A stretch of 64,000 nt of DNA from Pseudohaliea rubra DSM 19751 (GTDB lineage: Bacteria > Pseudomonadota > Gammaproteobacteria > Pseudomonadales > Halieaceae): NCBI RefSeq assembly GCF_000764025.1, contig NZ_KN234746.1, positions 62,001 to 126,000 of the forward strand, read 5' to 3'. Below are positions 1 to 64,000 of this stretch, in pieces (position 1 is the stretch's first letter; each line of letters starts with the position of its first letter). The translations under genes were made by a program, and so were the position numbers. The notes under the pieces are model-generated. The model saw nothing but the letters and a program-made list of their open reading frames with translations, was not told where the DNA came from and did no database searches.

Positions 1-1778
1 CGGCGCAGGCGCTGTTGTATCTCGCTACGATACGCCACCGGGCTGTCGGCAGACAAAGCCCCTGCGGAGATACCGGACCTCTCGAAAAATCGGGCCATAT
101 ATTCGGCGTGCCGCACGCTGACACAGAAGCCCAAAGCACAGACACCATGCACGTCCATCAATCGCTTGCGACACTGGTCAACGACATGCTGCGCGCGGAG
201 ATCGTTGCCAGTAACGAGGTTATCGAGTTCTGAGGTTCGAAAACCTCCCCGCTCCCACTTCAAGGGAGAATAGTTGATCCCCTCGACATCTGAGACGCCG
301 TAATAATGAAAAGGCACAACCAGGCGCCGATTGATTGCATCCGGCAGCCGAATTTCGCTGACGATACGATCATCAAAATAGCGAAGCACGACTTCGCCAT
401 CTGCCCGCTCGGGCGTAGCGGTAAGTCCAAGGAGAACGTCTGGTCTCAAGAAATCAAGAATGCCCCTGTAGCTGGCAGCAGCCGAACGATGGGTCTCGTC
501 GATAACCACATATTGAAACGCTTTCACATCCCACTGTTGAGGCAAGCGCCGTTGATGAAGAGTATTGACCGTCGCAAACAGGTGTTTTGATTGGGTTGGC
601 TCATGCATGCCATCGAGCAATTCACCGAAATTCTGGTCTCGAAGGACAGCACGAAAGGTGTGCATTGTTTGCCGCAGTATCTCGAGGCGGTGCGCCACAA
701 CCAGTAGCGGTGGACGGTCTCCGCCGTGCATCGCTGAAAAGCGGCAATAGTCGAAAGCCGCGATCATGGTTTTTCCGGTACCTGTCGCGGCAACCACTAG
801 TTGTCGGTGCGGCGCCGACTTGGAGGCGCGATCTTCCTCCAGTGCTTGTAGCACCTCCTCTTGGAACTGGTAAGGCCTTAGTTCAAATACCGGCAATGGT
901 CCATCGGTAGCCGTGCCTCTCTCCTCCTGGAGCGCCAACCGCAAACGATCCTCTTCAAAGGCTTCAAATTCACCATCGCGCCAATAGGTCTCGAAAGTCC
1001 CGCGAACTTTTTCCCAGATATGCCGGTCAGCGTGCTCGGTTACCTTCACCGTCCATTCCAGTCCCTCCGTAAGCGCGGGGCGCGAGAGATTCGCGGAACC
1101 AATGTATGCCGTGCTGAATCCCGTATGGCGCTCAAAGAGATAGGCCTTCGCGTGAAGCCGGGTTCGGTGGACATCGTAGGAAACCTTAACCTCGGTATCC
1201 GGCAGTGATGCCAGGAAGGCTACCGCCTTCAGATCTGTGGCGCCCATGTAGCTCGTAGTAAGGACCCGTAAGCGGGTGCCCGGTCGGCTGGTGAATTCTT
1301 CCAGGGCATCCTGCAGAAGCCCGATGCCGCCCCACTTGATAAACGAGCAGAGTATGTCGACCTGATCTGCTGTTGCCATCTCCTGCTTGATCTGTGACAG
1401 CAGGCTGGGATCAAGCCTCGTACCGGTAAGCAAGCTCGTTTCACTGATGGGTGTATCGGGCCGAGCAAGATGACAACCCACATCGGTGACCGCCATCAGT
1501 CGTTCTACGTTGCTCGTCAACCGGGCACCGATGAACCCACCCTTATCGCGACTGCTCAGAAGTTCGATAATCTGATTGACGAGTGCTCGCTGTTGCTCAA
1601 TCTGATCGCGCTTTGGCAGGCTGCGCAGAGCTCGCGCAATGAGGTCGGAAAGGTGCTGGGCCAGAATCGTGTGACTGTCACCCGGTTCGAGCTTTTCACG
1701 CTGGGTATCAAAGCTGGTGTTTGAAAGAGCATCGGATAACCCCTCATCGATGACTCGCTCGTAAAGACCTTTTCGCAT
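1..1778 (-). CDS. PLD-like nuclease / superfamily II DEAD-like helicase fusion, 3' end off the window
   Basis: About 592 codons are visible; the C-terminus lies beyond position 1. The start at 1778 is certain because a TAA codon immediately precedes the ATG in frame. Residues about 80-260 look like a phospholipase D-type domain, with 'LHAKAYLFE' near 208-216 and 'GSANLS' near 227-232. The helicase part follows: Walker A 'ATGTGKT' near 331-337, motif II as DETH at 427-430, motif III region 'GLTATPER', then the start of the second RecA-like domain. PLD-helicase fusions of this layout often end in a DUF3427-type region, which cannot be seen here. They are presumed to act on DNA or RNA and often sit in accessory or defence loci; a defence role here is inference. 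Base composition is visibly less GC-rich than the following 60 kb, suggesting recent acquisition. No partner gene is visible. Confidence 0.85.
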   Translation of the reverse strand, partial: MRKGLYERVIDEGLSDALSNTSFDTQREKLEPGDSHTILAQHLSDLIARALRSLPKRDQIEQQRALVNQIIELLSSRDKGGFIGARLTSNVERLMAVTDVGCHLARPDTPISETSLLTGTRLDPSLLSQIKQEMATADQVDILCSFIKWGGIGLLQDALEEFTSRPGTRLRVLTTSYMGATDLKAVAFLASLPDTEVKVSYDVHRTRLHAKAYLFERHTGFSTAYIGSANLSRPALTEGLEWTVKVTEHADRHIWEKVRGTFETYWRDGEFEAFEEDRLRLALQEERGTATDGPLPVFELRPYQFQEEVLQALEEDRASKSAPHRQLVVAATGTGKTMIAAFDYCRFSAMHGGDRPPLLVVAHRLEILRQTMHTFRAVLRDQNFGELLDGMHEPTQSKHLFATVNTLHQRRLPQQWDVKAFQYVVIDETHRSAAASYRGILDFLRPDVLLGLTATPERADGEVVLRYFDDRIVSEIRLPDAINRRLVVPFHYYGVSDVEGINYSPLKWERGGFRTSELDNLVTGNDLRAQHVVDQCRKRLMDVHGVCALGFCVSVRHAEYMARFFERSGISAGALSADSPVAYRSEIQQRLR

Positions 1779-1951
1779 TTACCAAAGCCACTTCGCAGAA
1801 TATAAAGCTGTTGTTTCTGGCCCCCTCGTCATCGCATCGCCTGGCCGCCTCTGCCTGGAGCAAGCTGCACAGATAAGAGCAGCACTGCCCAACCGGGTTT
1901 CGCTTGCGACGTTGAGCTACTGCAGCGAAGATGGACGTGCATAGGGTCAGC

Positions 1952-2509
1952 TCAAGTATCGATCTCGCCGAAGCCTTGAACCATTCCCCGAAGCAGGTCC
2001 CACAGGAAACGAAGGGCAAGCCATAGCAACCAGGTTGCCCAGGTTACCAAGCGCAAAGCCGTCATAACCAGCGCGAACCCCACCTGCATCCCCATAACCG
2101 CCAACTGCGCCACCACCGCATGCTGCCCCCGCACCTGCACACCGGCGACCTTGAAGGACGAGTAGCGCGGCTTCAGCAGGTTGAGGGTGCCGGCGCCGGT
2201 TTTCACCGACGCGCTGATGCCGCTCTTCGAGGCGTTCAGCGCAAAGGGCCCATTGCGCCAACGGCCGATGAACTGGGTGCGGCCGTTCTGCAGACCAAAG
2301 CGTGCGCCGCGGGCAAGGCGCGCAGAGAGGCGCAGCCCTTTCGAGGAATTGACCGTTGCGCCGAGCGGACCCGCGCGGGCCTCTGCGCGCACCGCTGCAC
2401 CACCGGTTCGCGATAGCCGGGTGTGCTTGCCTCGGTGCTCAACGCGAACCTGCCGTCCCTCTTCGTCTTTTTTGCCAAAGCCAAACATCCAGCGCGATAG
2501 CCCGCTCAA
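1952..2509 (-). CDS. Hypothetical protein with C-terminal membrane helices (DUF4236-like N-terminal half)
   Basis: Not firmly recognised. The N-terminal half is basic and glycine/serine-rich, with 'LNASKSGISASVKTGAGT', which recalls DUF4236 proteins. The C-terminal third is hydrophobic (about residues 130-175) and rich in Leu, Ala and Trp, so one or two membrane segments are likely. The TTG start at 2509 overlaps the stop of the upstream gene (TTGA) and has GGGGA just before it, suggesting translational coupling. An in-frame ATG at 2488 ('MFGFGKK') is the alternative start and shortens the protein by seven residues. It sits behind the NPYG-repeat secreted protein and probably forms a two-gene unit with it. 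Function unknown. Confidence 0.6.
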   Translation of the reverse strand: MSGLSRWMFGFGKKDEEGRQVRVEHRGKHTRLSRTGGAAVRAEARAGPLGATVNSSKGLRLSARLARGARFGLQNGRTQFIGRWRNGPFALNASKSGISASVKTGAGTLNLLKPRYSSFKVAGVQVRGQHAVVAQLAVMGMQVGFALVMTALRLVTWATWLLWLALRFLWDLLRGMVQGFGEIDT

Positions 2510-2943
2510 TCGTCCCCGATAATGCGCAGCCCGCTGCCGAACGGGTTCGTCGGGCTATCCGGCGCGTAGGGGTTCCCCGCCCCGTAGGGATTATTGATCG
2601 AGTCCGGCGAGTACTGGCTACCGTAGCGGCCGTAAGGGTTCGACACCGACTCGGGGTCGTGGGGGTTGCTGCTCAGACGACCGCGGTAGTTGCCCTGGCT
2701 GTCGTAGAGCTTCGGCGCCTGGGTGGCATAGGGGTTGTTCGCGGACTGGTTGCTATAGGGACTGCCGTAGCGGCCGTACGGGTTGTTGATGCTGTTGGCG
2801 TCGTAGCGGCTGCCGGCGCCGTAGGGGTTGGCGGTGGAGTCCGGCGCGTAGGGGTTGGCGCTTAGGTTGCCGAGGTGGCTGCCGGTCTGGGCGGCGACGG
2901 GAAGCGCGAGGGCGGCGAGGAGGCTTAGGGCGATGCGAGGCAT
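2506..2943 (-). CDS. Secreted NPYG-repeat protein
   Basis: A 145-residue protein with an N-terminal signal peptide ('MPRIALSLLAALALPVAAQ', cleavage after AQ). The mature part consists almost entirely of imperfect repeats built on 'NPYG' or 'NPYA', usually preceded by Ser/Thr/Asn and separated by Asp-Ser or Arg-Tyr-Gly spacers; nine or so copies are visible, the last as NPFG. A longer reading frame exists upstream, but the ATG at 2943 is chosen because it starts the signal peptide. Low-complexity proteins with NPYG-like repeats occur as unannotated exported proteins in several gammaproteobacteria; no biochemical role is known to me. The next gene overlaps its stop by four bases. Confidence 0.75.
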   Translation of the reverse strand: MPRIALSLLAALALPVAAQTGSHLGNLSANPYAPDSTANPYGAGSRYDANSINNPYGRYGSPYSNQSANNPYATQAPKLYDSQGNYRGRLSSNPHDPESVSNPYGRYGSQYSPDSINNPYGAGNPYAPDSPTNPFGSGLRIIGDD

Positions 2944-3101
2944 GGGCGGGCCTTTTTCCGGCGGGCTCCTACACAGCTTAGCTGCCGTGGCGAGGGCGTA
3001 AATGCTGTATGGGCGCACAGGTCGCATTTTCGCGCGGGTTTCATCAGGGTGTCGCGGCAGAGCTGCCGTTTTGCCTCAGGGGCGTTGTTTTAGCATCGAA
3101 G

Positions 3102-3172
3102 GTCGCGACGGGGTGCCGCTCCTGTAGAGGAGGCCATTGCGGCGTAGTTGCGGCGGGACGCCGCTCCCACAG
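3102..3172. repeat. Pair of REP-like GC-rich repeats
   Basis: Two similar 26-base units lie at 3102-3127 and 3147-3172. Both begin GT(C/T)GCG, run through a G-rich core into GCCGCTCC, and end in a purine-rich tail (TGTAG or CACAG). They lie in the spacer between the NPYG-repeat gene and the DUF952 gene. Such dispersed intergenic units are typical of REP elements in gammaproteobacteria. A related unit is seen at 13698-13723. The spacer 2944-3196 holds nothing else recognisable. Confidence 0.5.
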
Positions 3173-3196
3173 CGGGGAGCGGCGCGCGAGTTCGTT

Positions 3197-3685
3197 TCAG
3201 TCGGTGACGCCGGAGACGGCGAGGAAGCTGCCGTTGGCGGCACGTTCTACCGGAATGACCTCCAGCACCGCGGCCGGTTTGATGCCGCCGAGGATGTGCG
3301 GGAACAGCTCGTCGTCGGAGCCTTCGAACTCGGGCTCGATAGCGCCAACGGGGGCGGTGCCTTCCCAGATCGTTTTAACACCGGTGGCCTCCAGGCTCTC
3401 CTCGGTCATGCGCAGGCAGTACCAGGTGCCGTCCACGCCCTTGTAAAAATGGTTGGCCACGTTCATCAGCGCCGCGGGGTTGGCGGTGGCGTGGGTAAAG
3501 CCGTCGGCCTCGTAGGTGGGCGGATAGTAGGTGCCATTGTTTTCTACCACCGGTTCCCAGAGGCGGGCCTGGACGAGGTGGTAAACATAGGGATAGTCGG
3601 GGCGCATGGGTTTCTCCTCGGCGCTGGCGTGAAAGGCGGTGAGAAAGGCGGTAGTAAAGGCGAAGATCAGTTTGAGGACTCTCAT
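3197..3685 (-). CDS. Exported DUF952-family protein
   Basis: 162 residues. The ATG at 3685 is preceded by AGGAG at good spacing and opens a signal peptide (MRVLKLIF...FHASA), so the 13-residue upstream extension is rejected. The mature region carries the DUF952 pattern: 'VYHLVQARLWEPV' near the start, then 'DGFTHATANPAAL', 'HFYKG', and a C-terminal 'LFPHILGGIKPAAVLEV'. DUF952 proteins are small alpha/beta proteins related in fold to ADP-ribosyltransferase-like domains; their substrate is unknown. Most are cytoplasmic, so the signal peptide on this one is notable. It is a single gene with no operon partner in close spacing. Confidence 0.75.
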   Translation of the reverse strand: MRVLKLIFAFTTAFLTAFHASAEEKPMRPDYPYVYHLVQARLWEPVVENNGTYYPPTYEADGFTHATANPAALMNVANHFYKGVDGTWYCLRMTEESLEATGVKTIWEGTAPVGAIEPEFEGSDDELFPHILGGIKPAAVLEVIPVERAANGSFLAVSGVTD

Positions 3686-3816
3686 GGGGTTGGGCTCCTG
3701 AGCTGTCAGGGGAGGATTGCGCATAGTTTGCGAAAAGTAACGCCAGTGTCTTCAGCGAAAGTTGACAGCAAGAATCGCGCCGGACGGCGCCGGCCCCAAC
3801 CGGGAACAACAGAGCT

Positions 3817-4389
3817 TCAGAGGGTGCTTTGGCGGCGGCGCTTACGGGCGCGGTGCCAGGGCGGGAAGCCAAAGAGATAGAGCCCGGACAGGGACAGCCA
3901 GAGCAGAGAGATGCCGGCGAGGGTCATAAGCACCAGTTTGGTGCCCTGGCCGAACACCGCGAAAGAATGGATGTCCATCCACAGCTGGTCGCCGCGTACG
4001 CCGCTGTTCAGCACAGCACCGGTACTGGCGTCCACCTGGATTTCCCGCGGAGAGGACCAGGTGCCCGCGCTTTCCAGGCGGACCTTGTACAGGTGCTTGC
4101 CCGGGCGCAGCTCAATGCGGTTGATGTCTTCGAGGCCCTGCGCTTCCGGGAGGTCCAGGGCGAGGACGATCCCGGCTACGTCGGCTGGCGGGATCATCGC
4201 GGTGATCGGCGCCGGCTCGCCACGGCGGGCAGCCGGCTGCAGGTAATCCCACTCCTTCTTGAAGGCCACGAGCGCGCCGGTCACCGCAAGCACCGTCATC
4301 ACCACGCTCAACAGCGTACCGGTCCACTTGTGCCAGCGGCGCGCCTGCCGGGCCAGGCGAACGGGAAAGGGAGAACGGGAGTGCGGCAC
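3817..4389 (-). CDS. PepSY-associated transmembrane protein
   Basis: 190 residues with an N-terminal basic stretch, a membrane helix near residues 22-43 following 'RRWHKWTG', a periplasmic PepSY-like segment, and a second helix near 150-175 after 'WMDIHSFAVFG'. Paired His residues next to the helices (HKWTG and DIHSF) are the usual pattern of PepSY_TM proteins, several of which act as inner-membrane ferric-siderophore reductases. The GTG start at 4389 lies seven bases after the stop of the TonB-dependent receptor, so the two form an operon. A reductase or accessory role for the ligand of that receptor is inference. The C-terminus ends in a run of Arg, as expected for a cytoplasmic tail. Confidence 0.75.
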   Translation of the reverse strand: MPHSRSPFPVRLARQARRWHKWTGTLLSVVMTVLAVTGALVAFKKEWDYLQPAARRGEPAPITAMIPPADVAGIVLALDLPEAQGLEDINRIELRPGKHLYKVRLESAGTWSSPREIQVDASTGAVLNSGVRGDQLWMDIHSFAVFGQGTKLVLMTLAGISLLWLSLSGLYLFGFPPWHRARKRRRQSTL

Positions 4390-4396
4390 TACTCGA

Positions 4397-6781
4397 CTAC
4401 CAGGCCTTCTCGAGAATCAGCCCGAACTGCGGGAAGGGGCTCGCGTCCTCGTCGATCTGCGCGCCGCTGATCGGGTTGAACTCCAGCGGCGAGCCCCGGT
4501 CCGCGCCGTAAACATTGATGACGTCGAGGAACAGCACCAGATCCATGCCCCCCATGCGACGACGGTAATCCACACGCACATTGAGGGATTGATAATCACC
4601 CAGCGTGGTGGCGTTGACCTCGGTGATCTCCTTCGAGGCACGGGTGAGACCGAAGGTCGGAGGCAGCACATCCTCGTGGATGATGAAGCGGTCCCCCGGG
4701 CGGCCGCTGCCCCACTTCCAGCGGGCCGCGAGCTGGAGCCGGTCCGTCACCTCCCAGCGGGCGCCGAGGGAGGCAAAGTGCTCGCGGCTGAAATCCGGCC
4801 TGTAGCTACTGCGGCCGTCGTTGTCGTCCTGACGACCGCGGTTCCAGGAGTAGGTAAAGTCTGCGGACCAGCCGTTGCCGAAGGCCCGCTGCAGCACCAG
4901 GTCGAAGCCTGCATTGGTGCCCTCCCCGCTATTCAAGGCGCGGCCCGTGGCCCGGCTCTGATCGACAACCAGGTCGTCGAGCACCTGGTAGTACACCTCG
5001 GCAATCATGTTCAAGCTGTCGCTCAGGTCATAGTCAACGCCCAGGCTGAGGTGAGCGATTTCCTCATTGGCGAGGTCGAAGTTCACCGGATCCGCCGCGC
5101 GCACGATGAAGCGGGGCGATTCGTACAAGAGACCGCTGGTCAGCGAGAAGCGCAGCTCCGGCGAAGCTGCATAGCCCAGGGAAAAGCGCGGGGCGACATA
5201 AGTCTCTTCCGAGAAGTCGTCGCGGTCCACGCGCAGCCCGGGGCGAAGTTCGAAGCGCCCCAGCTCGAACACCTGCTCCGCATAGGCAGAAACATTGGTG
5301 CCCGTTCTTGCAAAGCTTGCGTCGATGAACGCGGGCTGCCAGACAATATACTGCTGCCCCGGGGGCCGCGGATCGTCGCTTTCATACACATAGCGGACCC
5401 AGGGGCCATCCAGCCGCGTCTCGAAGTCCGCGTCCTGATGCACGACGCGAAGGCCCGCCGAGAACTCGCCGAAGCGGTTGAAGGTAGTGAAGTCACTGCG
5501 CCAGCCGATCTCCTCTTCCTTTTCGAGGATGGAGAAAACGTTCTCCCGCACCGGAATGGCCGACGGATTGCCGCCGGCCGGCAGCAGGTCCGGGAAGGCC
5601 TCTCCCTGGGTCGAGTCCTTGTCGCTGCTGCGCAGGTAGAGGCGATTGGCCCATTCGCCGCTGTCGCCGACAAGGCGGCGCCAGGTCACGCCCGCCAGCG
5701 AGAGGTCCTGCTCGGCGCGGATCAAGGACGTGTCGTCGAAGTCATCGTCCTCGGCGACGTTGCCCAGGTCCCGGGTGTAGTCCTCCGGGGCATGAATCAG
5801 CAGAAACTGCAGTTCATCGCGCTCAGTGAGCTGCGTGGTGGTCTTAAGAATGATATCGGTCACCTTCGGCGTGCCGATATCTTCCTGCCCGATCAGCTCG
5901 AACAGGTTGCCGAAGTCGAAGCGCCGGGCCGTAAAGAACACGGAGGTATCGTCGTCGATACCCGACGGCCCGTCGTAGGTGAACTCCGCGCCGGCCACAT
6001 CAAGGCGCAGGCTGGTGACCGGCGTAAGCCCACCCTCGGCGAGCTCCAGGCGCAGCAGCGAGCCCGCGCGACCACCATAGGCCGAGCCCCAGCCGCCGGG
6101 GGAGAATTCAGCGCCGGCTACAGAGTTGGGCGCGAAGATCGAGAAGCGGCCGCCGCCGGCAATGTCGTCCTCCTCGCCGATGGTCTGATCAAAGTGCACC
6201 ACTTTGTCGAGGGGAAAGTCGTCAACGAAGATAAGATTATTACGCGGGCCACGGCCACGCACCGTGAAGCCGGCAAAGGCGCCGTCGGAGGCAAGGCCCG
6301 GGAGACCGTCGAGGGCACGCATCACGTCGGGGCCAGCACCCACGGCGTTGCGCAGCTCGTCGCGGTTGCGAAAGGTGCTGCTCACCCCGTCCAGGCCGTC
6401 CGCCTGCCGGGCCCGGGCAACCACCCGCACTTCCTCGAGGACGGGGCCCGCCGCTACCCCGAGAGCCGGCAGCCGCAGCTCAAGCGTAGCGACACGGCGG
6501 GCGATCACGCGGAACACGGGTTCCTCGACGGCGGCGCGTCCATCAGCCTGTGCCGCCACGAAAAAGAACCCCTCTTCCAGCGCTTCGAAACGCGCCACGC
6601 CACCCTTGTCCGAGCGCGCTTCCAAGGCCCGCCCATCGCGATCGGTCACGACAACACGCACGTCGTCCAGCGCGCGCCCCGTCTCAGCAGCCACGGTGCT
6701 GACCACCAGCGAACCGGGCTCCGCCAATGCGAGGGTCGGCAGCAGCAAGGCACAGAAACTCAGGAAGGCGCGGGCTTTCAT
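4397..6781 (-). CDS. TonB-dependent outer-membrane receptor with N-terminal carboxypeptidase-like domain
   Basis: 794 residues. There is a signal peptide (MKARAFLSFCALLLPTLALA), then an Ig-like carboxypeptidase-regulatory domain (about 22-105), then a plug domain beginning near 'LEEVRVVARARQ' with 'FTVRGRGPRNNLIFVDDFP', then a beta-barrel ending in 'LILEKAW' with a terminal aromatic residue as expected for BAM recognition. The regulatory-like domain in front of the plug is common in Bacteroidota SusC proteins and in oar-type proteobacterial receptors. The ligand is unknown. The PepSY membrane protein follows in the same transcription unit, which favours a metal chelate or siderophore over a plain carbon substrate (inference). 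Confidence 0.85.
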   Translation of the reverse strand: MKARAFLSFCALLLPTLALAEPGSLVVSTVAAETGRALDDVRVVVTDRDGRALEARSDKGGVARFEALEEGFFFVAAQADGRAAVEEPVFRVIARRVATLELRLPALGVAAGPVLEEVRVVARARQADGLDGVSSTFRNRDELRNAVGAGPDVMRALDGLPGLASDGAFAGFTVRGRGPRNNLIFVDDFPLDKVVHFDQTIGEEDDIAGGGRFSIFAPNSVAGAEFSPGGWGSAYGGRAGSLLRLELAEGGLTPVTSLRLDVAGAEFTYDGPSGIDDDTSVFFTARRFDFGNLFELIGQEDIGTPKVTDIILKTTTQLTERDELQFLLIHAPEDYTRDLGNVAEDDDFDDTSLIRAEQDLSLAGVTWRRLVGDSGEWANRLYLRSSDKDSTQGEAFPDLLPAGGNPSAIPVRENVFSILEKEEEIGWRSDFTTFNRFGEFSAGLRVVHQDADFETRLDGPWVRYVYESDDPRPPGQQYIVWQPAFIDASFARTGTNVSAYAEQVFELGRFELRPGLRVDRDDFSEETYVAPRFSLGYAASPELRFSLTSGLLYESPRFIVRAADPVNFDLANEEIAHLSLGVDYDLSDSLNMIAEVYYQVLDDLVVDQSRATGRALNSGEGTNAGFDLVLQRAFGNGWSADFTYSWNRGRQDDNDGRSSYRPDFSREHFASLGARWEVTDRLQLAARWKWGSGRPGDRFIIHEDVLPPTFGLTRASKEITEVNATTLGDYQSLNVRVDYRRRMGGMDLVLFLDVINVYGADRGSPLEFNPISGAQIDEDASPFPQFGLILEKAW

Positions 6782-6808
6782 CGACGGCAGCTCCGGGTTG
6801 TTCCGTCT

Positions 6809-7978
6809 CTACTCCAGGCGGAAGCTCAGGCCGGCATGCGCCTCGAGGCGTTTGACAAGCTTCTGCCCCAGGGCCGGCGCCGGCGTATAAATGCCACCGG
6901 GCAGGTCGGCACACTCCGAGACCAGGCATACGGCACTCTCGCTGATCATCTTCGAGGTGGAGCCGTACCCCGGATCCATGTCGCCGCTGACGGAAGCACG
7001 GATTTCCCGGCCGTCGGCCGTGGTGCCCACGAACAGCACATCATAGTTGCCCGCCTCGCGGGCTTCCTTCGAGGGTCCCTCGCCGGGCTTGGGCGCGTCA
7101 TCGCCCCCGAGGGGATCGGCCTTGGCCACATACTCCGCCGCCGCCTTGCCCTGCTCCCCGGGGCCCGTGAGCATCATCTCGTCGTAGCGGAAGTCCTCGC
7201 CGTAGGCATGCCCCAGGAGCGCGTTGGAACGGTGAATGTTCTTGCTGTTGATGGTGGCCATAATGAACGGCGCGACCCACTGGCCGAGAAGCTCGTCCTC
7301 GAAGGGCTTGTTGTCCGCGGGCTGCTCCGGACCGCGAAACCCCTCGGCCAGAGCGAAGGGGTCGATCAGGGCGTTGAGGAGCTCCGGAGCGGCCTTGATC
7401 GCTGCCATGGTGGCGCCGAGAGACGCAGCGGTGCCGCCGGAGAACTCACCGTTCATGGCCCGCACCCGGCCGCGCACGCGGGGACAGGGCGCACCGAACT
7501 TCTCCCGCGCGGCGTCCTGCAGGTAGAGCACACCGAGGTCGAAGGGAATGGAGTCGAAACCGCAGCTGAACACAATGCGGGCACCGCTGGCCTGCGCGGC
7601 GGCCTGATGCGAGGCAATCATCTCGCGCATCCACAGCGGCTCCCCGCAGAGGTCGACGTAGTCTGTACCCTGGCGGGCGCAGGCGGCGACCAGATCGCTG
7701 CCATACAGCTGGTAGGGGCCCACGGTGCTGATAATGCAGCGTGCGCCACCGGCCATCGCCTCGAGGGATGACGAGTCCCTTGCGTCGGCGGTCACCAGGG
7801 GCGTGTCCGCCGGCGCACCGATCTCGTCGCGCACCGCAGCGAGCTTGTCGGCGTTGCGCCCTGCCATGGCCCAGCTGAGGCCGTGGCCCTGCTGTTGAGC
7901 CAGATATTCGGCGACGAGGCGGCCGGTAAAGCCGGTGGCGCCGTAGATCACGATATCGAAATCCCGCTGCTTGTCCAT
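6809..7978 (-). CDS. Saccharopine dehydrogenase-like NAD(P)-binding oxidoreductase (trans-acting enoyl reductase type)
   Basis: 389 residues. The start at ATG 7978 has AGGAG upstream and gives the expected N-terminal Rossmann motif 'VIYGATGFTGRLVAEYL'; the open frame further upstream is not used. Later motifs 'VGPYQLYGSDLVAACA', 'DYVDLCGEP' and 'SCGFDSIPFDLG' are characteristic of the bacterial saccharopine dehydrogenase-like family, which includes mycobacterial trans-acting enoyl reductases and eukaryotic SCCPDH. The actual substrate is unknown; a lipid-related reduction is plausible but not shown. It lies 27 bases upstream of the TonB-receptor start on the same strand and may be co-transcribed with it. 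Confidence 0.8.
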   Translation of the reverse strand: MDKQRDFDIVIYGATGFTGRLVAEYLAQQQGHGLSWAMAGRNADKLAAVRDEIGAPADTPLVTADARDSSSLEAMAGGARCIISTVGPYQLYGSDLVAACARQGTDYVDLCGEPLWMREMIASHQAAAQASGARIVFSCGFDSIPFDLGVLYLQDAAREKFGAPCPRVRGRVRAMNGEFSGGTAASLGATMAAIKAAPELLNALIDPFALAEGFRGPEQPADNKPFEDELLGQWVAPFIMATINSKNIHRSNALLGHAYGEDFRYDEMMLTGPGEQGKAAAEYVAKADPLGGDDAPKPGEGPSKEAREAGNYDVLFVGTTADGREIRASVSGDMDPGYGSTSKMISESAVCLVSECADLPGGIYTPAPALGQKLVKRLEAHAGLSFRLE

Positions 7979-8044
7979 GTCCCTGCTCCTTGTTGGGGCC
8001 CCGTATTGTGACAGCACGACCACCGACGGTGCTAGCATGGTCCC

Positions 8045-8683
8045 ATGCGCGCGCTCACACCCAGCAGCCATCGCTCGGCCATCGCTGCCCTTGCGGCTGC
8101 GGACCCGGATCTCGCTGCCATCGTCGGGCGCCATGGTCCACCGGCATTCCGGTCGCGACCCCCGGGCTTTCGCACCCTGGTCTACATCATCCTGGAGCAG
8201 CAGGTCTCCCTTGCCTCGGCCAGGGCAACCCTCGATAAAGTGGACGCCCTCCTCCCGGCCTTTACCCCCGCCGCGTGGCTCAGCCTCGACGACGACGCGC
8301 TCCGCAGTGCCGGGGTGAGCCGCCAGAAGCAGCGCTACAGCCGCCTGGCAGCGCAGGCCATCGAGGACGGTGCGCTGCCCCTCGCCACCCTGGCCCTACG
8401 CCGGGACGACCGGGTGCGCACCCTGCTCACCGCGGTCCCGGGCATCGGCCCCTGGACCGCAGACTGCTACCTGATGCTGGCCCTGCGCCGGCCGGATCTC
8501 TGGCCCACCGGGGACCTGGCGCTGGTAAAAGCCGTGCAGGCGGTGAAGGGCCTCGAGGACACGCCGGGGCCGGAGGCCCTGGAAGCCCTCGGCGAGCGCT
8601 ACCGACCCTTTCGCAGCGTCGCGACGCAGCTTTTCTGGCACTATTACCTCAACAGAAAAGCAGAACCGGTAACACGCCCATGA
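8045..8683 (+). CDS. DNA-3-methyladenine glycosylase family protein (HhH-GPD)
   Basis: 212 residues, a single HhH-GPD domain without the N-terminal AlkA domain. 'YIILEQQVSLASA' near residue 47, the helix-hairpin-helix 'VPGIGPWTADCY' near 130 and the catalytic Asp in 'PTGDLALVKAV' near 156 are all present. The family removes alkylated purines from DNA as the first step of base excision repair. The ATG lies just downstream of the divergent oxidoreductase start at 7978. The stop overlaps the next gene's start by four bases (ATGA). An operon with an amidohydrolase has no obvious repair logic. Confidence 0.85.
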   Translation: MRALTPSSHRSAIAALAAADPDLAAIVGRHGPPAFRSRPPGFRTLVYIILEQQVSLASARATLDKVDALLPAFTPAAWLSLDDDALRSAGVSRQKQRYSRLAAQAIEDGALPLATLALRRDDRVRTLLTAVPGIGPWTADCYLMLALRRPDLWPTGDLALVKAVQAVKGLEDTPGPEALEALGERYRPFRSVATQLFWHYYLNRKAEPVTRP

Positions 8684-10392
8684 CCAGCTCTCCCCTGCGC
8701 CTTGCGCGCCAGCCCATTCGCGCAGTCCTCGCTTTCGCCGCCGGCCTGTGCAGTGCCGCCCTTTGCGCGCAGTCAGCGGACACAATTTACGCCGGAGGCA
8801 CCGTGCTCACCATCGACGATGCCAACCCCGTCGCCGAAGCGGTCGCCGTAGCCAACGGACGCATTCTCGCCGTGGGGTCGGAAGCTGCTGTGCTGACCAC
8901 AGCGGACGCCGACACGCGCCATGTCGATCTCGCGGGCAGGACACTGCTCCCCGGCTTCGTCGACTCCCACGGCCATGCCTACCTCATCGGCCTGCAGGCA
9001 ATCAGCGCCAACCTCCTGCCCCCACCCGACGGGCAAGGCAGGGACATCCCCAGCCTGCAGGCGCAGCTGGCTGCGTGGATCGAGGCAAACCCGGACACCC
9101 TGGCGCGGCTGGGCTGGATCATCGGCTTCGGCTACGACGACTCCCAGCTCGCGGAGCGTCGCCACCCCACGCGGCAGGAGCTGGATGCCATTTCCACCGA
9201 GCACCCGATCGTCATCATCCACCAGTCGGGGCACCTGGGCGTCGGCAACAGCAAGGCCCTCACCCTGGCGGGGATCACGGTGGAGAGCGACAACCCCCCC
9301 GGCGGCGTCATCCGCCGTGAGGACGGCTCGCGTCAGCCCGACGGCGTGCTCGAGGAAGCAGCCTTTTTCAACCTGCTCCTCCCGTTCATCGGCGGTCTGG
9401 AAGACGCCATGCACGACAGCCTGGTGGTGGCCGGGACGCAGTTTGCCGCCAGCTTCGGCTACACCACGGTACAGGAGGGGCGCGCCATGCAGCAGAGCCT
9501 CGATGCCATGCGCCGGGTCGCCGAGCGCGGCGAGCTCACCGTGGACCTTGTGGCCTACCCGGATATGCTGGCTGTGCAGCCTATCGACCCCTCCCGCAGC
9601 TATAAAAAGCGCTACCGCGTCGGCGGCGTCAAGCTGACCATCGACGGCTCACCCCAGGGCAAGACCGCGTACCTGAGCGAACCTTATTTCCACCCGCCCC
9701 ATGGGCTGTCCATGGACTACCGCGGTTACGGCGCCATCGACGAAGCTACCGTCATGGCCTCCGTCGAACGCACCTTCGCCAACGGCTGGCAGCTCCTGTG
9801 CCACGCCAATGGCGACGCGGCCATCGACCAGTTCATAGACGCGGTGCGCACAGCCCGGGAGAGGCATCCAGACGTTGAGGTGCGCCCGGTGCTGATCCAT
9901 GGCCAGACCCTGCGCCGCGACCAGGTCGACGCCCTCCAGGAGCTCGCTATCTTTCCCTCCCTGTTCCCCATGCACACCTTCTACTGGGGCGACTGGCACC
10001 GGGAATCAGTGCTCGGGCCAACCCGCGCCGACAACATCTCGCCCACGGGCTGGCTGCTGGAGCGGGGCATGATGTTCGGCAGCCACCACGACGCACCGGT
10101 GGCGCTGCCGGACTCCATGCGCGTGCTCTCGGCAACGGTCACACGCCGCTCGCGCAGTGGTGACATCCTCGGGCCGGCGCACCGCGTGCCGGTAGCTACG
10201 GCGCTCAAGGCCCTGACGCTCTGGCCGGCCTGGCAGCACTTCGAGGAAGATGCCAAGGGCAGCATCGAGCCCGGCAAACTGGCGGACTTCGCGGTGCTGT
10301 CGGCGAACCCGCTCGAGGTACCGGAAGACGAGCTGGAGCGGATCGTCGTCGAGCAGACGATCAAGGAAGACCGGGTGATCTACCGGCGCTGA
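8680..10392 (+). CDS. Exported amidohydrolase family protein (YtcJ-like)
   Basis: 570 residues beginning at the ATG that overlaps the glycosylase stop. The start opens a signal-like segment (basic, then hydrophobic, ending 'CAQSADTIYAGG'). The metal-binding 'DSHGHAYL' sits near residue 95, 'HGQTLRRDQ', 'CHANGDAAID' near 373 and 'SHHDAPVALP' follow, and the C-terminal 'GKLADFAVLSANPL' closes the composite beta-sandwich. This is the amidohydrolase_3/YtcJ group of periplasmic or cytoplasmic hydrolases whose substrates are mostly unknown. A long in-frame extension upstream through the glycosylase gene is a high-GC artefact and was not used. Confidence 0.85.
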   Translation: MTSSPLRLARQPIRAVLAFAAGLCSAALCAQSADTIYAGGTVLTIDDANPVAEAVAVANGRILAVGSEAAVLTTADADTRHVDLAGRTLLPGFVDSHGHAYLIGLQAISANLLPPPDGQGRDIPSLQAQLAAWIEANPDTLARLGWIIGFGYDDSQLAERRHPTRQELDAISTEHPIVIIHQSGHLGVGNSKALTLAGITVESDNPPGGVIRREDGSRQPDGVLEEAAFFNLLLPFIGGLEDAMHDSLVVAGTQFAASFGYTTVQEGRAMQQSLDAMRRVAERGELTVDLVAYPDMLAVQPIDPSRSYKKRYRVGGVKLTIDGSPQGKTAYLSEPYFHPPHGLSMDYRGYGAIDEATVMASVERTFANGWQLLCHANGDAAIDQFIDAVRTARERHPDVEVRPVLIHGQTLRRDQVDALQELAIFPSLFPMHTFYWGDWHRESVLGPTRADNISPTGWLLERGMMFGSHHDAPVALPDSMRVLSATVTRRSRSGDILGPAHRVPVATALKALTLWPAWQHFEEDAKGSIEPGKLADFAVLSANPLEVPEDELERIVVEQTIKEDRVIYRR

Positions 10393-10399
10393 GTGCCGT

Positions 10400-11362
10400 T
10401 CAAGACGCGGAGGCGGTCCTGCCCACCACACGACAGCCGGTATCGAAGAGCTCCTCCGCCAGCGCGCGGATGCCCTCGCCATCAAAGAGCCGGTAGAACC
10501 AGGGGTGCGGGATAGCGCTTTCCCCATAGTAGGCGCCCGCGAGCTGGCCGTAGATGGCGCCGGTAGTGTCGGCGTCCTCGCCGAGATTGACGGCGGCGAT
10601 GGCGCCGCTGCGAAAATCCTCACTGTGCCAGAAGGCCCAGAGCGCCGCTTCCAGGGCACGTACCACGTAGCCGGTGCCGCGGATCGCCGGCGGTTGCTTC
10701 TCGCGGTAGGAACCTGCCGCCACCGCACCCACCGCGAGGGCCAGGTCGTGCTCGGACCAGCGGCCCCGGGTGGGGTGGTAGAAGGGCTCGCAGAGCCGCT
10801 CCTTCTGCTCCCCGACCAGGGCCCCGAGCAGCAGGCCGCAGAAGTAGCGGCAGGCGTCGACGGCCTCCTCCGCGCCGTGGGTGGTGCGTGACATGTCCGC
10901 AGCCGCGTCGATGGCCTGCAGCGGGGAACCGCAGTAGAAAATCGGTATCGGCGCCAGACGCATGAGGCTGCCGTTGCCCGCCGACTGCGGGTCCCTGCTG
11001 CCGGCCTCGGCGTTACCGGTTTCCTCAAAGCGCAGCAGCGCGTCACGGACGGTGTTGCCAAGATCGAAGCAGTGGCCCGTGCTGCTGCGGTAGCCGTCGT
11101 GCCACCAGCGCAGGTAGCGTTTCATCTGGTCCATGGCATCGAAACCACCGCTGGCCAGCAGGCTGTCGGCAAGGCAGAGGGCCATGGAGGTGTCATCCGT
11201 CCACTGCCCCGGAGCCAGCTGGAAAGGCCCCCCGCCCAGCATGTCATCGATGGGCCGGAAAGAGCCCGGCGCCTTGAACTCCAGCGTCGTGCCCAAAGCA
11301 TCGCCCACGGCAAGGCCGAGCAGTGCGCCGCGTATCCCATCACGCAGGTCGGGCTCGGTCAT
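10400..11362 (-). CDS. ADP-ribosylglycohydrolase family protein
   Basis: 320 residues; the ATG at 11362 is chosen because it begins the conserved 'DGIRGALLGLAVGDALG'. The two-metal site motifs are present: 'WTDDTSMAL' near residue 66 and 'GEDADTTGAIYGQLAGA' in the C-terminal part; 'AGNGSLMRLAPI' is the usual central motif. These enzymes remove ADP-ribose from proteins or nucleic acids. The family includes DraG, but no DraT or nitrogenase gene is in the window, so a nitrogen-fixation role is not supported. The 3' end is convergent with the amidohydrolase, seven bases apart. Confidence 0.85.
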   Translation of the reverse strand: MTEPDLRDGIRGALLGLAVGDALGTTLEFKAPGSFRPIDDMLGGGPFQLAPGQWTDDTSMALCLADSLLASGGFDAMDQMKRYLRWWHDGYRSSTGHCFDLGNTVRDALLRFEETGNAEAGSRDPQSAGNGSLMRLAPIPIFYCGSPLQAIDAAADMSRTTHGAEEAVDACRYFCGLLLGALVGEQKERLCEPFYHPTRGRWSEHDLALAVGAVAAGSYREKQPPAIRGTGYVVRALEAALWAFWHSEDFRSGAIAAVNLGEDADTTGAIYGQLAGAYYGESAIPHPWFYRLFDGEGIRALAEELFDTGCRVVGRTASAS

Positions 11363-11642
11363 CGATCGTCGGGGCAGAGTGAGTGGAAGCGGTGCACACA
11401 TCGCGCCTGAGTTGCCGTATGCCATTTAGCGTAAACCAATATCCAGAGAAAAAACGTGATGGCTGTCACAGTTGCAGGGCCAGCCCGTCGCAGGTCGCAA
11501 GATCACCCTGAGATGCGTCTCATCCTGCAGCATCCGGCGCCCGGGAGTCCGTGGCACGTATGCTGCAGTCGCGATCGGAAAAGGGTTAGCCGGAGCGACC
11601 CCGTCCTGTCCGGATGGCCGACCCCTGGCCGGTGCCAGAGCC
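11363..11642. other. Intergenic spacer without recognised gene
   Basis: 280 bases between the start of the ADP-ribosylglycohydrolase gene and the stop of the methyltransferase gene. Short open frames are present on both strands, but none has a ribosome-binding site or recognisable protein. It should contain the promoter of the ADP-ribosylglycohydrolase gene; no clear operator was seen. Confidence 0.5.
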
Positions 11643-12254
11643 TCAAGGCTGCGGAACAAGGTCCGAGAAAACGAGCGTTTCCCAAGCGACAGCCGGGCGG
11701 ACGCTGTCTTCGGCGCAGGTATGTAGCACGGCGGCCAGAGCGTGGCTCCGCGCCAGCGCCAGGAGCTCCTCGCCGGAGACGTGATAAAAGCCGCGCTCCC
11801 GGTTCTCCGCCTCGTCTTTGCCATGGCGCAGCGTGATCACCAGCGTACCCCCGGGCCGCAGGCAGTCGCTGAGCACGCGGAAGGCCCGCTCCCGAACCCT
11901 GGGCGGCAGGTGCATCCAGACCGCGGACACGAGGATGAGGTCGAAACGGTGACCCAGGCTGCGCAGGTGCGCCAGGGCAGGCAGACAATCAGCGAGCCAG
12001 CTGACGCGTGCATGGCGGTACCGCCGGGCCCGATCCCGCATCCCCCGGCTGGGCTCAACGGCAATGACCTCCCAGCCCTTTTCGGCAAGCCAGTTCGCAT
12101 CTCTGCCGCTACCGGCGCCGACATCACAGGCAAGCCCCGGCGCACGTCCGTCGAGCACAGCGCCCGCCCAGCTGGCGTGAACCTCTCCGGGCGCCAGGGC
12201 GCCGTAGCGCTCACTGAGAATATCGGCATTGCGGTCGTAGTAGCTCACGGTCAT
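11643..12254 (-). CDS. Class I SAM-dependent methyltransferase
   Basis: 203 residues. Motif I 'ACDVGAGSGRDANWLAEKG' near residue 42, the acidic residue of motif II in 'VIAVEPS', and the post-II region 'FDLILVSAVWMHLP' followed by 'LRPGGTLVITLRHG' identify the Rossmann-like methyltransferase fold. The N-terminal 'YYDRNADILSERYGAL' is typical of small stand-alone methyltransferases. Substrate unknown. The start codon lies inside an inverted repeat (12252-12268), which could allow control by a repressor or by RNA structure. Confidence 0.8.
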   Translation of the reverse strand: MTVSYYDRNADILSERYGALAPGEVHASWAGAVLDGRAPGLACDVGAGSGRDANWLAEKGWEVIAVEPSRGMRDRARRYRHARVSWLADCLPALAHLRSLGHRFDLILVSAVWMHLPPRVRERAFRVLSDCLRPGGTLVITLRHGKDEAENRERGFYHVSGEELLALARSHALAAVLHTCAEDSVRPAVAWETLVFSDLVPQP

Positions 12255-12268
12255 GACTTTACGTCATG
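12252..12268. promoter_or_regulatory. Inverted repeat CATGAC-N5-GTCATG overlapping a start codon
   Basis: A perfect 6-base inverted repeat with a 5-base spacer lies across the methyltransferase start codon at 12254. It could be an operator for an unidentified repressor or a small hairpin affecting initiation. No binding protein is known from the sequence. Confidence 0.4.
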
Positions 12269-12313
12269 CAGCATTAGGCGACTACGTTGGAAGTGGAGCG
12301 GTTACCCGGCCAG

Positions 12314-12331
12314 GCATCTGTGAACAGATGC
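12314..12331. promoter_or_regulatory. Perfect 18-base palindrome in a divergent promoter region
   Basis: GCATCTGT-GA-ACAGATGC has two perfect 8-base arms around a 2-base centre. It lies in the 266-base spacer between the divergent methyltransferase and lipoprotein genes. There is no T-tract, so a terminator is unlikely; a dimeric transcription factor site is the better guess. The rest of the spacer (12269-12313, 12332-12520) shows no gene. Confidence 0.45.
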
Positions 12332-12520
12332 TTGCAGGCCATGCACGGAGCCAGGACCTGGCAGTGGTCACTAGCAACGGTTGCGCATAGGTGGGATTGC
12401 CCGGGCTGCTTCTGGAAGACGCGGCCTCGCGGGTGACATCCCACTCGGCTGGTGCAATGCCCCCGGGACTTGAGCGCGAAGAACTCTTACACTTAGCCTA
12501 ATGTTTTGCGGGAGCGACCC

Positions 12521-12844
12521 ATGCAACGGCTGCTGCTTGTTCTTACCCTGGCGGCCCTGGCCGCCTGCAATGGCCGGGAGGCCGTGGAAGTGCCCCTCGA
12601 CCAGCTCGTAGCACAGCAGGCGGCCTATGACGGGCGCACAGTGGTCGCCGTCGGCACGCTGCGCAGCCACCCGGATCCGCAGCACTACTGGATCGAGGAC
12701 GACGGCTACAACCGCGTCGAACTCGCCTGGGCCGATGACCTTGCACCCCACCTCGGCCGGCGTCTCGCGGTGCGGGGTCTGTTCCGCTATGACCCGGACG
12801 AAGGACGCCGGATCGATGTGGAGTACCTCGCCCTCTCGCCCTGA
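12521..12844 (+). CDS. Small lipoprotein with OB-fold-like region
   Basis: 107 residues. The ATG at 12521 follows GGGAG and opens a type II signal peptide with lipobox 'LAAC' (Cys at about residue 17), so the protein should be lipidated. The mature part ('DGRTVVAVGTLRSHPDPQHYWIEDDG ... LAVRGLFRYD') looks like a single small beta-barrel resembling the bacterial OB-fold lipoproteins, but I cannot assign a family. It precedes the SDR gene by 25 bases on the same strand and is probably co-transcribed. Localisation to a membrane facing the periplasm is inferred from the lipobox. Confidence 0.7.
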   Translation: MQRLLLVLTLAALAACNGREAVEVPLDQLVAQQAAYDGRTVVAVGTLRSHPDPQHYWIEDDGYNRVELAWADDLAPHLGRRLAVRGLFRYDPDEGRRIDVEYLALSP

Positions 12845-12869
12845 GCGGGCACGCAACGGGAGGCTGCCC

Positions 12870-13673
12870 ATGAGCAAGGAGCGACATCTCGCGCTGGTTA
12901 CCGGCGCCTCCGCCGGCATCGGCGAGGCGATCGCCAGCGAGCTTGCTGCCAGCGGCCACGACCTCGTGCTGGTTGCCCGGCGTACCGGGAAGCTGCGCAG
13001 CGTGGCAAAACGCTTGCAGGACAAATACGCCATCGAGGCCCATGTGCGCACCACGGACCTGCTGGAGACCGGTGCAGCTGCCCGCCTCGCCCGGCGCCTG
13101 GAGCGCGAGGGGCTGGCGGTGGACGTGCTTGTGAATAACGCAGGGCTGCTGGAAGCGGGCTACTTCACCGCCATGGACAAGACGGCACTCCAGCGGATGG
13201 TGCAGCTAAACACCGACACGCTGACGGACCTCCTCGCACAGTTCGTGCCTCCCATGCGCAAGCGCGGCAGCGGCCGGGTACTGAACGTGGCCTCCATTGC
13301 CGCGTTTCAGCCAGTGGTCGGCCTCGCGGCCTACGCAGCCACAAAAGCCTATGTGCTCTCCCTCGGCGAGGCGCTGGGCGAGGAGCTGCGCGGCTCCGGC
13401 GTCACCGTCACCACACTCTGCCCGGGCGTCACGGATACCAGCATGATCGCCCACGCGGCCGACGACGCGCCGGGCTTCGGGCAGTTGCCGGGGGTCATGA
13501 TCGGGAGCCCGGAGGACGTCGCCCGCGCCGGTGTACGCGGCCTGCTCCGCGGTGACCCGATCGTCGTACCCGGTGTGCTCAACCGGGCCAGCACCCTGCT
13601 GGCGGACAATCTGCCCCGCTGGCTGCGCCGCCGGCTCATGGGCGCCCTCGCGCGGAGCCGCCTCGGCGGTTGA
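12870..13673 (+). CDS. Short-chain dehydrogenase/reductase
   Basis: 267 residues. The Rossmann motif 'TGASAGIGEA' is near residue 11, 'NNAG' near 89, Ser in 'NVASIAAF' and the catalytic 'YAATK' near 155. Basic residues after the second strand ('ARRTGK') favour NADP(H). The group resembles YqjQ/DltE-like SDRs acting on carbonyl or acyl substrates, but the substrate cannot be told from sequence. GGGAGG lies upstream of the ATG. A REP-like unit follows its stop. Confidence 0.85.
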   Translation: MSKERHLALVTGASAGIGEAIASELAASGHDLVLVARRTGKLRSVAKRLQDKYAIEAHVRTTDLLETGAAARLARRLEREGLAVDVLVNNAGLLEAGYFTAMDKTALQRMVQLNTDTLTDLLAQFVPPMRKRGSGRVLNVASIAAFQPVVGLAAYAATKAYVLSLGEALGEELRGSGVTVTTLCPGVTDTSMIAHAADDAPGFGQLPGVMIGSPEDVARAGVRGLLRGDPIVVPGVLNRASTLLADNLPRWLRRRLMGALARSRLGG

Positions 13674-13697
13674 AGAGTGACCCCCTATCAGGCCGCT

Positions 13698-13723
13698 GTC
13701 GGCGCGGGGACGCGCCTCCTACC
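13698..13723. repeat. REP-like GC-rich unit
   Basis: A 26-base unit starting GTCGGCGCGGGGACG and ending CGCCTCCTACC resembles the two units at 3102-3172. It sits between the convergent SDR and DUF2855 genes. Assignment as REP is by similarity only. Confidence 0.4.
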
Positions 13724-13733
13724 GGCGCTTCGA

Positions 13734-14825
13734 TCACAATGACAGGATAAGACCCTCGGCCGGATTCGCGCGGTTCTCCAGGAGGCTCCTGTAGGCACCG
13801 CTGACGCCCCCGGGGCCGTGCTCACGCCGCACGGCCAGCCAGCCCGACGCCGCGTCCACAAAAGGGGTCCAGGCCCCGGCAAGGCGCTCGGCAATGACGG
13901 CCGGACCCCAGTCTTTATTGCGCTTTGCGACCTGTGTCGGTGCGAAAAACAGTTCCGGCTTCGGCCCCGGCAGTTTGTCATTGCCGCCGAGAGCCGCCGA
14001 TTCCCAGTGCGTCACCCCCACCGAGCAGCTATAGGCGAGCTTGTCTGCATAGTGGCCGTGGACGGACGCGCGTAGATCCCCGTTCCCGGCCATGTCCACG
14101 TAGACAACCGGGCCCTTCGGCAATGCATCCGGCTCGTCGTAGGTCACAGCAGTATCGTAGCAGCCGAGAGACTCGACAAAGCGCTTGTTGCCCGGAGAGG
14201 TGAGGCCGACAACACGCACCTGGCCCTTGCGCGCGCGATGCAGCAGCCAGGCGAGGGCCACGGCAGTCTTGCTGGATGCGCTGGAGAGCAGCACCGTGCC
14301 AGCGCCGAAGAAGTCGTTGTCGGCGAGAAAATCGTCGATGAAGAAACCGGTGGTAAACAGCGGGCGGAACAGCATCAACATTGCCTCGTGCTCCGGCCTG
14401 TAGAGCGGATCGGCCGCGCAGCGCTGGTACTGGTTGTAAACGGCCGGCAGTTCAGCGCGGTGCGCGGCGCCGTCGGTGAAGCTACGGTCTCCAACCGCCG
14501 CCGGCTGCACCAGCAGATGGCCCGCCATGGGGAAATAGCCGTAGAAGCGATCGCCCTCGGCCACCCCGTCGACATCGCTCGACACCACGTCGGCAAAGCC
14601 CCAGACAGGAATGCGGCCCCAGTCCGTATCCGCCGCTGGAAAGAACTGCCAGTAGCCGATCATGTCGCCAGTGACGCCGTAGGTGATGTTGTTCGCCGTA
14701 AGCGCAAAGGCATCGATGCGCAGCAGCGCCTCTCCGCGTTCGGGGGTCGCCATGGCTTCGCTGACGATACGGGTGTCGGCGAGCTTATAGCGGCGGACTT
14801 CAAAGGCCTGACTCTGGATTTCCAT
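13734..14825 (-). CDS. DUF2855 family protein (MDR-like fold)
   Basis: 363 residues. The sequence matches the DUF2855 pattern: 'ALLRIDAFALTANNITYGVTG', 'GRIPVWGFADVV', 'RFYGYFPMAGHLLV' and 'SSASSKTAVALAWLL'. The layout resembles medium-chain dehydrogenase/reductase proteins (GroES-like front, Rossmann-like back), but the family has no established activity that I know of. A TTG directly before the ATG is not needed. Neighbours give no clear pathway. Confidence 0.8.
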   Translation of the reverse strand: MEIQSQAFEVRRYKLADTRIVSEAMATPERGEALLRIDAFALTANNITYGVTGDMIGYWQFFPAADTDWGRIPVWGFADVVSSDVDGVAEGDRFYGYFPMAGHLLVQPAAVGDRSFTDGAAHRAELPAVYNQYQRCAADPLYRPEHEAMLMLFRPLFTTGFFIDDFLADNDFFGAGTVLLSSASSKTAVALAWLLHRARKGQVRVVGLTSPGNKRFVESLGCYDTAVTYDEPDALPKGPVVYVDMAGNGDLRASVHGHYADKLAYSCSVGVTHWESAALGGNDKLPGPKPELFFAPTQVAKRNKDWGPAVIAERLAGAWTPFVDAASGWLAVRREHGPGGVSGAYRSLLENRANPAEGLILSL

Positions 14826-15111
14826 CAACGTGCTTTCCTCCCGGGCATTGTGAACGGTCGAGGCGGCTCACCAGCACAGTGACCAGCAGACCGGCGACGA
14901 CACCGCGGCCGATGGTGCCACGCCAGCGCAGCACACACCGTACCACCGGTGCGCAGGCAGCACCGAGGCCGCTCCAGACGAAGAGTACCGGCGAAAGGCG
15001 CACTCCGCCGCTCAACAATGCCACCAGGCAGCCCACGAGGCCAGGGGCGAGAGTCACCCAGGGTCGCGGCACGGCGAGGATAGCGGTAATCCCTGCGGGC
15101 ATTGGGGGCAT
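14800..15111 (-). CDS. Possible small membrane protein (doubtful)
   Basis: 103 codons with two or three hydrophobic stretches ('VTLAPGLVGCLVALLSGG', 'VLFVWSGLGAACAPVV', 'VVAGLLVTVLVS'), consistent with a small integral membrane protein. It overlaps the start of the DUF2855 gene by 26 bases, lacks a clear ribosome-binding site, and the C-terminal tail is poor in structure. It is the only candidate in the 376-base spacer between DUF2855 and the glyoxalase-fold gene. It may be spurious in such GC-rich DNA. Confidence 0.3.
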   Translation of the reverse strand: MPPMPAGITAILAVPRPWVTLAPGLVGCLVALLSGGVRLSPVLFVWSGLGAACAPVVRCVLRWRGTIGRGVVAGLLVTVLVSRLDRSQCPGGKHVDGNPESGL

Positions 15112-15201
15112 TCGTGGCGCTGCAGGCGCACTGCTCCCACCGGTGAGCCGGGCAGGCTATACTCGCGGCGCACTAACCGCACCCGCAAGGAGAGAGAATC
15201 T

Positions 15202-15582
15202 ATGTTCAGCCACATCATGCTCGGCGCCGACGATTTGTCTGCCTCGAAGGCGTTCTACGACGCCACCCTCGGTGCCCTGGGCTACGGCCCGGCCATCACC
15301 GACGAACACGGCCCCGTGTTCTACATAACTGACAGCGGCATCCTCGCGCTCACCCGGCCCATCGACGGACAGCCTGCGAGCTGCGGCAATGGCAGCACCA
15401 TCGGCTTCGCGGCCGCCAGCCCCGAGGCAGCAGATGCCTGGCACGCGGCGGGCGTCGCCAACGGCGGCACAGCCTGTGAAGATCCGCCCGGCGTGCGCGA
15501 AGGGGGCCTCGGCAAGCTCTACCTTGCCTACCTGCGCGATCCCTCCGGCAACAAGCTCTGCGCGCTGCATCGCATGGGCTGA
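15202..15582 (+). CDS. VOC family (glyoxalase-fold) protein
   Basis: 126 residues starting 'MFSHIMLGADDLSASKAFYDATLGALGY', the standard entry of a vicinal-oxygen-chelate domain, and ending with 'YLRDPSGNKLCALHR', which carries the usual last strand. AAGGAGAG precedes the ATG. Members bind a divalent metal and catalyse isomerisation, dioxygenation or conjugation of small molecules, or give resistance by sequestration. The substrate is unknown; the closest general type is the lactoylglutathione lyase-like group. A GC hairpin follows the stop. Confidence 0.85.
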   Translation: MFSHIMLGADDLSASKAFYDATLGALGYGPAITDEHGPVFYITDSGILALTRPIDGQPASCGNGSTIGFAAASPEAADAWHAAGVANGGTACEDPPGVREGGLGKLYLAYLRDPSGNKLCALHRMG

Positions 15583-15597
15583 GCAAGCTGAAAAGCT

Positions 15598-15620
15598 AGC
15601 GGCGCCCGCCGGGCGCCGCT
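15598..15620 (+). terminator. GC-rich hairpin, possible terminator
   Basis: A 10-base perfect stem AGCGGCGCCC/GGGCGCCGCT with a 3-base loop lies 16 bases after the VOC gene stop. There is no run of T after it, so intrinsic termination is uncertain. Confidence 0.35.
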
Positions 15621-15683
15621 GTTGCCGCCTCGAAAGCACCGTGCCACTATCACTGGCTACAACAACAACCTGAGGGCGCGGCA

Positions 15684-16421
15684 TTGAAGCTTTTCTACTC
15701 CCCTTTTCACACGTTCATCCACAAATCACTTGTCGCCGCCCACGAGGCGGGCTTGCACGAACAGGTGACCTTGGTCCCGACCTATCCGTTTTTCAATAAC
15801 GACGGCGAGGACGTGTCGGGGCAGTACTCGCTGGCGCCCATCAACCCCCTGGACAAGGTGCCGACGCTGGCGCTCGACTCCGGGCAGGTGATCTTCGGAA
15901 GCCAGGCGATCATCGAGTACTTCGACAGCCAACGCACCGAAGGCGAGCCGCTGTTCCCGGTGACCGGCCCGGCGCGCTTCGAAACCATCACCCGCCTCGC
16001 ACTCTCCGACATGATGTTTGAACTCACGGTGCAGATGGTCATGGAAGGCTGGTACCCGAAAGAGGAGCAGCACCTGAAGACCTTCACCTGGGTCTGGCCG
16101 AAGATCGAGCGCGGCCTGGCCGAGCTCAATGCGCAGGCGGAAAAGGGCTGGAAGCATTTTGACGCAGGCCATGTCGGCATGCTGCAAATGATCAGCTACA
16201 CGGACTTCCGCAATGCCTTCTATGGCGAGGGCGACCCGGTGCATCCGGGCTTTGACTGGCGCGCCGGCCATGACGCCCTGGCCGCCTGGTACGACGAGGC
16301 GAGCCAGCGCCCCTCGGTGACCTGGTTCTTCAACAAGGACTTCGAGGGCGACAAGAGCGCGGCATTCTTCCGCACCCAGGTCAATGAAGTCCTCGCAGCC
16401 CAGGGCAGGGATCCGGTGTGA
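15684..16421 (+). CDS. Glutathione S-transferase-like protein, TTG start
   Basis: 245 residues. The thioredoxin-like N-terminal domain begins right at the TTG codon ('KLFYSPFHTFIHKSLVAAHEAG'), so no later ATG is suitable; GAGGG lies upstream. 'NPLDKVPTLAL' is the conserved cis-Pro region and 'GSQAIIEYFDS' the glutathione gamma-glutamyl contact. The helical C-terminal domain follows. The stop overlaps the next GST gene (GTGA). Two GSTs in tandem suggest conjugation or glutathione-dependent cleavage of a common class of compound; the substrate is unknown. Confidence 0.8.
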   Translation: MKLFYSPFHTFIHKSLVAAHEAGLHEQVTLVPTYPFFNNDGEDVSGQYSLAPINPLDKVPTLALDSGQVIFGSQAIIEYFDSQRTEGEPLFPVTGPARFETITRLALSDMMFELTVQMVMEGWYPKEEQHLKTFTWVWPKIERGLAELNAQAEKGWKHFDAGHVGMLQMISYTDFRNAFYGEGDPVHPGFDWRAGHDALAAWYDEASQRPSVTWFFNKDFEGDKSAAFFRTQVNEVLAAQGRDPV

Positions 16422-17101
16422 TCACGCTCTATTACTGGCCGACACCGAACGGCCACAAGGCGGCCATCGCACTGGAAGAGATGGGTCTGCCCTACCGGGT
16501 GGAGCCGGTAAACATCCTGCGCAGCGAGCAGTTTGAGCCGGCTTTCCTGGCGCTGAACCCGAACCACAAGGTCCCTACCATCGTGGACGAGGACGGCCCC
16601 GGCGGTGAGCCGATCGCGCTTTTCGAGTCCGGGGCCATCCTCGAGTATCTCGCGGACAAGACCGGACAGTTCCTGCCGCCTTCGGGCGCGGCGCGCTACG
16701 AGGTGCTGACCTGGCTCTACTTTCAAGTGGCCAGCATGGGCCCCATGCTCGGCCAGTGCGGCCACTTCATGGGCTACGCGCCGGAGGATGTTCCCTACGC
16801 CCGGGAGCGTTACCACCGGGAGACGAGACGCCTCTACGGCGTCCTCGAGCAACGCCTCGCAGGCCGGGAGTTCCTCTGCGGCGACTTTACCATCGCCGAC
16901 ATGGCCACCTACCCCTGGATGATGCCTAAAATCCGCGAGCTGCACCGCATGGACATCGACGAGTGGCCGAACATCAAGCGCTGGGAGGCTGCCTGCGCGG
17001 CGCGCCCGGCCACGGCACGGGGCACCGCGGTGCTTGCGGACGTGATGAAAATCGGCAACCCGGATAAGGACGCTTTCAGAAGCCTCTTCGAGCAGGACTA
17101 G
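16418..17101 (+). CDS. Glutathione S-transferase (YfcG-like)
   Basis: 227 residues starting with GTG that overlaps the previous stop. 'MITLYYWPTPNGHKAAIALEE' carries the 'TPNGHK' motif of the Nu-class/YfcG-YghU group, 'NPNHKVPTIVD' the cis-Pro, and 'FESGAILEYLADK' the glutathione contact. 'FTIADMATYPW' is the N-capping-box region of the C-terminal domain. Nu-class members act mainly as disulfide-bond reductases with two glutathiones bound. A third GST of the same group is at 28524-29366. Confidence 0.85.
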   Translation: MITLYYWPTPNGHKAAIALEEMGLPYRVEPVNILRSEQFEPAFLALNPNHKVPTIVDEDGPGGEPIALFESGAILEYLADKTGQFLPPSGAARYEVLTWLYFQVASMGPMLGQCGHFMGYAPEDVPYARERYHRETRRLYGVLEQRLAGREFLCGDFTIADMATYPWMMPKIRELHRMDIDEWPNIKRWEAACAARPATARGTAVLADVMKIGNPDKDAFRSLFEQD

Positions 17102-17106
17102 CCAGC

Positions 17107-17199
17107 ATGGCCCTGGACCTCATCGGCGCCGGCTACGGCGTCTGGTTCGATCGGCTCCGCGCTGCAACCGCGCTGCCCGAACGCCTCGACAACCGCTAA
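17107..17199 (+). pseudogene. Probable remnant of a sulfotransferase-family gene
   Basis: A 30-codon frame, ATG to TAA. Its first 11 residues, 'MALDLIGAGYG', match the conserved beginning of bacterial sulfotransferase-family proteins ('..VIGAGFGRTGT..'), but the text then jumps to unrelated sequence ('VWFDRL...') and stops. The P-loop continuation (RTGT) is missing. I read this as the two ends of a gene joined by an internal deletion; a genuine micropeptide is the alternative. It lies between the GST stop (17101) and the carboxypeptidase start (17210). Confidence 0.4.
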
Positions 17200-17209
17200 A
17201 GGAATCCTC

Positions 17210-18727
17210 ATGCGCAAGCGCCTCTTCATTTACCTCTGCCTGCTCCTGTGCCTGCCGATGCTGGCCCGTGCCGACGCGGAGGAAACCGCTCCGGCCATTC
17301 CCGAACCCACCGCCTTCGTGAGCGAACACCGGGGCTCTTTCAACGGCAGTTCCGTACATTATGTGGCGCGGGCAGGCGAGACCTACCTGCGCGACGCCGA
17401 CGGCGAACCCACCGCCAGTATCTTCAGCTTTGCCTATGTGGCGAAGGACGCCAGTGAGGACCGCCCGGTCACCTTCGTCTGGAACGGCGGACCAGGCTCG
17501 GCGTCCCTCTGGCTGCACATGGGCACCTTCGGACCCAAGCGGGTGGTAGTACCAAGCGATGCGAGCCATCCCGGGGTGCCGCCCTATCCCATCGTCGACG
17601 CCACGGAAACGATCCTCGACCTGACGGACCTCGTATTCATCGACCCCGTGGGCACCGGCTATTCCCGCGCTCTCGGCGACCACGAAGGTACAGAGTTCTG
17701 GGGCCTGACCGAAGATGCGGCGTCCATGGCGGAATTCATCAAACGCTGGCTGGCCGCCAACGGCCGCTGGAATTCGCCGAAGTTCATCCTCGGCGAAAGC
17801 TTCGGCACGACCCGGGCGGCCCTCGTGGCTAAACTGCTCGAAGATGAGTATCGCGTCGCCCTGAACGGCCTGGTGATGATCTCCCAGGCGCTGGACTACG
17901 CCGGCTCAACCCCCTATGTACGCGACAACCTGATTTCCTACGTGACCTACGTGCCGACTATGGCAGCCACCGCCTGGCACCACGGCAAGGTGGACCGCGA
18001 GGGTACAGACCTGGAGACCTTCCTGCAGGATGCCCGGAACTTCGCCGTGGATGAACTGCTGCCGGCCCTGTTCCGCGGCAACGCACTGGATCCACAGGCG
18101 CGCAGGCGGGTCCGCGACGGCCTGGTGCGCTTCACCGGCCTTTCTCCGACCTATGTGGAGCGTGCGAACCTGCGCATCAACGGCCGCCGCTTCGCTGCAG
18201 AGCTGCTCCGCGATCAGGGGCTGACCGTGGGCCTGAATGACGCACGCTACCTCGGCGACCCGGTGGACCACCTCGCCGACCGCCCCGGCGCGGACGCTGC
18301 CGGCGATGCGTTCTCCGCCGCCTTTACCGGCGCGCTGCTGAGCTACCTCCACGGAGAGCTGGGGATCACCTGGGAGCGGCCCTATCTTTCCCCGGCGGAC
18401 CCGGAGCTCAGCAAGCACTGGAACTGGAGCCGGAAAGCTCCCGGTGATACCTGGGAGCCGGCCTGGGTGAACACAGCGCACGATCTGGCCCGCGCCCTCG
18501 AGGCCAATCCGGCGCTACGGGTGTTTGTCGCCGGCGGCTACCACGACCTGGTCACACCCTTCTTCGACGCGGAATTCACCCTGCGACGCCACGGCATCGG
18601 CGCCGAGCGGGTGGATTTCCGCTTCTACCACGGCGGGCACATGATGTACGTGCACGAGCCGTCCCGGCAGGCACTGCTCGGTGATGTGCGTAGCTTTATG
18701 AACGGGGCGCTGCGCGGGGCGCCATAA
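17210..18727 (+). CDS. S10 family serine carboxypeptidase, exported
   Basis: 505 residues with a signal peptide ('MRKRLFIYLCLLLCLPMLARA'). 'VTFVWNGGPGSASLWLH' is the oxyanion-hole signature, 'ILGESFGTTRAALVA' holds the nucleophile Ser, 'GGYHDLVTP' the Asp and 'HGGHMMYVHEPS' the His of the catalytic triad. S10 peptidases trim C-terminal residues from peptides; bacterial members are usually periplasmic. AAAGGA precedes the ATG. It probably supports growth on peptides; neighbours give no stronger clue. Confidence 0.9.
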   Translation: MRKRLFIYLCLLLCLPMLARADAEETAPAIPEPTAFVSEHRGSFNGSSVHYVARAGETYLRDADGEPTASIFSFAYVAKDASEDRPVTFVWNGGPGSASLWLHMGTFGPKRVVVPSDASHPGVPPYPIVDATETILDLTDLVFIDPVGTGYSRALGDHEGTEFWGLTEDAASMAEFIKRWLAANGRWNSPKFILGESFGTTRAALVAKLLEDEYRVALNGLVMISQALDYAGSTPYVRDNLISYVTYVPTMAATAWHHGKVDREGTDLETFLQDARNFAVDELLPALFRGNALDPQARRRVRDGLVRFTGLSPTYVERANLRINGRRFAAELLRDQGLTVGLNDARYLGDPVDHLADRPGADAAGDAFSAAFTGALLSYLHGELGITWERPYLSPADPELSKHWNWSRKAPGDTWEPAWVNTAHDLARALEANPALRVFVAGGYHDLVTPFFDAEFTLRRHGIGAERVDFRFYHGGHMMYVHEPSRQALLGDVRSFMNGALRGAP

Positions 18728-18730
18728 CCC

Positions 18731-18967
18731 TTACAGACTGTGACTACCGTCGCAGCGCGGCACGTCCCCGGTCGCCTTGCAAGTGCAGAAGAACACCTTC
18801 CCCGCCGCCGCTGCCGTGTATTTCACCGGGGTGATGTCCGTACCCCGGTGTGAGCCGTCACAGAAAGGCTGTGACGCGCTGCGTCCGCAGGCGCACCAGA
18901 AGTAGTCCCGACCCGCTTCCAACTCCACGGGGATCGGCCGATCCCCCGCTCTCACTGCATCTGCCAT
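18731..18967 (-). CDS. CDGSH-type iron-sulfur protein with two CDGSH motifs
   Basis: 78 residues containing two iron-sulfur motifs: 'CACGRSASQPFCDGSH' and 'CTCKATGDVPRCDGSH'. Each provides three Cys and one His, so the protein should bind two [2Fe-2S] clusters, as in bacterial MitoNEET-like tandem CDGSH proteins. AGGAGG is well placed before the ATG at 18967; longer open frames running through the neighbouring receptor gene are artefacts. It is divergent from the TonB-receptor gene, and the spacer holds an operator-like site. An electron-transfer or cluster-delivery role is inferred from the family. Confidence 0.88.
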   Translation of the reverse strand: MADAVRAGDRPIPVELEAGRDYFWCACGRSASQPFCDGSHRGTDITPVKYTAAAAGKVFFCTCKATGDVPRCDGSHSL

Positions 18968-19027
18968 GGTGATTCCTCCTGTCGCCCCAGCGCGCGAATG
19001 CTTCGCAATGCTGCCATGCACTTGCAA

Positions 19028-19045
19028 ATCAAACAACTGCTTGGT
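19028..19045. promoter_or_regulatory. Candidate TetR-type operator, copy 1
   Basis: An 18-base site ending GCTTGGT, aligned to ATCAAACAACTGCTTGGT. It shares its right arm and several left-arm positions with the sites at 22612-22629 and 27177-27194. It lies between the CDGSH gene and the TonB-receptor gene, about 90 bases upstream of the latter. Assignment to the TetR protein at 21479 is inference. Confidence 0.45.
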
Positions 19046-19132
19046 AGGTTGGAATCGCGCGGCCCGGCCGCGCGCCCGGTGCCCCGGGGCACCACGGCTG
19101 ATAACCATAATGCGAAAGCCAGGAGAACTACG

Positions 19133-21430
19133 ATGAAGTACCCGCACTCCACCCGTCGTCCGCTGTGCCAGGCGATTCTCCTCGCCTCGCTCACAGCTGT
19201 GCCCGCAGCCGCGCTTGCCCAGAATCCCGCAGGAGAGGCAGGTTTTGCCGGCATTGAGGAAGTGATCGTGACCGCGCGAAAGCGCGAGGAAAGCGTCCAG
19301 AACACCCCCGTCTCCATGGTCGCCGTCGGCGCCGAGGGCTTGAAGGCACGCTCCGTCGACAGCTTCGGGCGCCTTGGCGAGGTTGCACCGAACATCGAGA
19401 TCAACGGCGGCATTCCGAACGGTGGCGGCAGTGCCACGCAGATTTTCATCCGCGGTATCGGTCAGGATGATTACTCCTTCCCGAACGAGCCGGGCGTCGG
19501 CCTGTACATCGACGACGTTTATATCTCCCGCAGTGCAGCGGCAGATTTCGGCTTCATGGATATCGAGCGCATCGAGATCCTGCGTGGCCCGCAGGGCACC
19601 CTCTACGGCAGGAACACCATCGGCGGGGCAGTGAAGATCGTCACCCGCAAGCCCGAGGGCAGCAACAGCGGCGAAGTGGGCGTGACCGTGGGCCGCTATG
19701 ATCGCCTCGATGTTTATGCCAACTATGATATGGCTCTCACGGACCGGCTTGCGGCCAAGTTTGCCGTTGCCACCTTCAACCGGGATGGCCTCGGCAGCAA
19801 CCTTATCGGCCAGGACCTGGGCGAAGACGACGAGATCGACGCCCGGGCGAGCTTCCGCTGGGATGCCAGCGATACGCTGGAGGTGCTGTTCACCGCAGAC
19901 TACATGAAGCAGGAGCAGGCCGGGCCCGCAGGCTCCATGGTGCGTTTTGATGCTCTGGACCCGGGAACCGACTCGCTGATCAATGACCTGCTGGCACCGC
20001 CGGTGGTCGAAGAGTTCAACCTGCAACCACCCCTCGATCGCTATGGTGAGGCGTGGGTGAAGACCCTGGATGACTGCAACAAGTGTGTCTACGACTCGGG
20101 CGGCACCGTGGAAACCCGGGACGACGGCGAGATCTGGGGCGCAGCACTGACCATCAACAAGACCATCGGTGACAGCCTTTTCCGTTCCATTACCGCCGTG
20201 CGCGACTACGACATCGATATCCGCCGGGACTCGGAACACACCCCCTTCGATATCGTCCAGGTCGACAACCCGGAAACCTTCACTCAGTACACCCAGGAAT
20301 TCCAGTGGAACGGCACGGGTATGGACGGCAGGCTTGATTACGTGCTCGGCGTCTTCGGCCTCTACGAGGACGGCGACAGCGAACTGTTCGCACCCTTGCT
20401 GTCCGGGCTCTTCGACGTGACCGGCGGTCTCGCAGACAACACGGCGTTCATCACCACGGAGTACGAGGCCTACTCCCTCGCCGCCTACGCCGAAGCCACC
20501 TACGCCCTCACGGACCGGCTCGCCCTGACCGTTGGCGGGCGCTTCACGCACGACGACAAGGAATACATCTATGGCCTCTCCAGGCCTGAGTCGGGCCAGG
20601 TGCCGCTACCCCCGGAGCGGCTGGCAGACGACTGGACCGAGTTCCTGCCCAAGGCGGGGCTGGAATACCAGCAGACAGACGACCTGCTCTGGTACGCCAA
20701 TGCGTCGCGGGGCTACAAGGCCGGCGGCTATAACTCCCGGGCCCTGTCGGGCATTGCGCCGAAGGCATACGATCCGGAATTCGTTGACGTCTATGAAGTC
20801 GGCTTCAAATCAAGTTGGGCAGACAATACCTTTACTCTCAACGGCGCACTGTTCTACAACGAGTACACGGACATTCAGCTCCTGGCAGTACTTGATCTCG
20901 GCGGCGGCAACGTCGAAACAGTCATTGAAAACGCGGGCGAAGCCACAATTGTCGGTGGCGAACTCGAGTTCCAGTGGATGCCTACGGCGAACTGGAACTT
21001 CTCCGGTGGTATCGGCCTCCTGGACGCCGAGTACGACAGCGTCGGCGCATCCGCAGCGGGCGCGGGCATCGCGGAAAGTAACGAGCTCATCAATGCACCG
21101 GAACTCAGCGCCAACCTCTCCGGGGAGTACCGCGTTCCGCTGGCCAGCGGCGACCTCGCATTGCGCGCGGACATGATCTATCGCGACGACCAGTACCGCG
21201 ATGCCGTGAACACGCCGGAGCTGCAGGCTGAAGCCTATACGCTGTGGAACGGTCGGGTGACCTGGACCTCCGCCAGCGAACGCTGGGAGGTGGCAGGCTT
21301 CGTCACTAACATCACGGACGAGATCTTTGTGACCAATGGCGTATCCGTCCTCGGCCTTGGCTATGTCGAGGCCTACTACAGCCGGCCGCGGGAATGGGGC
21401 CTCTCGGTCACTATGAACTTCGGTAGTTGA
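19133..21430 (+). CDS. TonB-dependent receptor
   Basis: 765 residues. The ATG at 19133 follows AGGAG and a signal peptide ends near 'AAALAQ'. The TonB-box/plug entry 'IEEVIVTARKREESVQNTP' and the plug motif 'IERIEILRGPQGTLYGRNT' are typical of the large receptor group found in marine gammaproteobacteria and sphingomonads that take up hydrophobic or carbohydrate ligands rather than siderophores. The barrel ends 'LSVTMNFGS'. A strong terminator follows. The TetR gene lies convergent behind it. Its neighbours (CoA ligase, thiolase, P450, cupin) suggest an organic carbon source as ligand (inference). Confidence 0.9.
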   Translation: MKYPHSTRRPLCQAILLASLTAVPAAALAQNPAGEAGFAGIEEVIVTARKREESVQNTPVSMVAVGAEGLKARSVDSFGRLGEVAPNIEINGGIPNGGGSATQIFIRGIGQDDYSFPNEPGVGLYIDDVYISRSAAADFGFMDIERIEILRGPQGTLYGRNTIGGAVKIVTRKPEGSNSGEVGVTVGRYDRLDVYANYDMALTDRLAAKFAVATFNRDGLGSNLIGQDLGEDDEIDARASFRWDASDTLEVLFTADYMKQEQAGPAGSMVRFDALDPGTDSLINDLLAPPVVEEFNLQPPLDRYGEAWVKTLDDCNKCVYDSGGTVETRDDGEIWGAALTINKTIGDSLFRSITAVRDYDIDIRRDSEHTPFDIVQVDNPETFTQYTQEFQWNGTGMDGRLDYVLGVFGLYEDGDSELFAPLLSGLFDVTGGLADNTAFITTEYEAYSLAAYAEATYALTDRLALTVGGRFTHDDKEYIYGLSRPESGQVPLPPERLADDWTEFLPKAGLEYQQTDDLLWYANASRGYKAGGYNSRALSGIAPKAYDPEFVDVYEVGFKSSWADNTFTLNGALFYNEYTDIQLLAVLDLGGGNVETVIENAGEATIVGGELEFQWMPTANWNFSGGIGLLDAEYDSVGASAAGAGIAESNELINAPELSANLSGEYRVPLASGDLALRADMIYRDDQYRDAVNTPELQAEAYTLWNGRVTWTSASERWEVAGFVTNITDEIFVTNGVSVLGLGYVEAYYSRPREWGLSVTMNFGS

Positions 21431-21449
21431 GCCACAACTCCCCGGGCTG

Positions 21450-21479
21450 GGCGCCACCCGAAGGGGTGGCGCCTTTTTT
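21450..21479 (+). terminator. Rho-independent terminator
   Basis: A perfect 10-base stem GGCGCCACCC/GGGTGGCGCC with loop GAAG is followed by six T residues. It ends the TonB-receptor transcript and touches the stop of the convergent TetR gene. Confidence 0.9.
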
Positions 21480-22081
21480 CATGCACCAGGATCCAGCTGA
21501 AGCCGAAACGCGTCGACGATCCCGCCGGCGATGCTGGCGGGGCTCTCCGAGCCACCGGGCTGATACCAGGTGGGCGTCCAGTTGAGCGCGCCAAGAAGGG
21601 AGAGGCGAAACAGGCGCGGGCTCACGGTAGCCGGGAGGGGCAGCGCTGAAACCAGCGTGCGGAAGATGTCCTCGTAGCCTTCCCGCTGCTGCAGCAGCGT
21701 AGCGCGAACGTCACCATCAAAATGGCTGGGGAACTGCGGCGTGATCACCTGCGAAAAGGGACTGGGGCCGAGCAGTACCTCAAGGTGAGCGCAACAGGCC
21801 GCCGCCATGCGCTCCCAGGGCGGGGTGCCGGCCGCGGCAAGCGCGCCCTCCACCGCCTCCGTCACCTGCGCAACGCCGCGGGCATGGGCTTCAAGCAGGA
21901 GTTCTTCCTTCGAGGCAAAGTGATAGTAAAGGGACCCGGAAAGGATACCGACCTGCTGGGCGATATCGCGGATCGATGTGGCCGCATAACCCTTGCTGGC
22001 AAACAGCGCAGCCGCTGCCTCAAGCACATCATCACGACGATTACTGCGGTCACTGAGTGCCGCCTTTGCCTTCGGTGCCAC
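21479..22081 (-). CDS. TetR/AcrR family transcriptional regulator
   Basis: 200 residues from a GTG at 22081, which has AGAGG upstream and gives the normal TetR length; the longer open frame would run into the cupin gene. The HTH region reads 'VLEAAAALFASKGYAATSIRDIAQQVGILSGSLYYHFASKEELL' in two overlapping parts, the classic TetR DNA-binding pattern. The C-terminal helical domain would bind an effector, in this context perhaps an acyl-CoA or aromatic compound. The gene follows the cupin gene on the same strand with a 22-base gap. It is the best candidate for the shared ACCAAG...CTTGGT operator seen at three promoters in this region. Confidence 0.85.
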   Translation of the reverse strand: MAPKAKAALSDRSNRRDDVLEAAAALFASKGYAATSIRDIAQQVGILSGSLYYHFASKEELLLEAHARGVAQVTEAVEGALAAAGTPPWERMAAACCAHLEVLLGPSPFSQVITPQFPSHFDGDVRATLLQQREGYEDIFRTLVSALPLPATVSPRLFRLSLLGALNWTPTWYQPGGSESPASIAGGIVDAFRLQLDPGA

Positions 22082-22103
22082 CTTCAGCCTCTGGAGGACG
22101 GGG

Positions 22104-22550
22104 TCAGGGCTGATAATACTGCTTGAAGAAGTCCAGGGTAAGCGTGTCGACCACGTTATCGTCCTCATCGAGGATGTCGAGCATCTCCGGCCCCGTACCC
22201 TGGAAGCTCGCATAGACCGTCATGCCCTGCTCCGACGAATAGGGCGTGTGGGCGCTGCCCGGCGGCTCGTAGGAGAACGTACCCGGGAAATGCATTTCAT
22301 CCCCCTCGCGGTAGCCCCAGAGCCCCTCAAGAGTCAGGGCCACCGCCGTACAACGGTGGTTGTGCTTTGCGAATTCCTTGTGCGGATCCTGGCGGAAAAG
22401 AAAATCCACCCTGTGGCGCTTCTCATCCACGGTAAGCACCTTGATGTAGTTTCCAGGCTGCCCATCGACTTCCTGCCAGTCCAGCAGATTGCTGTTGACG
22501 TTCTCGATCTCGCCGAAGCTCGTGCGCAGGGTCTTTTCCAGTACGTTCAT
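22104..22550 (-). CDS. Cupin-domain protein (2,4'-dihydroxyacetophenone dioxygenase-like)
   Basis: 148 residues. The start at ATG 22550 is chosen over an open extension because that extension crosses the operator and promoter region. 'KHNHRCTAVALTLEGLWGYREGD' gives the first cupin motif (His ligands) and 'SYEPPGSAHTPYS' the second. This pattern resembles the single-domain cupins annotated as 2,4'-dihydroxyacetophenone dioxygenase family or ChrR-like proteins. A metal-dependent ring-cleaving or C-C cleaving reaction is possible but not shown. It is divergent from the cytochrome/propeller lipoprotein gene. Confidence 0.7.
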   Translation of the reverse strand: MNVLEKTLRTSFGEIENVNSNLLDWQEVDGQPGNYIKVLTVDEKRHRVDFLFRQDPHKEFAKHNHRCTAVALTLEGLWGYREGDEMHFPGTFSYEPPGSAHTPYSSEQGMTVYASFQGTGPEMLDILDEDDNVVDTLTLDFFKQYYQP

Positions 22551-22611
22551 CACGGTCACGGTAGCTACCTCGTTAGCTCTTTTATCAGCGTTTACAGATG
22601 GCCGGCGTACA

Positions 22612-22629
22612 AACAACCAATCGCTTGGT
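22612..22629. promoter_or_regulatory. Candidate TetR-type operator, copy 2
   Basis: AACAACCAATCGCTTGGT, sharing the ATCGCTTGGT right half with the site at 27177-27194. It lies 62 bases upstream of the cupin start and 67 bases upstream of the lipoprotein start, in the divergent promoter region. Confidence 0.5.
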
Positions 22630-22696
22630 AGCCTGAGTATAACCTGATATATTTCCAGCCCTCTACCTAGGCCAACGGGACCGAGGACGCGACACA

Positions 22697-24325
22697 ATGA
22701 TAAAACGCATCCGCCCGGGCTGCCGCAGTGCCATCGTCGGCGCAGCCCTTGCCCTTTTCATGACCGGCTGTGAGCGAAACCCCACAACCGGGCCGGTCAG
22801 CACACCCAGTGCTGCAAACACACCCGCAGCGCTCATCGTCACGACGGCGGACGGAAGCCCGCTTGCCGGGGCGATGGTCAGCGCTGCCCTCGATGCGCAG
22901 CGAACAGTCACCCGCTTTACAGATACCGACGGCACACTGACGCTGGCTTCCCTGCCCGCTGACGTGGCATCGATCACCGTTCGCTACCCCGGTCTGGCCA
23001 GTCGCACCCTGGCACCGGTTCCCGGGAAGGTAGCGTTGGCGCCAGACCCGGCCTTTCTCCGCACCCTTCCAAGCAGCCGCTGGCTGTCCCTGCTCCCGGA
23101 GGGCGAGCGGAAACGCGAATTCACCGTGAATTGCGGCACCTGCCACGAGCTCAGCCACGATCGGATCATGATCGATGGCCGGCCGCGGACGAAAGACGAA
23201 TGGCTCGCGGCTATTGCCATGATGCGCGCCATGGATGCCTACGAGGTGATCCCGCCGGATTTCGACGATGCTGCCTACGCGGCCTGGCTCGCCGACAGCC
23301 TGAGCGCGGAACGGATCGCCACCCTTACGCCGGCACCGCGGGAAAACGCCGCAGCGCTTGGCGCCATAGAAATCACCGAGTATGCCCTGCCGCAGGATGA
23401 TTCCCTGCCCCATGATCTGGTCATCGGACCTGCCGGGCGCATCTGGATCACGGCCTTTTTTTACGACGAGCTCTGGGCCCTCGATCCCGCTACGGGCGCC
23501 ATCGAGACCTTCTCGGCGGACGACCGCCCGGCAGTAAACGCACAGCCGAGGGCCCTGAAATTCGACGACGACGGTACCCTCTGGGTGGTAAACGGCGGCA
23601 CGGAGGCTGTACTGCGCTTCGATCCGGCGAGCGGCGACTACGAAGAGATTGCCGTCGGCATGTATGCCCACAGCCTGGATATCGACCCCGCCGGCGACAT
23701 CTGGGTCAATGACTATTTCGCCGCTGAAGAGCGTATCGCCCGGGTGGCGGCAGCAGACAGCACGGTAACAACCATCGCCGTCCCCCCTGCCCGGCGCCCC
23801 GCCAGCGAAGGCCTGCCCCTGCCTTACGGGCTGCAGGTAGACGGCGCTGGGCGCCTCTACAGCACGCAGCTGGCGGCCAATACGCTGGTGCGCTACGACA
23901 CCCGCAGCGGCGCAGGCACCTTGTTCGAAATGCCCGCGGCGAACAGCGGACCGCGCCGCCCGGGCCTCGATAGCGCTGACGGCCTGTGGATACCGGAGTT
24001 CAACACCGGCTACCTGGCCTACTTCGATCCGGACCGGGAGCGCTTCGACCGTATCCGCCTGGGTTCCTCTTCCCTGGGGCTTTACGACGTGGAGGTGAAC
24101 CAGGCGAACGATGACATCTGGACCACCGGATCCCTGGCCTCGACACTCATCCGCTACCGGCACGGGGACGGCTCGATCCTCTCCGTACCGCTGCCGACGG
24201 AGCCGGCCTACACGCGCCACATTGCCGTCGACGAAGCGACCGGTGCCGTCTGGACGGCTTACTCCTCCCTGCCGGCGGCAACGCCGCGTGTAGCTCGCCT
24301 GCGCTTCCTCGACCAGAAAGATTAA
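22697..24325 (+). CDS. Lipoprotein with cytochrome c motif and virginiamycin B lyase-like beta-propeller
   Basis: 542 residues in four parts: a lipobox signal peptide ('LALFMTGC'), a carboxypeptidase-regulatory-like domain (about 45-115), a single haem-binding motif 'CGTCHE' near 147 in 'FTVNCGTCHELSHDRI', and a C-terminal six-blade-type propeller with repeated 'D..G.lWV/iT' units ('GPAGRIWITAF', 'DDDGTLWVVNGG', 'DPAGDIWVNDYF'). The propeller matches the streptogramin lyase/SMP-30-like class. An envelope-anchored haem protein with a sensor or lyase-like propeller is implied. Its reaction is unknown; antibiotic lyase activity should not be assumed. It is convergent with the thiolase gene. Confidence 0.8.
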   Translation: MIKRIRPGCRSAIVGAALALFMTGCERNPTTGPVSTPSAANTPAALIVTTADGSPLAGAMVSAALDAQRTVTRFTDTDGTLTLASLPADVASITVRYPGLASRTLAPVPGKVALAPDPAFLRTLPSSRWLSLLPEGERKREFTVNCGTCHELSHDRIMIDGRPRTKDEWLAAIAMMRAMDAYEVIPPDFDDAAYAAWLADSLSAERIATLTPAPRENAAALGAIEITEYALPQDDSLPHDLVIGPAGRIWITAFFYDELWALDPATGAIETFSADDRPAVNAQPRALKFDDDGTLWVVNGGTEAVLRFDPASGDYEEIAVGMYAHSLDIDPAGDIWVNDYFAAEERIARVAAADSTVTTIAVPPARRPASEGLPLPYGLQVDGAGRLYSTQLAANTLVRYDTRSGAGTLFEMPAANSGPRRPGLDSADGLWIPEFNTGYLAYFDPDRERFDRIRLGSSSLGLYDVEVNQANDDIWTTGSLASTLIRYRHGDGSILSVPLPTEPAYTRHIAVDEATGAVWTAYSSLPAATPRVARLRFLDQKD

Positions 24326-24345
24326 GCGGGCCGCTCAGGCCCGCT
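24325..24345. terminator. Hairpin between convergent genes
   Basis: An 8-base stem AGCGGGCC/GGCCCGCT with loop GCTCA spans the stop codons of the propeller lipoprotein (+) and thiolase (-) genes. It may terminate both directions; only the minus side is followed by a T-rich stretch. Confidence 0.4.
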
Positions 24346-25585
24346 GCAGAAGCACCACCGAGCAGGCCGCCTCGTCAAAACCGACGACACCACCGCCGTT
24401 TTCCGCCAGAGCCGTGTGCGCACCGGGCACCTGACGGGGGCCGGCCTCACCCCGGAGCTGTTCCGTGAGCTCCGCGATCATCGACAGGCCCGTAGCCCCC
24501 ACAGGGTGGCCCTTGGAGACGAGCCCGCCGGAGGTGTTGATCGGCAGGCGCCCACCGAGGGTCGTTGCGCCGCTTTCAACAAAGGAGCCGCCCTGCCCCT
24601 CCTCGCAGAAGCCGAGCATCTCGGCCTGGTAGAGCTCGCAGAAGGCAGTGGCGTCGTGGACTTCGGCAACGTCGATGGCCTCCGGGCCCAAACCGGCCTG
24701 GCGGTAGGCTTTTTGTGCCGCCACGCGACTCAAACCGGACTCATCGAGGGCGCGGTACTTGCCGCCGGAGAGTGCCGTTGCCGCCACCCGTACTGCGCGC
24801 TCGCGCACCGTGGTGGGGAGTTCGCGCAGCCGCCGGGCCGAAACCAGCAGCGCCCCTGCGGCACCGTCACCAATGGGTGCACACATGGCGCGGGTCAGCG
24901 GCCAGGATACCTCACGGTCGGCAAGGACCTCCGCCACAGTCATTTCGAACTGGTACTGTGCCCGGGGATTGAGAGCCCCGTGTCCGTGGTTCTTTGCCGC
25001 AGCTGCTGCGATCTGCGCCTGGGTCGTTCCGTAGCGCTTCATGTGGTAGCAGGCCTGCATGGCATAGGTATCCATGAAGATCGAGCGATCCGGACCCGGG
25101 TCAAAGGTCTTGCCCGCCTCGGCCCCGGCGGCGGCGTAATAGGCCCGCCACTCATCCTTGTCATACTGGTCTATCCCGCCCTCGAAGAGCCGCGCGGACT
25201 GCGCCGGCGCGTCCGGATAGAAGGTCTTCTCCACACCCAGCGCCAGTACCGTATCCGCCGTACCCGCGGCGATATCCTTCCAGGCGCCGTTCAGAGCCAT
25301 GGACGCGGTAGCACAACCGCCCTCGACATTGACTACGGGCACACGCTCCGGGAATAAACCCTCCCGCACCAGCGGCGTCAGGCAGACCTGGCCACGGATG
25401 CTGCCCTGCTCTTCCACCCACATGCCGCAGTTACCGAACCAGCAGCTCTCAATGGCAGCGCCGTCTTCCAGCCCCGCATCCGCCAGCACCCCGAGATAGG
25501 CCTCCCGGGCCAGGTCCTTGACGGTAGCATCGGGACGCTTGCCGAAGGCCGTGCTGAAAACCCCGATCAGATAGATATCGCTCAC
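24335..25585 (-). CDS. Thiolase family protein (SCP-x/lipid-transfer type)
   Basis: 416 residues, GTG start overlapping the stop of the CoA ligase (GTGA). The nucleophilic Cys is in 'VEGGCATASMAL' (Cys about 91); the C-terminal half carries 'EVHDATAFCELYQAEML' and 'INTSGGLVSKGHPVGATG', which includes the general-base His and the last catalytic region. This spacing is that of the SCP-x-like thiolases, common in sterol and isoprenoid side-chain degradation, which release propionyl- or acetyl-CoA. A catabolic role with the upstream CoA ligase is inferred. Confidence 0.88.
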   Translation of the reverse strand: MSDIYLIGVFSTAFGKRPDATVKDLAREAYLGVLADAGLEDGAAIESCWFGNCGMWVEEQGSIRGQVCLTPLVREGLFPERVPVVNVEGGCATASMALNGAWKDIAAGTADTVLALGVEKTFYPDAPAQSARLFEGGIDQYDKDEWRAYYAAAGAEAGKTFDPGPDRSIFMDTYAMQACYHMKRYGTTQAQIAAAAAKNHGHGALNPRAQYQFEMTVAEVLADREVSWPLTRAMCAPIGDGAAGALLVSARRLRELPTTVRERAVRVAATALSGGKYRALDESGLSRVAAQKAYRQAGLGPEAIDVAEVHDATAFCELYQAEMLGFCEEGQGGSFVESGATTLGGRLPINTSGGLVSKGHPVGATGLSMIAELTEQLRGEAGPRQVPGAHTALAENGGGVVGFDEAACSVVLLQRA

Positions 25586-27132
25586 GAGGCCTCCCAGTAC
25601 GGCGTCCGCAGCTCACGCTTGATAACCTTGCCCAGCGCGTTGCGCGGAAAATCCTCGCGCAATTCCACCGCCTTGAGACGCTGCGCCTTGGCAAGCTGCT
25701 CATTCGCCCAGACCAGCAGCGCATCGGGGTCAACGGCCGCACCGGCCCGGGGGATAACCAACGCGAGGGGAGTCTCCCCCCACTTCGGGTCCGGAATGCC
25801 GATGACGGTGACATCGGAGACGTCCGGATGAGCGCCGACCACCTCTTCGATATCTTTTGGAAAAACGTTGAAACCGCCGGAAATAATCATGTCTTTCTTG
25901 CGGTCGAGGATATAGAGAAAACCGTCCCGGTCCACCTTGCCGATGTCGCCGCTGCGCAGAAAGGTGCGCCCGCGCTCATCGCGCCAGATCGATGCCTCCG
26001 TCTCCGCTTCCCGGTTATGGTAGTGCTTCATCAGCCCGCCGCCGTAGCCCACGATCTCGCCGGGCTCGCCAGCTGGCAGCTCCCGACCCTCGTCGTCGAT
26101 GATGCGCAGATCGAAGCCGATCACCGGCGTGCCCACGGAGCCGCGCTTGTGCTGCTGCTCCGGGCGGCAGATAGTGGCGAAGCCCTCGGAAAACCCGTAT
26201 AGCTCGAAGAGGCCGGGGCCCAGGCGCTCGAGAACCGCTTCCTTCGTGTCCTGCCGCAGCGGCGAGCCCGCTGAGAGCATGTAGCGTAGGGACGAGAGAT
26301 CTGCCTCCGGCAGCGCGGGACTCTCAAGGACACCGATGTATTGCGTCGGCACCATAAAAGTATGGGTAACCCCTTCCCGGGCCACCAGCTCGAGGAAGCT
26401 CTCAGGCGAGAAGCTCTCCATAACCACCACCGTGGCGCCGACGAAGAGCGGCGGCAGCAGCATGAACCAGGTCCCGTTGCTGTAGAGCGAGGTAGTCGCC
26501 AGGGCAACGCTTTCGTGGTCCATGCGCAATTCAAGGGCATTGGAGTAAGACCAGTGCTGCCGCGCCCGATGGGTCTGCACGATGCCCTTGGGCGTGCCCG
26601 TGGTGCCTGACGAATAGATGATATTGAAATCATCACCGAGGTCATAGCGAACCGGCGGCTCGCCCTCGTCCGCTCCCGCCAGCCAGCCGGCGAGCGGCTG
26701 CCACGGGTCGGGGGAGACGCCGGCGCAGAGCAGAAGCCGGTGGTCGCCATCGGCAAGGTCCGCGAGCGCCTCATCGGCCAGGGCCCGGGTCGCATCGCTG
26801 GCGAAAAGAACAGATGCACCCGAGTCCGCCAGGAGCGTTGCGACCTGGGTCGCGGTCAGCATGGTGCTGATAGGCACTACGCAGGCCCCTGACTTCATGA
26901 CCCCGAGCAGCACGACGGCGGTGTCGACGGCATTGTTCATCAACACCGCCACCTTCGAAGGTTTGCCGGCGCCGGCAGCGAGCAGTGCGTTGGCCACCTG
27001 GTTGCAGCGGCGGTTCAGCTCACCCCAGCTGAGCCGCTCGTCACCGCAGACCAGAGCCGTGCTGGCGCCGCGGAACCGTGCATGACTCGCCCAGAGCTCG
27101 GGCAGAAATACCTGGGTATCATCCAGGGCCAT
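25582..27132 (-). CDS. Acyl-CoA synthetase / AMP-dependent ligase
   Basis: 516 residues. The ATG at 27132 is used; the open frame upstream crosses the promoter. The P-loop-like 'IIYSSGTTGTPKGI' (A3), 'YGFSEG' (A5), 'RSGDIGKVDRDGFLYILDRKKD' region (A7-A8) and the C-terminal 'NALGKVIKREL' with the catalytic Lys identify the ANL superfamily. It activates a carboxylic acid to its CoA ester in the cytoplasm. Together with the overlapping thiolase it would form a two-gene degradation unit divergent from the P450. The acid is unknown. Confidence 0.88.
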   Translation of the reverse strand: MALDDTQVFLPELWASHARFRGASTALVCGDERLSWGELNRRCNQVANALLAAGAGKPSKVAVLMNNAVDTAVVLLGVMKSGACVVPISTMLTATQVATLLADSGASVLFASDATRALADEALADLADGDHRLLLCAGVSPDPWQPLAGWLAGADEGEPPVRYDLGDDFNIIYSSGTTGTPKGIVQTHRARQHWSYSNALELRMDHESVALATTSLYSNGTWFMLLPPLFVGATVVVMESFSPESFLELVAREGVTHTFMVPTQYIGVLESPALPEADLSSLRYMLSAGSPLRQDTKEAVLERLGPGLFELYGFSEGFATICRPEQQHKRGSVGTPVIGFDLRIIDDEGRELPAGEPGEIVGYGGGLMKHYHNREAETEASIWRDERGRTFLRSGDIGKVDRDGFLYILDRKKDMIISGGFNVFPKDIEEVVGAHPDVSDVTVIGIPDPKWGETPLALVIPRAGAAVDPDALLVWANEQLAKAQRLKAVELREDFPRNALGKVIKRELRTPYWEAS

Positions 27133-27173
27133 GAAACACCTCTCGTTATTACTCTCGTTATTGTCGTCCCTGA

Positions 27174-27201
27174 CATACCAAGTGATCGCTTGGTTGGTAT
27201 G
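27174..27201. promoter_or_regulatory. Candidate TetR-type operator, copy 3 (nested palindrome)
   Basis: The inner site 27177-27194 is an imperfect palindrome with arms ACCAAG and CTTGGT. An outer inverted repeat CATACCAA (27174-27181) and TTGGTATG (27194-27201) is nested around it. It sits between the divergent CoA ligase (start 27132) and P450 (start 27252) genes, where a repressor could control both. Confidence 0.6.
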
Positions 27202-27251
27202 CTTTGCGCTGTTAACATACCAGCGTCGACGGGTGATGCAAGGGGGAAGGT

Positions 27252-28490
27252 ATGGCAACCGGCAAGGCGCCCGCAGCGCAAGACGTCCACTACGACCCGC
27301 GGGACCAGGTAACGATCAATGATCCCATCCCGGTACTGCGCCAGCTGCAGGATCAGGCACCGGTGTACTGGTGCGAGGCCCTGCGTGGCTGGGTGATCAC
27401 CCGCTATGACGACGTAAAAGCCGTGCTGCGGAACGAGGACTTCTCTGCGGATCGCATCACGCCCTTTTTCGAGGCACAGCCGCCGGAGCGGCAGGCGCCG
27501 ATCCAGCAACTCATCCGCTACCTGAACACCTGGGTCGCCTTCAAGGATCCGCCGGAGCATACGCGGCTGCGCAAGCTCATGAAAACGGTGTTCACGCCGG
27601 AAGCCGTGGCCGGCCAGCGCGGGGTGGTAGAGAAGTCCGTGCAGCGTCTCCTTGGGCGCTTGGAGACCCTGCAGGAATTCGACTTCATCAGCGAATTCGC
27701 CTTCCCTCTCCCGGCCATGGTGATTCTTGATCTTCTGGGTCTGCCGGAAGAAGACATGGACGACCTCAAGAGCTGGTCGAACAAGATGCAGCTGTTCATC
27801 GGCAGCGCCACGACCTCGCCGCAAAAATACGATCTCGCCGAAGAGGGGGCGATCGCCATGGCCGCCTATTTCCGCGAGGCCATCCGCGAACGCGAGCAGC
27901 ATCCCGGGAACGACCTGATCACCCACCTCCTCGCGCTGCGGGAGGTGGACGATGCGCTCACCGAAGACGAGGTCATCGGCACATCCATGCTGTTCCTCTT
28001 CGGTGGACACGAAACCACGACCAACCTCATCGGCAACGGCGTCCGGGTCCTGCTCACGCATCCGGCCGAGAAAGAGCGGCTCATGACCGAGCCGGCACTC
28101 GTCGACAGCGCCATCGAGGAAATCCTCCGCTACGACGGGCCCACCGGCGCATCGGTGCGGCTGGTCAAGCACAGCCACAGCATGCACGGTGTCCACCTCG
28201 AGGCCGGTGAGCGGGTTTTTGTGATGATCAATGCTGCCAACCGCGATCCACGCGCCTGGGAAGAGCCGGACCGCTTCGACATCACCCGCTCCCCGAACCT
28301 GCACCTCACCTTCAACTATGGCCCGCATTTCTGCATGGGCGCCCCCCTGGCCCGCCTGGAAGGCCAGGTTGCCATCGGTGAAGTGCTGCGTCGCCTGCCG
28401 GGGCTGACCCTGGCTGCCGAGGAATACGACTACATGGATACGATGATCATGCGCGGTGTCCGCAGCATGCCGGTGCGCAACACGCCCTGA
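27252..28490 (+). CDS. Cytochrome P450
   Basis: 412 residues, soluble bacterial type. The I-helix motif 'FGGHETTTN' lies near residue 249, the ExxR motif in 'EEILRYDG', and the haem-Cys loop 'FNYGPHFCMGAPLAR' near 354-368. It would hydroxylate a small hydrophobic molecule using electrons from a ferredoxin/reductase pair that is not in this window. The close bacterial families CYP107/CYP125-like act on terpenoids, steroids or fatty acids; I cannot choose among them. AAGGGGGAAGG precedes the ATG. Confidence 0.92.
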   Translation: MATGKAPAAQDVHYDPRDQVTINDPIPVLRQLQDQAPVYWCEALRGWVITRYDDVKAVLRNEDFSADRITPFFEAQPPERQAPIQQLIRYLNTWVAFKDPPEHTRLRKLMKTVFTPEAVAGQRGVVEKSVQRLLGRLETLQEFDFISEFAFPLPAMVILDLLGLPEEDMDDLKSWSNKMQLFIGSATTSPQKYDLAEEGAIAMAAYFREAIREREQHPGNDLITHLLALREVDDALTEDEVIGTSMLFLFGGHETTTNLIGNGVRVLLTHPAEKERLMTEPALVDSAIEEILRYDGPTGASVRLVKHSHSMHGVHLEAGERVFVMINAANRDPRAWEEPDRFDITRSPNLHLTFNYGPHFCMGAPLARLEGQVAIGEVLRRLPGLTLAAEEYDYMDTMIMRGVRSMPVRNTP

Positions 28491-28523
28491 CCCGCCCTGG
28501 CTTTGGCAGCACCCGTGCGCGCT

Positions 28524-29366
28524 TCAGTCGAGATCCGCGGCCGAGTGGCGCTCCCGAAGCTGTTCCTCCTCCGGCCCCCAGACACGATTCACGCGCCGGC
28601 CTCGCTGAACCGCCGGCCGCGCCTCCAGGGCCTCGGCCCACCGCTTTACGTGCACGTAGCTGCCGACGTCGAGAAACGCCTGGGCGTTGTAGATATCGCC
28701 GGTGACCAGTACCCCGTACCAGGGCCAGGTCGCCATGTCGGCGATCGTGTAGGCGTCACCGGCGAGGTATTCGTGGTCGGCAAGGTGGCGATCGAGCACA
28801 TCGAGCTGGCGCTTCACCTCCATGGCATAGCGATTAATGGGGTACTCGTATTTCTCCGGGGCGTAGGCGTAGAAGTGGCCGAAGCCGCCCCCCAGGATCG
28901 GCGCGCTTGCCATCTGCCAGAACAGCCAGCAGAGCGTTTCGCTGCGGGCCTCGCCCTCGGCCGGCAGGAAGGCATCAAACTTCTCGGCGAGGTACATGAG
29001 GATCGCGCCGGACTCGAAGAGCCGCGTGGGCTTTTCCGTGCTGCGATCGAGGAGCGCCGGGATCTTGGAGTTAGGGTTAAGGGCGACAAAGCCGCTGCCG
29101 AACTGATCGCCCTCGAGGATGTTGACGATCCAGGCGTCGTACTCGGCACCGCTGTGGCCGAGGGCCAGAAGCTCCTCGAGCATCACTGTGACCTTGACGC
29201 CGTTCGGCGTGGCCAGGGAATAGAGCTGCAGGGGATGCTCGCCCGCGGGCAGCTCGGCCTCGTGGGTGGCCCCGGCTACCGGTCGATTGATGTTGGCGAA
29301 GCGGCCGCCGCTGGCGGCGTCCCAGGTCCAGACGCGCGGCGGGGTGTAGCCGGATTCTTCGCTCAT
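28524..29366 (-). CDS. yghU: Glutathione-dependent disulfide-bond oxidoreductase (YghU type)
   Basis: 280 residues, the normal YghU length. The long N-terminal arm before the thioredoxin-like domain ('RVWTWDAASGGRFANINRP'), 'LYSLATPNGVKVTVMLEELL' with the TPNG motif, 'NPNSKIPALLD', 'FESGAILMYLAEKF' and the conserved 'GGGFGHFYAYAPEKYEYP' are all typical of YghU. The enzyme binds two glutathiones and reduces disulfides such as 2-hydroxyethyl disulfide in vitro; the physiological role is unclear. The start overlaps the stop of the DUF2452 gene (ATGA). Confidence 0.9.
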   Translation of the reverse strand: MSEESGYTPPRVWTWDAASGGRFANINRPVAGATHEAELPAGEHPLQLYSLATPNGVKVTVMLEELLALGHSGAEYDAWIVNILEGDQFGSGFVALNPNSKIPALLDRSTEKPTRLFESGAILMYLAEKFDAFLPAEGEARSETLCWLFWQMASAPILGGGFGHFYAYAPEKYEYPINRYAMEVKRQLDVLDRHLADHEYLAGDAYTIADMATWPWYGVLVTGDIYNAQAFLDVGSYVHVKRWAEALEARPAVQRGRRVNRVWGPEEEQLRERHSAADLD

Positions 29367-30022
29367 GAAAGTGTGTCCTCTTCGTTGCCAATCGTTGCAT
29401 GCTCACCTGCCTGCTGTGGTGCTGTCAAAGCCAATTGGCGCAGGCCCGCGGCACCGAGGCGCAGCGTCTCCCGGGCGTCGGCATGGCCCGCCCCGGCGGC
29501 AGCCAGAGACTGGCGCAGGGAGGCGCCGAGGCCGGCGGCCAGAAGGCGGCGGTAATAGGGCAGGTCCCGGCGGTAACCCGGCAGCTGCTCCGCCAGCGGC
29601 CCGGCCACATCCAGCCGCTCCAGGAAGTCCTGCACCAGGGCGGCGACACGGGCGCACAGCCCGGGGTTGGCTGCAAGGGCCTCTTCCGCCTGCAGGGCCC
29701 AGGTCATGTCCTCGCGCAGCCAGCAGGGGCCGAGGCAGTCACCCGGGGCGCGCTCGCCCCATTCCTCCGGCGACACCAGGGACAGACGCCAGCCGTTGTC
29801 AGCACCGTAGAGGTAGTAGCGCTGGCCGGGCACCGGGCGCAGATCGCAGCGCGCCGACAGCACCAGGGTCGAGGCGAAAAGATCGAGGATGATTTCTGTC
29901 GGCCCTTTGGCGGCAGCGCCGCGGGGACGCAGGGCGTGCCAGTGAGCCAGCACAGGCACCAGACCCTTGCCCTGCGGGTTGGGGTTTTTCGTGGTGAGGG
30001 GATTACGGTCGGGTATCGTCAT
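29363..30022 (-). CDS. DUF2452 family protein
   Basis: 219 residues. The N-terminal 'NPNPQGKGLVPVLAHWHAL' and 'YYLYGADNGWRLSLVSPEEW' match DUF2452 proteins, which are found in bacteria and eukaryotes without known function. The start at ATG 30022 is chosen because it begins directly before the conserved block; the longer frame upstream runs through the DUF501 gene. It is translationally coupled to yghU behind it and follows the DUF501 gene by 32 bases, so the three probably form an operon. Confidence 0.75.
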   Translation of the reverse strand: MTIPDRNPLTTKNPNPQGKGLVPVLAHWHALRPRGAAAKGPTEIILDLFASTLVLSARCDLRPVPGQRYYLYGADNGWRLSLVSPEEWGERAPGDCLGPCWLREDMTWALQAEEALAANPGLCARVAALVQDFLERLDVAGPLAEQLPGYRRDLPYYRRLLAAGLGASLRQSLAAAGAGHADARETLRLGAAGLRQLALTAPQQAGEHATIGNEEDTLS

Positions 30023-30054
30023 GGCGCTTGTTACGCAGGGAGGCGCCCGGCGGC

Positions 30055-30555
30055 TCAGGCCGCCGCCCAGTGCGCGTCGAGGAGACCGCCAATGCTGTTG
30101 GGCTCCACCAGGTGTGCCGCGTACCAGGTGTGCAGGCAGCGGATACGCTGAAAATCGGCGATACCGCCGATGCCGCGCTCGGCCAGCGCAGCCCACTGTC
30201 CCCGGGCCTCGAGCCGGGCACGCTCCCCGGCAGTCAGATAGCGCTCACGCAGTGCAATGTGCCGTCGATGGTCTGCCGCCATGGCCTCGGCGATACCCGG
30301 CTCGCTGCGGACCCGGGCCTGCAACTCAGCGATGAGTCCTCCGGCCTCCGTGCGGTCGATACGCAGCTTGAGTACGGGATCGATAAGCCAGAACAGTGTC
30401 GGGAAAGGTTTACCGTCGACCACGGAGGCGACCCGGATCACCGCCGGCTCCCCTGCCGCGTCGCGCACGGCAACGGCCCGCAGGCCCCGGGGCTCGCGGC
30501 CCAGGCGAGCAGTGATGGTGGCGAGGGTGGCGGCGTCAATATCCATGGCGCGCAT
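30055..30555 (-). CDS. DUF501 family protein
   Basis: 166 residues from ATG 30555; an ATG three codons later at 30546 is equally possible because neither has a strong ribosome-binding site. 'LGREPRGLRAVAVR', 'FPTLFWLIDPVL' and the C-terminal 'IRCLHTWYAAHLV' are the family's conserved blocks. DUF501 (COG1507) has no established function; it occurs widely in actinobacteria and proteobacteria. It is divergent from the cobalamin riboswitch. Confidence 0.8.
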   Translation of the reverse strand: MRAMDIDAATLATITARLGREPRGLRAVAVRDAAGEPAVIRVASVVDGKPFPTLFWLIDPVLKLRIDRTEAGGLIAELQARVRSEPGIAEAMAADHRRHIALRERYLTAGERARLEARGQWAALAERGIGGIADFQRIRCLHTWYAAHLVEPNSIGGLLDAHWAAA

Positions 30556-30602
30556 TCTAGCGCATTGTTTGACATTACCCGGACACAGCCCTAAAGTCAC
30601 CG

Positions 30603-30757
30603 GCGTTCAGGTGCCTGCCGGTGCAGTGCGAACACTGCATCTGGGTAGGTTAAATGGGAAGACTGGTGCGGCCCCTCGGGCCAAGGCCAGCGCTGCCCCC
30701 GCAACGGTATGCGGCTGCGTTCATCGGAGCGCGCCGCGAGCCCGATACCTGCCTGGA
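30603..30757 (+). promoter_or_regulatory. Cobalamin riboswitch aptamer
   Basis: The aptamer landmarks occur in order: CAGGTGCC (30608-30615), GGTTAAATGGGAA (30648-30660), the GGTGCGGCCCC segment, the conserved GCCAGCGCTGCCCCCGCAAC core starting at 30686, and the closing AGCCCGATACCTGCC box (30739-30753). The 5' CAGGT and 3' ACCTG can pair as the closing helix. It lies 112 bases before btuB, its usual target. Binding of adenosylcobalamin should lower btuB expression. Confidence 0.93.
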
Positions 30758-30832
30758 CATGTGCACCGATGGAGCGGAGGGCTTCATTAAAGGTCGCTGA
30801 GTGTTTGCGCATTCCGTCTCCTTGATTCCCTC

Positions 30833-30861
30833 CCTCAATCGCCCGCTTAAGGCTATTGAGG
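30833..30861 (+). promoter_or_regulatory. RBS-sequestering hairpin (riboswitch expression platform)
   Basis: CCTCAAT (30833-30839) can pair perfectly with ATTGAGG (30855-30861), whose GAGG is the Shine-Dalgarno sequence of btuB (ATG 30869). The 7-base stem and 15-base loop would hide the ribosome site, which fits translational control by the riboswitch. No terminator is seen between the aptamer and btuB. Confidence 0.65.
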
Positions 30862-30868
30862 AACCACC

Positions 30869-32731
30869 ATGAAACACCCTTTCCCCACCCGAGCCCTGGC
30901 CCTTGCCCTGGCGCCGACCGCTGCGCTGGCACAGGCAGCCGCCACCAGTCCTCTCGAAGAAATCGTCGTCACCTCCTCGCGGGTCCCCATGCCCCTGCGC
31001 GAGGTGGGCACGGCTATCAGCGTGATCGACGAGGAAGAGATTACCCGCCGCGGCTTTAACTCTCTCGCCGAGATTCTGCGCACGCAGCCCTCCGTCGCCG
31101 CATCGAACACCGGTGGCCCCGGGGCCGCGACGGCCATCCGGATCCGTGGCGAGGAGGGCTTCCGCACCAAGGTCCTGGTCGATGGTATCGATATCACGGA
31201 CACTTCCGGCACCCAGTTCAGCCCGCGCATGGAGCAGTTCCTTTCCTCCGGCATTCAGCGCGTGGAGATCCTCCGCGGGCCCCAGGGCCTCATGTACGGT
31301 GCCGATGCCGGCGGCGTCATCAACATCACCACACAGACACCGCAGGACGGCCTGGGCGGGCGCATCGATGCGGAGGTCGGCAGCTTTGGTACGCGGGAAC
31401 TCAGCGGCAGCTTCGGCGGTGACCTCGGAGCCGTGGACTTCCTGCTCGGCGCCGCCAGCTTCGAGACCGATGGTTTCAACGCGCGCACCACGGACACGGA
31501 CCTCGGCGACGACGACGGCTACGAGAATCTGAGCTACAACGGCCGCATCGGCTGGGCTGTGACGGACACCCTGCGCCTGTCCGTAGCCGCGCGCCGCACC
31601 GAGGGCGAAAACGACTACGACAACTGCTTCACCGTGACAACCTTCGCTCCGAGCAACGCCTGCAGCGATGACTTCATCCAGGACGCAGTGCGCGTCGCCG
31701 CAGACTACCAGGGTCAGAGCTTCACCCATCAGCTTGCCTTCAGCGAGAACAGCACGGAACGGGATTTCTTTACGGAGGGGCTACGCAGCTTCGGCGCAGA
31801 AGGCGAACTGTCGCGCCTGTCCTACGTGGGCAGCTGGCGCGGCGGTGAGGCGCTGCGCCTGGTGTACGGCTTTGATCAGGAAACGCAGGCCATCGACGAT
31901 GGCAGCTTCGATCGCGATCGGGATCAGACCGGGCTCTTCGGCGAGCTCCAGGGCCGCCTCGGCGACGGCTTCACCGTGACCGCCGGCGTGCGCAACGACG
32001 ACAATGACGACTTCGGCAGCCACGACTCCTACCGGGTGAGCGGCGCCTGGGTGACCGCTCTGGCCGCCGGCGAGCTCAAGCTCCGGGGCACCTGGGGCAC
32101 AGGCTTCCGCGCCCCCAGCCTTTACGAGATCAGCTACAACCGCGGACCCTTCGCCTTCTCCCCCGCCGCGACTGCCGGCCTGCGCGAAGAAACCAGCGAG
32201 GGCTACGATCTCGGCGTCGCCTGGGCCGGCGCCGCAGGCGAGTATCTCGAACTGACCTGGTTCGAACAGCAGGTCGAGAACCAGATTTTCTTCGACCTGA
32301 TCGGTTTCTCCGGCTATCTGCAGGAGGACGGTGAGTCAGAATCCCGGGGCGTGGAACTGGCCGCCGCCTGGCCACTCGCCGGTGGCCTCGCCCTCAGCGG
32401 CAACTACACCTGGAACGATACGGAAACCGCCACCGGCGAGCAGCGTGCGAGGCGCCCGGAGCACCTGGGCAACGCGGGGCTGACCTTCACCTCCAGGGAC
32501 CAGCGCCTGAAGCTCGGCGCCCACCTTCGCCTGTCCCGGGACGCCGTAAGTACCGCCGCCACGCCCCTGGACGACTACGAGGTTGTGGATCTGAACGCCA
32601 GCTTCGAGCTGTTCCCGGGACTCACGATCTTCGGTCGGCTCGAGAACGCTCTGGACGAAGACTACGAAGAAGTGCCCACCTACAACACTGCCGAGCGCGC
32701 CGCCTATGCGGGCCTGCGCTACCGCTTCTGA
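30869..32731 (+). CDS. btuB: TonB-dependent vitamin B12 receptor BtuB
   Basis: 620 residues, the usual BtuB size. A signal peptide ends near 'AALAQA'; the TonB-box/plug entry is 'LEEIVVTSSRVPMPL', and the plug contains 'VLVDGIDITDTSGT' and 'RVEILRGPQGLMYGADAGGVINI'. The 22-strand barrel ends 'AYAGLRYRF' with terminal Phe. The riboswitch in front and cobO-btuCDF behind make cobalamin the ligand. It moves B12 across the outer membrane with energy from TonB-ExbB-ExbD, which are not in this window. Confidence 0.95.
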   Translation: MKHPFPTRALALALAPTAALAQAAATSPLEEIVVTSSRVPMPLREVGTAISVIDEEEITRRGFNSLAEILRTQPSVAASNTGGPGAATAIRIRGEEGFRTKVLVDGIDITDTSGTQFSPRMEQFLSSGIQRVEILRGPQGLMYGADAGGVINITTQTPQDGLGGRIDAEVGSFGTRELSGSFGGDLGAVDFLLGAASFETDGFNARTTDTDLGDDDGYENLSYNGRIGWAVTDTLRLSVAARRTEGENDYDNCFTVTTFAPSNACSDDFIQDAVRVAADYQGQSFTHQLAFSENSTERDFFTEGLRSFGAEGELSRLSYVGSWRGGEALRLVYGFDQETQAIDDGSFDRDRDQTGLFGELQGRLGDGFTVTAGVRNDDNDDFGSHDSYRVSGAWVTALAAGELKLRGTWGTGFRAPSLYEISYNRGPFAFSPAATAGLREETSEGYDLGVAWAGAAGEYLELTWFEQQVENQIFFDLIGFSGYLQEDGESESRGVELAAAWPLAGGLALSGNYTWNDTETATGEQRARRPEHLGNAGLTFTSRDQRLKLGAHLRLSRDAVSTAATPLDDYEVVDLNASFELFPGLTIFGRLENALDEDYEEVPTYNTAERAAYAGLRYRF

Positions 32732-32754
32732 GACCGGAGACAGGAGACAGGACA

Positions 32755-33366
32755 ATGAGTGACGACACAAAGCGCGACGAGAAGCACAAGCGCGCCATGC
32801 AGAAGCAGAAAGAAAAAGTCGATGCGAGCATTGCTGCCGCGCAGCTGGAGCGCGGCGTAGCCGTGCTCCTCACGGGCAACGGCAAGGGCAAGTCGAGTTC
32901 TGCCTTCGGCATGGTCATGCGCGCCCTGGGCTATGGCCAGAAGGTCGGCGTGGTGCAGTTCATCAAGGGAGAGCAACTCTCCGGAGAGGAGCTGTACCTG
33001 CGCGACAAATGCCCGGAGGTGGAGTTCTATCAGATGGGCACCGGCTTCACCTGGAACACGCAGGACCGCAGCGGCGATATCGCCGCCGCCCGGCGCACCT
33101 GGGACAAGGTAAAGCCAATGCTTGCGGACCCGTCCTTCGACCTGGTGGTCCTCGACGAACTGACCTACATGCTGTCCTTTGACTATCTCGACGAAGACGA
33201 GGTGCTCGAGGCGCTGGCCAACCGACCGCGAGAGCAGAGCGTGGTGGTTACGGGCCGCGGCGGCGGCCAGGGGCTGCAGACAATCATGGATACGGTGTCT
33301 GAGGTCCGCGAGCTGAAGCACGCCTACACCGCGGGCATCAAGGCCCGCCAGGGCGTGGATTTCTGA
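32755..33366 (+). CDS. cobO: Cob(I)alamin adenosyltransferase
   Basis: 203 residues, CobA/CobO/BtuR family. The Walker A 'TGNGKGKSSSAFG' lies at about 40-52, 'VGVVQFIKG' and 'LVVLDELTY' (Walker B-like) follow, and 'VVVTGRGG' is near the end. The enzyme transfers the adenosyl group of ATP to reduced corrinoid to give adenosylcobalamin, in the cytoplasm. It sits between the outer-membrane receptor and the ABC importer, so imported B12 would be adenosylated at once. AGGAGACAGGAC precedes the ATG. Confidence 0.93.
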   Translation: MSDDTKRDEKHKRAMQKQKEKVDASIAAAQLERGVAVLLTGNGKGKSSSAFGMVMRALGYGQKVGVVQFIKGEQLSGEELYLRDKCPEVEFYQMGTGFTWNTQDRSGDIAAARRTWDKVKPMLADPSFDLVVLDELTYMLSFDYLDEDEVLEALANRPREQSVVVTGRGGGQGLQTIMDTVSEVRELKHAYTAGIKARQGVDF

Positions 33367-34412
33367 ACGCAACGGACGCGCGCAAGCGGCGGGCGCGGCG
33401 CTTTCTGGCGCTGCTCGCCGCCCTGCTGCTACCTGCGGCGCTTGCGAGCCTCGCGCTCGGCGCCGTTCCCCTCGGGCCCAGCGAACTCGCGGCCGGCCTC
33501 ACTGCGGCCCTGGCGGGCGATTTTTCCGACCCGGCCACAACCATCCTCGCCCGGCTGCGCCTGCCGCGAACGCTGCTGGCCTCTTCCATGGGTGCTATTC
33601 TCGCCCTCTGCGGGGCCGTCAGCCAGGGCCTGTTCCGCAATCCGCTAGCGGATCCGTCGCTGATCGGCGTGACCGGGGGTGCCACCCTTGGCGCGGCGGC
33701 GGCCATGGTGCTGGGCGCCGGTGCCCTGCCGGCGCTGCCAGTACTGACCGTCATTTCCTTTGGCGCTTTCGCCGGCGGGGTCGCCGCGGTACTCCTTGTC
33801 TACCGCCTCGCCACCGACAGTACCGGGACCTCCGTGGCAACAATGCTTCTTGCGGGGATCGCCATCACGGCTCTCGCCGGCGCCCTCGTCTCCCTGGTTG
33901 AGTTCTATGCGGACAATGCGCTGCTCAGACGAATCAGTCTGTGGAAGATGGGCGGGCTCGAGACCGGCAGCCGGCCCGAAGTCGTGCTCGCCCTCGCGGT
34001 CACGGCCGTGCTCTGTGTGGCTCTGCCGCGGCACGGCACGGCGTTGAACGCGCTGCTCCTCGGGGAGTCGGAAGCGGCTCACCTCGGCATCCGCGTCGGT
34101 CGCCTGAAGGCCGTTCTCGTAACCTGGATCGCCCTGGGCGTGGGCGTGTCCGTTGCCCTGGCGGGCACTATCGCCTTCGTCGGCCTGGTGGTGCCTCACG
34201 TGGTGCGCCTGGCCATCGGTCCGGACCACCGCTATCTGCTCCCGGGCTCGGCGCTGGCCGGCGCCATTCTGCTGCTTCTGGCCGACACGGCAGCGCGGCT
34301 ACTGGCACCGCCGGCGGAGATTCCCGTAGGGATCCTGACGGCTATCGTGGGGGTGCCGTTCTTCCTGTCTCTGCTGCGGCAGCGGGCCCGCTTCGGGATG
34401 GTGGCTCCGTGA
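33363..34412 (+). CDS. btuC: Cobalamin ABC transporter permease (FecCD family), apparent CTG start
   Basis: 349 residues if translation begins at CTG 33363, which overlaps the cobO stop (CTGA). The frame is open back to 33303, but no ATG, GTG or TTG occurs in it before ATG 33588. That internal ATG would remove 75 residues including the first membrane helix ('FLALLAALLLPAALASLAL') and the family block 'ARLRLPRTLLASSMGA'. A GGGCGTGGA stretch lies just before the CTG. The remaining body has the 8-10 helix FecCD pattern: 'QGLFRNPLADPSLIGVTGG', 'GLVVPHVVRLAIGPDHR' and 'PVGILTAIVGVPFF'. It forms the membrane channel with the ATPase encoded next. Confidence 0.88.
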   Translation: MNATDARKRRARRFLALLAALLLPAALASLALGAVPLGPSELAAGLTAALAGDFSDPATTILARLRLPRTLLASSMGAILALCGAVSQGLFRNPLADPSLIGVTGGATLGAAAAMVLGAGALPALPVLTVISFGAFAGGVAAVLLVYRLATDSTGTSVATMLLAGIAITALAGALVSLVEFYADNALLRRISLWKMGGLETGSRPEVVLALAVTAVLCVALPRHGTALNALLLGESEAAHLGIRVGRLKAVLVTWIALGVGVSVALAGTIAFVGLVVPHVVRLAIGPDHRYLLPGSALAGAILLLLADTAARLLAPPAEIPVGILTAIVGVPFFLSLLRQRARFGMVAP

Positions 34413-35203
34413 GCACCCTCCTGGAGGCGCGCCATCTCAGCGCCGGCTGGGGCGGTTGCGCCGTGCTCTCGGACATCGACCTCGACCTCGGCGCCGGTGA
34501 GGTCCTCGGCCTCCTGGGCCCGAACGGCGCTGGCAAATCGACGCTCCTGCGGGCCATGGCCGGTGACCTTGCACCGCTGGCCGGTGAGCTGGTGCTGGAC
34601 GGTCGGCCCCTTAGCGCCTGGCCGCCGCAGGCGCGCGCGCGACGCGTGGCGTACCTGCCGCAGGCATCCAGCCTGGCCTTCCCGTTTACCGTGCACGAGG
34701 TCGTCATGCTCGGGCGCCTGCCCCACGACGCGGGCCGCCGGGCCGATGACGCCATCGTTGCGGCGGTGCTTGCCTGGACCGACACGACGCACCTCGCCGG
34801 GCGGCTTTACACGCTGCTTTCCGGCGGAGAGCAGCAGCGCGTGCAGCTCGCCCGGGTGCTTTGCCAGTTAATGCACAGTTCGCCGGAGGAGCCCCTCGAG
34901 GGTCGGCTTCTGCTCCTCGACGAGCCCAGCGCGGCGCTGGACCTGCGTCACCAGCAGCTGCTCGTGGACACGGTGCGAGACCTCGCCCGCCGCGGCTGCA
35001 CCGTGGTGCTCTCCCTGCACGACCTCAACCTTCTCTCCAGCCTCGCCGACCGGCTGCTGGTGCTCGCCGGCGGTGCGTGCCGGGCGCTCGATACTCCGGC
35101 GGCCCTGCTGACCTGCGAGTTCCTCGGTGAACTATTCGGCACCGAGCTCGCGGTGCAGCCGCACCCCCTTAAAGGCTATCCCCTTGTTTTCCCGCTCGAC
35201 TGA
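34409..35203 (+). CDS. btuD: Cobalamin ABC transporter ATP-binding protein
   Basis: 264 residues from GTG 34409, overlapping the permease stop (GTGA). Walker A 'GPNGAGKST' is at 37-45, the Q-loop in 'YLPQASS', the signature 'LSGGEQQR' near 137, Walker B 'LLLLDEPSAAL' near 168 and the switch His in 'LSLHDLNL'. It resembles HmuV/BtuD/FecE ATPases for iron chelates, haem and B12; the B12 assignment rests on the operon (riboswitch, btuB, cobO, btuF). It hydrolyses ATP to drive import through the permease dimer. Confidence 0.9.
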   Translation: MSTLLEARHLSAGWGGCAVLSDIDLDLGAGEVLGLLGPNGAGKSTLLRAMAGDLAPLAGELVLDGRPLSAWPPQARARRVAYLPQASSLAFPFTVHEVVMLGRLPHDAGRRADDAIVAAVLAWTDTTHLAGRLYTLLSGGEQQRVQLARVLCQLMHSSPEEPLEGRLLLLDEPSAALDLRHQQLLVDTVRDLARRGCTVVLSLHDLNLLSSLADRLLVLAGGACRALDTPAALLTCEFLGELFGTELAVQPHPLKGYPLVFPLD

Positions 35204-36104
35204 AGCGACCCCCGCTTGCTGGACCTGCGCCTTGGGTCTGCTGCCGGGGCTGATGTTGCTGCTCTTTTCGGCAGCGCTGCAGGCTGAGCCCGTCAGCGTC
35301 ATCGACAGCCGCGGTGAGACGATCCGCCTGACCGAACCCGCCAGACGCATCGTCACCCTGGCGCCGCACCTGGCCGAGAACCTGTTTGCCGCCGGCGGCG
35401 GCAGCCGCCTCGTGGGCACCGTGGAATACAGTGATCACCCGACGGCCGCGCGGGAAGTACCCCGGATCGGCGGCTACAACAGCCTGAGCCTCGAAGCGAT
35501 CGTCGCCAGCCGGCCTGATCTGGTGCTGGCCTGGGGCTCGGGCAACGGTACAGCCATCGTGGAGCGCCTGGAGAGCCTGGGCATTCCGGTCTATGTTGAC
35601 GAAATTCGCGATCTCGCAAGCATCAGCGGGACGCTGGCGGCGCTTGGTCGTCTTGCGGGCAGTGCAGGCCAGGGCGCAATCGCTGCCGAGCGCCTCGCGA
35701 GGGGCTTTGCCGAGCTCGGCCCCGCCCCGGGCAGCCACCGGCTGCGAGTGTTCTACCAGCTCTGGCACGACCCGATGCAGACCGTGGGCGGCAGTCACCT
35801 TATCAGCGCCGTAATCGAACGCTGTGGTGGTGAGAATCTCTTTGCGGAGGTGCCCTCTCTGGTGCCGCGGGTCAGCCGGGAGTCGGTGCTGGCCCGGGAC
35901 CCGGAAGTGATTATCGCCAGCGGAGCGGGAAAGGAAACACCACCGTGGCTGGAGGCGTGGCGCCGCTTCCCACGGCTGGCTGCGGTGGCTCACAACGCGC
36001 TCTACGGCCTGAACCCGGACCTTATCCAGCGGCCGACGCCGCGGCTCCTCGACGGCGCGCGTGCACTCTGCGCCCTGCTCGCAGAAGCGCGGGCGCGCTA
36101 CTGA
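35184..36104 (+). CDS. btuF: Periplasmic cobalamin-binding protein
   Basis: 306 residues from TTG 35184, which has AAAGG upstream, overlaps the btuD end by 20 bases and gives a proper signal peptide (charged 'FSRSTE' region, then '[18 protein letters not shown]'). Another TTG at 35232 would leave no positive N-region. The mature protein has the BtuF/TroA fold marks: '[19 protein letters not shown]', '[22 protein letters not shown]', '[15 protein letters not shown]' and '[16 protein letters not shown]'. It delivers B12 from the receptor to the permease. The 3' end overlaps the convergent sstT gene by seven bases. Confidence 0.9.
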
Positions 36105-37291
36105 CGCAGCGGCGCGTTGTCCACGGCCCAGGTGTAGACCACATCGGTGCTGGAGTTTAGAGCGGTTTCCGCCGAGTCCTGGATAACGCTGATGACGAAA
36201 CCGACAGCCACTACCTGCATGGCCACATCCAGGGGAATGCCGAAGAGCGAGCACGCCAGGGGGATGAGCAGGAGACTCCCGGAGGGCACGCCGCTGGCAC
36301 CGCAGGCCGCCAGCGCCGAGACCACGCAGAGGACCAGAGCACTGGCGAGGCTCGCCTCGATACCGAGAGTATTCGCAGCGGCCAGCGTGAGCGTGGTGAT
36401 GGTGATAGCCGCCCCGGCCATGTTCACCGTGGCCCCGATGGGGATGGTCACGGAGTAGAGCTCCTCGCTGATGCCCAGCTTTTTCGCCAGCGCCAGGTTC
36501 ACAGGGATGTTGGCGGCAGAGCTGCGTGTAAAAAAGGCGGTGATGCCCGACTCCTCCAGGCAGCGAAGCACCACCGGGTAGGGATTGCGTTGCGTGACCA
36601 GGAGAACAATCAGCGGGTTCACCAGCAGTGCCACCACCAGCATCGCAGAGACCAGCAGCAGCGCCAGCGTCGCGTAGTCGGCCAGGGCCGAGATCCCGGT
36701 CGTTGCTACCGCGTAGGCGACCAGCCCGAAAATACCAACGGGCGCCAGGCGGATCACGTAGCGCACCACGTCGGAGACGCCACCAGCGAGCGTCTCGAGG
36801 TGCTCGCGGAAACTCGCGGGGGCGCGGCGAAAGCTGATGCCAAGGAGCACGGCCCAGGTAAGGCAGCCGAGAAAGTTGCCCTCCAGCAACGCACGCACGG
36901 GATTGTCCACGAGCTTGAACAGCACATCCGCAAGTACACTCCCGACCGCCGCCGGCGGACTGCCCTCGGCCGCCGCAACGAGGACCAACGTCTGCGGAAA
37001 CGCAAAGCTGAGCAGCACGCCCACCAGCGCAGCACACACCGTACCGGCAAGGTACAGCAGCAGGGTCAGAAAAGTACGGCGGGCGTCTCCGCCTCGCTCG
37101 TGGCGGTTGGCGATCGCGGACATGACCAGCAGCAGCACCAGCAGCGGTGCCACAGCCTTGAGCATACCCACGAACAGGCGGCCGAGCAGGCCCACGGCCT
37201 CGCCGGCGCCCGGGACGAGGGCGCCCAGGAACGCACCGAGCACGACCCCCACGAGAATTTGCGGCACCAGGCCCCAGCGCAGTGGATTCAT
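36098..37291 (-). CDS. sstT: Sodium:serine/threonine symporter SstT
   Basis: 397 residues, DAACS (glutamate transporter-like) family. The start at ATG 37291 begins '[20 protein letters not shown]'. Conserved elements include the serine-rich re-entrant loop '[24 protein letters not shown]', '[20 protein letters not shown]', '[19 protein letters not shown]' and the last helix '[19 protein letters not shown]', all as in SstT. It imports Ser/Thr with Na+ across the inner membrane. The start is divergent from the sulfhydrylase gene 110 bases away. Confidence 0.92.
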
Positions 37292-37400
37292 CGGCAGCCT
37301 CCGACGGCTAACAGGGGAGAAACGGGGCGTAGTGTACGCGAGCCCCGTTGGCTGTGGTAAGTTGCGAAACCCCGCAAGGACCCGAGCCGAGGACAGCACC

Positions 37401-38681
37401 ATGAAACCCGAGACCATCGCCCTGCACGCCGGCTATGACGGCGACCCGACAAGCAGCCATGCGGCGACGACGCCGATTTACCAGACCACCTCTTACACCT
37501 TTGACAACACGCAGCACGGGGCGGACCTGTTCGACCTCAAGGTGCCCGGCAACATCTACAGCCGCATCATGAACCCCACCAACGCAGTCCTCGAGGAACG
37601 TCTGGCGCAGCTCGAGGGCGGCGTCGGCGCCCTCGCGGTCGCCTCGGGCATGGCGGCGATCCGCTACGCGATCGAAGTCATCGCCGAAACCGGCAGCAAC
37701 ATTGTCAGCACCTCGCAGCTTTATGGTGGCACCTACAATCTGTTCGCGCACACCTTCCCGCGCCAGGGCATTGAAACGCGCTTTGTCGACGCCGCAGACT
37801 TCGACCGCATTCCAGAACTCATCGATGGCAAGACCCGGGCGCTGTTCTGCGAGTCCATCGGCAACCCGGCCGGGAACGTGGTCGACGTGGCGCGCTGGGC
37901 AGAGATCGCCGAGGCCCACGGCGTGCCGCTCATCGTTGACAACACCGTGCCCTCACCCTTTCTTTGTCGTCCCTTTGAGCACGGGGCCCACATCGTCGTG
38001 CACTCTCTGACCAAGTATATCGGCGGCCACGGCACCACGGTGGGCGGCGCTATCATCGATTCCGGGCGCTTCGACTGGAAGGGCAACGCCGAGCGCTTCG
38101 CCGTGCTCAACGAGCCCGACCCGTCCTACCACGGCGTGGTCTACACGGAAGCCCTTGGCGAAGCCGCCTATATCGGCCGCTGCCGCGTCGTGCCCCTGCG
38201 CAACACCGGGGCGGCGCTGGCTGCACACTCGGCCTTTCTCATCATGCAGGGGCTGGAAACCCTGGGGCTGCGCATGGAGCGACACTGTGAGAACGCCGAG
38301 CGCATTGCGAGCTGGCTTGCGGCGCACCCGGCGGTTACGCGGGTAAATTACGCGACGCTGCCGGACAGCCCGTACCGCGCCACCTGCGAGAAGATCTGCG
38401 GCGGCCGCGCCTCGGGCATTCTCAGCTTCGGCGTCAAGGGGGGCCGCGAGGCCGGCGCGAAATTCATCGACGCGCTCGAGCTGGTCCTGCGCCTGGTGAA
38501 CATCGGCGACGCCAAGTCCCTGGCCTGCCACCCGGCGAGCACAACGCACCGCCAGCTGTCTCCGGAAGAGCTGGCGTCCGCCGGCGTCACCGAAGACATG
38601 GTGCGCCTGTCCATCGGCATTGAGCACGCCGACGACCTTATCGCCGACCTGGAGCAGGCGCTGGCGGCGAGCCAGCGCTAG
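37401..38681 (+). CDS. metY: O-acetylhomoserine/O-acetylserine sulfhydrylase (Cys/Met metabolism PLP enzyme)
   Basis: 426 residues, the size of OAH sulfhydrylases (longer than cystathionine gamma-synthase). '[22 protein letters not shown]' and '[14 protein letters not shown]' are family blocks, '[13 protein letters not shown]' contacts PLP, and the PLP-binding Lys is in '[16 protein letters not shown]' near 205. It would make homocysteine from O-acetylhomoserine and sulfide. The start is set at 37401, because the long frame upstream is antisense to sstT. Homocysteine could then be methylated by a B12-dependent MetH elsewhere; that link to the neighbouring B12 locus is inference. Confidence 0.88.
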
Positions 38682-38688
38682 CGCAGCC

Positions 38689-39267
38689 TCAGCGGTCGTC
38701 CTCGCCGCCGGGCGCTTCACCGTAGTACGCGCGCCAGGTGGCAAGTTTTTCCGGGATATCGGCGCCGGTCGGCACCTCATAGGCCCGCATTCGCGTGGCC
38801 AGGCCCGGCCCGAGGGCCTCCAGATAGTCCGCTGTCGACACGTAGTAAAAGAAGTCGAAGAGGCGCTCGGCGATACGCCAGGCGCCCTCTTCCCGGCGGT
38901 AGCGATCCGAGTAGCGGATTGCCGCGAGCATCGGCTGTCCCTTGCGTTGCATCTCCGCATGGGACAAGACGATGCCGGTGGCCTCGTCGGCGTCATCACT
39001 GAAGGTGATAATACGGTCATGGGTGAAGTGATTACTGGGACCGAGGACCTCGAAGCGGCCCTGGTAGAGCGCCATCGCGGCATCCCGGCCCCGGGCATCC
39101 ATCACCCCGTCCCGGGAGAGGATGCGGACGTCCGCCGTAAACAGACCCGGCATGGCGTCCATGTCCCGGTCATCCATTACCAGGCCGTAGCGGGCAATGA
39201 GCTCCTCGATGGCAATACGGTCTTCGAGGCGCTGCAGGCGCGTTTCGATCGAGTTGTTTGAGATCAT
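38689..39267 (-). CDS. SnoaL-like / nuclear transport factor 2 fold protein
   Basis: 192 residues. 'IETRLQRLEDRIAIEELIARYGLVMDDRD' is the classic opening of SnoaL_4-type proteins, with 'GLFTADVRI', 'SNHFTHDRIITF' and 'WRIAERLFDFFYY' in the cone-shaped core. The fold serves isomerases, dehydratases, hydrolases and ring-hydroxylating dioxygenase small subunits. It is divergent from an acyl-CoA dehydrogenase with a shared palindromic operator in between, so a role in the same degradation pathway is likely. Confidence 0.82.
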   Translation of the reverse strand: MISNNSIETRLQRLEDRIAIEELIARYGLVMDDRDMDAMPGLFTADVRILSRDGVMDARGRDAAMALYQGRFEVLGPSNHFTHDRIITFSDDADEATGIVLSHAEMQRKGQPMLAAIRYSDRYRREEGAWRIAERLFDFFYYVSTADYLEALGPGLATRMRAYEVPTGADIPEKLATWRAYYGEAPGGEDDR

Positions 39268-39288
39268 GGCTTTCTTCCTCTGTTATTT

Positions 39289-39303
39289 TTGAATATCATT
39301 CAA
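39289..39303. promoter_or_regulatory. Palindromic operator TTGAATAnCATTCAA, copy 1
   Basis: TTGAATATCATTCAA has arms TTGAAT/ATTCAA and lies between the divergent SnoaL (start 39267) and acyl-CoA dehydrogenase (start 39335) genes. An almost identical 15-base sequence is at 45433-45447. This spacing and symmetry suit a TetR-type repressor; none for it is in the window. Confidence 0.6.
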
Positions 39304-39334
39304 GAAAAGCATAACGCATTGTAAGGAGTTCCGC

Positions 39335-40501
39335 ATGTCCTCTGCATTTCTTTCCGAAGAAGACCGTCTCTTCCGCGATACCGTGCGCAGCTGGGTCGAC
39401 GCCGAGATCCCCAAGGACTGGTGCCGGGAGCTGGAGCGCGAGGAAGACGTCTTCCCCCACGCCTTCTGGGATAAGCTGTCTGCCTTCGGAGCTCATGGTA
39501 TCGGCATCCCCGAAGAGTATGGTGGCCAGGGCGGCAGCATCGTCACCCAGGTCCTCTTCGCCCGGGAGCTCGCACGCACCGCCGCCGGTGTCGGCTGGGT
39601 CTGGGGCGTCACCTCTTTCTCCGGCGGCAAGGGCATCCTCGGCGCCGGCAGCGAGGCGCAGAAGCAGCGCTTCCTTCCGGAAATCGCCGCGGGCCGCCTG
39701 AAGACAGCCATGGCCTTTACCGAGGCCGGCGGTGGCACCGATCTTCTCGGCGGCATGAAGACCACTGCGACCCGGGTGGACGGCGGCTGGCGCTTGAACG
39801 GCGAGAAGATCTGGAGCACCGGCGCGGGCGTCGCCGACTACCTGTTCCTCATGGCGCGCTCCGACAAGGACGTAAAGCGTCGTGCCGATGGCGTTTCCCT
39901 GTTCTTTGTGCCGAGGGACGCCGAGGGAGTGACCGTATCCTCCATGCCCAAACTCGGCATGCGCTGCATCAGCTCCTGCAGCGTGCACCTGGACGACGTC
40001 TTCGTACCGGACGAACTGCTCCTCGGCGAGGCCGGCAAGGGCTGGGGCTACTCTACCGGCACCCTCAACAACGAGCGGCTGGTAAATGCAGCCTTCTGCC
40101 TCGGCATGCTCGACGGTGTGCTCGAAGACGCGGTCGACCACCTGCAGACACGTCGCGCTTTCGGTCATCTGATCGGCGAGTTCCAGGCGCTGCAGCATTA
40201 CGTCGCCGATATCGCCATGTGGCAGAAACAGGGCGAGCTTGTGCTTCTGGACGGCGCGGCGCTACAGAGTGCCGGCGAGCCCTGCGCCAACGCCTCGAAC
40301 ATGGCCAAGGTGCTGTGTTCTGAATATGCCGGTCAGGCTGCGGACCTCGGCATCCAGATTCTCGGTGGCATGGGCTACTCGGCCGAGACGGACATGCAAC
40401 GCTACTGGCGGGACGCGAGGCTCCTGCGTATCGGCCCGATCAGTAACGAGATGGCCAAGAACATGATCGCCGAGGGTCTCGGCCTGCCGCGTTCCTTCTG
40501 A
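39335..40501 (+). CDS. Acyl-CoA dehydrogenase
   Basis: 388 residues, full length. AAGGAG precedes the ATG. 'AMAFTEAGGGTDLLGGMKTTATR' is the FAD/substrate loop, 'LNGEKIWSTGAG' the next, and 'QILGGMGYSAETDMQRYWRDARLLRIGPISNEM' (seen in parts) the C-terminal signature. It inserts a 2,3-double bond into an acyl-CoA, passing electrons to ETF. The usual catalytic Glu appears replaced in the 'RDARLLRIGPISN' context, as in subgroups with the base elsewhere, so the exact chain type cannot be stated. It is followed 15 bases later by an acyl-CoA ligase gene. Confidence 0.9.
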   Translation: MSSAFLSEEDRLFRDTVRSWVDAEIPKDWCRELEREEDVFPHAFWDKLSAFGAHGIGIPEEYGGQGGSIVTQVLFARELARTAAGVGWVWGVTSFSGGKGILGAGSEAQKQRFLPEIAAGRLKTAMAFTEAGGGTDLLGGMKTTATRVDGGWRLNGEKIWSTGAGVADYLFLMARSDKDVKRRADGVSLFFVPRDAEGVTVSSMPKLGMRCISSCSVHLDDVFVPDELLLGEAGKGWGYSTGTLNNERLVNAAFCLGMLDGVLEDAVDHLQTRRAFGHLIGEFQALQHYVADIAMWQKQGELVLLDGAALQSAGEPCANASNMAKVLCSEYAGQAADLGIQILGGMGYSAETDMQRYWRDARLLRIGPISNEMAKNMIAEGLGLPRSF

Positions 40502-40515
40502 GGCAGGAGGCAGCT

Positions 40516-42150
40516 ATGGACAGCCACACGATCGAAGCGACGTCCCTCGGCGACTTTCTTGTCCTCGCGGCCAACCGGCACCCGGAGCGCCGCGCCCTCG
40601 TCTTTCCCGGTTACGATGTCAGCTACCGGGAGCTCCTGAGCCGCGCCGAAGCGCGGGCCCGGGGGCTCGTTGCGCTTGGCGCGGAGCCCGGCGATCACGT
40701 GGGCATCCTCGCCCACAACCGGCCGGAGGTCGTCGAGCAGCTCTTTGCCTGCGCCCTGGCGGGCGTCGTGGCCGTCTTGCTCAACGCCCGCTACCGGGTC
40801 GACGAACTGCGCTACGTGCTCGGTCATGCGGAGCTCACGCTCCTGTTCACCGGTGCCGAGAGTGAGCCTACAGACTTCCCGGCTCTGGTAGATGCGGCGC
40901 TGGACGGTGCCCTGGGGGCGGCCGGCAACCCGCGCTCCCTCCGGCCCGAGGCGGCGCCATCGCTGCGCGCCGTAGTACTCTTCGGTACCGGCGAGCGCGC
41001 CGGCTGCCTCACCGAGGCCACCGTTGCCGGGCTCGGCGGGGCTGTCGCTCCCGGCGTGATCGACGGGCGCCGGCGCGAAGTCTCGCTGCGGGAGCCGTGC
41101 CTGATGATGTACACCTCGGGCACAACCTCGCGCCCCAAGGGCTGCCTGCTCTGCCACGAAGCGCTGGTGCGCAATGCCCTGGCCATGCGCGATCGGCTGG
41201 CCATCACAGCAGACGACCTGCAGTGGAACCCCCTCCCCCTCTTCCACATGGCGTCGATCCTGCCCCTGCTCGCCATCTTCGGCGCCGGCGGGGCCTACCT
41301 CGCCGAGGCCCACTTCGAAGCCGGCCCCGCCCTGGCCCGGCTCTACGCTCACCAGCCGACGATCCTCTATCCGGCTTTTCCGGCGATCATGGCAGACCTG
41401 CTTGCCCACCCGGCTTTTGATGCCACGCGCCTGCAAAGTGTTCGACTCATCAATAACGTGGCGCCGCCGGAGACCCTGCGCGCCAACATGCGGGCGCTCC
41501 CCGGTGCGCTGCACATCAGCGCCTATGGCATGACCGAGGCTTCGGGCATCTGCTGTCATGGCGCCGCGCAGGAAGATGACGAGACGCGCGCCACCACCTG
41601 CGGCCGGCCCTATCCCGGGGTGCAACTGCGGGTGGTAGAGCCGGAAAGCGGCACGGTGCTCCCCGCCGGACAGCGCGGCGAAATGCAGGTGCACGGCTTC
41701 TCTCTTTTTGACGGCTATTACCGGGACCCGGCGCGCACGGCGGAGGCTCTCACGGAAGATGGCTGGTTCCGCACCGGCGACCTGTGCAGCCTCACCGATG
41801 ACGGCCAGGTGGTCTACCACGGCCGGCTGAAGGATCTGCTCAAGATCGGCGGCGAGAATGTGTCACCGCTGGAGCTGGAGAACTGGCTGGGCACTCACCC
41901 GGCGATACACCTGGCACAGGTGGTTGGTGCACCTGATCACCGCCTCGGAGAAGTGGCCGCAGCCTTTGTGCAGCTGCGGGAAGACGCCACCCTCAGCGCC
42001 GAGGAGCTCGTGGATTACTGCCGCGGGCAGATCGCCTCTTTCAAAATCCCCAGGTACGTGCGCTTCGTTACCGAGTGGCCTATGTCGGCAACCAAGATCC
42101 AGAAGCACGTGCTGGCGGAGCAGCTGCGAGAGGAGCTGGCGGGACGTTGA
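40516..42150 (+). CDS. Acyl-CoA ligase (AMP-forming)
   Basis: 544 residues. 'MMYTSGTTSRPKGCLL' (A3), 'ISAYGMTEASGI' (A5), 'WFRTGDLCSLTDDG' (A7), 'GRLKDLLKIGGENVSPLELE' (A8) and the C-terminal 'MSATKIQKHVL' with the adenylation Lys mark a full ANL enzyme. AGGAGG precedes the ATG. Position directly after the acyl-CoA dehydrogenase suggests it activates the acid that the dehydrogenase then oxidises. Related ligases include long-chain fatty acid, crotonobetaine/carnitine and cyclohexane-carboxylate types; I cannot decide among them. Confidence 0.88.
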   Translation: MDSHTIEATSLGDFLVLAANRHPERRALVFPGYDVSYRELLSRAEARARGLVALGAEPGDHVGILAHNRPEVVEQLFACALAGVVAVLLNARYRVDELRYVLGHAELTLLFTGAESEPTDFPALVDAALDGALGAAGNPRSLRPEAAPSLRAVVLFGTGERAGCLTEATVAGLGGAVAPGVIDGRRREVSLREPCLMMYTSGTTSRPKGCLLCHEALVRNALAMRDRLAITADDLQWNPLPLFHMASILPLLAIFGAGGAYLAEAHFEAGPALARLYAHQPTILYPAFPAIMADLLAHPAFDATRLQSVRLINNVAPPETLRANMRALPGALHISAYGMTEASGICCHGAAQEDDETRATTCGRPYPGVQLRVVEPESGTVLPAGQRGEMQVHGFSLFDGYYRDPARTAEALTEDGWFRTGDLCSLTDDGQVVYHGRLKDLLKIGGENVSPLELENWLGTHPAIHLAQVVGAPDHRLGEVAAAFVQLREDATLSAEELVDYCRGQIASFKIPRYVRFVTEWPMSATKIQKHVLAEQLREELAGR

Positions 42151-42186
42151 CCGGCCACCCGCCGATCGAAACTGGCGTCCTGCCCG

Positions 42187-43107
42187 CTACAGGACAGGAC
42201 GCCAGGCAAGCAATGGGTTCTGCCGGGCCCAGTCGTAAACGGTAGTGAGCTTCAACCGGTAACGCGCCTGAAAATCGTCCATGGCAACAGTGAACGGTGA
42301 CGGCTCGGCGTCGTTGTACCAGCGGTAGATTGCCTCGAGGTCTGCGGCAATGCGATCAGCGGCGGAACGCTCCCCACCGGCGAACAGCTCACCCATCTTC
42401 GCCGCGAAGGCGGCTACCGGCAGGCTTTCAAAACCGATGCGCTCGCCCCAGGCCCGGCTGAGCGCCGCCGCGGTTTCGCGGCCACGGAGGGCTTCGGGGC
42501 CACCCACAATCACTTTCCGGCCCACGGCGGCGGGGTCCTCACCCAGGCAGATCATGATCCGACCCAGGTCCGCCAGGCTGATCCAGCTGACCGGCAGCTC
42601 ATCAGCATGAGGATAGCTCAGCACCCGATGCTCGCGGAGGGAAGGCAGCGCCCAGCCGCGCATGAGGTTCTCCAGAAAAATGACCGGACAAACGGCCGTG
42701 GCGTTCACGGTCGAGGCCAGCAACCGTTCGATTATGTGATAACGCGTATCGTGGGCCGGAAAGCCCTTGGGCTCGTCGGCCACGTAGAGACTGCTGTTAA
42801 AAACGATCCGCTTCACATCCCCCGCTTGTGCAGCGGCGAGAAAGTTTTCAAAGCCGTCGATCACTGTCTGCGGGTCCGAGAAGGACGCCGAGGGCAGGTT
42901 GAGAAAAACCGTATCGAAAGCCGCCAGGGCCGGCGGCAAAGTGCCGGGTTCAAGCAGGTCGAGATAGACGGTGGGCGTGCCGCAGGGTAGCACGGGGTTC
43001 TCCCGGCTGCGGCTCGCCCCCGCCACCGGGTAGCCGGCAGACCGGAGTGCGGCAACCTGTGCCGCACCCTGATCCCCGGTAGCGCCGATAACGAGGACTG
43101 TTTCCAT
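42187..43107 (-). CDS. NmrA-family NAD(P)-binding protein
   Basis: 306 residues starting 'METVLVIGATGDQGAAQVAALRSAG', with the GxTGxxG-type dinucleotide motif of atypical SDRs. 'RIVFNSSLYVADEPKG' replaces the usual catalytic Tyr-Lys region, and 'PVSWISLADLGRIMI' is a conserved NmrA block. Family members are NADP sensors or reductases acting on isoflavonoid-like or quinone substrates. It follows the TonB receptor by 12 bases on the same strand and is likely co-transcribed. Confidence 0.8.
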   Translation of the reverse strand: METVLVIGATGDQGAAQVAALRSAGYPVAGASRSRENPVLPCGTPTVYLDLLEPGTLPPALAAFDTVFLNLPSASFSDPQTVIDGFENFLAAAQAGDVKRIVFNSSLYVADEPKGFPAHDTRYHIIERLLASTVNATAVCPVIFLENLMRGWALPSLREHRVLSYPHADELPVSWISLADLGRIMICLGEDPAAVGRKVIVGGPEALRGRETAAALSRAWGERIGFESLPVAAFAAKMGELFAGGERSAADRIAADLEAIYRWYNDAEPSPFTVAMDDFQARYRLKLTTVYDWARQNPLLAWRPVL

Positions 43108-43119
43108 CGATGCGCCCCG

Positions 43120-45378
43120 CTAAAACTCGGCGCGCAGCTCAACACCGTAGGTGCGAGGTACACCACCCCAGATTGCACGGTGGGTGCCACCGTCGAAGCC
43201 GAAGTCGTGGAACTCTTCGTCGGAGAGGTTCCGCCCGAACAGCGACATGGACCACCCGCTGCCGAGACGCTCGTAGGTCACGCTCGCGTCGAGGAGCCCG
43301 TAGGCCTCCACAGCAACGCTGGGGCTGTTCAAGGTATCCACGAAGTGGTCGTCGCGCCACTGGTAGGACGCCCGGCTGCGAAGCCGCCCGTCGTCGCCGA
43401 GGGCTACGCTGTGCTGCAGCGTCGCCGTGAACTCCCACTCCGGCACGCGCTCGAACTCGAGGTTCTCGGCGGCCGCATCGTCAATCTCCGGCTCGTAGAC
43501 CCCGTTGCGGTCTGCGTCGATGCCCGGAAACTCGTCGTACTGCGCATCGAGATAGCCCAGGGAGAAGTCGGCGGTCAGCGTTTCGCTCAGCAGAAACGAC
43601 GTCTCCAGCTCCAGGCCGGCGATGGTCGCCTGAGCGGCGTTACGCAGCACCTGGGTCACCTGTGGGGCACCGTCGATAACGACGGTGTCAGAAATCGTGC
43701 GCTGGATGTCGTCGTACTCGCTGACGAAGACAGCCGCATTGAAGCGCAGGCGGCCATCGAGGAGCGTTGACTTCAGTCCTGCCTCCCAGGTCACAACCTC
43801 TTCCTCGTCCACGGGCCCGATGGCTTCCGGGACCCGGGCTCGAATGTTGTAGGAGCCCGAGCGGAAGCCCGTCGACCAGCTTGCATAGGCCATGATGTCT
43901 TCCGCCAGTTCAACATCGATGCCGATGCGGGGCGAGAAGCTCGTCCAGTTTTCATCGTCGTTGACGGGATTGGCGCAGTCATTCATGTCCAGACTCGCAA
44001 AGACGATCGGGTCCCCGGTGAAGGGACAGAATGTCACCTCCTTGGTTTCGTCCGTGACGCGGCCACCGAGGAGCAGCGTCCAGCGATCGTTCAGGTACCA
44101 GCTGATCTCACCGAAGGCAGCCAGAGACTCGTCATCCGTGAGGCCCAGCCCCACCTGCTGGAACAGCGTCGGATCCGCCGGCGTACCGCCGATGAAAAAC
44201 TCCCGGCGCTCGCCGATATCGTATTCCTGGGTGAAGTAGAACAGGCCCGCGGTGAAATCGAACTGGTCAGAAAAGCTCGACGCGTAGCGCGCTTCGATAG
44301 AGAACTGCTCCTGCTTCTCCCGGTTATCGGGGAAGTGGAAGACCGTGAAGGGCGAACCATCAAAATCCGTGGACGTGTCGTAGCGCACGTCACGGGCGCC
44401 GGTCACAACGCTGAAGACACCGTGGTCGGCCTGGTAGCTTGCGTCAAGCACCAGCATCCGCGTCTCAGCGTCCAGGTAACCCTGCAGGTCGTGCTGGATA
44501 TCGTACTTGTCATTCGGCGGCGTGTAGCCGAAGACGCTCTGGACAACGCTGGGCCCTGCCGCACGGGGGTCAATGCGGCTGTCCAGATTCTGTGCAGCGG
44601 AAGAGCCGCTGCGGCTCCGGTAGTACTCGCCGATCACGTTAAGCGTCAGTCGATCCGTGGCATCCCAGCGCAGCACCGGGCGCAGGATATCGAGATCCTG
44701 CTCCGGCTTGGTCTGGTCCGTGGCCTGGTTCTTCCAGTAACCGTCGCGGGAGCGGCTGGTACCGGCCAGGCGCAGGGCGAGGGTATCGGTCAGCGGGATA
44801 TCCACGGCCCCGGTGAGCTGAACGCTGTCATAGTTGGCGAGTTGGGCCGAGGCATAACCGCCGAATTCGTTGCCCGGGCGCCGGCTGGTGACGGACACGG
44901 CCCCCCCGGTCACGTTCTTCCCGAACAGCGTTCCCTGCGGGCCCCGCAGCACCTCAACGGATTCGAAGTCAAAGGCGGCGGCGATTGAGCTGGGGCCAAA
45001 GCCCACATAGATGCCGTCGAAGAAGACCCCCACGGCCGGGTCCTGGGAGCGGGTCGTGTTGCTCACGCCAACGCCGCGGATAAAGAAATTGGCAAAACCG
45101 GGATAGGTGCCGGCATCATTCAACTGCACGTTCGGGGCTAAACGGCCGACGTCAGTCAGGTCAACGGCGAAAGCCTGTTCCAGGGCCTCACCACCGTAAA
45201 CGGAAATGGCTGTGGGCACCTGCTGGACATCCAGGCTGCTGGCGCGCTTCTGTGATGTGACAACGACTTCTTCGAGCACCTGGGCCGCGACCTGAGTGGC
45301 TGCCACGGGCATCAGGGCTGCCAGGGCCGCTGCCAGTGTTTTCCGGCGGAAACAGGTACGGACGCCTGCATGCTGCAT
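43120..45378 (-). CDS. TonB-dependent receptor
   Basis: 752 residues. A signal peptide is followed by 'LEEVVVTSQKRASSLDVQQVP' (TonB box and plug entry). The plug has 'FFIRGVGVSNTTRSQDPAVGVFFDGIYVG' and 'ESVEVLRGPQGTLFGKNVTGGAV'; the barrel ends 'YGVELRAEF' with terminal Phe. It belongs to the same broad class as the receptor at 19133-21430, often linked to uptake of organic substrates. An operator-like palindrome about 60 bases upstream is shared with the acyl-CoA dehydrogenase promoter, which ties it to that pathway. Confidence 0.9.
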   Translation of the reverse strand: MQHAGVRTCFRRKTLAAALAALMPVAATQVAAQVLEEVVVTSQKRASSLDVQQVPTAISVYGGEALEQAFAVDLTDVGRLAPNVQLNDAGTYPGFANFFIRGVGVSNTTRSQDPAVGVFFDGIYVGFGPSSIAAAFDFESVEVLRGPQGTLFGKNVTGGAVSVTSRRPGNEFGGYASAQLANYDSVQLTGAVDIPLTDTLALRLAGTSRSRDGYWKNQATDQTKPEQDLDILRPVLRWDATDRLTLNVIGEYYRSRSGSSAAQNLDSRIDPRAAGPSVVQSVFGYTPPNDKYDIQHDLQGYLDAETRMLVLDASYQADHGVFSVVTGARDVRYDTSTDFDGSPFTVFHFPDNREKQEQFSIEARYASSFSDQFDFTAGLFYFTQEYDIGERREFFIGGTPADPTLFQQVGLGLTDDESLAAFGEISWYLNDRWTLLLGGRVTDETKEVTFCPFTGDPIVFASLDMNDCANPVNDDENWTSFSPRIGIDVELAEDIMAYASWSTGFRSGSYNIRARVPEAIGPVDEEEVVTWEAGLKSTLLDGRLRFNAAVFVSEYDDIQRTISDTVVIDGAPQVTQVLRNAAQATIAGLELETSFLLSETLTADFSLGYLDAQYDEFPGIDADRNGVYEPEIDDAAAENLEFERVPEWEFTATLQHSVALGDDGRLRSRASYQWRDDHFVDTLNSPSVAVEAYGLLDASVTYERLGSGWSMSLFGRNLSDEEFHDFGFDGGTHRAIWGGVPRTYGVELRAEF

Positions 45379-45432
45379 AGTTCACCTCGTTATTTTTTTC
45401 ATGATTGTTTATGAACTGTTTTGAACATTATT

Positions 45433-45447
45433 TTGAATAACATTCAA
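45433..45447. promoter_or_regulatory. Palindromic operator TTGAATAnCATTCAA, copy 2
   Basis: TTGAATAACATTCAA, 55 bases upstream of the TonB-receptor start. A wider repeat GTTTTGAA ... TTCAAAAC surrounds it. It differs from copy 1 (39289-39303) at one position in 15. The surrounding spacer (45379-45553) is strikingly A+T-rich for this chromosome and holds no gene. Confidence 0.6.
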
Positions 45448-45553
45448 AACCGGAGGCAGACAATAGCTAATGCGAACAAGTGCGTCAACACTGACAAGCC
45501 GGAGGCTGCCGACCGGCGCTCAGGAACCGCGGTGCGGGCCACGGTGCGGGCAA

Positions 45554-45590
45554 AGGCACCTCGTCGGGAATCAAAAGGCTTGAGGTGCCT
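45554..45590 (-). terminator. Hairpin downstream of the aldolase-like gene
   Basis: A perfect 9-base inverted repeat AGGCACCTC (45554-45562) and GAGGTGCCT (45582-45590) with a 19-base loop starts seven bases past the aldolase stop. On the minus strand it is followed only by TTTG, so termination is tentative. Confidence 0.35.
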
Positions 45591-45596
45591 GCGATC

Positions 45597-46391
45597 TCAG
45601 TCCAGCAGCTCCGGCTGCTCGGCGACGATCACGTCGTAGAGGGGCTGGAAGCTGAACCAGCCGGCGAGGTCGCTGCCCACCGTCTCCCGGGTTTTCAGGG
45701 CGTACTCGTGGGGAATGGGTTTTGGCGTCCCCGCGGCCTCGGCGAGGAGTTGCGCCTGGCAGCTGCGCTCCATGGTGATGTACCACCAGGCGGCCTCATC
45801 CACCGACGCGCCCACGGTGAGCAGGCCGTGGTTCTGCAGAATCAACGCCTTGTTGTCACTCACGAGCCCGGCAATCCGATCGCCCTCGGCGCTGTCGAGC
45901 ACCACGCCGGTGAAACTCTCGAGCAGCGCATGATCCTCGTAGAAGGCACAGGCATCCTGGGTGAGTGGGTCCAGCTTGCGGCCGAGGGAGGCGAAGGCCT
46001 TGCCGTGCAGCGAGTGCGAGTGGGCCGCGGCAGTAATGTGCGGATTCGCCATGTGAATCCGCGAATGAATCGTGAACGCCGCGCCGTTGAGCAGGCCCTC
46101 GCCCTCGACGACCTTGCCTTCGTGATCCACCCGGAGGAGGTCCGACACGCACATCTGCTTGAAGGAGCGCCCCATGGGGTTCACCCAGAAGTGATCCTTG
46201 TGCTCCGAATCGCGCACGGTGATGTGGCCGGCGACGCCCTCGTCAAAACCGAACTTGCCGAAGAGGCGCAGGGCGGCGGCGAGGCGCTGCTTGCGCGTGA
46301 GGCGTTCGGTGGACGGATCGACGTTTCCGTCGGGAACCATTGCTTCGGGATTGTCGCTGTTCATGACGATATTATTGGCGGCGTCTGCCAT
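45597..46391 (-). CDS. Class II aldolase/adducin family protein
   Basis: 264 residues from ATG 46391. 'LAAALRLFGKFGFDEGVAGHITVRD' is the entry of the fold, 'AAAHSHSLHGKAFA' carries the zinc-binding His pair and 'ILQNHGLLTVG' the third His region. The family includes fuculose-phosphate aldolase and decarboxylases; the longer N-terminus and the sequence 'AWWYITMERSCQAQLLAEA' place it in the uncharacterised adducin-like group. The actual substrate is unknown. It follows the HxlR regulator gene on the same strand by 37 bases. Confidence 0.85.
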   Translation of the reverse strand: MADAANNIVMNSDNPEAMVPDGNVDPSTERLTRKQRLAAALRLFGKFGFDEGVAGHITVRDSEHKDHFWVNPMGRSFKQMCVSDLLRVDHEGKVVEGEGLLNGAAFTIHSRIHMANPHITAAAHSHSLHGKAFASLGRKLDPLTQDACAFYEDHALLESFTGVVLDSAEGDRIAGLVSDNKALILQNHGLLTVGASVDEAAWWYITMERSCQAQLLAEAAGTPKPIPHEYALKTRETVGSDLAGWFSFQPLYDVIVAEQPELLD

Positions 46392-46428
46392 AAGGCACCC
46401 TTCTTTTGTCGTTAGCGTGCCTACCAGT

Positions 46429-46959
46429 CTAGTCGACGGTGACCTCAGCCGACAGCAGTGGGAAGGCTGGCAACTCCCGATCGCCCTCCTGGGCCTCGAG
46501 CACATGCAGCGCCAGCGCCGGCCCCACCTCCGGCAGGACCCCTTCCGGCCGCAGGGGCTCACCGCACTCGCTGCAGGTGAGCTGGGGACGGATCTGCTTG
46601 CCGCAGGCGTTGTGCACATACACCACGGGAGGTCCCTCGCCCCGGTCCATCCAGTCGTCCCCCCAGGTGCCCAGGGTCATCAGCACCGGGTACAGCGCGA
46701 GCCCCTTGCGGGTGAGACGATACTCGTAGCGCGGCGGACGCTCGCTGTAGCGGACACGCCGCAACACGCCGTGGTCCACCAGCTTACCCAGGCGCTCCGA
46801 GAGCCGGTGTCGGGTAATGCCAAGGCTGGCCTGGAACTGATCAAAACGACGCGTGCCGAAAAAGGCATCGCGCAGAATCAACAGGGTCCAGCGCTCCCCG
46901 ACTACCGAGAGCGCCCGGGCGACGGAGCAGACCTGGCGATCGATTTCATCCCAGCGCAT
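46429..46959 (-). CDS. HxlR family transcriptional regulator
   Basis: 176 residues. 'CSVARALSVVGERWTLLILRDAFFG' and the winged helix 'FDQFQASLGITRHRLSERLGKLVDHGVL' identify HxlR regulators, the N-terminal Cys being the common redox- or electrophile-sensing position. A C-terminal extension has 'HNACGKQ' and 'LTCSECGEP', a possible zinc ribbon absent from short HxlR proteins. It is divergent from the M24 peptidase gene and upstream of the aldolase gene; it may control either. Confidence 0.88.
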   Translation of the reverse strand: MRWDEIDRQVCSVARALSVVGERWTLLILRDAFFGTRRFDQFQASLGITRHRLSERLGKLVDHGVLRRVRYSERPPRYEYRLTRKGLALYPVLMTLGTWGDDWMDRGEGPPVVYVHNACGKQIRPQLTCSECGEPLRPEGVLPEVGPALALHVLEAQEGDRELPAFPLLSAEVTVD

Positions 46960-47062
46960 GTGAATTCCTCCCTAGAACGCACCAGTATAAGTGTGCACGC
47001 CGGAGCGGGAAACCGGCCCCGGGTGCTACCATCCGTTCCTTTAATAGCCATAGGAGTCGGTG

Positions 47063-48283
47063 ATGACCGCAGGGGTAGGTGGCAGTGACGCGGCAACGGA
47101 ACTTGACGCACTGCGCGCGGGCGGAGACCGGCTCACGGGGGTCGAGCCCATCAGCCAGAGCGAGTACCGGGGACGGCTCGCGCTTGCCGCTGCGCTCCTC
47201 CGGGAACACGGCATGGCGGCGCTCTACGTCAACGCCGGCAGCAGCCTGCGCTATTTCACCGGTACGGTCTGGTCCCCGAGCGAACGGCTGGTGGGCGCCG
47301 TGCTTACCGCCGAGGGCGGTCTGCACTACCTCGCCCCGGCCTTCGAGCGCGGCACGCTGGAGGGCTACGCGATCCTCGAGGGCGCCATGCACTGCTGGGA
47401 GGAGCACGAATGCCCCTACCGCCTGCTGACGGGGGTGCTGCAGGACAACGGCGTCAAAGCCGGGCTCCTGGCCGTGGATCCAGCGGCACCGTGGTTCCTC
47501 GTGGATGGCCTGCGCAACGTTCTCCCTCCGGACCTTGCCGTCGCCAACGGCGCAGCGGTCGTGGCCGGCTGCCGCGAGCGCAAGAGCGCCGCGGAACTGG
47601 CCCTTATGCAGCGCGCCAAGAACCTTACCCTGGAGGTGCACCGACATACGGCGCGCATGCTGCGCCCGGGGATCAGCAGCGCTGAGGTAAAGGACTTTAT
47701 TCACGCCGCACACCAGGCTGTAGGCACCGACGGCTCCACCTTCTGCATTGTGCTCTTCGGCCCCGACAGCGCCTTCCCGCACGGCGTAGCTCGGCCGAAG
47801 ACCCTCGAGGTGGGCGACATGGTGCTTATCGACACCGGCTGCGAGGTGCACGGCTACCTGTCGGACATCACCCGCAGCTACGTCTTCGGGGAGCCCTCGG
47901 CGCGCCAGCGGGAAATCTGGAACCTGGAAAAGGCTGCGCAGCAGGCCGCCTTCAACGCCGCGCGCCCCGGCAGTACCTGCGGCGCTGTGGACGCCGCGGC
48001 CCGGGCGGTGATCGAAGCGGCAGGGCTGGGCCCGGGTTACCGGCTGCCGGGGCTACCGCATCGCACCGGCCACGGCATCGGCCTCGATATCCACGAGTCG
48101 CCCTACCTCGTCCCGGGCAACGAGACGCCCCTGGCTCCCGGCATGTGTTTCAGCAACGAGCCCATGCTCTGCGTGCCCGGGGAATTCGGGGTGCGCCTCG
48201 AGGACCACTTCCACGTCACCGACGACGGTGCCCGGTGGTTCACGGAACCGTCGCCGGCAATCGACGCACCCTTCGATGACTGA
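47063..48283 (+). CDS. M24 family Xaa-Pro peptidase
   Basis: 406 residues from ATG 47063 with AGGAG upstream (a GTG directly before it is not needed). The N-terminal creatinase-like domain leads into the pita-bread fold. Metal ligands are visible: Asp in 'VLIDTGCEVHGY', Asp in 'SDITRSYVFG', His in 'RTGHGIGLDIHESP', Glu in 'CFSNEPML' and Glu in 'GVRLEDHFHV'. It would cleave Xaa-Pro bonds or dipeptides in the cytoplasm; a creatinase-type or other C-N hydrolase is a less likely alternative. It ends eight bases before the convergent small-protein gene. Confidence 0.88.
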   Translation: MTAGVGGSDAATELDALRAGGDRLTGVEPISQSEYRGRLALAAALLREHGMAALYVNAGSSLRYFTGTVWSPSERLVGAVLTAEGGLHYLAPAFERGTLEGYAILEGAMHCWEEHECPYRLLTGVLQDNGVKAGLLAVDPAAPWFLVDGLRNVLPPDLAVANGAAVVAGCRERKSAAELALMQRAKNLTLEVHRHTARMLRPGISSAEVKDFIHAAHQAVGTDGSTFCIVLFGPDSAFPHGVARPKTLEVGDMVLIDTGCEVHGYLSDITRSYVFGEPSARQREIWNLEKAAQQAAFNAARPGSTCGAVDAAARAVIEAAGLGPGYRLPGLPHRTGHGIGLDIHESPYLVPGNETPLAPGMCFSNEPMLCVPGEFGVRLEDHFHVTDDGARWFTEPSPAIDAPFDD

Positions 48284-48291
48284 TCCGACGC

Positions 48292-48555
48292 TCAGTCGCC
48301 TTTCGTGGACAGGGCCTCCTTCATCTTGCCCACATCCACCGATTCCTTCGCCTTGTCGACGTCCACAGCCTCGGCGGCTTTCTGGTAATCGACGCCGCCG
48401 GTGCTCAGAGCACCCTTCATCTTGTCCTTGTCGACGGCCTCCATGGCTTTCTTTTCATCGACAGCCTCCATCATCTTTTTCATGTCCTGCGCCGCGACCG
48501 GCAAAGCGACAAGAGCGGTGGCAAGGGCGGCAAGGCTGAGCTGGCGCACTATCAT
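48292..48555 (-). CDS. Small exported Lys/Glu/Asp repeat protein
   Basis: 87 residues. A signal peptide (ending 'ALPVAAQ') is followed by a highly charged region with repeated 'EAVD' and 'KMKEALST'/'KMKGALST' units, predicted helical and without Cys. The repeats suggest tandem duplication of a 25-30 residue unit ('DKDKMKGALSTGG...DVGKMKEALSTKG'). No family recognised. It is a single gene in the space between two plus-strand genes; a periplasmic location follows from the signal peptide. Confidence 0.75.
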   Translation of the reverse strand: MIVRQLSLAALATALVALPVAAQDMKKMMEAVDEKKAMEAVDKDKMKGALSTGGVDYQKAAEAVDVDKAKESVDVGKMKEALSTKGD

Positions 48556-48717
48556 GGTCTCTGAACTCCATTTTGCGCGGACGACAGTGCCCGCGCGCCC
48601 AGTATTGCAGATCGTGGCGGCAGCGCCAGTGGACCGCGCCCCAAGTTCACATAGACGGTCGATAGCGGCGTGTTTTACCCTTTTGCTGCCACGCCCGAAC
48701 GCAGCCGGAGCCGCGCC

Positions 48718-49539
48718 ATGGAACGTTTGTCCATCACCCTAGCTACGGGCGCAGCCCTCCTCGCCGCGGCGGCGTCTGCCACTGCCGAGGGCCCCTATCC
48801 CCGACAAACCCATGAATTCAGCATCGGCGCCACCCGGCAAACCGCTGAAACCTCAGCCCTTGCCAGCGTGACAGAACTCCCCGCCGTGAACATCGATCTC
48901 AGGGACCTTAACGTCGACGGCGACCACGACTCCTGGTTTGCCGAATACAGCTGGCGCTTCCGCGAGCGCTGGCTTCTCGATGCTTTCGCTTACCAATATC
49001 AGGACTCCGGGCGGGTGACCTCGACCCGGGACTTCAACTACGACGGCGTTTCCTTTACCGCCGGTGCCCTGGTCGACAGCACGCTGAAGATCGATACCTA
49101 TGCGATCGATTTACTCTACGCGGTGCACCAGTCCCCGCGGTCGGAACTGCTGATCGGCGGCGGTATCCATACGCTGAAGCTCAGCGCCGCCTTCCGGGGC
49201 GTAGTCGGTGCAGCGAACACCGTGGAGAGCTTCAGCGGTGCCTCCGACGACCTTCTGGCGCCGGTGCCGAACCTCCGCGCCCGGGGCACTTTCGCCTTCA
49301 GCGACCGTTTCGGCGCTGACCTCACCGTCGGCTGGCTAAGCGCCAGCGTCGACGACTATGACGGCAGCTTTGCCTATGCGCATGCTCGCCTGCGCTGCCG
49401 CCTCGGCGATCGCAGCAGCGTCTCGGCCGGCTACCAGTTCACCACCGCCGATGTAAGCCGCAGGGCCGGCGCGGGCCGGGAAGTGAAGTTCGACGCCGAG
49501 CTCCACGGCCCCTCCCTGCAGTTCAGCTGGGCCTTCTAG
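48718..49539 (+). CDS. Outer-membrane beta-barrel protein
   Basis: 273 residues. ATG 48718 begins a signal peptide ('LATGAALLAAAASATAE'); the mature part alternates polar and hydrophobic residues in short strands ('DSWFAEYSWRF', 'SELLIGGGIHTLKLSAAF', 'SSVSAGYQFTTADV') and ends 'LQFSWAF' with a terminal Phe, the pattern of OMPs. About ten strands can be suspected. No ligand or family can be given. The longer frame upstream lacks a signal and is rejected. Confidence 0.7.
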   Translation: MERLSITLATGAALLAAAASATAEGPYPRQTHEFSIGATRQTAETSALASVTELPAVNIDLRDLNVDGDHDSWFAEYSWRFRERWLLDAFAYQYQDSGRVTSTRDFNYDGVSFTAGALVDSTLKIDTYAIDLLYAVHQSPRSELLIGGGIHTLKLSAAFRGVVGAANTVESFSGASDDLLAPVPNLRARGTFAFSDRFGADLTVGWLSASVDDYDGSFAYAHARLRCRLGDRSSVSAGYQFTTADVSRRAGAGREVKFDAELHGPSLQFSWAF

Positions 49540-49592
49540 GCGCGCGCAGAAACCAGGTAAGGGGCCTCGCACCCCGGGACAAGTTGCGAAGC

Positions 49593-49620
49593 AAAAAAAA
49601 GGGCGGCACAAGGCCGCCCT
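49593..49620 (-). terminator. Rho-independent terminator of aceA
   Basis: On the minus strand GGGCGGC, loop CTTGT, GCCGCCC is followed by eight T residues (plus-strand A-run 49593-49600). It lies 37 bases after the isocitrate lyase stop. Confidence 0.9.
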
Positions 49621-49656
49621 CAAGGGACACAGCGCGCCTTGCGGCGCGCGGGTTCG

Positions 49657-51255
49657 TCAGCCGAATTGGTTCATGGTGTTGTCCTTGCCGCCGGCTTTGA
49701 GCGCCGCTTCACCGGAGAAGTACTCCTTGTGATCGTCGCCGATGTTGGAGCCGGCCATATCCTGATGCTTGACGCAGGCAATACCCTGGCGGATTTCCTT
49801 GCGCTGGACGCCCTCGACATAGGCAAGCATACCCTCCGCACCGAAGTAGCCCTTGGCGAGGTTGTCCGTGGACAGAGCCGCCGTGTGGTAGGTCGGCAGC
49901 GTGATCAGGTGGTGGAAGATGCCCGCCTCGCGGGAACCATCGGCCTGGAAGTTCTGCACCCACTGATCCGCGAGGGCGGCCAGTTCCGTGTCGTCGTACT
50001 CTGCGCTCATGAGCTTGTCGCGGTCGTAGGCGGACAGATCGCGGCCCTCTTCCTGCCAGGCATCGAACACCTGCTGACGGAAGTTGAGGGTCCAGTTGAA
50101 GGACGGCGAGTTGTTGTACACCAGCTTCGCATCCGGCACGTGCTCACGGATCTGATCCACCATGGCACCGATCTGGCCGACGTGAGGCTTCTCGGTCTCG
50201 ATCCAGAGCAGGTCCGCACCGTTCTGCAGGCTGGTAACGCAATCGAGAATAACCCGCGCTTCACCGGTGCCGGGCTTGAAGCGATAAAGGCCGTTGGGCA
50301 GGCGCACCGGGCGCACGAGCTTGCCATCCTGCTTGATGACCACATCGCCCTCGTTGACGTCCTCGGCGCTGGTCACAGTCTCGGTCTCGAGGAAGGCGTT
50401 GTACTGGGAGGCGAGGTCACCGGGCTCCCGGGACACGGGAATCTTCTGGGTGAGGCCGGCGCCCAGGGAGTCGGTGCGCGCGACGATAACGCCATCGTTC
50501 ACGCCGAGCTCGAGAAAGGCGTAACGCACAGCGTTGATCTTGGCCAGAAAGTCCTCGTGGGGCACCGTAACCTTGCCATCCTGGTGGCCGCACTGCTTGG
50601 CATCGGACACCTGGTTTTCGATCTGGATGGCGCAGGCGCCGGCCTCGATCATCTTGCGGGCCAGCAGATAGGTGGCCTCCTCATTGCCGAAGCCGGCATC
50701 GATGTCAGCGATAATCGGCACAACATGCGTCTCGAAGCCATTGATGGCGTCCAGAGCACGCTGCTCGGCGACCTGGTCACCGGCCTCGCGAGCGCCGTCA
50801 AGGTCGCGATACAGGTGATTCAGCTCACGGGCATCCGCCTGCTTGAGAAAGGTGTAGAGCTCCTCGATGAGCGCCGGCACGGAGGTCTTCTCGTGCATGG
50901 ACTGGTCCGGCAACGGACCGAACTCGCTGCGCAGCGCGGCGATCATCCAGCCGGACAGATAGAGGTAACGCTTCTTCGTGCTGCCGTGATGCTTCTTGAT
51001 GGCGATCAGCTTCTGCTGGCCAATAAAGCCGTGCCAGCAGCCCAGAGACTGCGTGTACTGGCTCGCGTCCGCATCGTACTCGGCCATATCCCGGCGCATG
51101 ATGCCCGCCGTGTAGCGGGCGATGTCCAGGCCCGTGCGGAAGCGGTTCTGCAGCGCCATACGGGCGGCGAACTCGGGATTGATATTGCGCCAGGTGCCCC
51201 CCTGCTCCTTGCAGAGAGTGGCAAAGTCAGCTGTCTTTTCCTGATAAGTCGCCAT
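49657..51255 (-). CDS. aceA: Isocitrate lyase, long type
   Basis: 532 residues, the length of the Pseudomonas-type isocitrate lyase rather than the 434-residue E. coli form. The catalytic 'DAKQCGHQDGK' is near residue 216-226, with Cys as the general acid; 'IADIDAGFGNEEATYLLARKM' binds Mg2+, and 'VYNNSPSFNWTLNF' contacts the succinate site. It splits isocitrate to glyoxylate and succinate in the glyoxylate shunt, needed for growth on fatty acids or acetate, which fits the acyl-CoA genes nearby. An A+T-rich 208-base promoter region separates it from the divergent fatty acyl-CoA reductase. Confidence 0.96.
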   Translation of the reverse strand: MATYQEKTADFATLCKEQGGTWRNINPEFAARMALQNRFRTGLDIARYTAGIMRRDMAEYDADASQYTQSLGCWHGFIGQQKLIAIKKHHGSTKKRYLYLSGWMIAALRSEFGPLPDQSMHEKTSVPALIEELYTFLKQADARELNHLYRDLDGAREAGDQVAEQRALDAINGFETHVVPIIADIDAGFGNEEATYLLARKMIEAGACAIQIENQVSDAKQCGHQDGKVTVPHEDFLAKINAVRYAFLELGVNDGVIVARTDSLGAGLTQKIPVSREPGDLASQYNAFLETETVTSAEDVNEGDVVIKQDGKLVRPVRLPNGLYRFKPGTGEARVILDCVTSLQNGADLLWIETEKPHVGQIGAMVDQIREHVPDAKLVYNNSPSFNWTLNFRQQVFDAWQEEGRDLSAYDRDKLMSAEYDDTELAALADQWVQNFQADGSREAGIFHHLITLPTYHTAALSTDNLAKGYFGAEGMLAYVEGVQRKEIRQGIACVKHQDMAGSNIGDDHKEYFSGEAALKAGGKDNTMNQFG

Positions 51256-51463
51256 GGGAAACCCTCAACTGGTTGTGATGAAAGATCGGCGGCAACCCGC
51301 CGGTATGTTGCGCGCAGTCTAGGGAAGGCACCTTCATAAATGAAATAGATGTTTTAGATTTTTGCTATTCACCGGGCAAATACCATTGGGCCCGCCTTGT
51401 GGTCCCGCGATGACCCGCTAGACTCCAAAAAGATCCTCTCCGCCAGCAAATAAGGATAAGCCC

Positions 51464-53449
51464 ATGGCGTATTTCATCACCGGTGCCACCGGCTTCATCG
51501 GCACCCATCTCGTCCGGCGGTTGCTGCGCCGGGAAGGCACGCTCTACATCCTCACCCGGGCGGGCTCCCACGCCCGCTTCGACGCGCTGCGCGAGGCCGC
51601 CGGCGACCAGGCCGACCGACTGGTATCGGTCACCGGTGATCTGCGGGAGCCCATGCTGGGCCTGGACAGCAACCTCCTTGCACAGCTGCGCGGGCGCATC
51701 GACCACTTCTTCCACCTCGCCGCCATTTACGATCTGTCCGCCGACGCCGCCTCCCAGGTGGCCACCAACATCGCCGGCACCCGCAATGCCGTGCAGCTTG
51801 CCAGCGCCCTTGAAGCAGGCTGCTTCGAGCACGTCAGTTCCATCGCTGCCGGGGGCCTCTACCCCGGCACCTTCCGCGAAGACATGTTCGAGGAAGCAGA
51901 GGAACTTGATCACCCCTACTTCGCCACCAAACATGAGTCCGAGGGCATCGTGCGCCTCGACTGTGATATCCCCTGGCGCATCTACCGCCCGGGCATGGTC
52001 GTGGGTGATTCAAAAACCGGCGAAATCGACAAGATCGATGGCATCTATTATGTCTTCAAACTGCTGCAGAAGCTGCGCGCGGCGCTCCCTCCCTGGGTGC
52101 CCCTGGTGGGCCTCGAGGGCGGCCGCTTCAACATCGTACCCGTGGACTACGTGGCCGATGCCATGGACCATATCGCTCATCAGGGCGGACTGGACGAGCG
52201 CTGCTTCCACCTCACGGATCCGGAGCACTATTCCCTCGGCGAGCTGATGAATATCTTCGCCAGGGCCGGCCACGCGCCGAGCTTCAGCATGCGTCTGGAC
52301 AGCCGCATCTTCGCCTTTATCCCGCGGGCCGTGCGCGACACGCTGCGCAACCTGCCACCGGTGAAGCGGGTGCTGCGCACGGTGCTGGATGACCTCGGGC
52401 TGCCGGAGTCTGTCGGCCTGTTTCTCAACTATCCCACGCGCTATGACAACCGCGACGCCGAGCGCGCCCTCAAGGGCAGCGGCATTACCGTACCGTCCCT
52501 GCATGACTATGCACCGCGGCTCTGGGACTACTGGGAGCGCAAGCTGGACCCCGACCTGTTCGTGGATCATTCACTGGAGGGCAACGTCAGCGGCAGGAAG
52601 GTGCTCATCACCGGCGCCTCCTCAGGGATCGGCAAAGCAACGGCCCTGCGCCTGGCGGAGGCCGGCGCCCATGTCATCCTGGTCGCCCGCAGCATAGACA
52701 AGCTGGAGGAAACAGCGGCTGAGATCGAAATCGCCGGTGGCTGCGCTTCCCTGCATACGGCGGATGTCTCGCTCCTGGAGGACGTGGACCGGCTGGTAAG
52801 GGAGGTCCTCGAGGCCCACGGCTGCATCGACATCCTCATCAACAATGCGGGCCGCTCGATCCGACGCTCCCTGGAGCTGTCCTTCGACCGCTTCCACGAT
52901 TTCGAGCGAACCATGCAGCTGAACTACTTCGGCGCCATTCGTCTGATCATGGGGCTTGCGCCTTCCATGCTCGCCCAGCGCAGCGGCCAGGTCATCAACA
53001 TCTCTTCGATCAGCGCGCTCATGCCGGCCCCACGCTTCTCGGCCTACGTAGCCTCCAAGTCCGCCCTGGACGCCTGGACCCGCGCCGCAGCCGTGGAGTT
53101 CTCGGACCGCAACTTGCGCTTCACTACCATCAACATGCCGCTGGTGCGCACGCCGATGATCGCCGCTACAGAAGTCTACAACTCCATGCCCATCATCTCC
53201 CCCGAGGAGGCCGCAGACATGGTTGCCGAAGCGGTGATCAAAAAGCCCAAGCGCATCGCCACCCGCCTTGGCATCTCCCTGCAGGTCATGAACGCACTGA
53301 TGCCTCACGTGACGGAAGTCCTTATGAACACCGTGTTCCGCATGTTCGGTGACTCTGCCGCGGCCCGGGGCGAGAAAAAGCCCGAACCGGTGGAAGTTTC
53401 CAATGAACAGGTGGCCCTCGCGGCCCTCATGAAAGGCGTGCACTTCTAG
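51464..53449 (+). CDS. Fatty acyl-CoA reductase (two-domain SDR, Marinobacter type)
   Basis: 661 residues made of two Rossmann domains. The first (about 1-370) is an extended SDR with 'FITGATGFIGTHLVRRLL', Tyr-Lys in 'YFATKHESEG' near 152 and 'RFNIVPVDYVADAMDHIA'. The second (about 378-661) is a classical SDR with 'ITGASSGIGKA' near 384, 'NNAGRS' and 'YVASKSALDAW' near 528. This architecture and length match the Marinobacter fatty acyl-CoA reductase (Maqu_2507), which reduces acyl-CoA to the fatty alcohol in two steps, and mycobacterial homologues. AAGGA precedes the ATG. Fatty alcohols feed wax ester synthesis; a wax synthase is not in the window. Confidence 0.85.
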   Translation: MAYFITGATGFIGTHLVRRLLRREGTLYILTRAGSHARFDALREAAGDQADRLVSVTGDLREPMLGLDSNLLAQLRGRIDHFFHLAAIYDLSADAASQVATNIAGTRNAVQLASALEAGCFEHVSSIAAGGLYPGTFREDMFEEAEELDHPYFATKHESEGIVRLDCDIPWRIYRPGMVVGDSKTGEIDKIDGIYYVFKLLQKLRAALPPWVPLVGLEGGRFNIVPVDYVADAMDHIAHQGGLDERCFHLTDPEHYSLGELMNIFARAGHAPSFSMRLDSRIFAFIPRAVRDTLRNLPPVKRVLRTVLDDLGLPESVGLFLNYPTRYDNRDAERALKGSGITVPSLHDYAPRLWDYWERKLDPDLFVDHSLEGNVSGRKVLITGASSGIGKATALRLAEAGAHVILVARSIDKLEETAAEIEIAGGCASLHTADVSLLEDVDRLVREVLEAHGCIDILINNAGRSIRRSLELSFDRFHDFERTMQLNYFGAIRLIMGLAPSMLAQRSGQVINISSISALMPAPRFSAYVASKSALDAWTRAAAVEFSDRNLRFTTINMPLVRTPMIAATEVYNSMPIISPEEAADMVAEAVIKKPKRIATRLGISLQVMNALMPHVTEVLMNTVFRMFGDSAAARGEKKPEPVEVSNEQVALAALMKGVHF

Positions 53450-53850
53450 CGCATGCCCTGCCCTTCGTCGGAGGTCGCGTCCAGGCCGGCCTGCATGTTC
53501 GCCGCAATGCGGCTGGCAAGGCGCCGGGCGCGCTCGGCCACGGGCCCGGCGTAATAACTATCGAGGGTCTCGGTGAACAGCGCGAGCCAGCGCTCGAAGT
53601 CCGCAGCGCTGAAGGGCCGCCGCGCATGAACGGCGCGGTGGATGTTCATGGTGTGGCGCTGGTAGCCGCCGCGTTCGCCGAGAAGCATCTTGCGCCAGTA
53701 AGCGCGAATGCGCGGCAGATGCGTCGGGAGATCGATAGCGGCGGCATCGATGAAGATGGGTCTCAGCGCCGGATCAGCGAGGAGCCGCGCATAGAAGCGG
53801 TCAACGAAGGCAGCGATCTGCTCCGGGCTGTCGAGATCCGGCCGGGGCAC
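53446..53850 (-). CDS. Group III truncated haemoglobin
   Basis: 134 residues from GTG 53850, sharing one base with the der stop (TAGTG). 'FVDRFYARLLADPALRPIF' is the family opening, 'LPRIRAYWRKMLLG' contains the E-helix region, 'NIHRAVHARRPFSAADFERWLALF' has the proximal-His region of group III (trHbP), with 'YYAGPVAERARRLASRIA' ending it. It binds haem and oxygen or NO; roles in microaerobic respiration or nitrosative stress are known for Campylobacter Ctb. The stop overlaps the convergent acyl-CoA reductase end. Confidence 0.85.
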   Translation of the reverse strand: MPRPDLDSPEQIAAFVDRFYARLLADPALRPIFIDAAAIDLPTHLPRIRAYWRKMLLGERGGYQRHTMNIHRAVHARRPFSAADFERWLALFTETLDSYYAGPVAERARRLASRIAANMQAGLDATSDEGQGMR

Positions 53851-55268
53851 TAGCGGTCTTTCTTGCGTTGACGGCGCTTTTTATCCTTTTTCACGTGGGC
53901 CATAAGCCGCCGTTTGCGGGCCTGCTGGCGCGGAGACAGGGTATTGCGGCGCCCGGCGTAGGGGTTATCACCGGAGCGCAGCTCCACGCGAACGGGAGTG
54001 CCCGAGAGTGACAGCGCCCGCGCGAAGGTCTTCTCAAGATAGCGCCGGTAGCTGGCGGGGATGTTATCGGTGCCGCTGCCATGAATAACAATAACCGGCG
54101 GGTTGCGTCCGCCGGCATGGGCGTAACGCAGCTTGCTGCGCCGGCCGGCCACCATGGGGGGCGGGTGCTCGGCCAGCGCGTCCTGGAGAATGCGCGTGAG
54201 CCGGTTCGTCGACAGGGGCCGGGTCGCCGCCTCGTAGGCGGCGTCGATGGCGCCGAAGAGGAGACCCACGCCCGAACCATGGAGCGCCGAGATAAAATAG
54301 GTCTCAGCGTAATCGACGAAACGCAGCCGGCGCTCGAGTTCGCTTTTCATCCGCTCGCGCTGCTCAGGCTCCAGACCGTCCCACTTGTTCACCGCCAGCA
54401 CAAGGGCGCGCCCGGCCTCGATACAATGCCCCAGCAGGTGCAGGTCCTGGTCTACGAGGCCCTCGCTGCCGTCCATAAGCAGCACGACGACGTTGGCCTT
54501 GTCGATGGCCTGGAGCGTTTTGACGATGGAGAACTTCTCCACGGTTTCGCGCACGTTCTTGCGCCGGCGCACACCCGCGGTATCGATCAGCATATACGGG
54601 GCACCATCGCGTTCGAAGTCGATGAAGACACTGTCGCGCGTCGTGCCGGGCTGGTCGAAGACTACAACCCGCTCCTCGCCGAGGAGCCGGTTCACGAGGG
54701 TACTCTTGCCAACATTCGGCCGCCCCACCACCGCCACGCGAACCCGGTCTTCCTCAGCCTCGGGCGCAGCGTCCGCGGGCGGGAACGAGACCAGAACGCT
54801 CTCAATGAGCGCGCGCACCCCCCGGCCGTGGCTTGCGGCAATGCGGTAGCAGTCTTCGATGCCGAGGCGATAGAAATCGCTGGCCGCCACCTCCGGATCC
54901 AGGCCATCGACTTTGTTCACCACCAGGTCGAACGGTTTGCCCCGGCGGCGGAGCTCCCGCACCAGCTGCTCGTCGCCGGCGGCAAGGCCCGCCCGGCCGT
55001 CGACCAGCAGCAGTACGCGGTCTGCTTCCTCGATGGCCGCCAGGGACTGGCCGGCCATGGCCGCGTCGATGCCGGCCTCGTCGCCGCTGATGCCGCCGGT
55101 GTCGATGACGATGAAGCGGTGGTCGCCGCTCACGCCCTCGCCGTATTTGCGGTCCCGGGTCAGCCCCGGAAGGTCGGCGACCAGTGCATCACGGCTGCGC
55201 GTCAGCTGGTTGAAGAGGGTCGACTTGCCCACGTTGGGGCGGCCGACCAGGGCGATGACCGGAAGCAT
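53850..55268 (-). CDS. der: Ribosome-assembly GTPase Der (EngA)
   Basis: 472 residues with two tandem G domains: '[18 protein letters not shown]' near 5-22, 'DTGG' and 'NKVDG', then '[19 protein letters not shown]', 'DTAG' and 'NKWDG' from about 180. A KH-like C-terminal domain with '[10 protein letters not shown]' and a Lys/Arg-rich tail follows. The double-G arrangement is unique to Der, which acts in 50S subunit maturation. It lies after bamB with a six-base gap, the standard order. Confidence 0.97.
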
Positions 55269-55274
55269 AAGGCA

Positions 55275-56453
55275 TCAGTCCCTGGGAGTGATCTCGTAGG
55301 CCACGAGCTTGCCGCTGTTGCCGAAGACATAGAGCAGGTTGCCGTCCGCGAGCATGTCTGCACGGGCTCCGTCGCCATCAACACGGGTCCGGCCCACGAA
55401 CTCGCCGTCGACCTGGGAAAGGATGTGCAGATAACCCTGATAATCGGTAACCGCCAGGTAAGAACTGACCGGCGTCGGCCGGGACAGTTCGCGGAAGGCG
55501 AGCGCCGGCTGCTCCCAGCGCATACCCTGGCCGTCACGCAGATAGGCTGTAATCGTGCCGTCGTCATCGGCCACGTAAACATTGCCGAAGCCCTGGGATA
55601 CCCCGGAAAAAGAAGACACGTTGCGCTGCCATAGCTTGCGGCCACTGCGGAGATCCAGCGCCGTGAGCCGGCCCTGGTAGCTGGCAGCGTAGAGCTCCGA
55701 GCCCTGGATGGTCATGGTGCCGTCGATGTCGACGATGCGCTCGATCTCCGAGCGGCCCTGGGCGATGGCTACGCGCGCCTCCCAGGAGACCGCGCCACTG
55801 GGCGCATCGAAGGCCAGCACCCGTCCGTTGGCGAAGCCGGCATAGACGGTGCCCTCGCGGAGGATCGGCGTGCTGGTGCCGCGCATGGTCAGCACCGGCA
55901 CATTACTGTCATAGCTCCAGAGCCGTTCGCCGGTGTCGTGATCCAGACCGTGAAGTTTGCCGTCGTAGGTCTGGGCCACCACTATCTGGCCGTCACCCTG
56001 CGGTGGCGCCAGCACCTCACCGCTGACCCGCGCCGACCAGCGCACGCTGCCGTCCTCGGCATCCAGCCGCAGCACTTCACCGTCGGTGCTGCCGAGATAC
56101 AGGTTACCGTCATAGTAGCCGACACCGCCGGAAAGGCCAGTCTCGACCTTCTCGCGCCAGCGGGTGCGGCCGCCGTCACGCTCGATCGCACGCACCTGGC
56201 CATCCACAGAGGCAGCGTAGATCATTGTGCCGGCAATCACCGGCTGCAGCTTGTACAGACCCTTGCCCTGCCCGTCACCGATAGACACGGACCAGCGTCG
56301 ATCGATATTCACCCGGGTATCGATGCCGACAAGCTCGGCGGGCTTGCGCGGATCCTCGTCGTCGCCCCGATCGAACCAGCCCCCGATCGTACTGCAACCC
56401 GCGACCAGGGGCAGCAGCGCAGCAAGCCAGGCAGCGCGCAAGCTGGCACTCAT
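55275..56453 (-). CDS. bamB: Outer-membrane assembly lipoprotein BamB
   Basis: 392 residues with lipobox 'LLPLVAGC' (Cys near 20), then an eight-blade PQQ-like propeller with repeated 'G..y.g...g.v.alD...G...W' units ('VYAGFANGRVLAFDAPSGAVSWEAR', seen in parts). BamB is the lipoprotein scaffold of the BAM complex that inserts beta-barrels. It is translationally coupled to the YfgM-type gene upstream (ATGA) and precedes der. Confidence 0.95.
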   Translation of the reverse strand: MSASLRAAWLAALLPLVAGCSTIGGWFDRGDDEDPRKPAELVGIDTRVNIDRRWSVSIGDGQGKGLYKLQPVIAGTMIYAASVDGQVRAIERDGGRTRWREKVETGLSGGVGYYDGNLYLGSTDGEVLRLDAEDGSVRWSARVSGEVLAPPQGDGQIVVAQTYDGKLHGLDHDTGERLWSYDSNVPVLTMRGTSTPILREGTVYAGFANGRVLAFDAPSGAVSWEARVAIAQGRSEIERIVDIDGTMTIQGSELYAASYQGRLTALDLRSGRKLWQRNVSSFSGVSQGFGNVYVADDDGTITAYLRDGQGMRWEQPALAFRELSRPTPVSSYLAVTDYQGYLHILSQVDGEFVGRTRVDGDGARADMLADGNLLYVFGNSGKLVAYEITPRD

Positions 56454-57118
56454 CCCTGCGCTCCCGCCGTCGGCGGCTGCGGGTTCAGGTAATCGAGCTT
56501 CTCGGCAAGGCCCGGCAGCGGCCGGGCCGGGTCGGCAAGGGACTGAGCCTCGCGGTAGGCCGCGGAGGCCTCGTCATCACGACCAGCGGCCAGAAGCACG
56601 TCTCCCCGGGCCATGGCGTAGGCACCGGCATAAGGATTGGCCCCGTCGGTGACCAGCAGCGCAAGCGCATCCTCCGTATCGCCGCGGGCCGCCAGGAGCC
56701 GCCCGAGGCGGAGCTTGGCGACGCGGTGCAGGTCCTCTTTCGGTGACGTCTCGGCGAGCACGGTGCGCAATGCAGCCTCTGCCGCGCCGAGATCACCGTC
56801 GGCCACATGCAGCCGCGCCAGGTGCAGTTCCGCAAAGCGGGCGTAGGCCGTGCCGTCATACTCGGTGGCGAGGCGGGTGGCCAGCGCCTCCCCCGCAGCG
56901 GCGTCACCGCTCTGCTCCGACGCCCCGAGGGTGTCGAGAAACTGCTGAAACAGCATCGAGGCCGCTTCGGCCTGCGCCTGCTGCCGGGCCTGCCAGCCCT
57001 GCCAGCCGGAGCCCACGGCCACGGCGAGAAGGACAGCGACCAGAGTGCTGGTGCCGTTCTCCTTCCACCAGCGCTTGAGCGCCTCGACCTGTTCTTCTTC
57101 CGTCCGGTAACTTTCCAC
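56450..57118 (-). CDS. yfgM: YfgM-type tetratricopeptide membrane protein
   Basis: 222 residues from GTG 57118, one base after the hisS stop; AAGGA is seven bases upstream. A short cytoplasmic segment ('TEEEQVEALKRWWKENG') leads to a membrane helix ('TSTLVAVLLAVAVGSGWQG'), then a periplasmic TPR region ('AELHLARLHVADGDLGAAEAAL' in part). This is the TPR_21/YfgM family, an ancillary subunit of the SecYEG translocon that binds PpiD. Position between hisS and bamB is standard. Confidence 0.9.
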   Translation of the reverse strand: MESYRTEEEQVEALKRWWKENGTSTLVAVLLAVAVGSGWQGWQARQQAQAEAASMLFQQFLDTLGASEQSGDAAAGEALATRLATEYDGTAYARFAELHLARLHVADGDLGAAEAALRTVLAETSPKEDLHRVAKLRLGRLLAARGDTEDALALLVTDGANPYAGAYAMARGDVLLAAGRDDEASAAYREAQSLADPARPLPGLAEKLDYLNPQPPTAGAQG

Positions 57119-57119
57119 G

Positions 57120-58394
57120 TCAATGTCCTTGCGTCATGGTTTCGGCCAGCGCAGCCGCCAGCTCACCCAGCGGCAGGCGGCGCTGCTCGCCGCCACGGAG
57201 CGGCTTCAGCACCACCTCGCCGGCGGCGACCTCGTCGTCGCCCCAGACCAGCGCCAACGGGGCGCCGCTCCTGTCGGCCTTCTTCAACTGGCTTTTGAAG
57301 CTGCCGCCGCCCGCGTGCCGGTGGATGCGCGCCGTCGGCAGCGCATCGCGCAGCCGCTCGGTCTCGGCCAGGGCCACGCGCTCGGCGGCATCGCCGACGG
57401 CGACCACGTACAGGTCCGGTGCCGTAACCGCCGGCGCCACGCCGAGAGCCTCACGCAGGAGCACCAGCCGCTCAAGGCCCATGGCGAAACCGATGCCCGG
57501 CGTCGCCTTGCCGCCGAGCTGGGCCACCAGACCGTCATAGCGGCCGCCGGCACAGACCGTGCCCTGGGCGCCGAGGGCCCCGGTGACCCATTCGAAGACC
57601 GTCTTGTTGTAGTAGTCGAGACCGCGCACGAGTCGCGGATTGTGCACGAAAGCAATGCCCGCTGCATCCAGCAGGGAGCAGAGGCGCTCGAAATCCGCCG
57701 CTGCCTCCGCGTCCAGGTAGTCAGCCAGGGCCGGAGCGCCATCGAGCACCGCCTGGGTGCCGGCGTCCTTGCTGTCGAGAATGCGCAGCGGGTTGCTCTC
57801 AAGGCGCCGCTGACTGTCGGCGTCGAGAGCGTCGCGGTGCTGCGCGAGGTAGCTGACCAGCGCCTCCCGGTAGCGGGCCCGGGCCTCCGGGGCACCAATG
57901 GAGTTCAGCTCAAGGCGCACAGCGTCGTCGATACCCAGCTGACGCCAGAGCCGCGCGGAGAGCGCAATCAGCTCGGCGTCGATATCGGGCGCGGCGTAGC
58001 CAAAGGCCTCAGCGCCGATCTGGTGAAACTGGCGCTGGCGCCCCTTTTGTGGGCGCTCGTAGCGGAACATGGGGCCGCCATACCAGAGCCGGCAGGGGCT
58101 CGCGAGGAGGTTCTGCTGGATCGCCGCGCGCACGCACCCCGCGGTGCCCTCAGGCCGCAGCGACAGGCTGTCGCCGTGGCGATCCTCGAAGCTGTACATT
58201 TCCTTTTCGACGATGTCCGTGACTTCGCCGATGGAACGCCTGAACAGGTCCGTCTGCTCCACGAGGGGCAGGCGCACCTCGCCATAACCATAGCTGGCAA
58301 GGAGCCGGGCAGCGGTCTCTTCGACCTCCCGCCACCGCAAAGCCTCATCGGGCAGGATGTCGTTCATCCCGCGGATCGCGCGAATGGGATTCAT
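57120..58394 (-). CDS. hisS: Histidyl-tRNA synthetase
   Basis: 424 residues. ATG 58394 is chosen as it begins '[17 protein letters not shown]'; the frame extends upstream without meaning. Class II motifs: '[13 protein letters not shown]' (motif 2 region), '[24 protein letters not shown]', the histidine-A sequences '[13 protein letters not shown]' and '[13 protein letters not shown]', and motif 3 '[11 protein letters not shown]'. It charges tRNA-His in the cytoplasm. It lies 28 bases after ispG, as usual. Confidence 0.97.
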
Positions 58395-58422
58395 AGCTTG
58401 TCCTGCGTCGTGCCGGCGGGTT

Positions 58423-59553
58423 TCACCCGGTGCTCTTGAGGATGACCGCCTCTTCCTGTCGCGCACGCTCCGCCTCAAGGCTGGCCGCGCGCTCGCGGAT
58501 AACCTGCTCGAGGTGGTCGATGAAGTCGGTGTTGCTGACCTTGTGGTCAGGCTCGCCGCCGACGTAGATAAGGTTGCTCGGGGACGCGCCTGTGAGACCG
58601 ACATCGGCCTCCCGGGCCTCGCCAGGACCATTGACGATGCAACCGATGACCGCCACGTCCATCGGCGTGCGGATGTCTTCAAGGCGCTGCTCAAGGCTGT
58701 TCATGGTGCCGATGACATCAAAGTTCTGCCGCGAGCAGCTCGGACAGGCAATGAAGTTGATGCCGTTGGCGCGCAGCTTGAGGCTCTTGAGGATCTCGAA
58801 ACCGACCTTGATCTCCTCCACGGGATCCGCGGCAAGGGAGATGCGGATCGTATCGCCGATACCCTCGTAGAGCAGCATGCCGAGACCCACGGCGGACTTC
58901 ACAGTGCCACCGCGCAGGCCGCCGGCCTCGGTAATGCCAAGGTGCAGGGGCTGCTCGATCTGCTTTGCCAGCAGCCGGTAAGCGTCTACGGCCATGAAGA
59001 CCTCCGAGGCCTTAACGCTGACCTTGAAGTCCTGATAATCGTGCTTGTCGAGGATATCCACGTGATGCAGGGCCGATTCCACCAGCGCCTCCGCCGTGGG
59101 CTCGCCGTATTTGCGCTGCAGATCCTTACCGAGGGAGCCGGCGTTGACGCCAATACGAATGGGAATACCTTTATCTCGGGCGCAGGCGATCACCTCGCGC
59201 ACCTTGTCGTCACGGCCGATGTTGCCCGGATTGATACGCAGGCAGTCAACGCCGTACTCGGCCACCTTGAGGGCAATGCGGTGGTCGAAGTGGATATCGG
59301 CCACCAGGGGAACGTCGACCTGGGCGCGAATGGCCCTGAAGGCCTCTGCGGCCTCCATGCTCGGCACGGACACACGGACGATGTCGCCGCCGGCGTCGGC
59401 GATCGCCTGCACCTGCGCCACCGTGGCGGCGACATCGCAGGTCTCTGTGTTGGTCATGCTCTGCACGCTGATCGGCGCATCACCACCGACGGCAACTTTA
59501 CCGACGTGGATCTGGCGGCTCTTGCGACGCTGGATCGGGGAACTGTGGCTCAT
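58423..59553 (-). CDS. ispG: 4-hydroxy-3-methylbut-2-enyl diphosphate synthase
   Basis: 376 residues. '[18 protein letters not shown]' opens the TIM-barrel domain; the [4Fe-4S] cluster Cys are in '[14 protein letters not shown]' and '[11 protein letters not shown]'. It converts MEcPP to HMBPP in the MEP isoprenoid pathway, using flavodoxin or ferredoxin electrons. ATG 59553 is used; the open upstream frame runs into pilW. The gene directly follows pilW by 26 bases; rodZ, which commonly stands between them, is not there. Confidence 0.97.
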
Positions 59554-59579
59554 GACTATGCCTCGACTGCTAGCTGCCT

Positions 59580-60356
59580 TCAGGGTGCGCCCGCTTCGGC
59601 CTGCTGGCGCTGCCAGGCGGCGTACTCCGGCGAATCCGGATAGAGGTTGCGCAGCGCCAGGGCGTAGCTGCCCTCGGCGTCGCGGTTGCCCGTGGCCGCG
59701 GCCAGGCGGATACCGAGCCACAGGCCGCGCGCACTCTGCCGGCGTACCGCCGCCCGGTAACCAGTATAGTAGTCACCGGCGCGTACGTAATCCCCCGCGT
59801 CGAAGCGCAGTTCCGCCAGCTCCAGGAGCGCGATGCGGTTGCTGCGGTCCATGGACAGAGCCCGCACGAAGGCCTCCTCGGCAAGTACCGGCTTATCGAG
59901 GGCCTTGCGACACAGGCCGAGGTTGACGAAGGCCTGAGGTCTGGCTTCGTAGAGCGAATCCTTGATCACACGCTCCAGCTGCTCTTCGGCCTCGGCAAAG
60001 CGCTCCTCACCGAACAGGAACGCCGCATAATTGTTTCTCGCCCGGGAAAAATCACGATCCAGGCTGATGGCCTTGCGGAAGTTTTCTTCGGCGAGCTCCC
60101 ATTCCCCGGTGCTCTGGTAGACCAGGGCGAAGGCCTCGTAGATCTCCGGTTCGCGGTCGTTCAGGTTCACGGCGATCTTGAGATTTCGCTTGGCGTCCTC
60201 CCAGTTGCCCTGGCCGATATAGGAGCGCGCCAGCTCGACGCGCTGGCGCATGGCCTCGTCCGGCGCCGGCGGGTTGGTATACACGGTCTCCCGCTCCGTG
60301 ATGCAGCCGGCGAGCAGCAGCCCGAGAACGATGGCAGCCCCGGCGCGCAGGGCCAT
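59580..60356 (-). CDS. pilW: Type IV pilus biogenesis/stability lipoprotein PilW (PilF)
   Basis: 258 residues with lipobox 'GLLLAGC' (Cys near 18), followed by six or so TPR units ('[21 protein letters not shown]', '[21 protein letters not shown]' and others, each quoted in part). PilW/PilF is the pilotin that places the PilQ secretin in the outer membrane. It shares one base with the rlmN stop (TGATG). Other pilus genes are not in the window; they are normally elsewhere. Confidence 0.92.
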
Positions 60357-61519
60357 CAGAGGGCGTTACCGATTGCCGCGGAGCGACGGTAACGCTCATT
60401 GCGTCGCGTGCGGTCCTCCACCTGCCCGACCAGCTGCCCGCAGGCGGCGTCGATGTCGTCGCCCCGGGTGGTGCGCACTGTCACCCGCAGCCCCGCATCC
60501 ACCAGCACCTTCCAGAAGCGCGAGACGGCATTGCCGCTCGGACGCTCGAAGCCGCTGTTGGGGAAAGGGTTGAAGGGGATCAGGTTCACCTTGCAGGGGT
60601 AGTCCGCAAGGAGCGCCACCAGTTCCCGGGCGTGCTCCGGCTGGTCGTTCACACCCGCAAGCAGCGTGTACTCGATGGTCACCACGCGCTTCGTATCGCT
60701 CTGCGCGTCGATGTAGCGCCTCGCGCTGGCCAGCAGCTCCGCCACCGGGTACCGCTTGTTAATGGGCACGATACGGCTGCGCAGCGCATCGTTCGGCGCG
60801 TGCAGGGAGATCGCCAGGCTGGCCTCTGTGTAGCGATGCAACTCGTCGAGGGCCGGTAGCACCCCGGAGGTACTCAAGGTAACCCGGCGCTTGGAGATGC
60901 CGTAACCGAAGTCGTCCATCATCAGGTTCATGGCGGCGACGACGTTATCGAAATTGAGTAGCGGTTCGCCCATGCCCATGAATACAACGTTGGTGACCAC
61001 GCGATCCTTACCGGCCTTGAAGGCCTTGTAGGAGTCGATGGCCAGCCAGAGCTGGCCGACGATTTCCGCAGCCGTGAGGTTACGCTGAAAACCCTGCTTG
61101 CCCGTGGAGCAGAACTTGCAATCGAGGCTGCAGCCTACCTGCGAGGAGACGCAGAGCGTGGCCCGATCGCCATCGGGGATGAGCACGGTCTCCACCAGCG
61201 CACCACCGTCCACGCGCACCAGCCACTTACGGGTGCCGTCGGTGGAGTCGCTCTGGCTGGCCACCTCCGGCGGGCGCACTTCAGCAATGGCCGCGAGCCT
61301 GTCGCGCAGGGCCTTTGACAGGTTGGTCATCGCTGCAAAGTCGGTCACGCCCTCGTGGTGCATCCACTTGAGCAGCTGCTGAGCGCGGAAGGCCTTCTCG
61401 CCGATCTCCTCGAACCAGGACGCCAGCCACGGACGCGGCATGCCGAGGAGGTTGACCTTCCCGGCGCTCCCGGTCTGGCCACGCTCCTGGCTGGCACTGC
61501 TGACGATGACGGCGTCCAC
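60356..61519 (-). CDS. rlmN: Dual-specificity RNA methyltransferase RlmN
   Basis: 387 residues from GTG 61519. The radical-SAM CxxxCxxC motif is '[14 protein letters not shown]' near 130; '[19 protein letters not shown]' (GGE-like), the resolving Cys in '[11 protein letters not shown]' and the N-terminal '[24 protein letters not shown]' (seen in part) complete the family picture. It methylates C2 of A2503 in 23S rRNA and A37 of some tRNAs. Position between ndk and pilW is conserved. Confidence 0.97.
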
Positions 61520-61543
61520 TGGCCTTCTCCGCTTCCCGCCTGC

Positions 61544-61972
61544 CTAGTCCCGCGGGCAGAGTTCGCTGGCGGCAAAGAAGTAGGCGATCTCGCGCTCCGC
61601 CGAGGCCGGGGAATCGGAGCCGTGCACCGCATTGGCGTCGATGGACTCGGCAAAATCGGCACGGATCGTGCCCGCCTCTGCTTCCTGAGGGTTGGTAGCA
61701 CCCATAAGCTCGCGATTCTTGGCGATAGCGCCCTCACCCTCGAGGACCTGGACGACCACCGGACCAGAGGTCATGAAAGCTACAAGGTCGTTGTAGAAAG
61801 GACGCTCCTTGTGCTCGGCGTAGAAACCACCGGCCACCGCTTCCGACAGGCGCAGCATCTTCGCCGCGACGATCGTCAGGCCGGCGTCTTCGAAACGGCT
61901 GTAGATCCTGCCGATCACGTTTTTGCCGACGGCATCGGGCTTGACGATGGAAAGGGTGCGTTCAACGGCCAT
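61544..61972 (-). CDS. ndk: Nucleoside diphosphate kinase
   Basis: 142 residues. '[15 protein letters not shown]' opens the protein, the phosphorylated His is in '[16 protein letters not shown]' (His117), and '[12 protein letters not shown]' is the usual loop. It transfers gamma-phosphate among nucleotides. ATG 61972 is preceded by a purine-rich site. It lies 104 bases after iscS; the isc and hsc genes often found there are absent. Confidence 0.97.
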
Positions 61973-62076
61973 CAGGGTTCTCCAGCTGAAAGAATGGTCA
62001 GGGGGGCGTGGACCCACAGCGGCCCCGCCCGGGGGCGCACATTATACGCTGCCTGCGGCGCGGTTTCAGCCATCTT

Positions 62077-63240
62077 TCAATGACTTATTGCCGCCGCCGG
62101 GCGGAGCCGCTGAACGCTGACCGCCACCTGCGCAACGGCCTGTTCGATCTCCTCGGCGGTGGTGAAGCGGCCGAGGCCGAAGCGGAGAGAGCTGTGCGCC
62201 AGCGCGTCGGGCAGGCCGAGGGCGCGCAGTACGTAAGAGGGCTCCACGCTGGCGGAGGTACAGGCAGACCCCGTGGAAAGGGCAAGGTCCTTGAGCGCCA
62301 GGAGCAGCGTCTCGCCCTCCACTCCGCCGACGGCGACATTGAGGGCACCGGGCAGGCGGGCCGTGCCGTGCCCGTTCACGGTGACGTCGCCGATGGCTTC
62401 GAGTCCCTCGCGCAGCCGCTCGCGCAGAGCCGTCAGGCGCTGCGCCTCGGCGCCCAGCTCGTCCCGGGCCAGGGCTGCAGCGGTACCCATGCCCACGAGC
62501 TGGTGCGTAGCCAGGGTACCGGCGCGGAGGCCTCGCTCGTGACCACCCCCATGCATCTGCGGCACCAGCGACAGCTGCGCCCGGCGGCGGACGTAGAGGG
62601 CGCCCACGCCCTTGGGACCGTAAAACTTGTGCGCCGACAGGGAGAGGAGATCCACGGGCAACTCGCTCACGTTCAGGGGCAGCTTGCCGGCGCTCTGCGC
62701 GGCGTCCACGTGGAAGGTTACCCCCGCCTCCCGGGCGATAGCGCCGATGGCGGCGATATCATTGACCGTACCGATCTCATTGTTGGCATGCATGATGCTG
62801 ACGAGCCGGGTGTCATCGCGCAGCGCTGCGGCCACCGACGCCGGGGCGATGAGCCCGTCTGCCTCCGGGGCGAGATAGGTTACCGCGACGCCGCGGCCCT
62901 CGAGGTAGCGGCAGGTGTCGAGCACAGCCTTGTGCTCGATGGCCGAAGTAACGATGTGCCCGCGCTCGCCGGCGGCACGCAGCACGCCCTTGATGGCGAG
63001 GTTATCCGCCTCGGTGGCGCCGGACGTCCAGACAAGCTCCCGGGGGTCTGCGCCGATGAGCTCGGCGACGTCCCGGCGGGCGTTCTCCACGCACATCTCT
63101 GCTTCCCAGCCGTAGCGGTGGGAGCGCGAGGCCGGGTTACCGAAGGTGCCGTCCAGGGTGAGACAAGCGGCCATGGCCTCGGCAACGCGCGGGTCGACAG
63201 GAGTGGTCGCCAGGTAGTCGAGGTAGATCGGGCGTTTCAA
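62077..63240 (-). CDS. iscS: Cysteine desulfurase (IscS-like), stand-alone
   Basis: 387 residues, shorter than the 404 of E. coli IscS. The TTG start at 63240 overlaps the trmJ stop (TTGA) and has GGGAG before it. '[19 protein letters not shown]' is the IscS opening, the PLP Lys is in '[19 protein letters not shown]' (Lys near 204), and the catalytic Cys in '[19 protein letters not shown]' (Cys near 327). '[16 protein letters not shown]' follows. It releases sulfur from Cys for Fe-S clusters and tRNA thiolation. iscR, iscU, iscA, hscB, hscA and fdx are missing from the neighbourhood. Confidence 0.9.
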
Positions 63241-64000
63241 GGCTCGCTCCCGGTACGCGGCTTTTCGAAAACGGGGCCGCCGGCACGCTCCACCTGCTCG
63301 AGGGTGGCCGTGAGCATGCCGCGGAGGATATTCAGCTCCATCTCGTCGAGGCGCACGCGGCCGAAGAGCCTGCGCAGCCGGGGCATGAGCTGCCGTGGCG
63401 CCGCCGGGTTAAGAAAGCCGATGGCCGAGAGGGTCTCCTCTAAATGGGCGTAGAAGCGCTCCATGTTGTCCTGGGTGCTGAAGGGCGTGTCCCACTCAGC
63501 GGTCTCTGCCGCCGGCAAGGCGCCCCCGATCGCCAGCATGCGCAGCTCGTAGCAGACAATCTGCACTGCCATAGCGAGGTTCAGGGATGTATAGGCCTCA
63601 TCCGAGGGTATATGCAGGTGCAGATTACAGCGGTTGAGCTCCTCATTGCTGAGCCCCCGGTCCTCGCGGCCGAAGAGCACGGCGACCCGCTGGCCCGTGT
63701 CCGTGGCGGCGGCCATGCGCACCGCGCAGCGCCGCGGATCCTGCACGGGCCAGGGAATGCGCCGGCCACGGGCACTGGTTCCGACCACGAACTGTGCGGC
63801 GTCAATCGCGCTGTCGAGGTCGGGAACGATCCGCGCCGTCTCCAGCAGGTCCGCCGCGTGGGTAGCGCGGGAGGTGGCCACCTCGTCAGGAAACTGCCGC
63901 GGCGCCACCAGGGTCAGGCGGGACAGGCCCATGTTCTTCATCGCCCGCGCTACGGCGCCGATATTGCCCGGATGCGACGTATTCACGAGGACGATGTCGA
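63237..64000 (-). CDS. trmJ: tRNA/rRNA methyltransferase TrmJ, 5' end off the window
   Basis: About 254 codons visible. The frame stays open to the window edge, reading '[25 protein letters not shown]' (in part) from 63998 on, so the GTG at 63986 is inside the gene and the true start is beyond 64000. SPOUT marks are '[15 protein letters not shown]' and '[23 protein letters not shown]'. TrmJ 2'-O-methylates nucleotide 32 of several tRNAs. Its place before iscS matches the usual trmJ-isc order. Confidence 0.93.

Follow-up and report, generated by a model that had tools for sequence, protein, structure and literature searches.

A lipoprotein of Pseudohaliea rubra DSM 19751 combines a carboxypeptidase regulatory-like domain, a likely haem-c domain of the SorB/QHNDH type and a seven-bladed propeller of the Vgb fold in a single chain. 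This architecture (lipobox, CarboxypepD_reg, CxxCH, propeller) is real, conserved and recurrent. The gene is located in a 64,000-nt stretch of contig NZ_KN234746.1 (positions 62,001–126,000), the whole of which is called the window here. A palindromic operator suggests that it is probably co-regulated with the uptake and degradation of one compound. The protein may serve as a lipid-anchored electron-transfer oxidoreductase module of that single catabolic pathway, a reading to which we give about as much belief as doubt.

Table 1. The haem-c/propeller lipoprotein gene, its parts and its surroundings (window coordinates).
Feature	Coordinates	Strand	Basis or remark
TonB-dependent receptor, probable regulon member	19133–21430	+	NCBIfam best match below cut-off, 178.8 of 223.5 bits
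TetR-family regulator	21479–22213	-	NCBIfam below cut-off; conserved in place; true start probably inside the listed ORF
ChrR-like cupin, divergent from lipoprotein gene	22104–22550	-	Pfam Cupin_7, 48.9 bits, cut-off 27
Haem-c/propeller lipoprotein gene	22697–24325	+	single open frame, 542 aa
Signal peptide with lipobox, lipidated Cys25	22697–22771	+	rule-based prediction
CarboxypepD_reg beta-sandwich domain	22829–23038	+	Pfam PF13620; strands at 45–114 in model
Haem-c domain, residues 115–222	23039–23362	+	profile A3 against QHNDH/SorB; hhalign A2 against A4
CGTCH haem-c attachment motif, residues 146–150	23132–23146	+	12/12 covering A1 rows
Met176, presumed distal haem ligand	23222–23224	+	12/12 A1 rows; 44/44 CxxCH rows
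Seven-bladed Vgb-fold propeller	23363–24313	+	Pfam, superposition, ring conservation
Thiolase, lipid-transfer/SCP-x-like kind	24335–25585	-	NCBIfam best below cut-off, 280 of 420 bits
AMP-forming acyl-CoA ligase	25582–27132	-	NCBIfam best 402 of 476 bits
Cytochrome P450	27252–28490	+	solved P450s at 7e-80 and weaker
Palindromic operator, ~86 bp before TonB-receptor start	19028–19047	+	matrix score 21.6
Palindromic operator, between cupin and lipoprotein gene	22612–22631	+	top matrix site in window, score 25.3
Palindromic operator, between acyl-CoA ligase and P450 genes	27177–27196	+	matrix score 17.0

The domain order that a preliminary description had read from the letters of the DNA is borne out by Pfam, an AlphaFold2 model and a lipobox rule. 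The predicted lipidated cysteine lies within the sequence ...LFMTGC, according to an old PROSITE-type rule. The rule is satisfied by 7 of the 11 rows of alignment A1 that have an N-terminus (window counted), where the starts of the relatives are the analyst's choice, the start in L030 is without a start codon, and contig ends truncate L027 and L032. The CarboxypepD_reg domain is matched at residues 48–107 (36.4 bits, cut-off 32.3), and CGTCH sits between this domain and the propeller, in a helical segment. Structure prediction, which had been suggested as a check, yielded a model with a pLDDT of 86 and a pTM of 0.85 that is weak only at residues 1–41 and in a few short stretches. On the opposite strand, a frame of 517 aa (22667–24220) is mechanically listed; no grounds were found to call it a gene.

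The same description had considered the combination of haem and propeller unusual. The fusion is instead the common form of the sampled family and no rarity of the window, and it recurs in loci labelled Gammaproteobacteria, Alphaproteobacteria and others. A scan of the genome collection returned 13 close loci. Identity is highest in a Halieaceae MAG (79%) and lowest in Eilatimonas milleporae (48%), and MAGs labelled Woeseiaceae, Nevskia, Myxococcota and others are also among the loci. Wider searches gave a match in 29 of 58 relatives and, under a stricter limit, in 16 of 274 class genomes. The fetched family, which is counted by members whose locus was retrieved rather than by all matches and from which copies were removed, comprises 45 proteins with CxxCH (window counted) and 11 without it. 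The latter are L032 and L033, in which contig ends cut off the CxxCH segment, and nine propeller-only proteins of 338–385 aa. In the tree, a branch with an SH-aLRT support of 100 separates the close relatives from the other members; the close relatives include L027 and L028, which are without a P450. Viral contigs gave zero matches to the lipoprotein. Six plasmid records were matched, all at 24–28% identity and none reaching 80% coverage; two of these relatives, matched over the propeller only, are annotated “lyase”. The neighborhoods of plasmid relatives H4 and H5 held no functional clue, and the H1 record is without annotation.

The haem-c motif claimed earlier is likely to be genuine. CxxCH is conserved in 11/11 close relatives that reach this segment, and C146, C149, H150, W169 and M176 are retained in all 12 A1 rows spanning these positions (window counted). 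A CxxCH that varies among homologs, which had been named earlier as a refuting outcome, was looked for and not seen. Downstream of CxxCH, a W-x6-M motif is present in 45/45 family members with CxxCH (window counted; the copies L034, L038 and L002 and one L033 piece were left out), its Trp lying 19–62 residues past the first Cys. Shuffled segments contained W-x6-M in 4.3 cases on average and in 11 at most (200 shuffles), a comparison that is a guide and gives no probability because the sequences are kin. Since it is kept in the close relatives and joined to W-x6-M throughout, CxxCH is not accidental.

Profile comparisons place the domain among solved haem-c domains. Alignment A3 holds 28 of the 45 CxxCH members, picked by the analyst for diversity and normal spacing, with identities down to 19%; it is invariant at both Cys and at the His, Trp and Met, and nowhere else. 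Against the PDB, the A3 profile matched quinohaemoprotein amine dehydrogenase (QHNDH; 1jmx, 2.6e-8), SorB (2blf, 1.3e-7) and again QHNDH (1jju, 4.8e-6), followed by a dihaem cytochrome c (3.2e-5) and many c-type cytochromes. The close-family haem-domain profile A2 stayed below threshold in the PDB (best 0.064). Profile A4, which was made from six short haem-propeller relatives, reached 2.6e-5 for SorB, whose W-x6-M residues Trp and Met fall in register, and only 0.41 for QHNDH; hhalign related A2 to A4 with a probability of 96. The haem domain of the window misses the Pfam cytochrome cut-off (PF13442, 13.6 bits versus 27), and two close-family haem domains scanned alongside it had zero matches to Pfam cytochrome models. 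PF13442 was matched by 12 of the 28 A3 members at E ≤1 (best 0.015). The isolated domain, modeled without haem, gave three Foldseek matches in the PDB at E ≤10, none of them significant, and its structural comparison with 20 chains reached Z ≤4.1, with a weak Z of 2.9 for 1jmx_A. The protein displays several of the features by which a c-type cytochrome is recognized, namely CxxCH, an export signal, a genome with CcmF (the only Ccm component recorded there) and a conserved Met. Because CxxCH and W-x6-M are conserved, the A3 profile is kin to known haem-c domains and CcmF is encoded in the genome, covalent haem attachment to CGTCH is likely, and Met176 presumably ligates the haem.

The propeller shares the Vgb fold but, on this reading, would not share the Vgb site. 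Residues 225–522 match the Pfam family Vgb_lyase (PF24684, 64.9 bits, cut-off 50), and in a structural superposition residues 218–538 align with streptogramin B lyase 2qc5 at a Z of 40 (295/298 residues aligned, rmsd 1.7, 20% identity), the next-best propellers lying at Z about 33. PF01011, the propeller of PQQ dehydrogenases, is absent among the nine Pfam families that match the lipoprotein at E ≤1. The propeller carries a ring of polar residues (H239, R285, H325, Y377, R420, R421, Y463, R507 and H508), which was defined as the residue 11 before the Trp of each blade or its counterpart (12 before for Y463) and is flanked by R421 and R507. In a set of 54 rows, Y377, R421, Y463 and R507 are invariant whether or not a row has CxxCH, every row has H or R at positions 239 and 285, and 50 have H at position 325; H508 is retained in just 16 of the 44 rows with CxxCH. 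The 10 rows without CxxCH in this set include the contig-cut L032, and the set omits L031 and the remaining L033 piece, which are both cut, in addition to the sequences left out of the W-x6-M count. The four invariant residues are equally kept in the nine propeller-only homologs, so that the role of the propeller need not be redox. Their conservation suggests that the ring forms a ligand pocket.

By alignment register, the Vgb counterparts of the ring include Y18, Y102, V186 and H228 in 2z2n and H270 in 2qc5. Vgb His270, whose alanine mutant is inactive according to the title of entry 2z2p, corresponds to H508 by blade register, but Vgb His228, presumably the other half of the catalytic pair, corresponds to Y463, both assignments being of register and not of residue-level structural alignment. 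R420, R421 and R507 take the register of V186 and G187 (2z2n) and of P269 (as read in 2qc5). The curated NCBIfam models VgbA and VgbB score the lipoprotein at 34.7 and 37.1 bits, against a cut-off of 600. An oxidase, a sensor and a lyase had been named as possible roles; an oxidase or other redox component is plausible, and a lyase is unsupported because the conserved ring positions hold other residues than in Vgb and because the VgbA/VgbB scores fall far short.

The lipoprotein gene is embedded in the catabolic cluster that had been noted earlier. The gene order is TonB receptor (+), TetR (-), cupin (-), lipoprotein (+), thiolase (-), ligase (-) and P450 (+), and GSTs also belong to the cluster. 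Gene names follow the best NCBIfam matches, most of which are below the curated cut-off, except for the cupin (Pfam) and the P450 (solved structures); compared with the PDB, P450 and cupin display general kinship only. No periplasmic dehydrogenase was recognized in the cluster. A survey of the neighborhoods of homologs, likewise suggested earlier, found TetR, lipoprotein gene, thiolase, ligase and P450 together in L022, L023, L025 and L026, with the cupin in L022 and L023 and the receptor in L022, L025 and L026. L021, L024 and L031 retain receptor, TetR, cupin and lipoprotein gene, and in L032 and L033 the P450 is the next gene after the lipoprotein gene. L027 and L028 have none of the cluster neighbors, and L029 and L030 have only a distant P450-like frame. 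Downstream of the P450, L022 encodes an acyl-CoA dehydrogenase (Pfam), and L023 has a frame of like size there. An exported S10-family serine carboxypeptidase-like protein (17210–18727), named by reading its sequence and without an NCBIfam match, adjoins the TonB receptor gene and is kept in L021.

A conserved palindrome was seen in the promoter sequences. A matrix trained on the four sites that precede the gene in L021, L022, L023 and L031, with the window excluded, ranks the three operators of Table 1 as the top three sites in the 64 kb, and the best site in 20 simulated windows scored 14.9. The four training sites score high by construction because the matrix was built from them. Non-training sites were found in L021 and L031 (receptor), L022 (ligase/P450 and a second cupin), L023 and L026 (ligase/P450) and L024 (receptor and cupin/lipoprotein gene). 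The matrix is weak in L025 (15.3 and 13.3) and absent or weak in L027–L030, L032 and L033 (best 9.3–13.7). A hand-made 20-base consensus has five matches in the window versus 0.47 expected, two of which are one palindrome at 317–337 outside the cluster. By count, the 15-base core is not beyond chance, with 7 found versus 3.7 expected and 8 of 100 shuffles reaching 7. A consensus fitted to the three sites has exactly these three exact matches in the 3.2-Mb genome; the match of the sites themselves is by construction, the lack of other exact matches is not. At ≤2 mismatches it occurs in 12 places of the genome versus 2 for the control, namely each of the three operators, two of which count again on the reverse strand, plus one place inside the lipoprotein gene and six elsewhere.

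From its place, the TetR regulator probably binds this operator. As the operator is common to the lipoprotein, receptor and ligase/P450 promoters and recurs in relatives, co-regulation of these genes is probable. The operator is a new finding and a direct handle on the pathway: once the TetR ligand is found, the substrate is likely known.

In the wider family, the setting is a different one. A PQQ alcohol dehydrogenase-like gene directly adjoins the haem-propeller gene in 10 of 20 regions, which are the analyst's non-random picks among search matches. Two genomes each contribute a pair of regions, one region (L078) is sister to the window, and 7 of the 10 positives come from one close tree group. 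The ten positives are L060–L067, L069 and L072. In nine of them both genes are on the same strand, L064 being divergent, and 7 of the 10 have haem-propeller genes next to PQQ alcohol dehydrogenase-like genes with two in a row. The PQQ assignment is based on Pfam for four proteins of three loci and on phmmer at E ≤1e-15 for the others. L008 and L014, outside the 20, likewise have a PQQ dehydrogenase-like neighbor. This adjacency ties the wider family to envelope oxidations. PQQ-dehydrogenase queries found nothing at E up to 1e-15 in the loci of the 13 close relatives. The P. rubra genome contains one full-length PF01011 match (G000:C38:11368–13152) and several lesser ones, on other contigs. Synthesis of PQQ by its own genome for a partner enzyme was rejected despite these proteins, as pqqE is absent over the cut-off (best 50 bits versus 381); P. 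rubra may scavenge PQQ.

Among characterized systems, several resemble parts of the lipoprotein. Solved Vgb chains (2z2n, 2z2p and 2qc5) have the same seven-bladed propeller of PF24684 but are single propellers of ~300 residues whose ring residues differ by register. QHNDH (1jmx and 1jju) has a homologous haem-c domain by profile, and its haem subunit works with a seven-bladed propeller; in QHNDH, however, the propeller forms a chain of its own and catalysis lies with the CTQ subunit, whereas the P. rubra lipoprotein is one chain. SorB of sulfite:cytochrome c oxidoreductase (2blf) is a small haem-c domain with the same W-x6-M in the A4 alignment but forms a separate subunit, and its partner is a molybdenum enzyme. 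The cd1 nitrite reductase NirS is a single chain with a haem-c domain followed by a propeller, as in the lipoprotein, but its propeller is eight-bladed and holds haem d1, for which no site is claimed here. The known haem-propeller enzymes each represent their own chemistry (nitrite reductase, amine dehydrogenase).

The alkylating enzyme CylK has a Vgb-like propeller that has taken on new chemistry and is joined to a second domain, which binds Ca2+ and is not a haem domain (PMC8916777). A Poribacteria paper (PMC5087111) and a fibrillar adhesin paper (PMC9210967) have no bearing on the haem-propeller family. The literature search found no recognized description of a proteobacterial family in which a Vgb-type propeller is combined with a haem of the SorB/QHNDH type. 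Haem c plus propeller is a known kind of protein, of which the SorB/QHNDH-type haem on a Vgb-type propeller is a widespread, little-studied variant.

In the proposed mechanism, the TonB receptor would import the substrate into the periplasm, where the propeller would stand clear of the membrane on its lipid anchor and Ig-like domain. The conserved polar ring would bind the imported substrate, an early oxidation product or the oxidizing enzyme, and the His/Met haem c would accept electrons and feed the respiratory chain with them. Degradation of the compound in the cytosol would then fall to P450, CoA ligase and thiolase, with the TetR repressor switching on the lipoprotein together with the receptor, P450, acyl-CoA ligase and thiolase. 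The sequence itself shows the export signal, the haem motif with its homology, the propeller fold, the conservation and the common promoter site; electron transfer, the binding or oxidation of a substrate and the direction of electron flow are inferred. A bolder version, which seems possible but doubtful to us, is a new class of single-chain haem-c oxidoreductases. In such enzymes the Vgb-fold ring (H/R...H/R...H...Y...RR...Y...R) would be the active site, oxidize envelope substrates and send the electrons out via the fused SorB/QHNDH-type haem, and repeated recruitment would have brought them into P450 pathways in the clade of the window and into PQQ pathways in a related clade.

The lipoprotein may also be a mere electron acceptor whose propeller docks a separate dehydrogenase encoded elsewhere in the genome, an explanation that we find somewhat improbable yet worth serious attention. 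The PQQ dehydrogenase-like genes next to half of the 20 chosen loci, the full-length and lesser PF01011 proteins of P. rubra and the likeness of the haem domain to SorB, an electron-accepting subunit, all speak for a docked partner. Close to the 13 nearest relatives, however, no such dehydrogenase was found, pqqE over the cut-off is missing from the genome, and the invariant polar ring, which the propeller-only homologs also possess, has more the look of a ligand pocket than of a docking face. That the ring is kept in homologs without the haem motif is equally what a Vgb-type C–O lyase or other non-redox enzyme would predict, with the haem structural or regulatory. The fold similarity to streptogramin B lyase and the position of H508 at the register of Vgb His270 point the same way. 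The replacement of Vgb His228 by Tyr463, the arginines at V186, G187 and P269, the scarcity of H508 among CxxCH rows and scores nowhere near the VgbA/VgbB cut-offs nevertheless make a lyase decidedly unlikely.

A similarly low probability is given to a role as an envelope sensor, acting by its haem or by ligand binding, or as a lipoprotein that binds the substrate. The divergent position of the gene from the cupin–TetR pair, beside the common operator, would suit a sensor, but a shared operator fits any regulon member, no Pfam signaling domain exceeds its cut-off among the nine matches, and the cytosolic TetR already accounts for regulation; moreover, His/Met haem ligation normally signifies electron transfer. 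Least probable of all, and one that would surprise us, is a protein that binds no haem and uses CxxCH as a metal or structural motif. The Pfam cytochrome models below cut-off and a fold search of the domain without any cytochrome are in line with it, but it has to be set against the invariant CxxCH and Met, the profile kinship to solved haem-c domains, the export signal and CcmF.

Further details were noted in individual loci. L029 (CAMATU010000033.1), titled as a Klebsiella pneumoniae MAG, an organism label that looks doubtful, carries its haem-propeller gene together with a BphC-like dioxygenase and the P450-like frame. In the sister genome, a short haem-propeller relative of 427 aa (L021:2368–3648, minus strand) is encoded between GST and S10-peptidase genes; its counterpart was not found in the P. 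rubra genome. In L025 (862–2547) and L026 (8188–9978), a second, divergent haem-propeller protein with CTICH as its motif is encoded in tandem beside the first.
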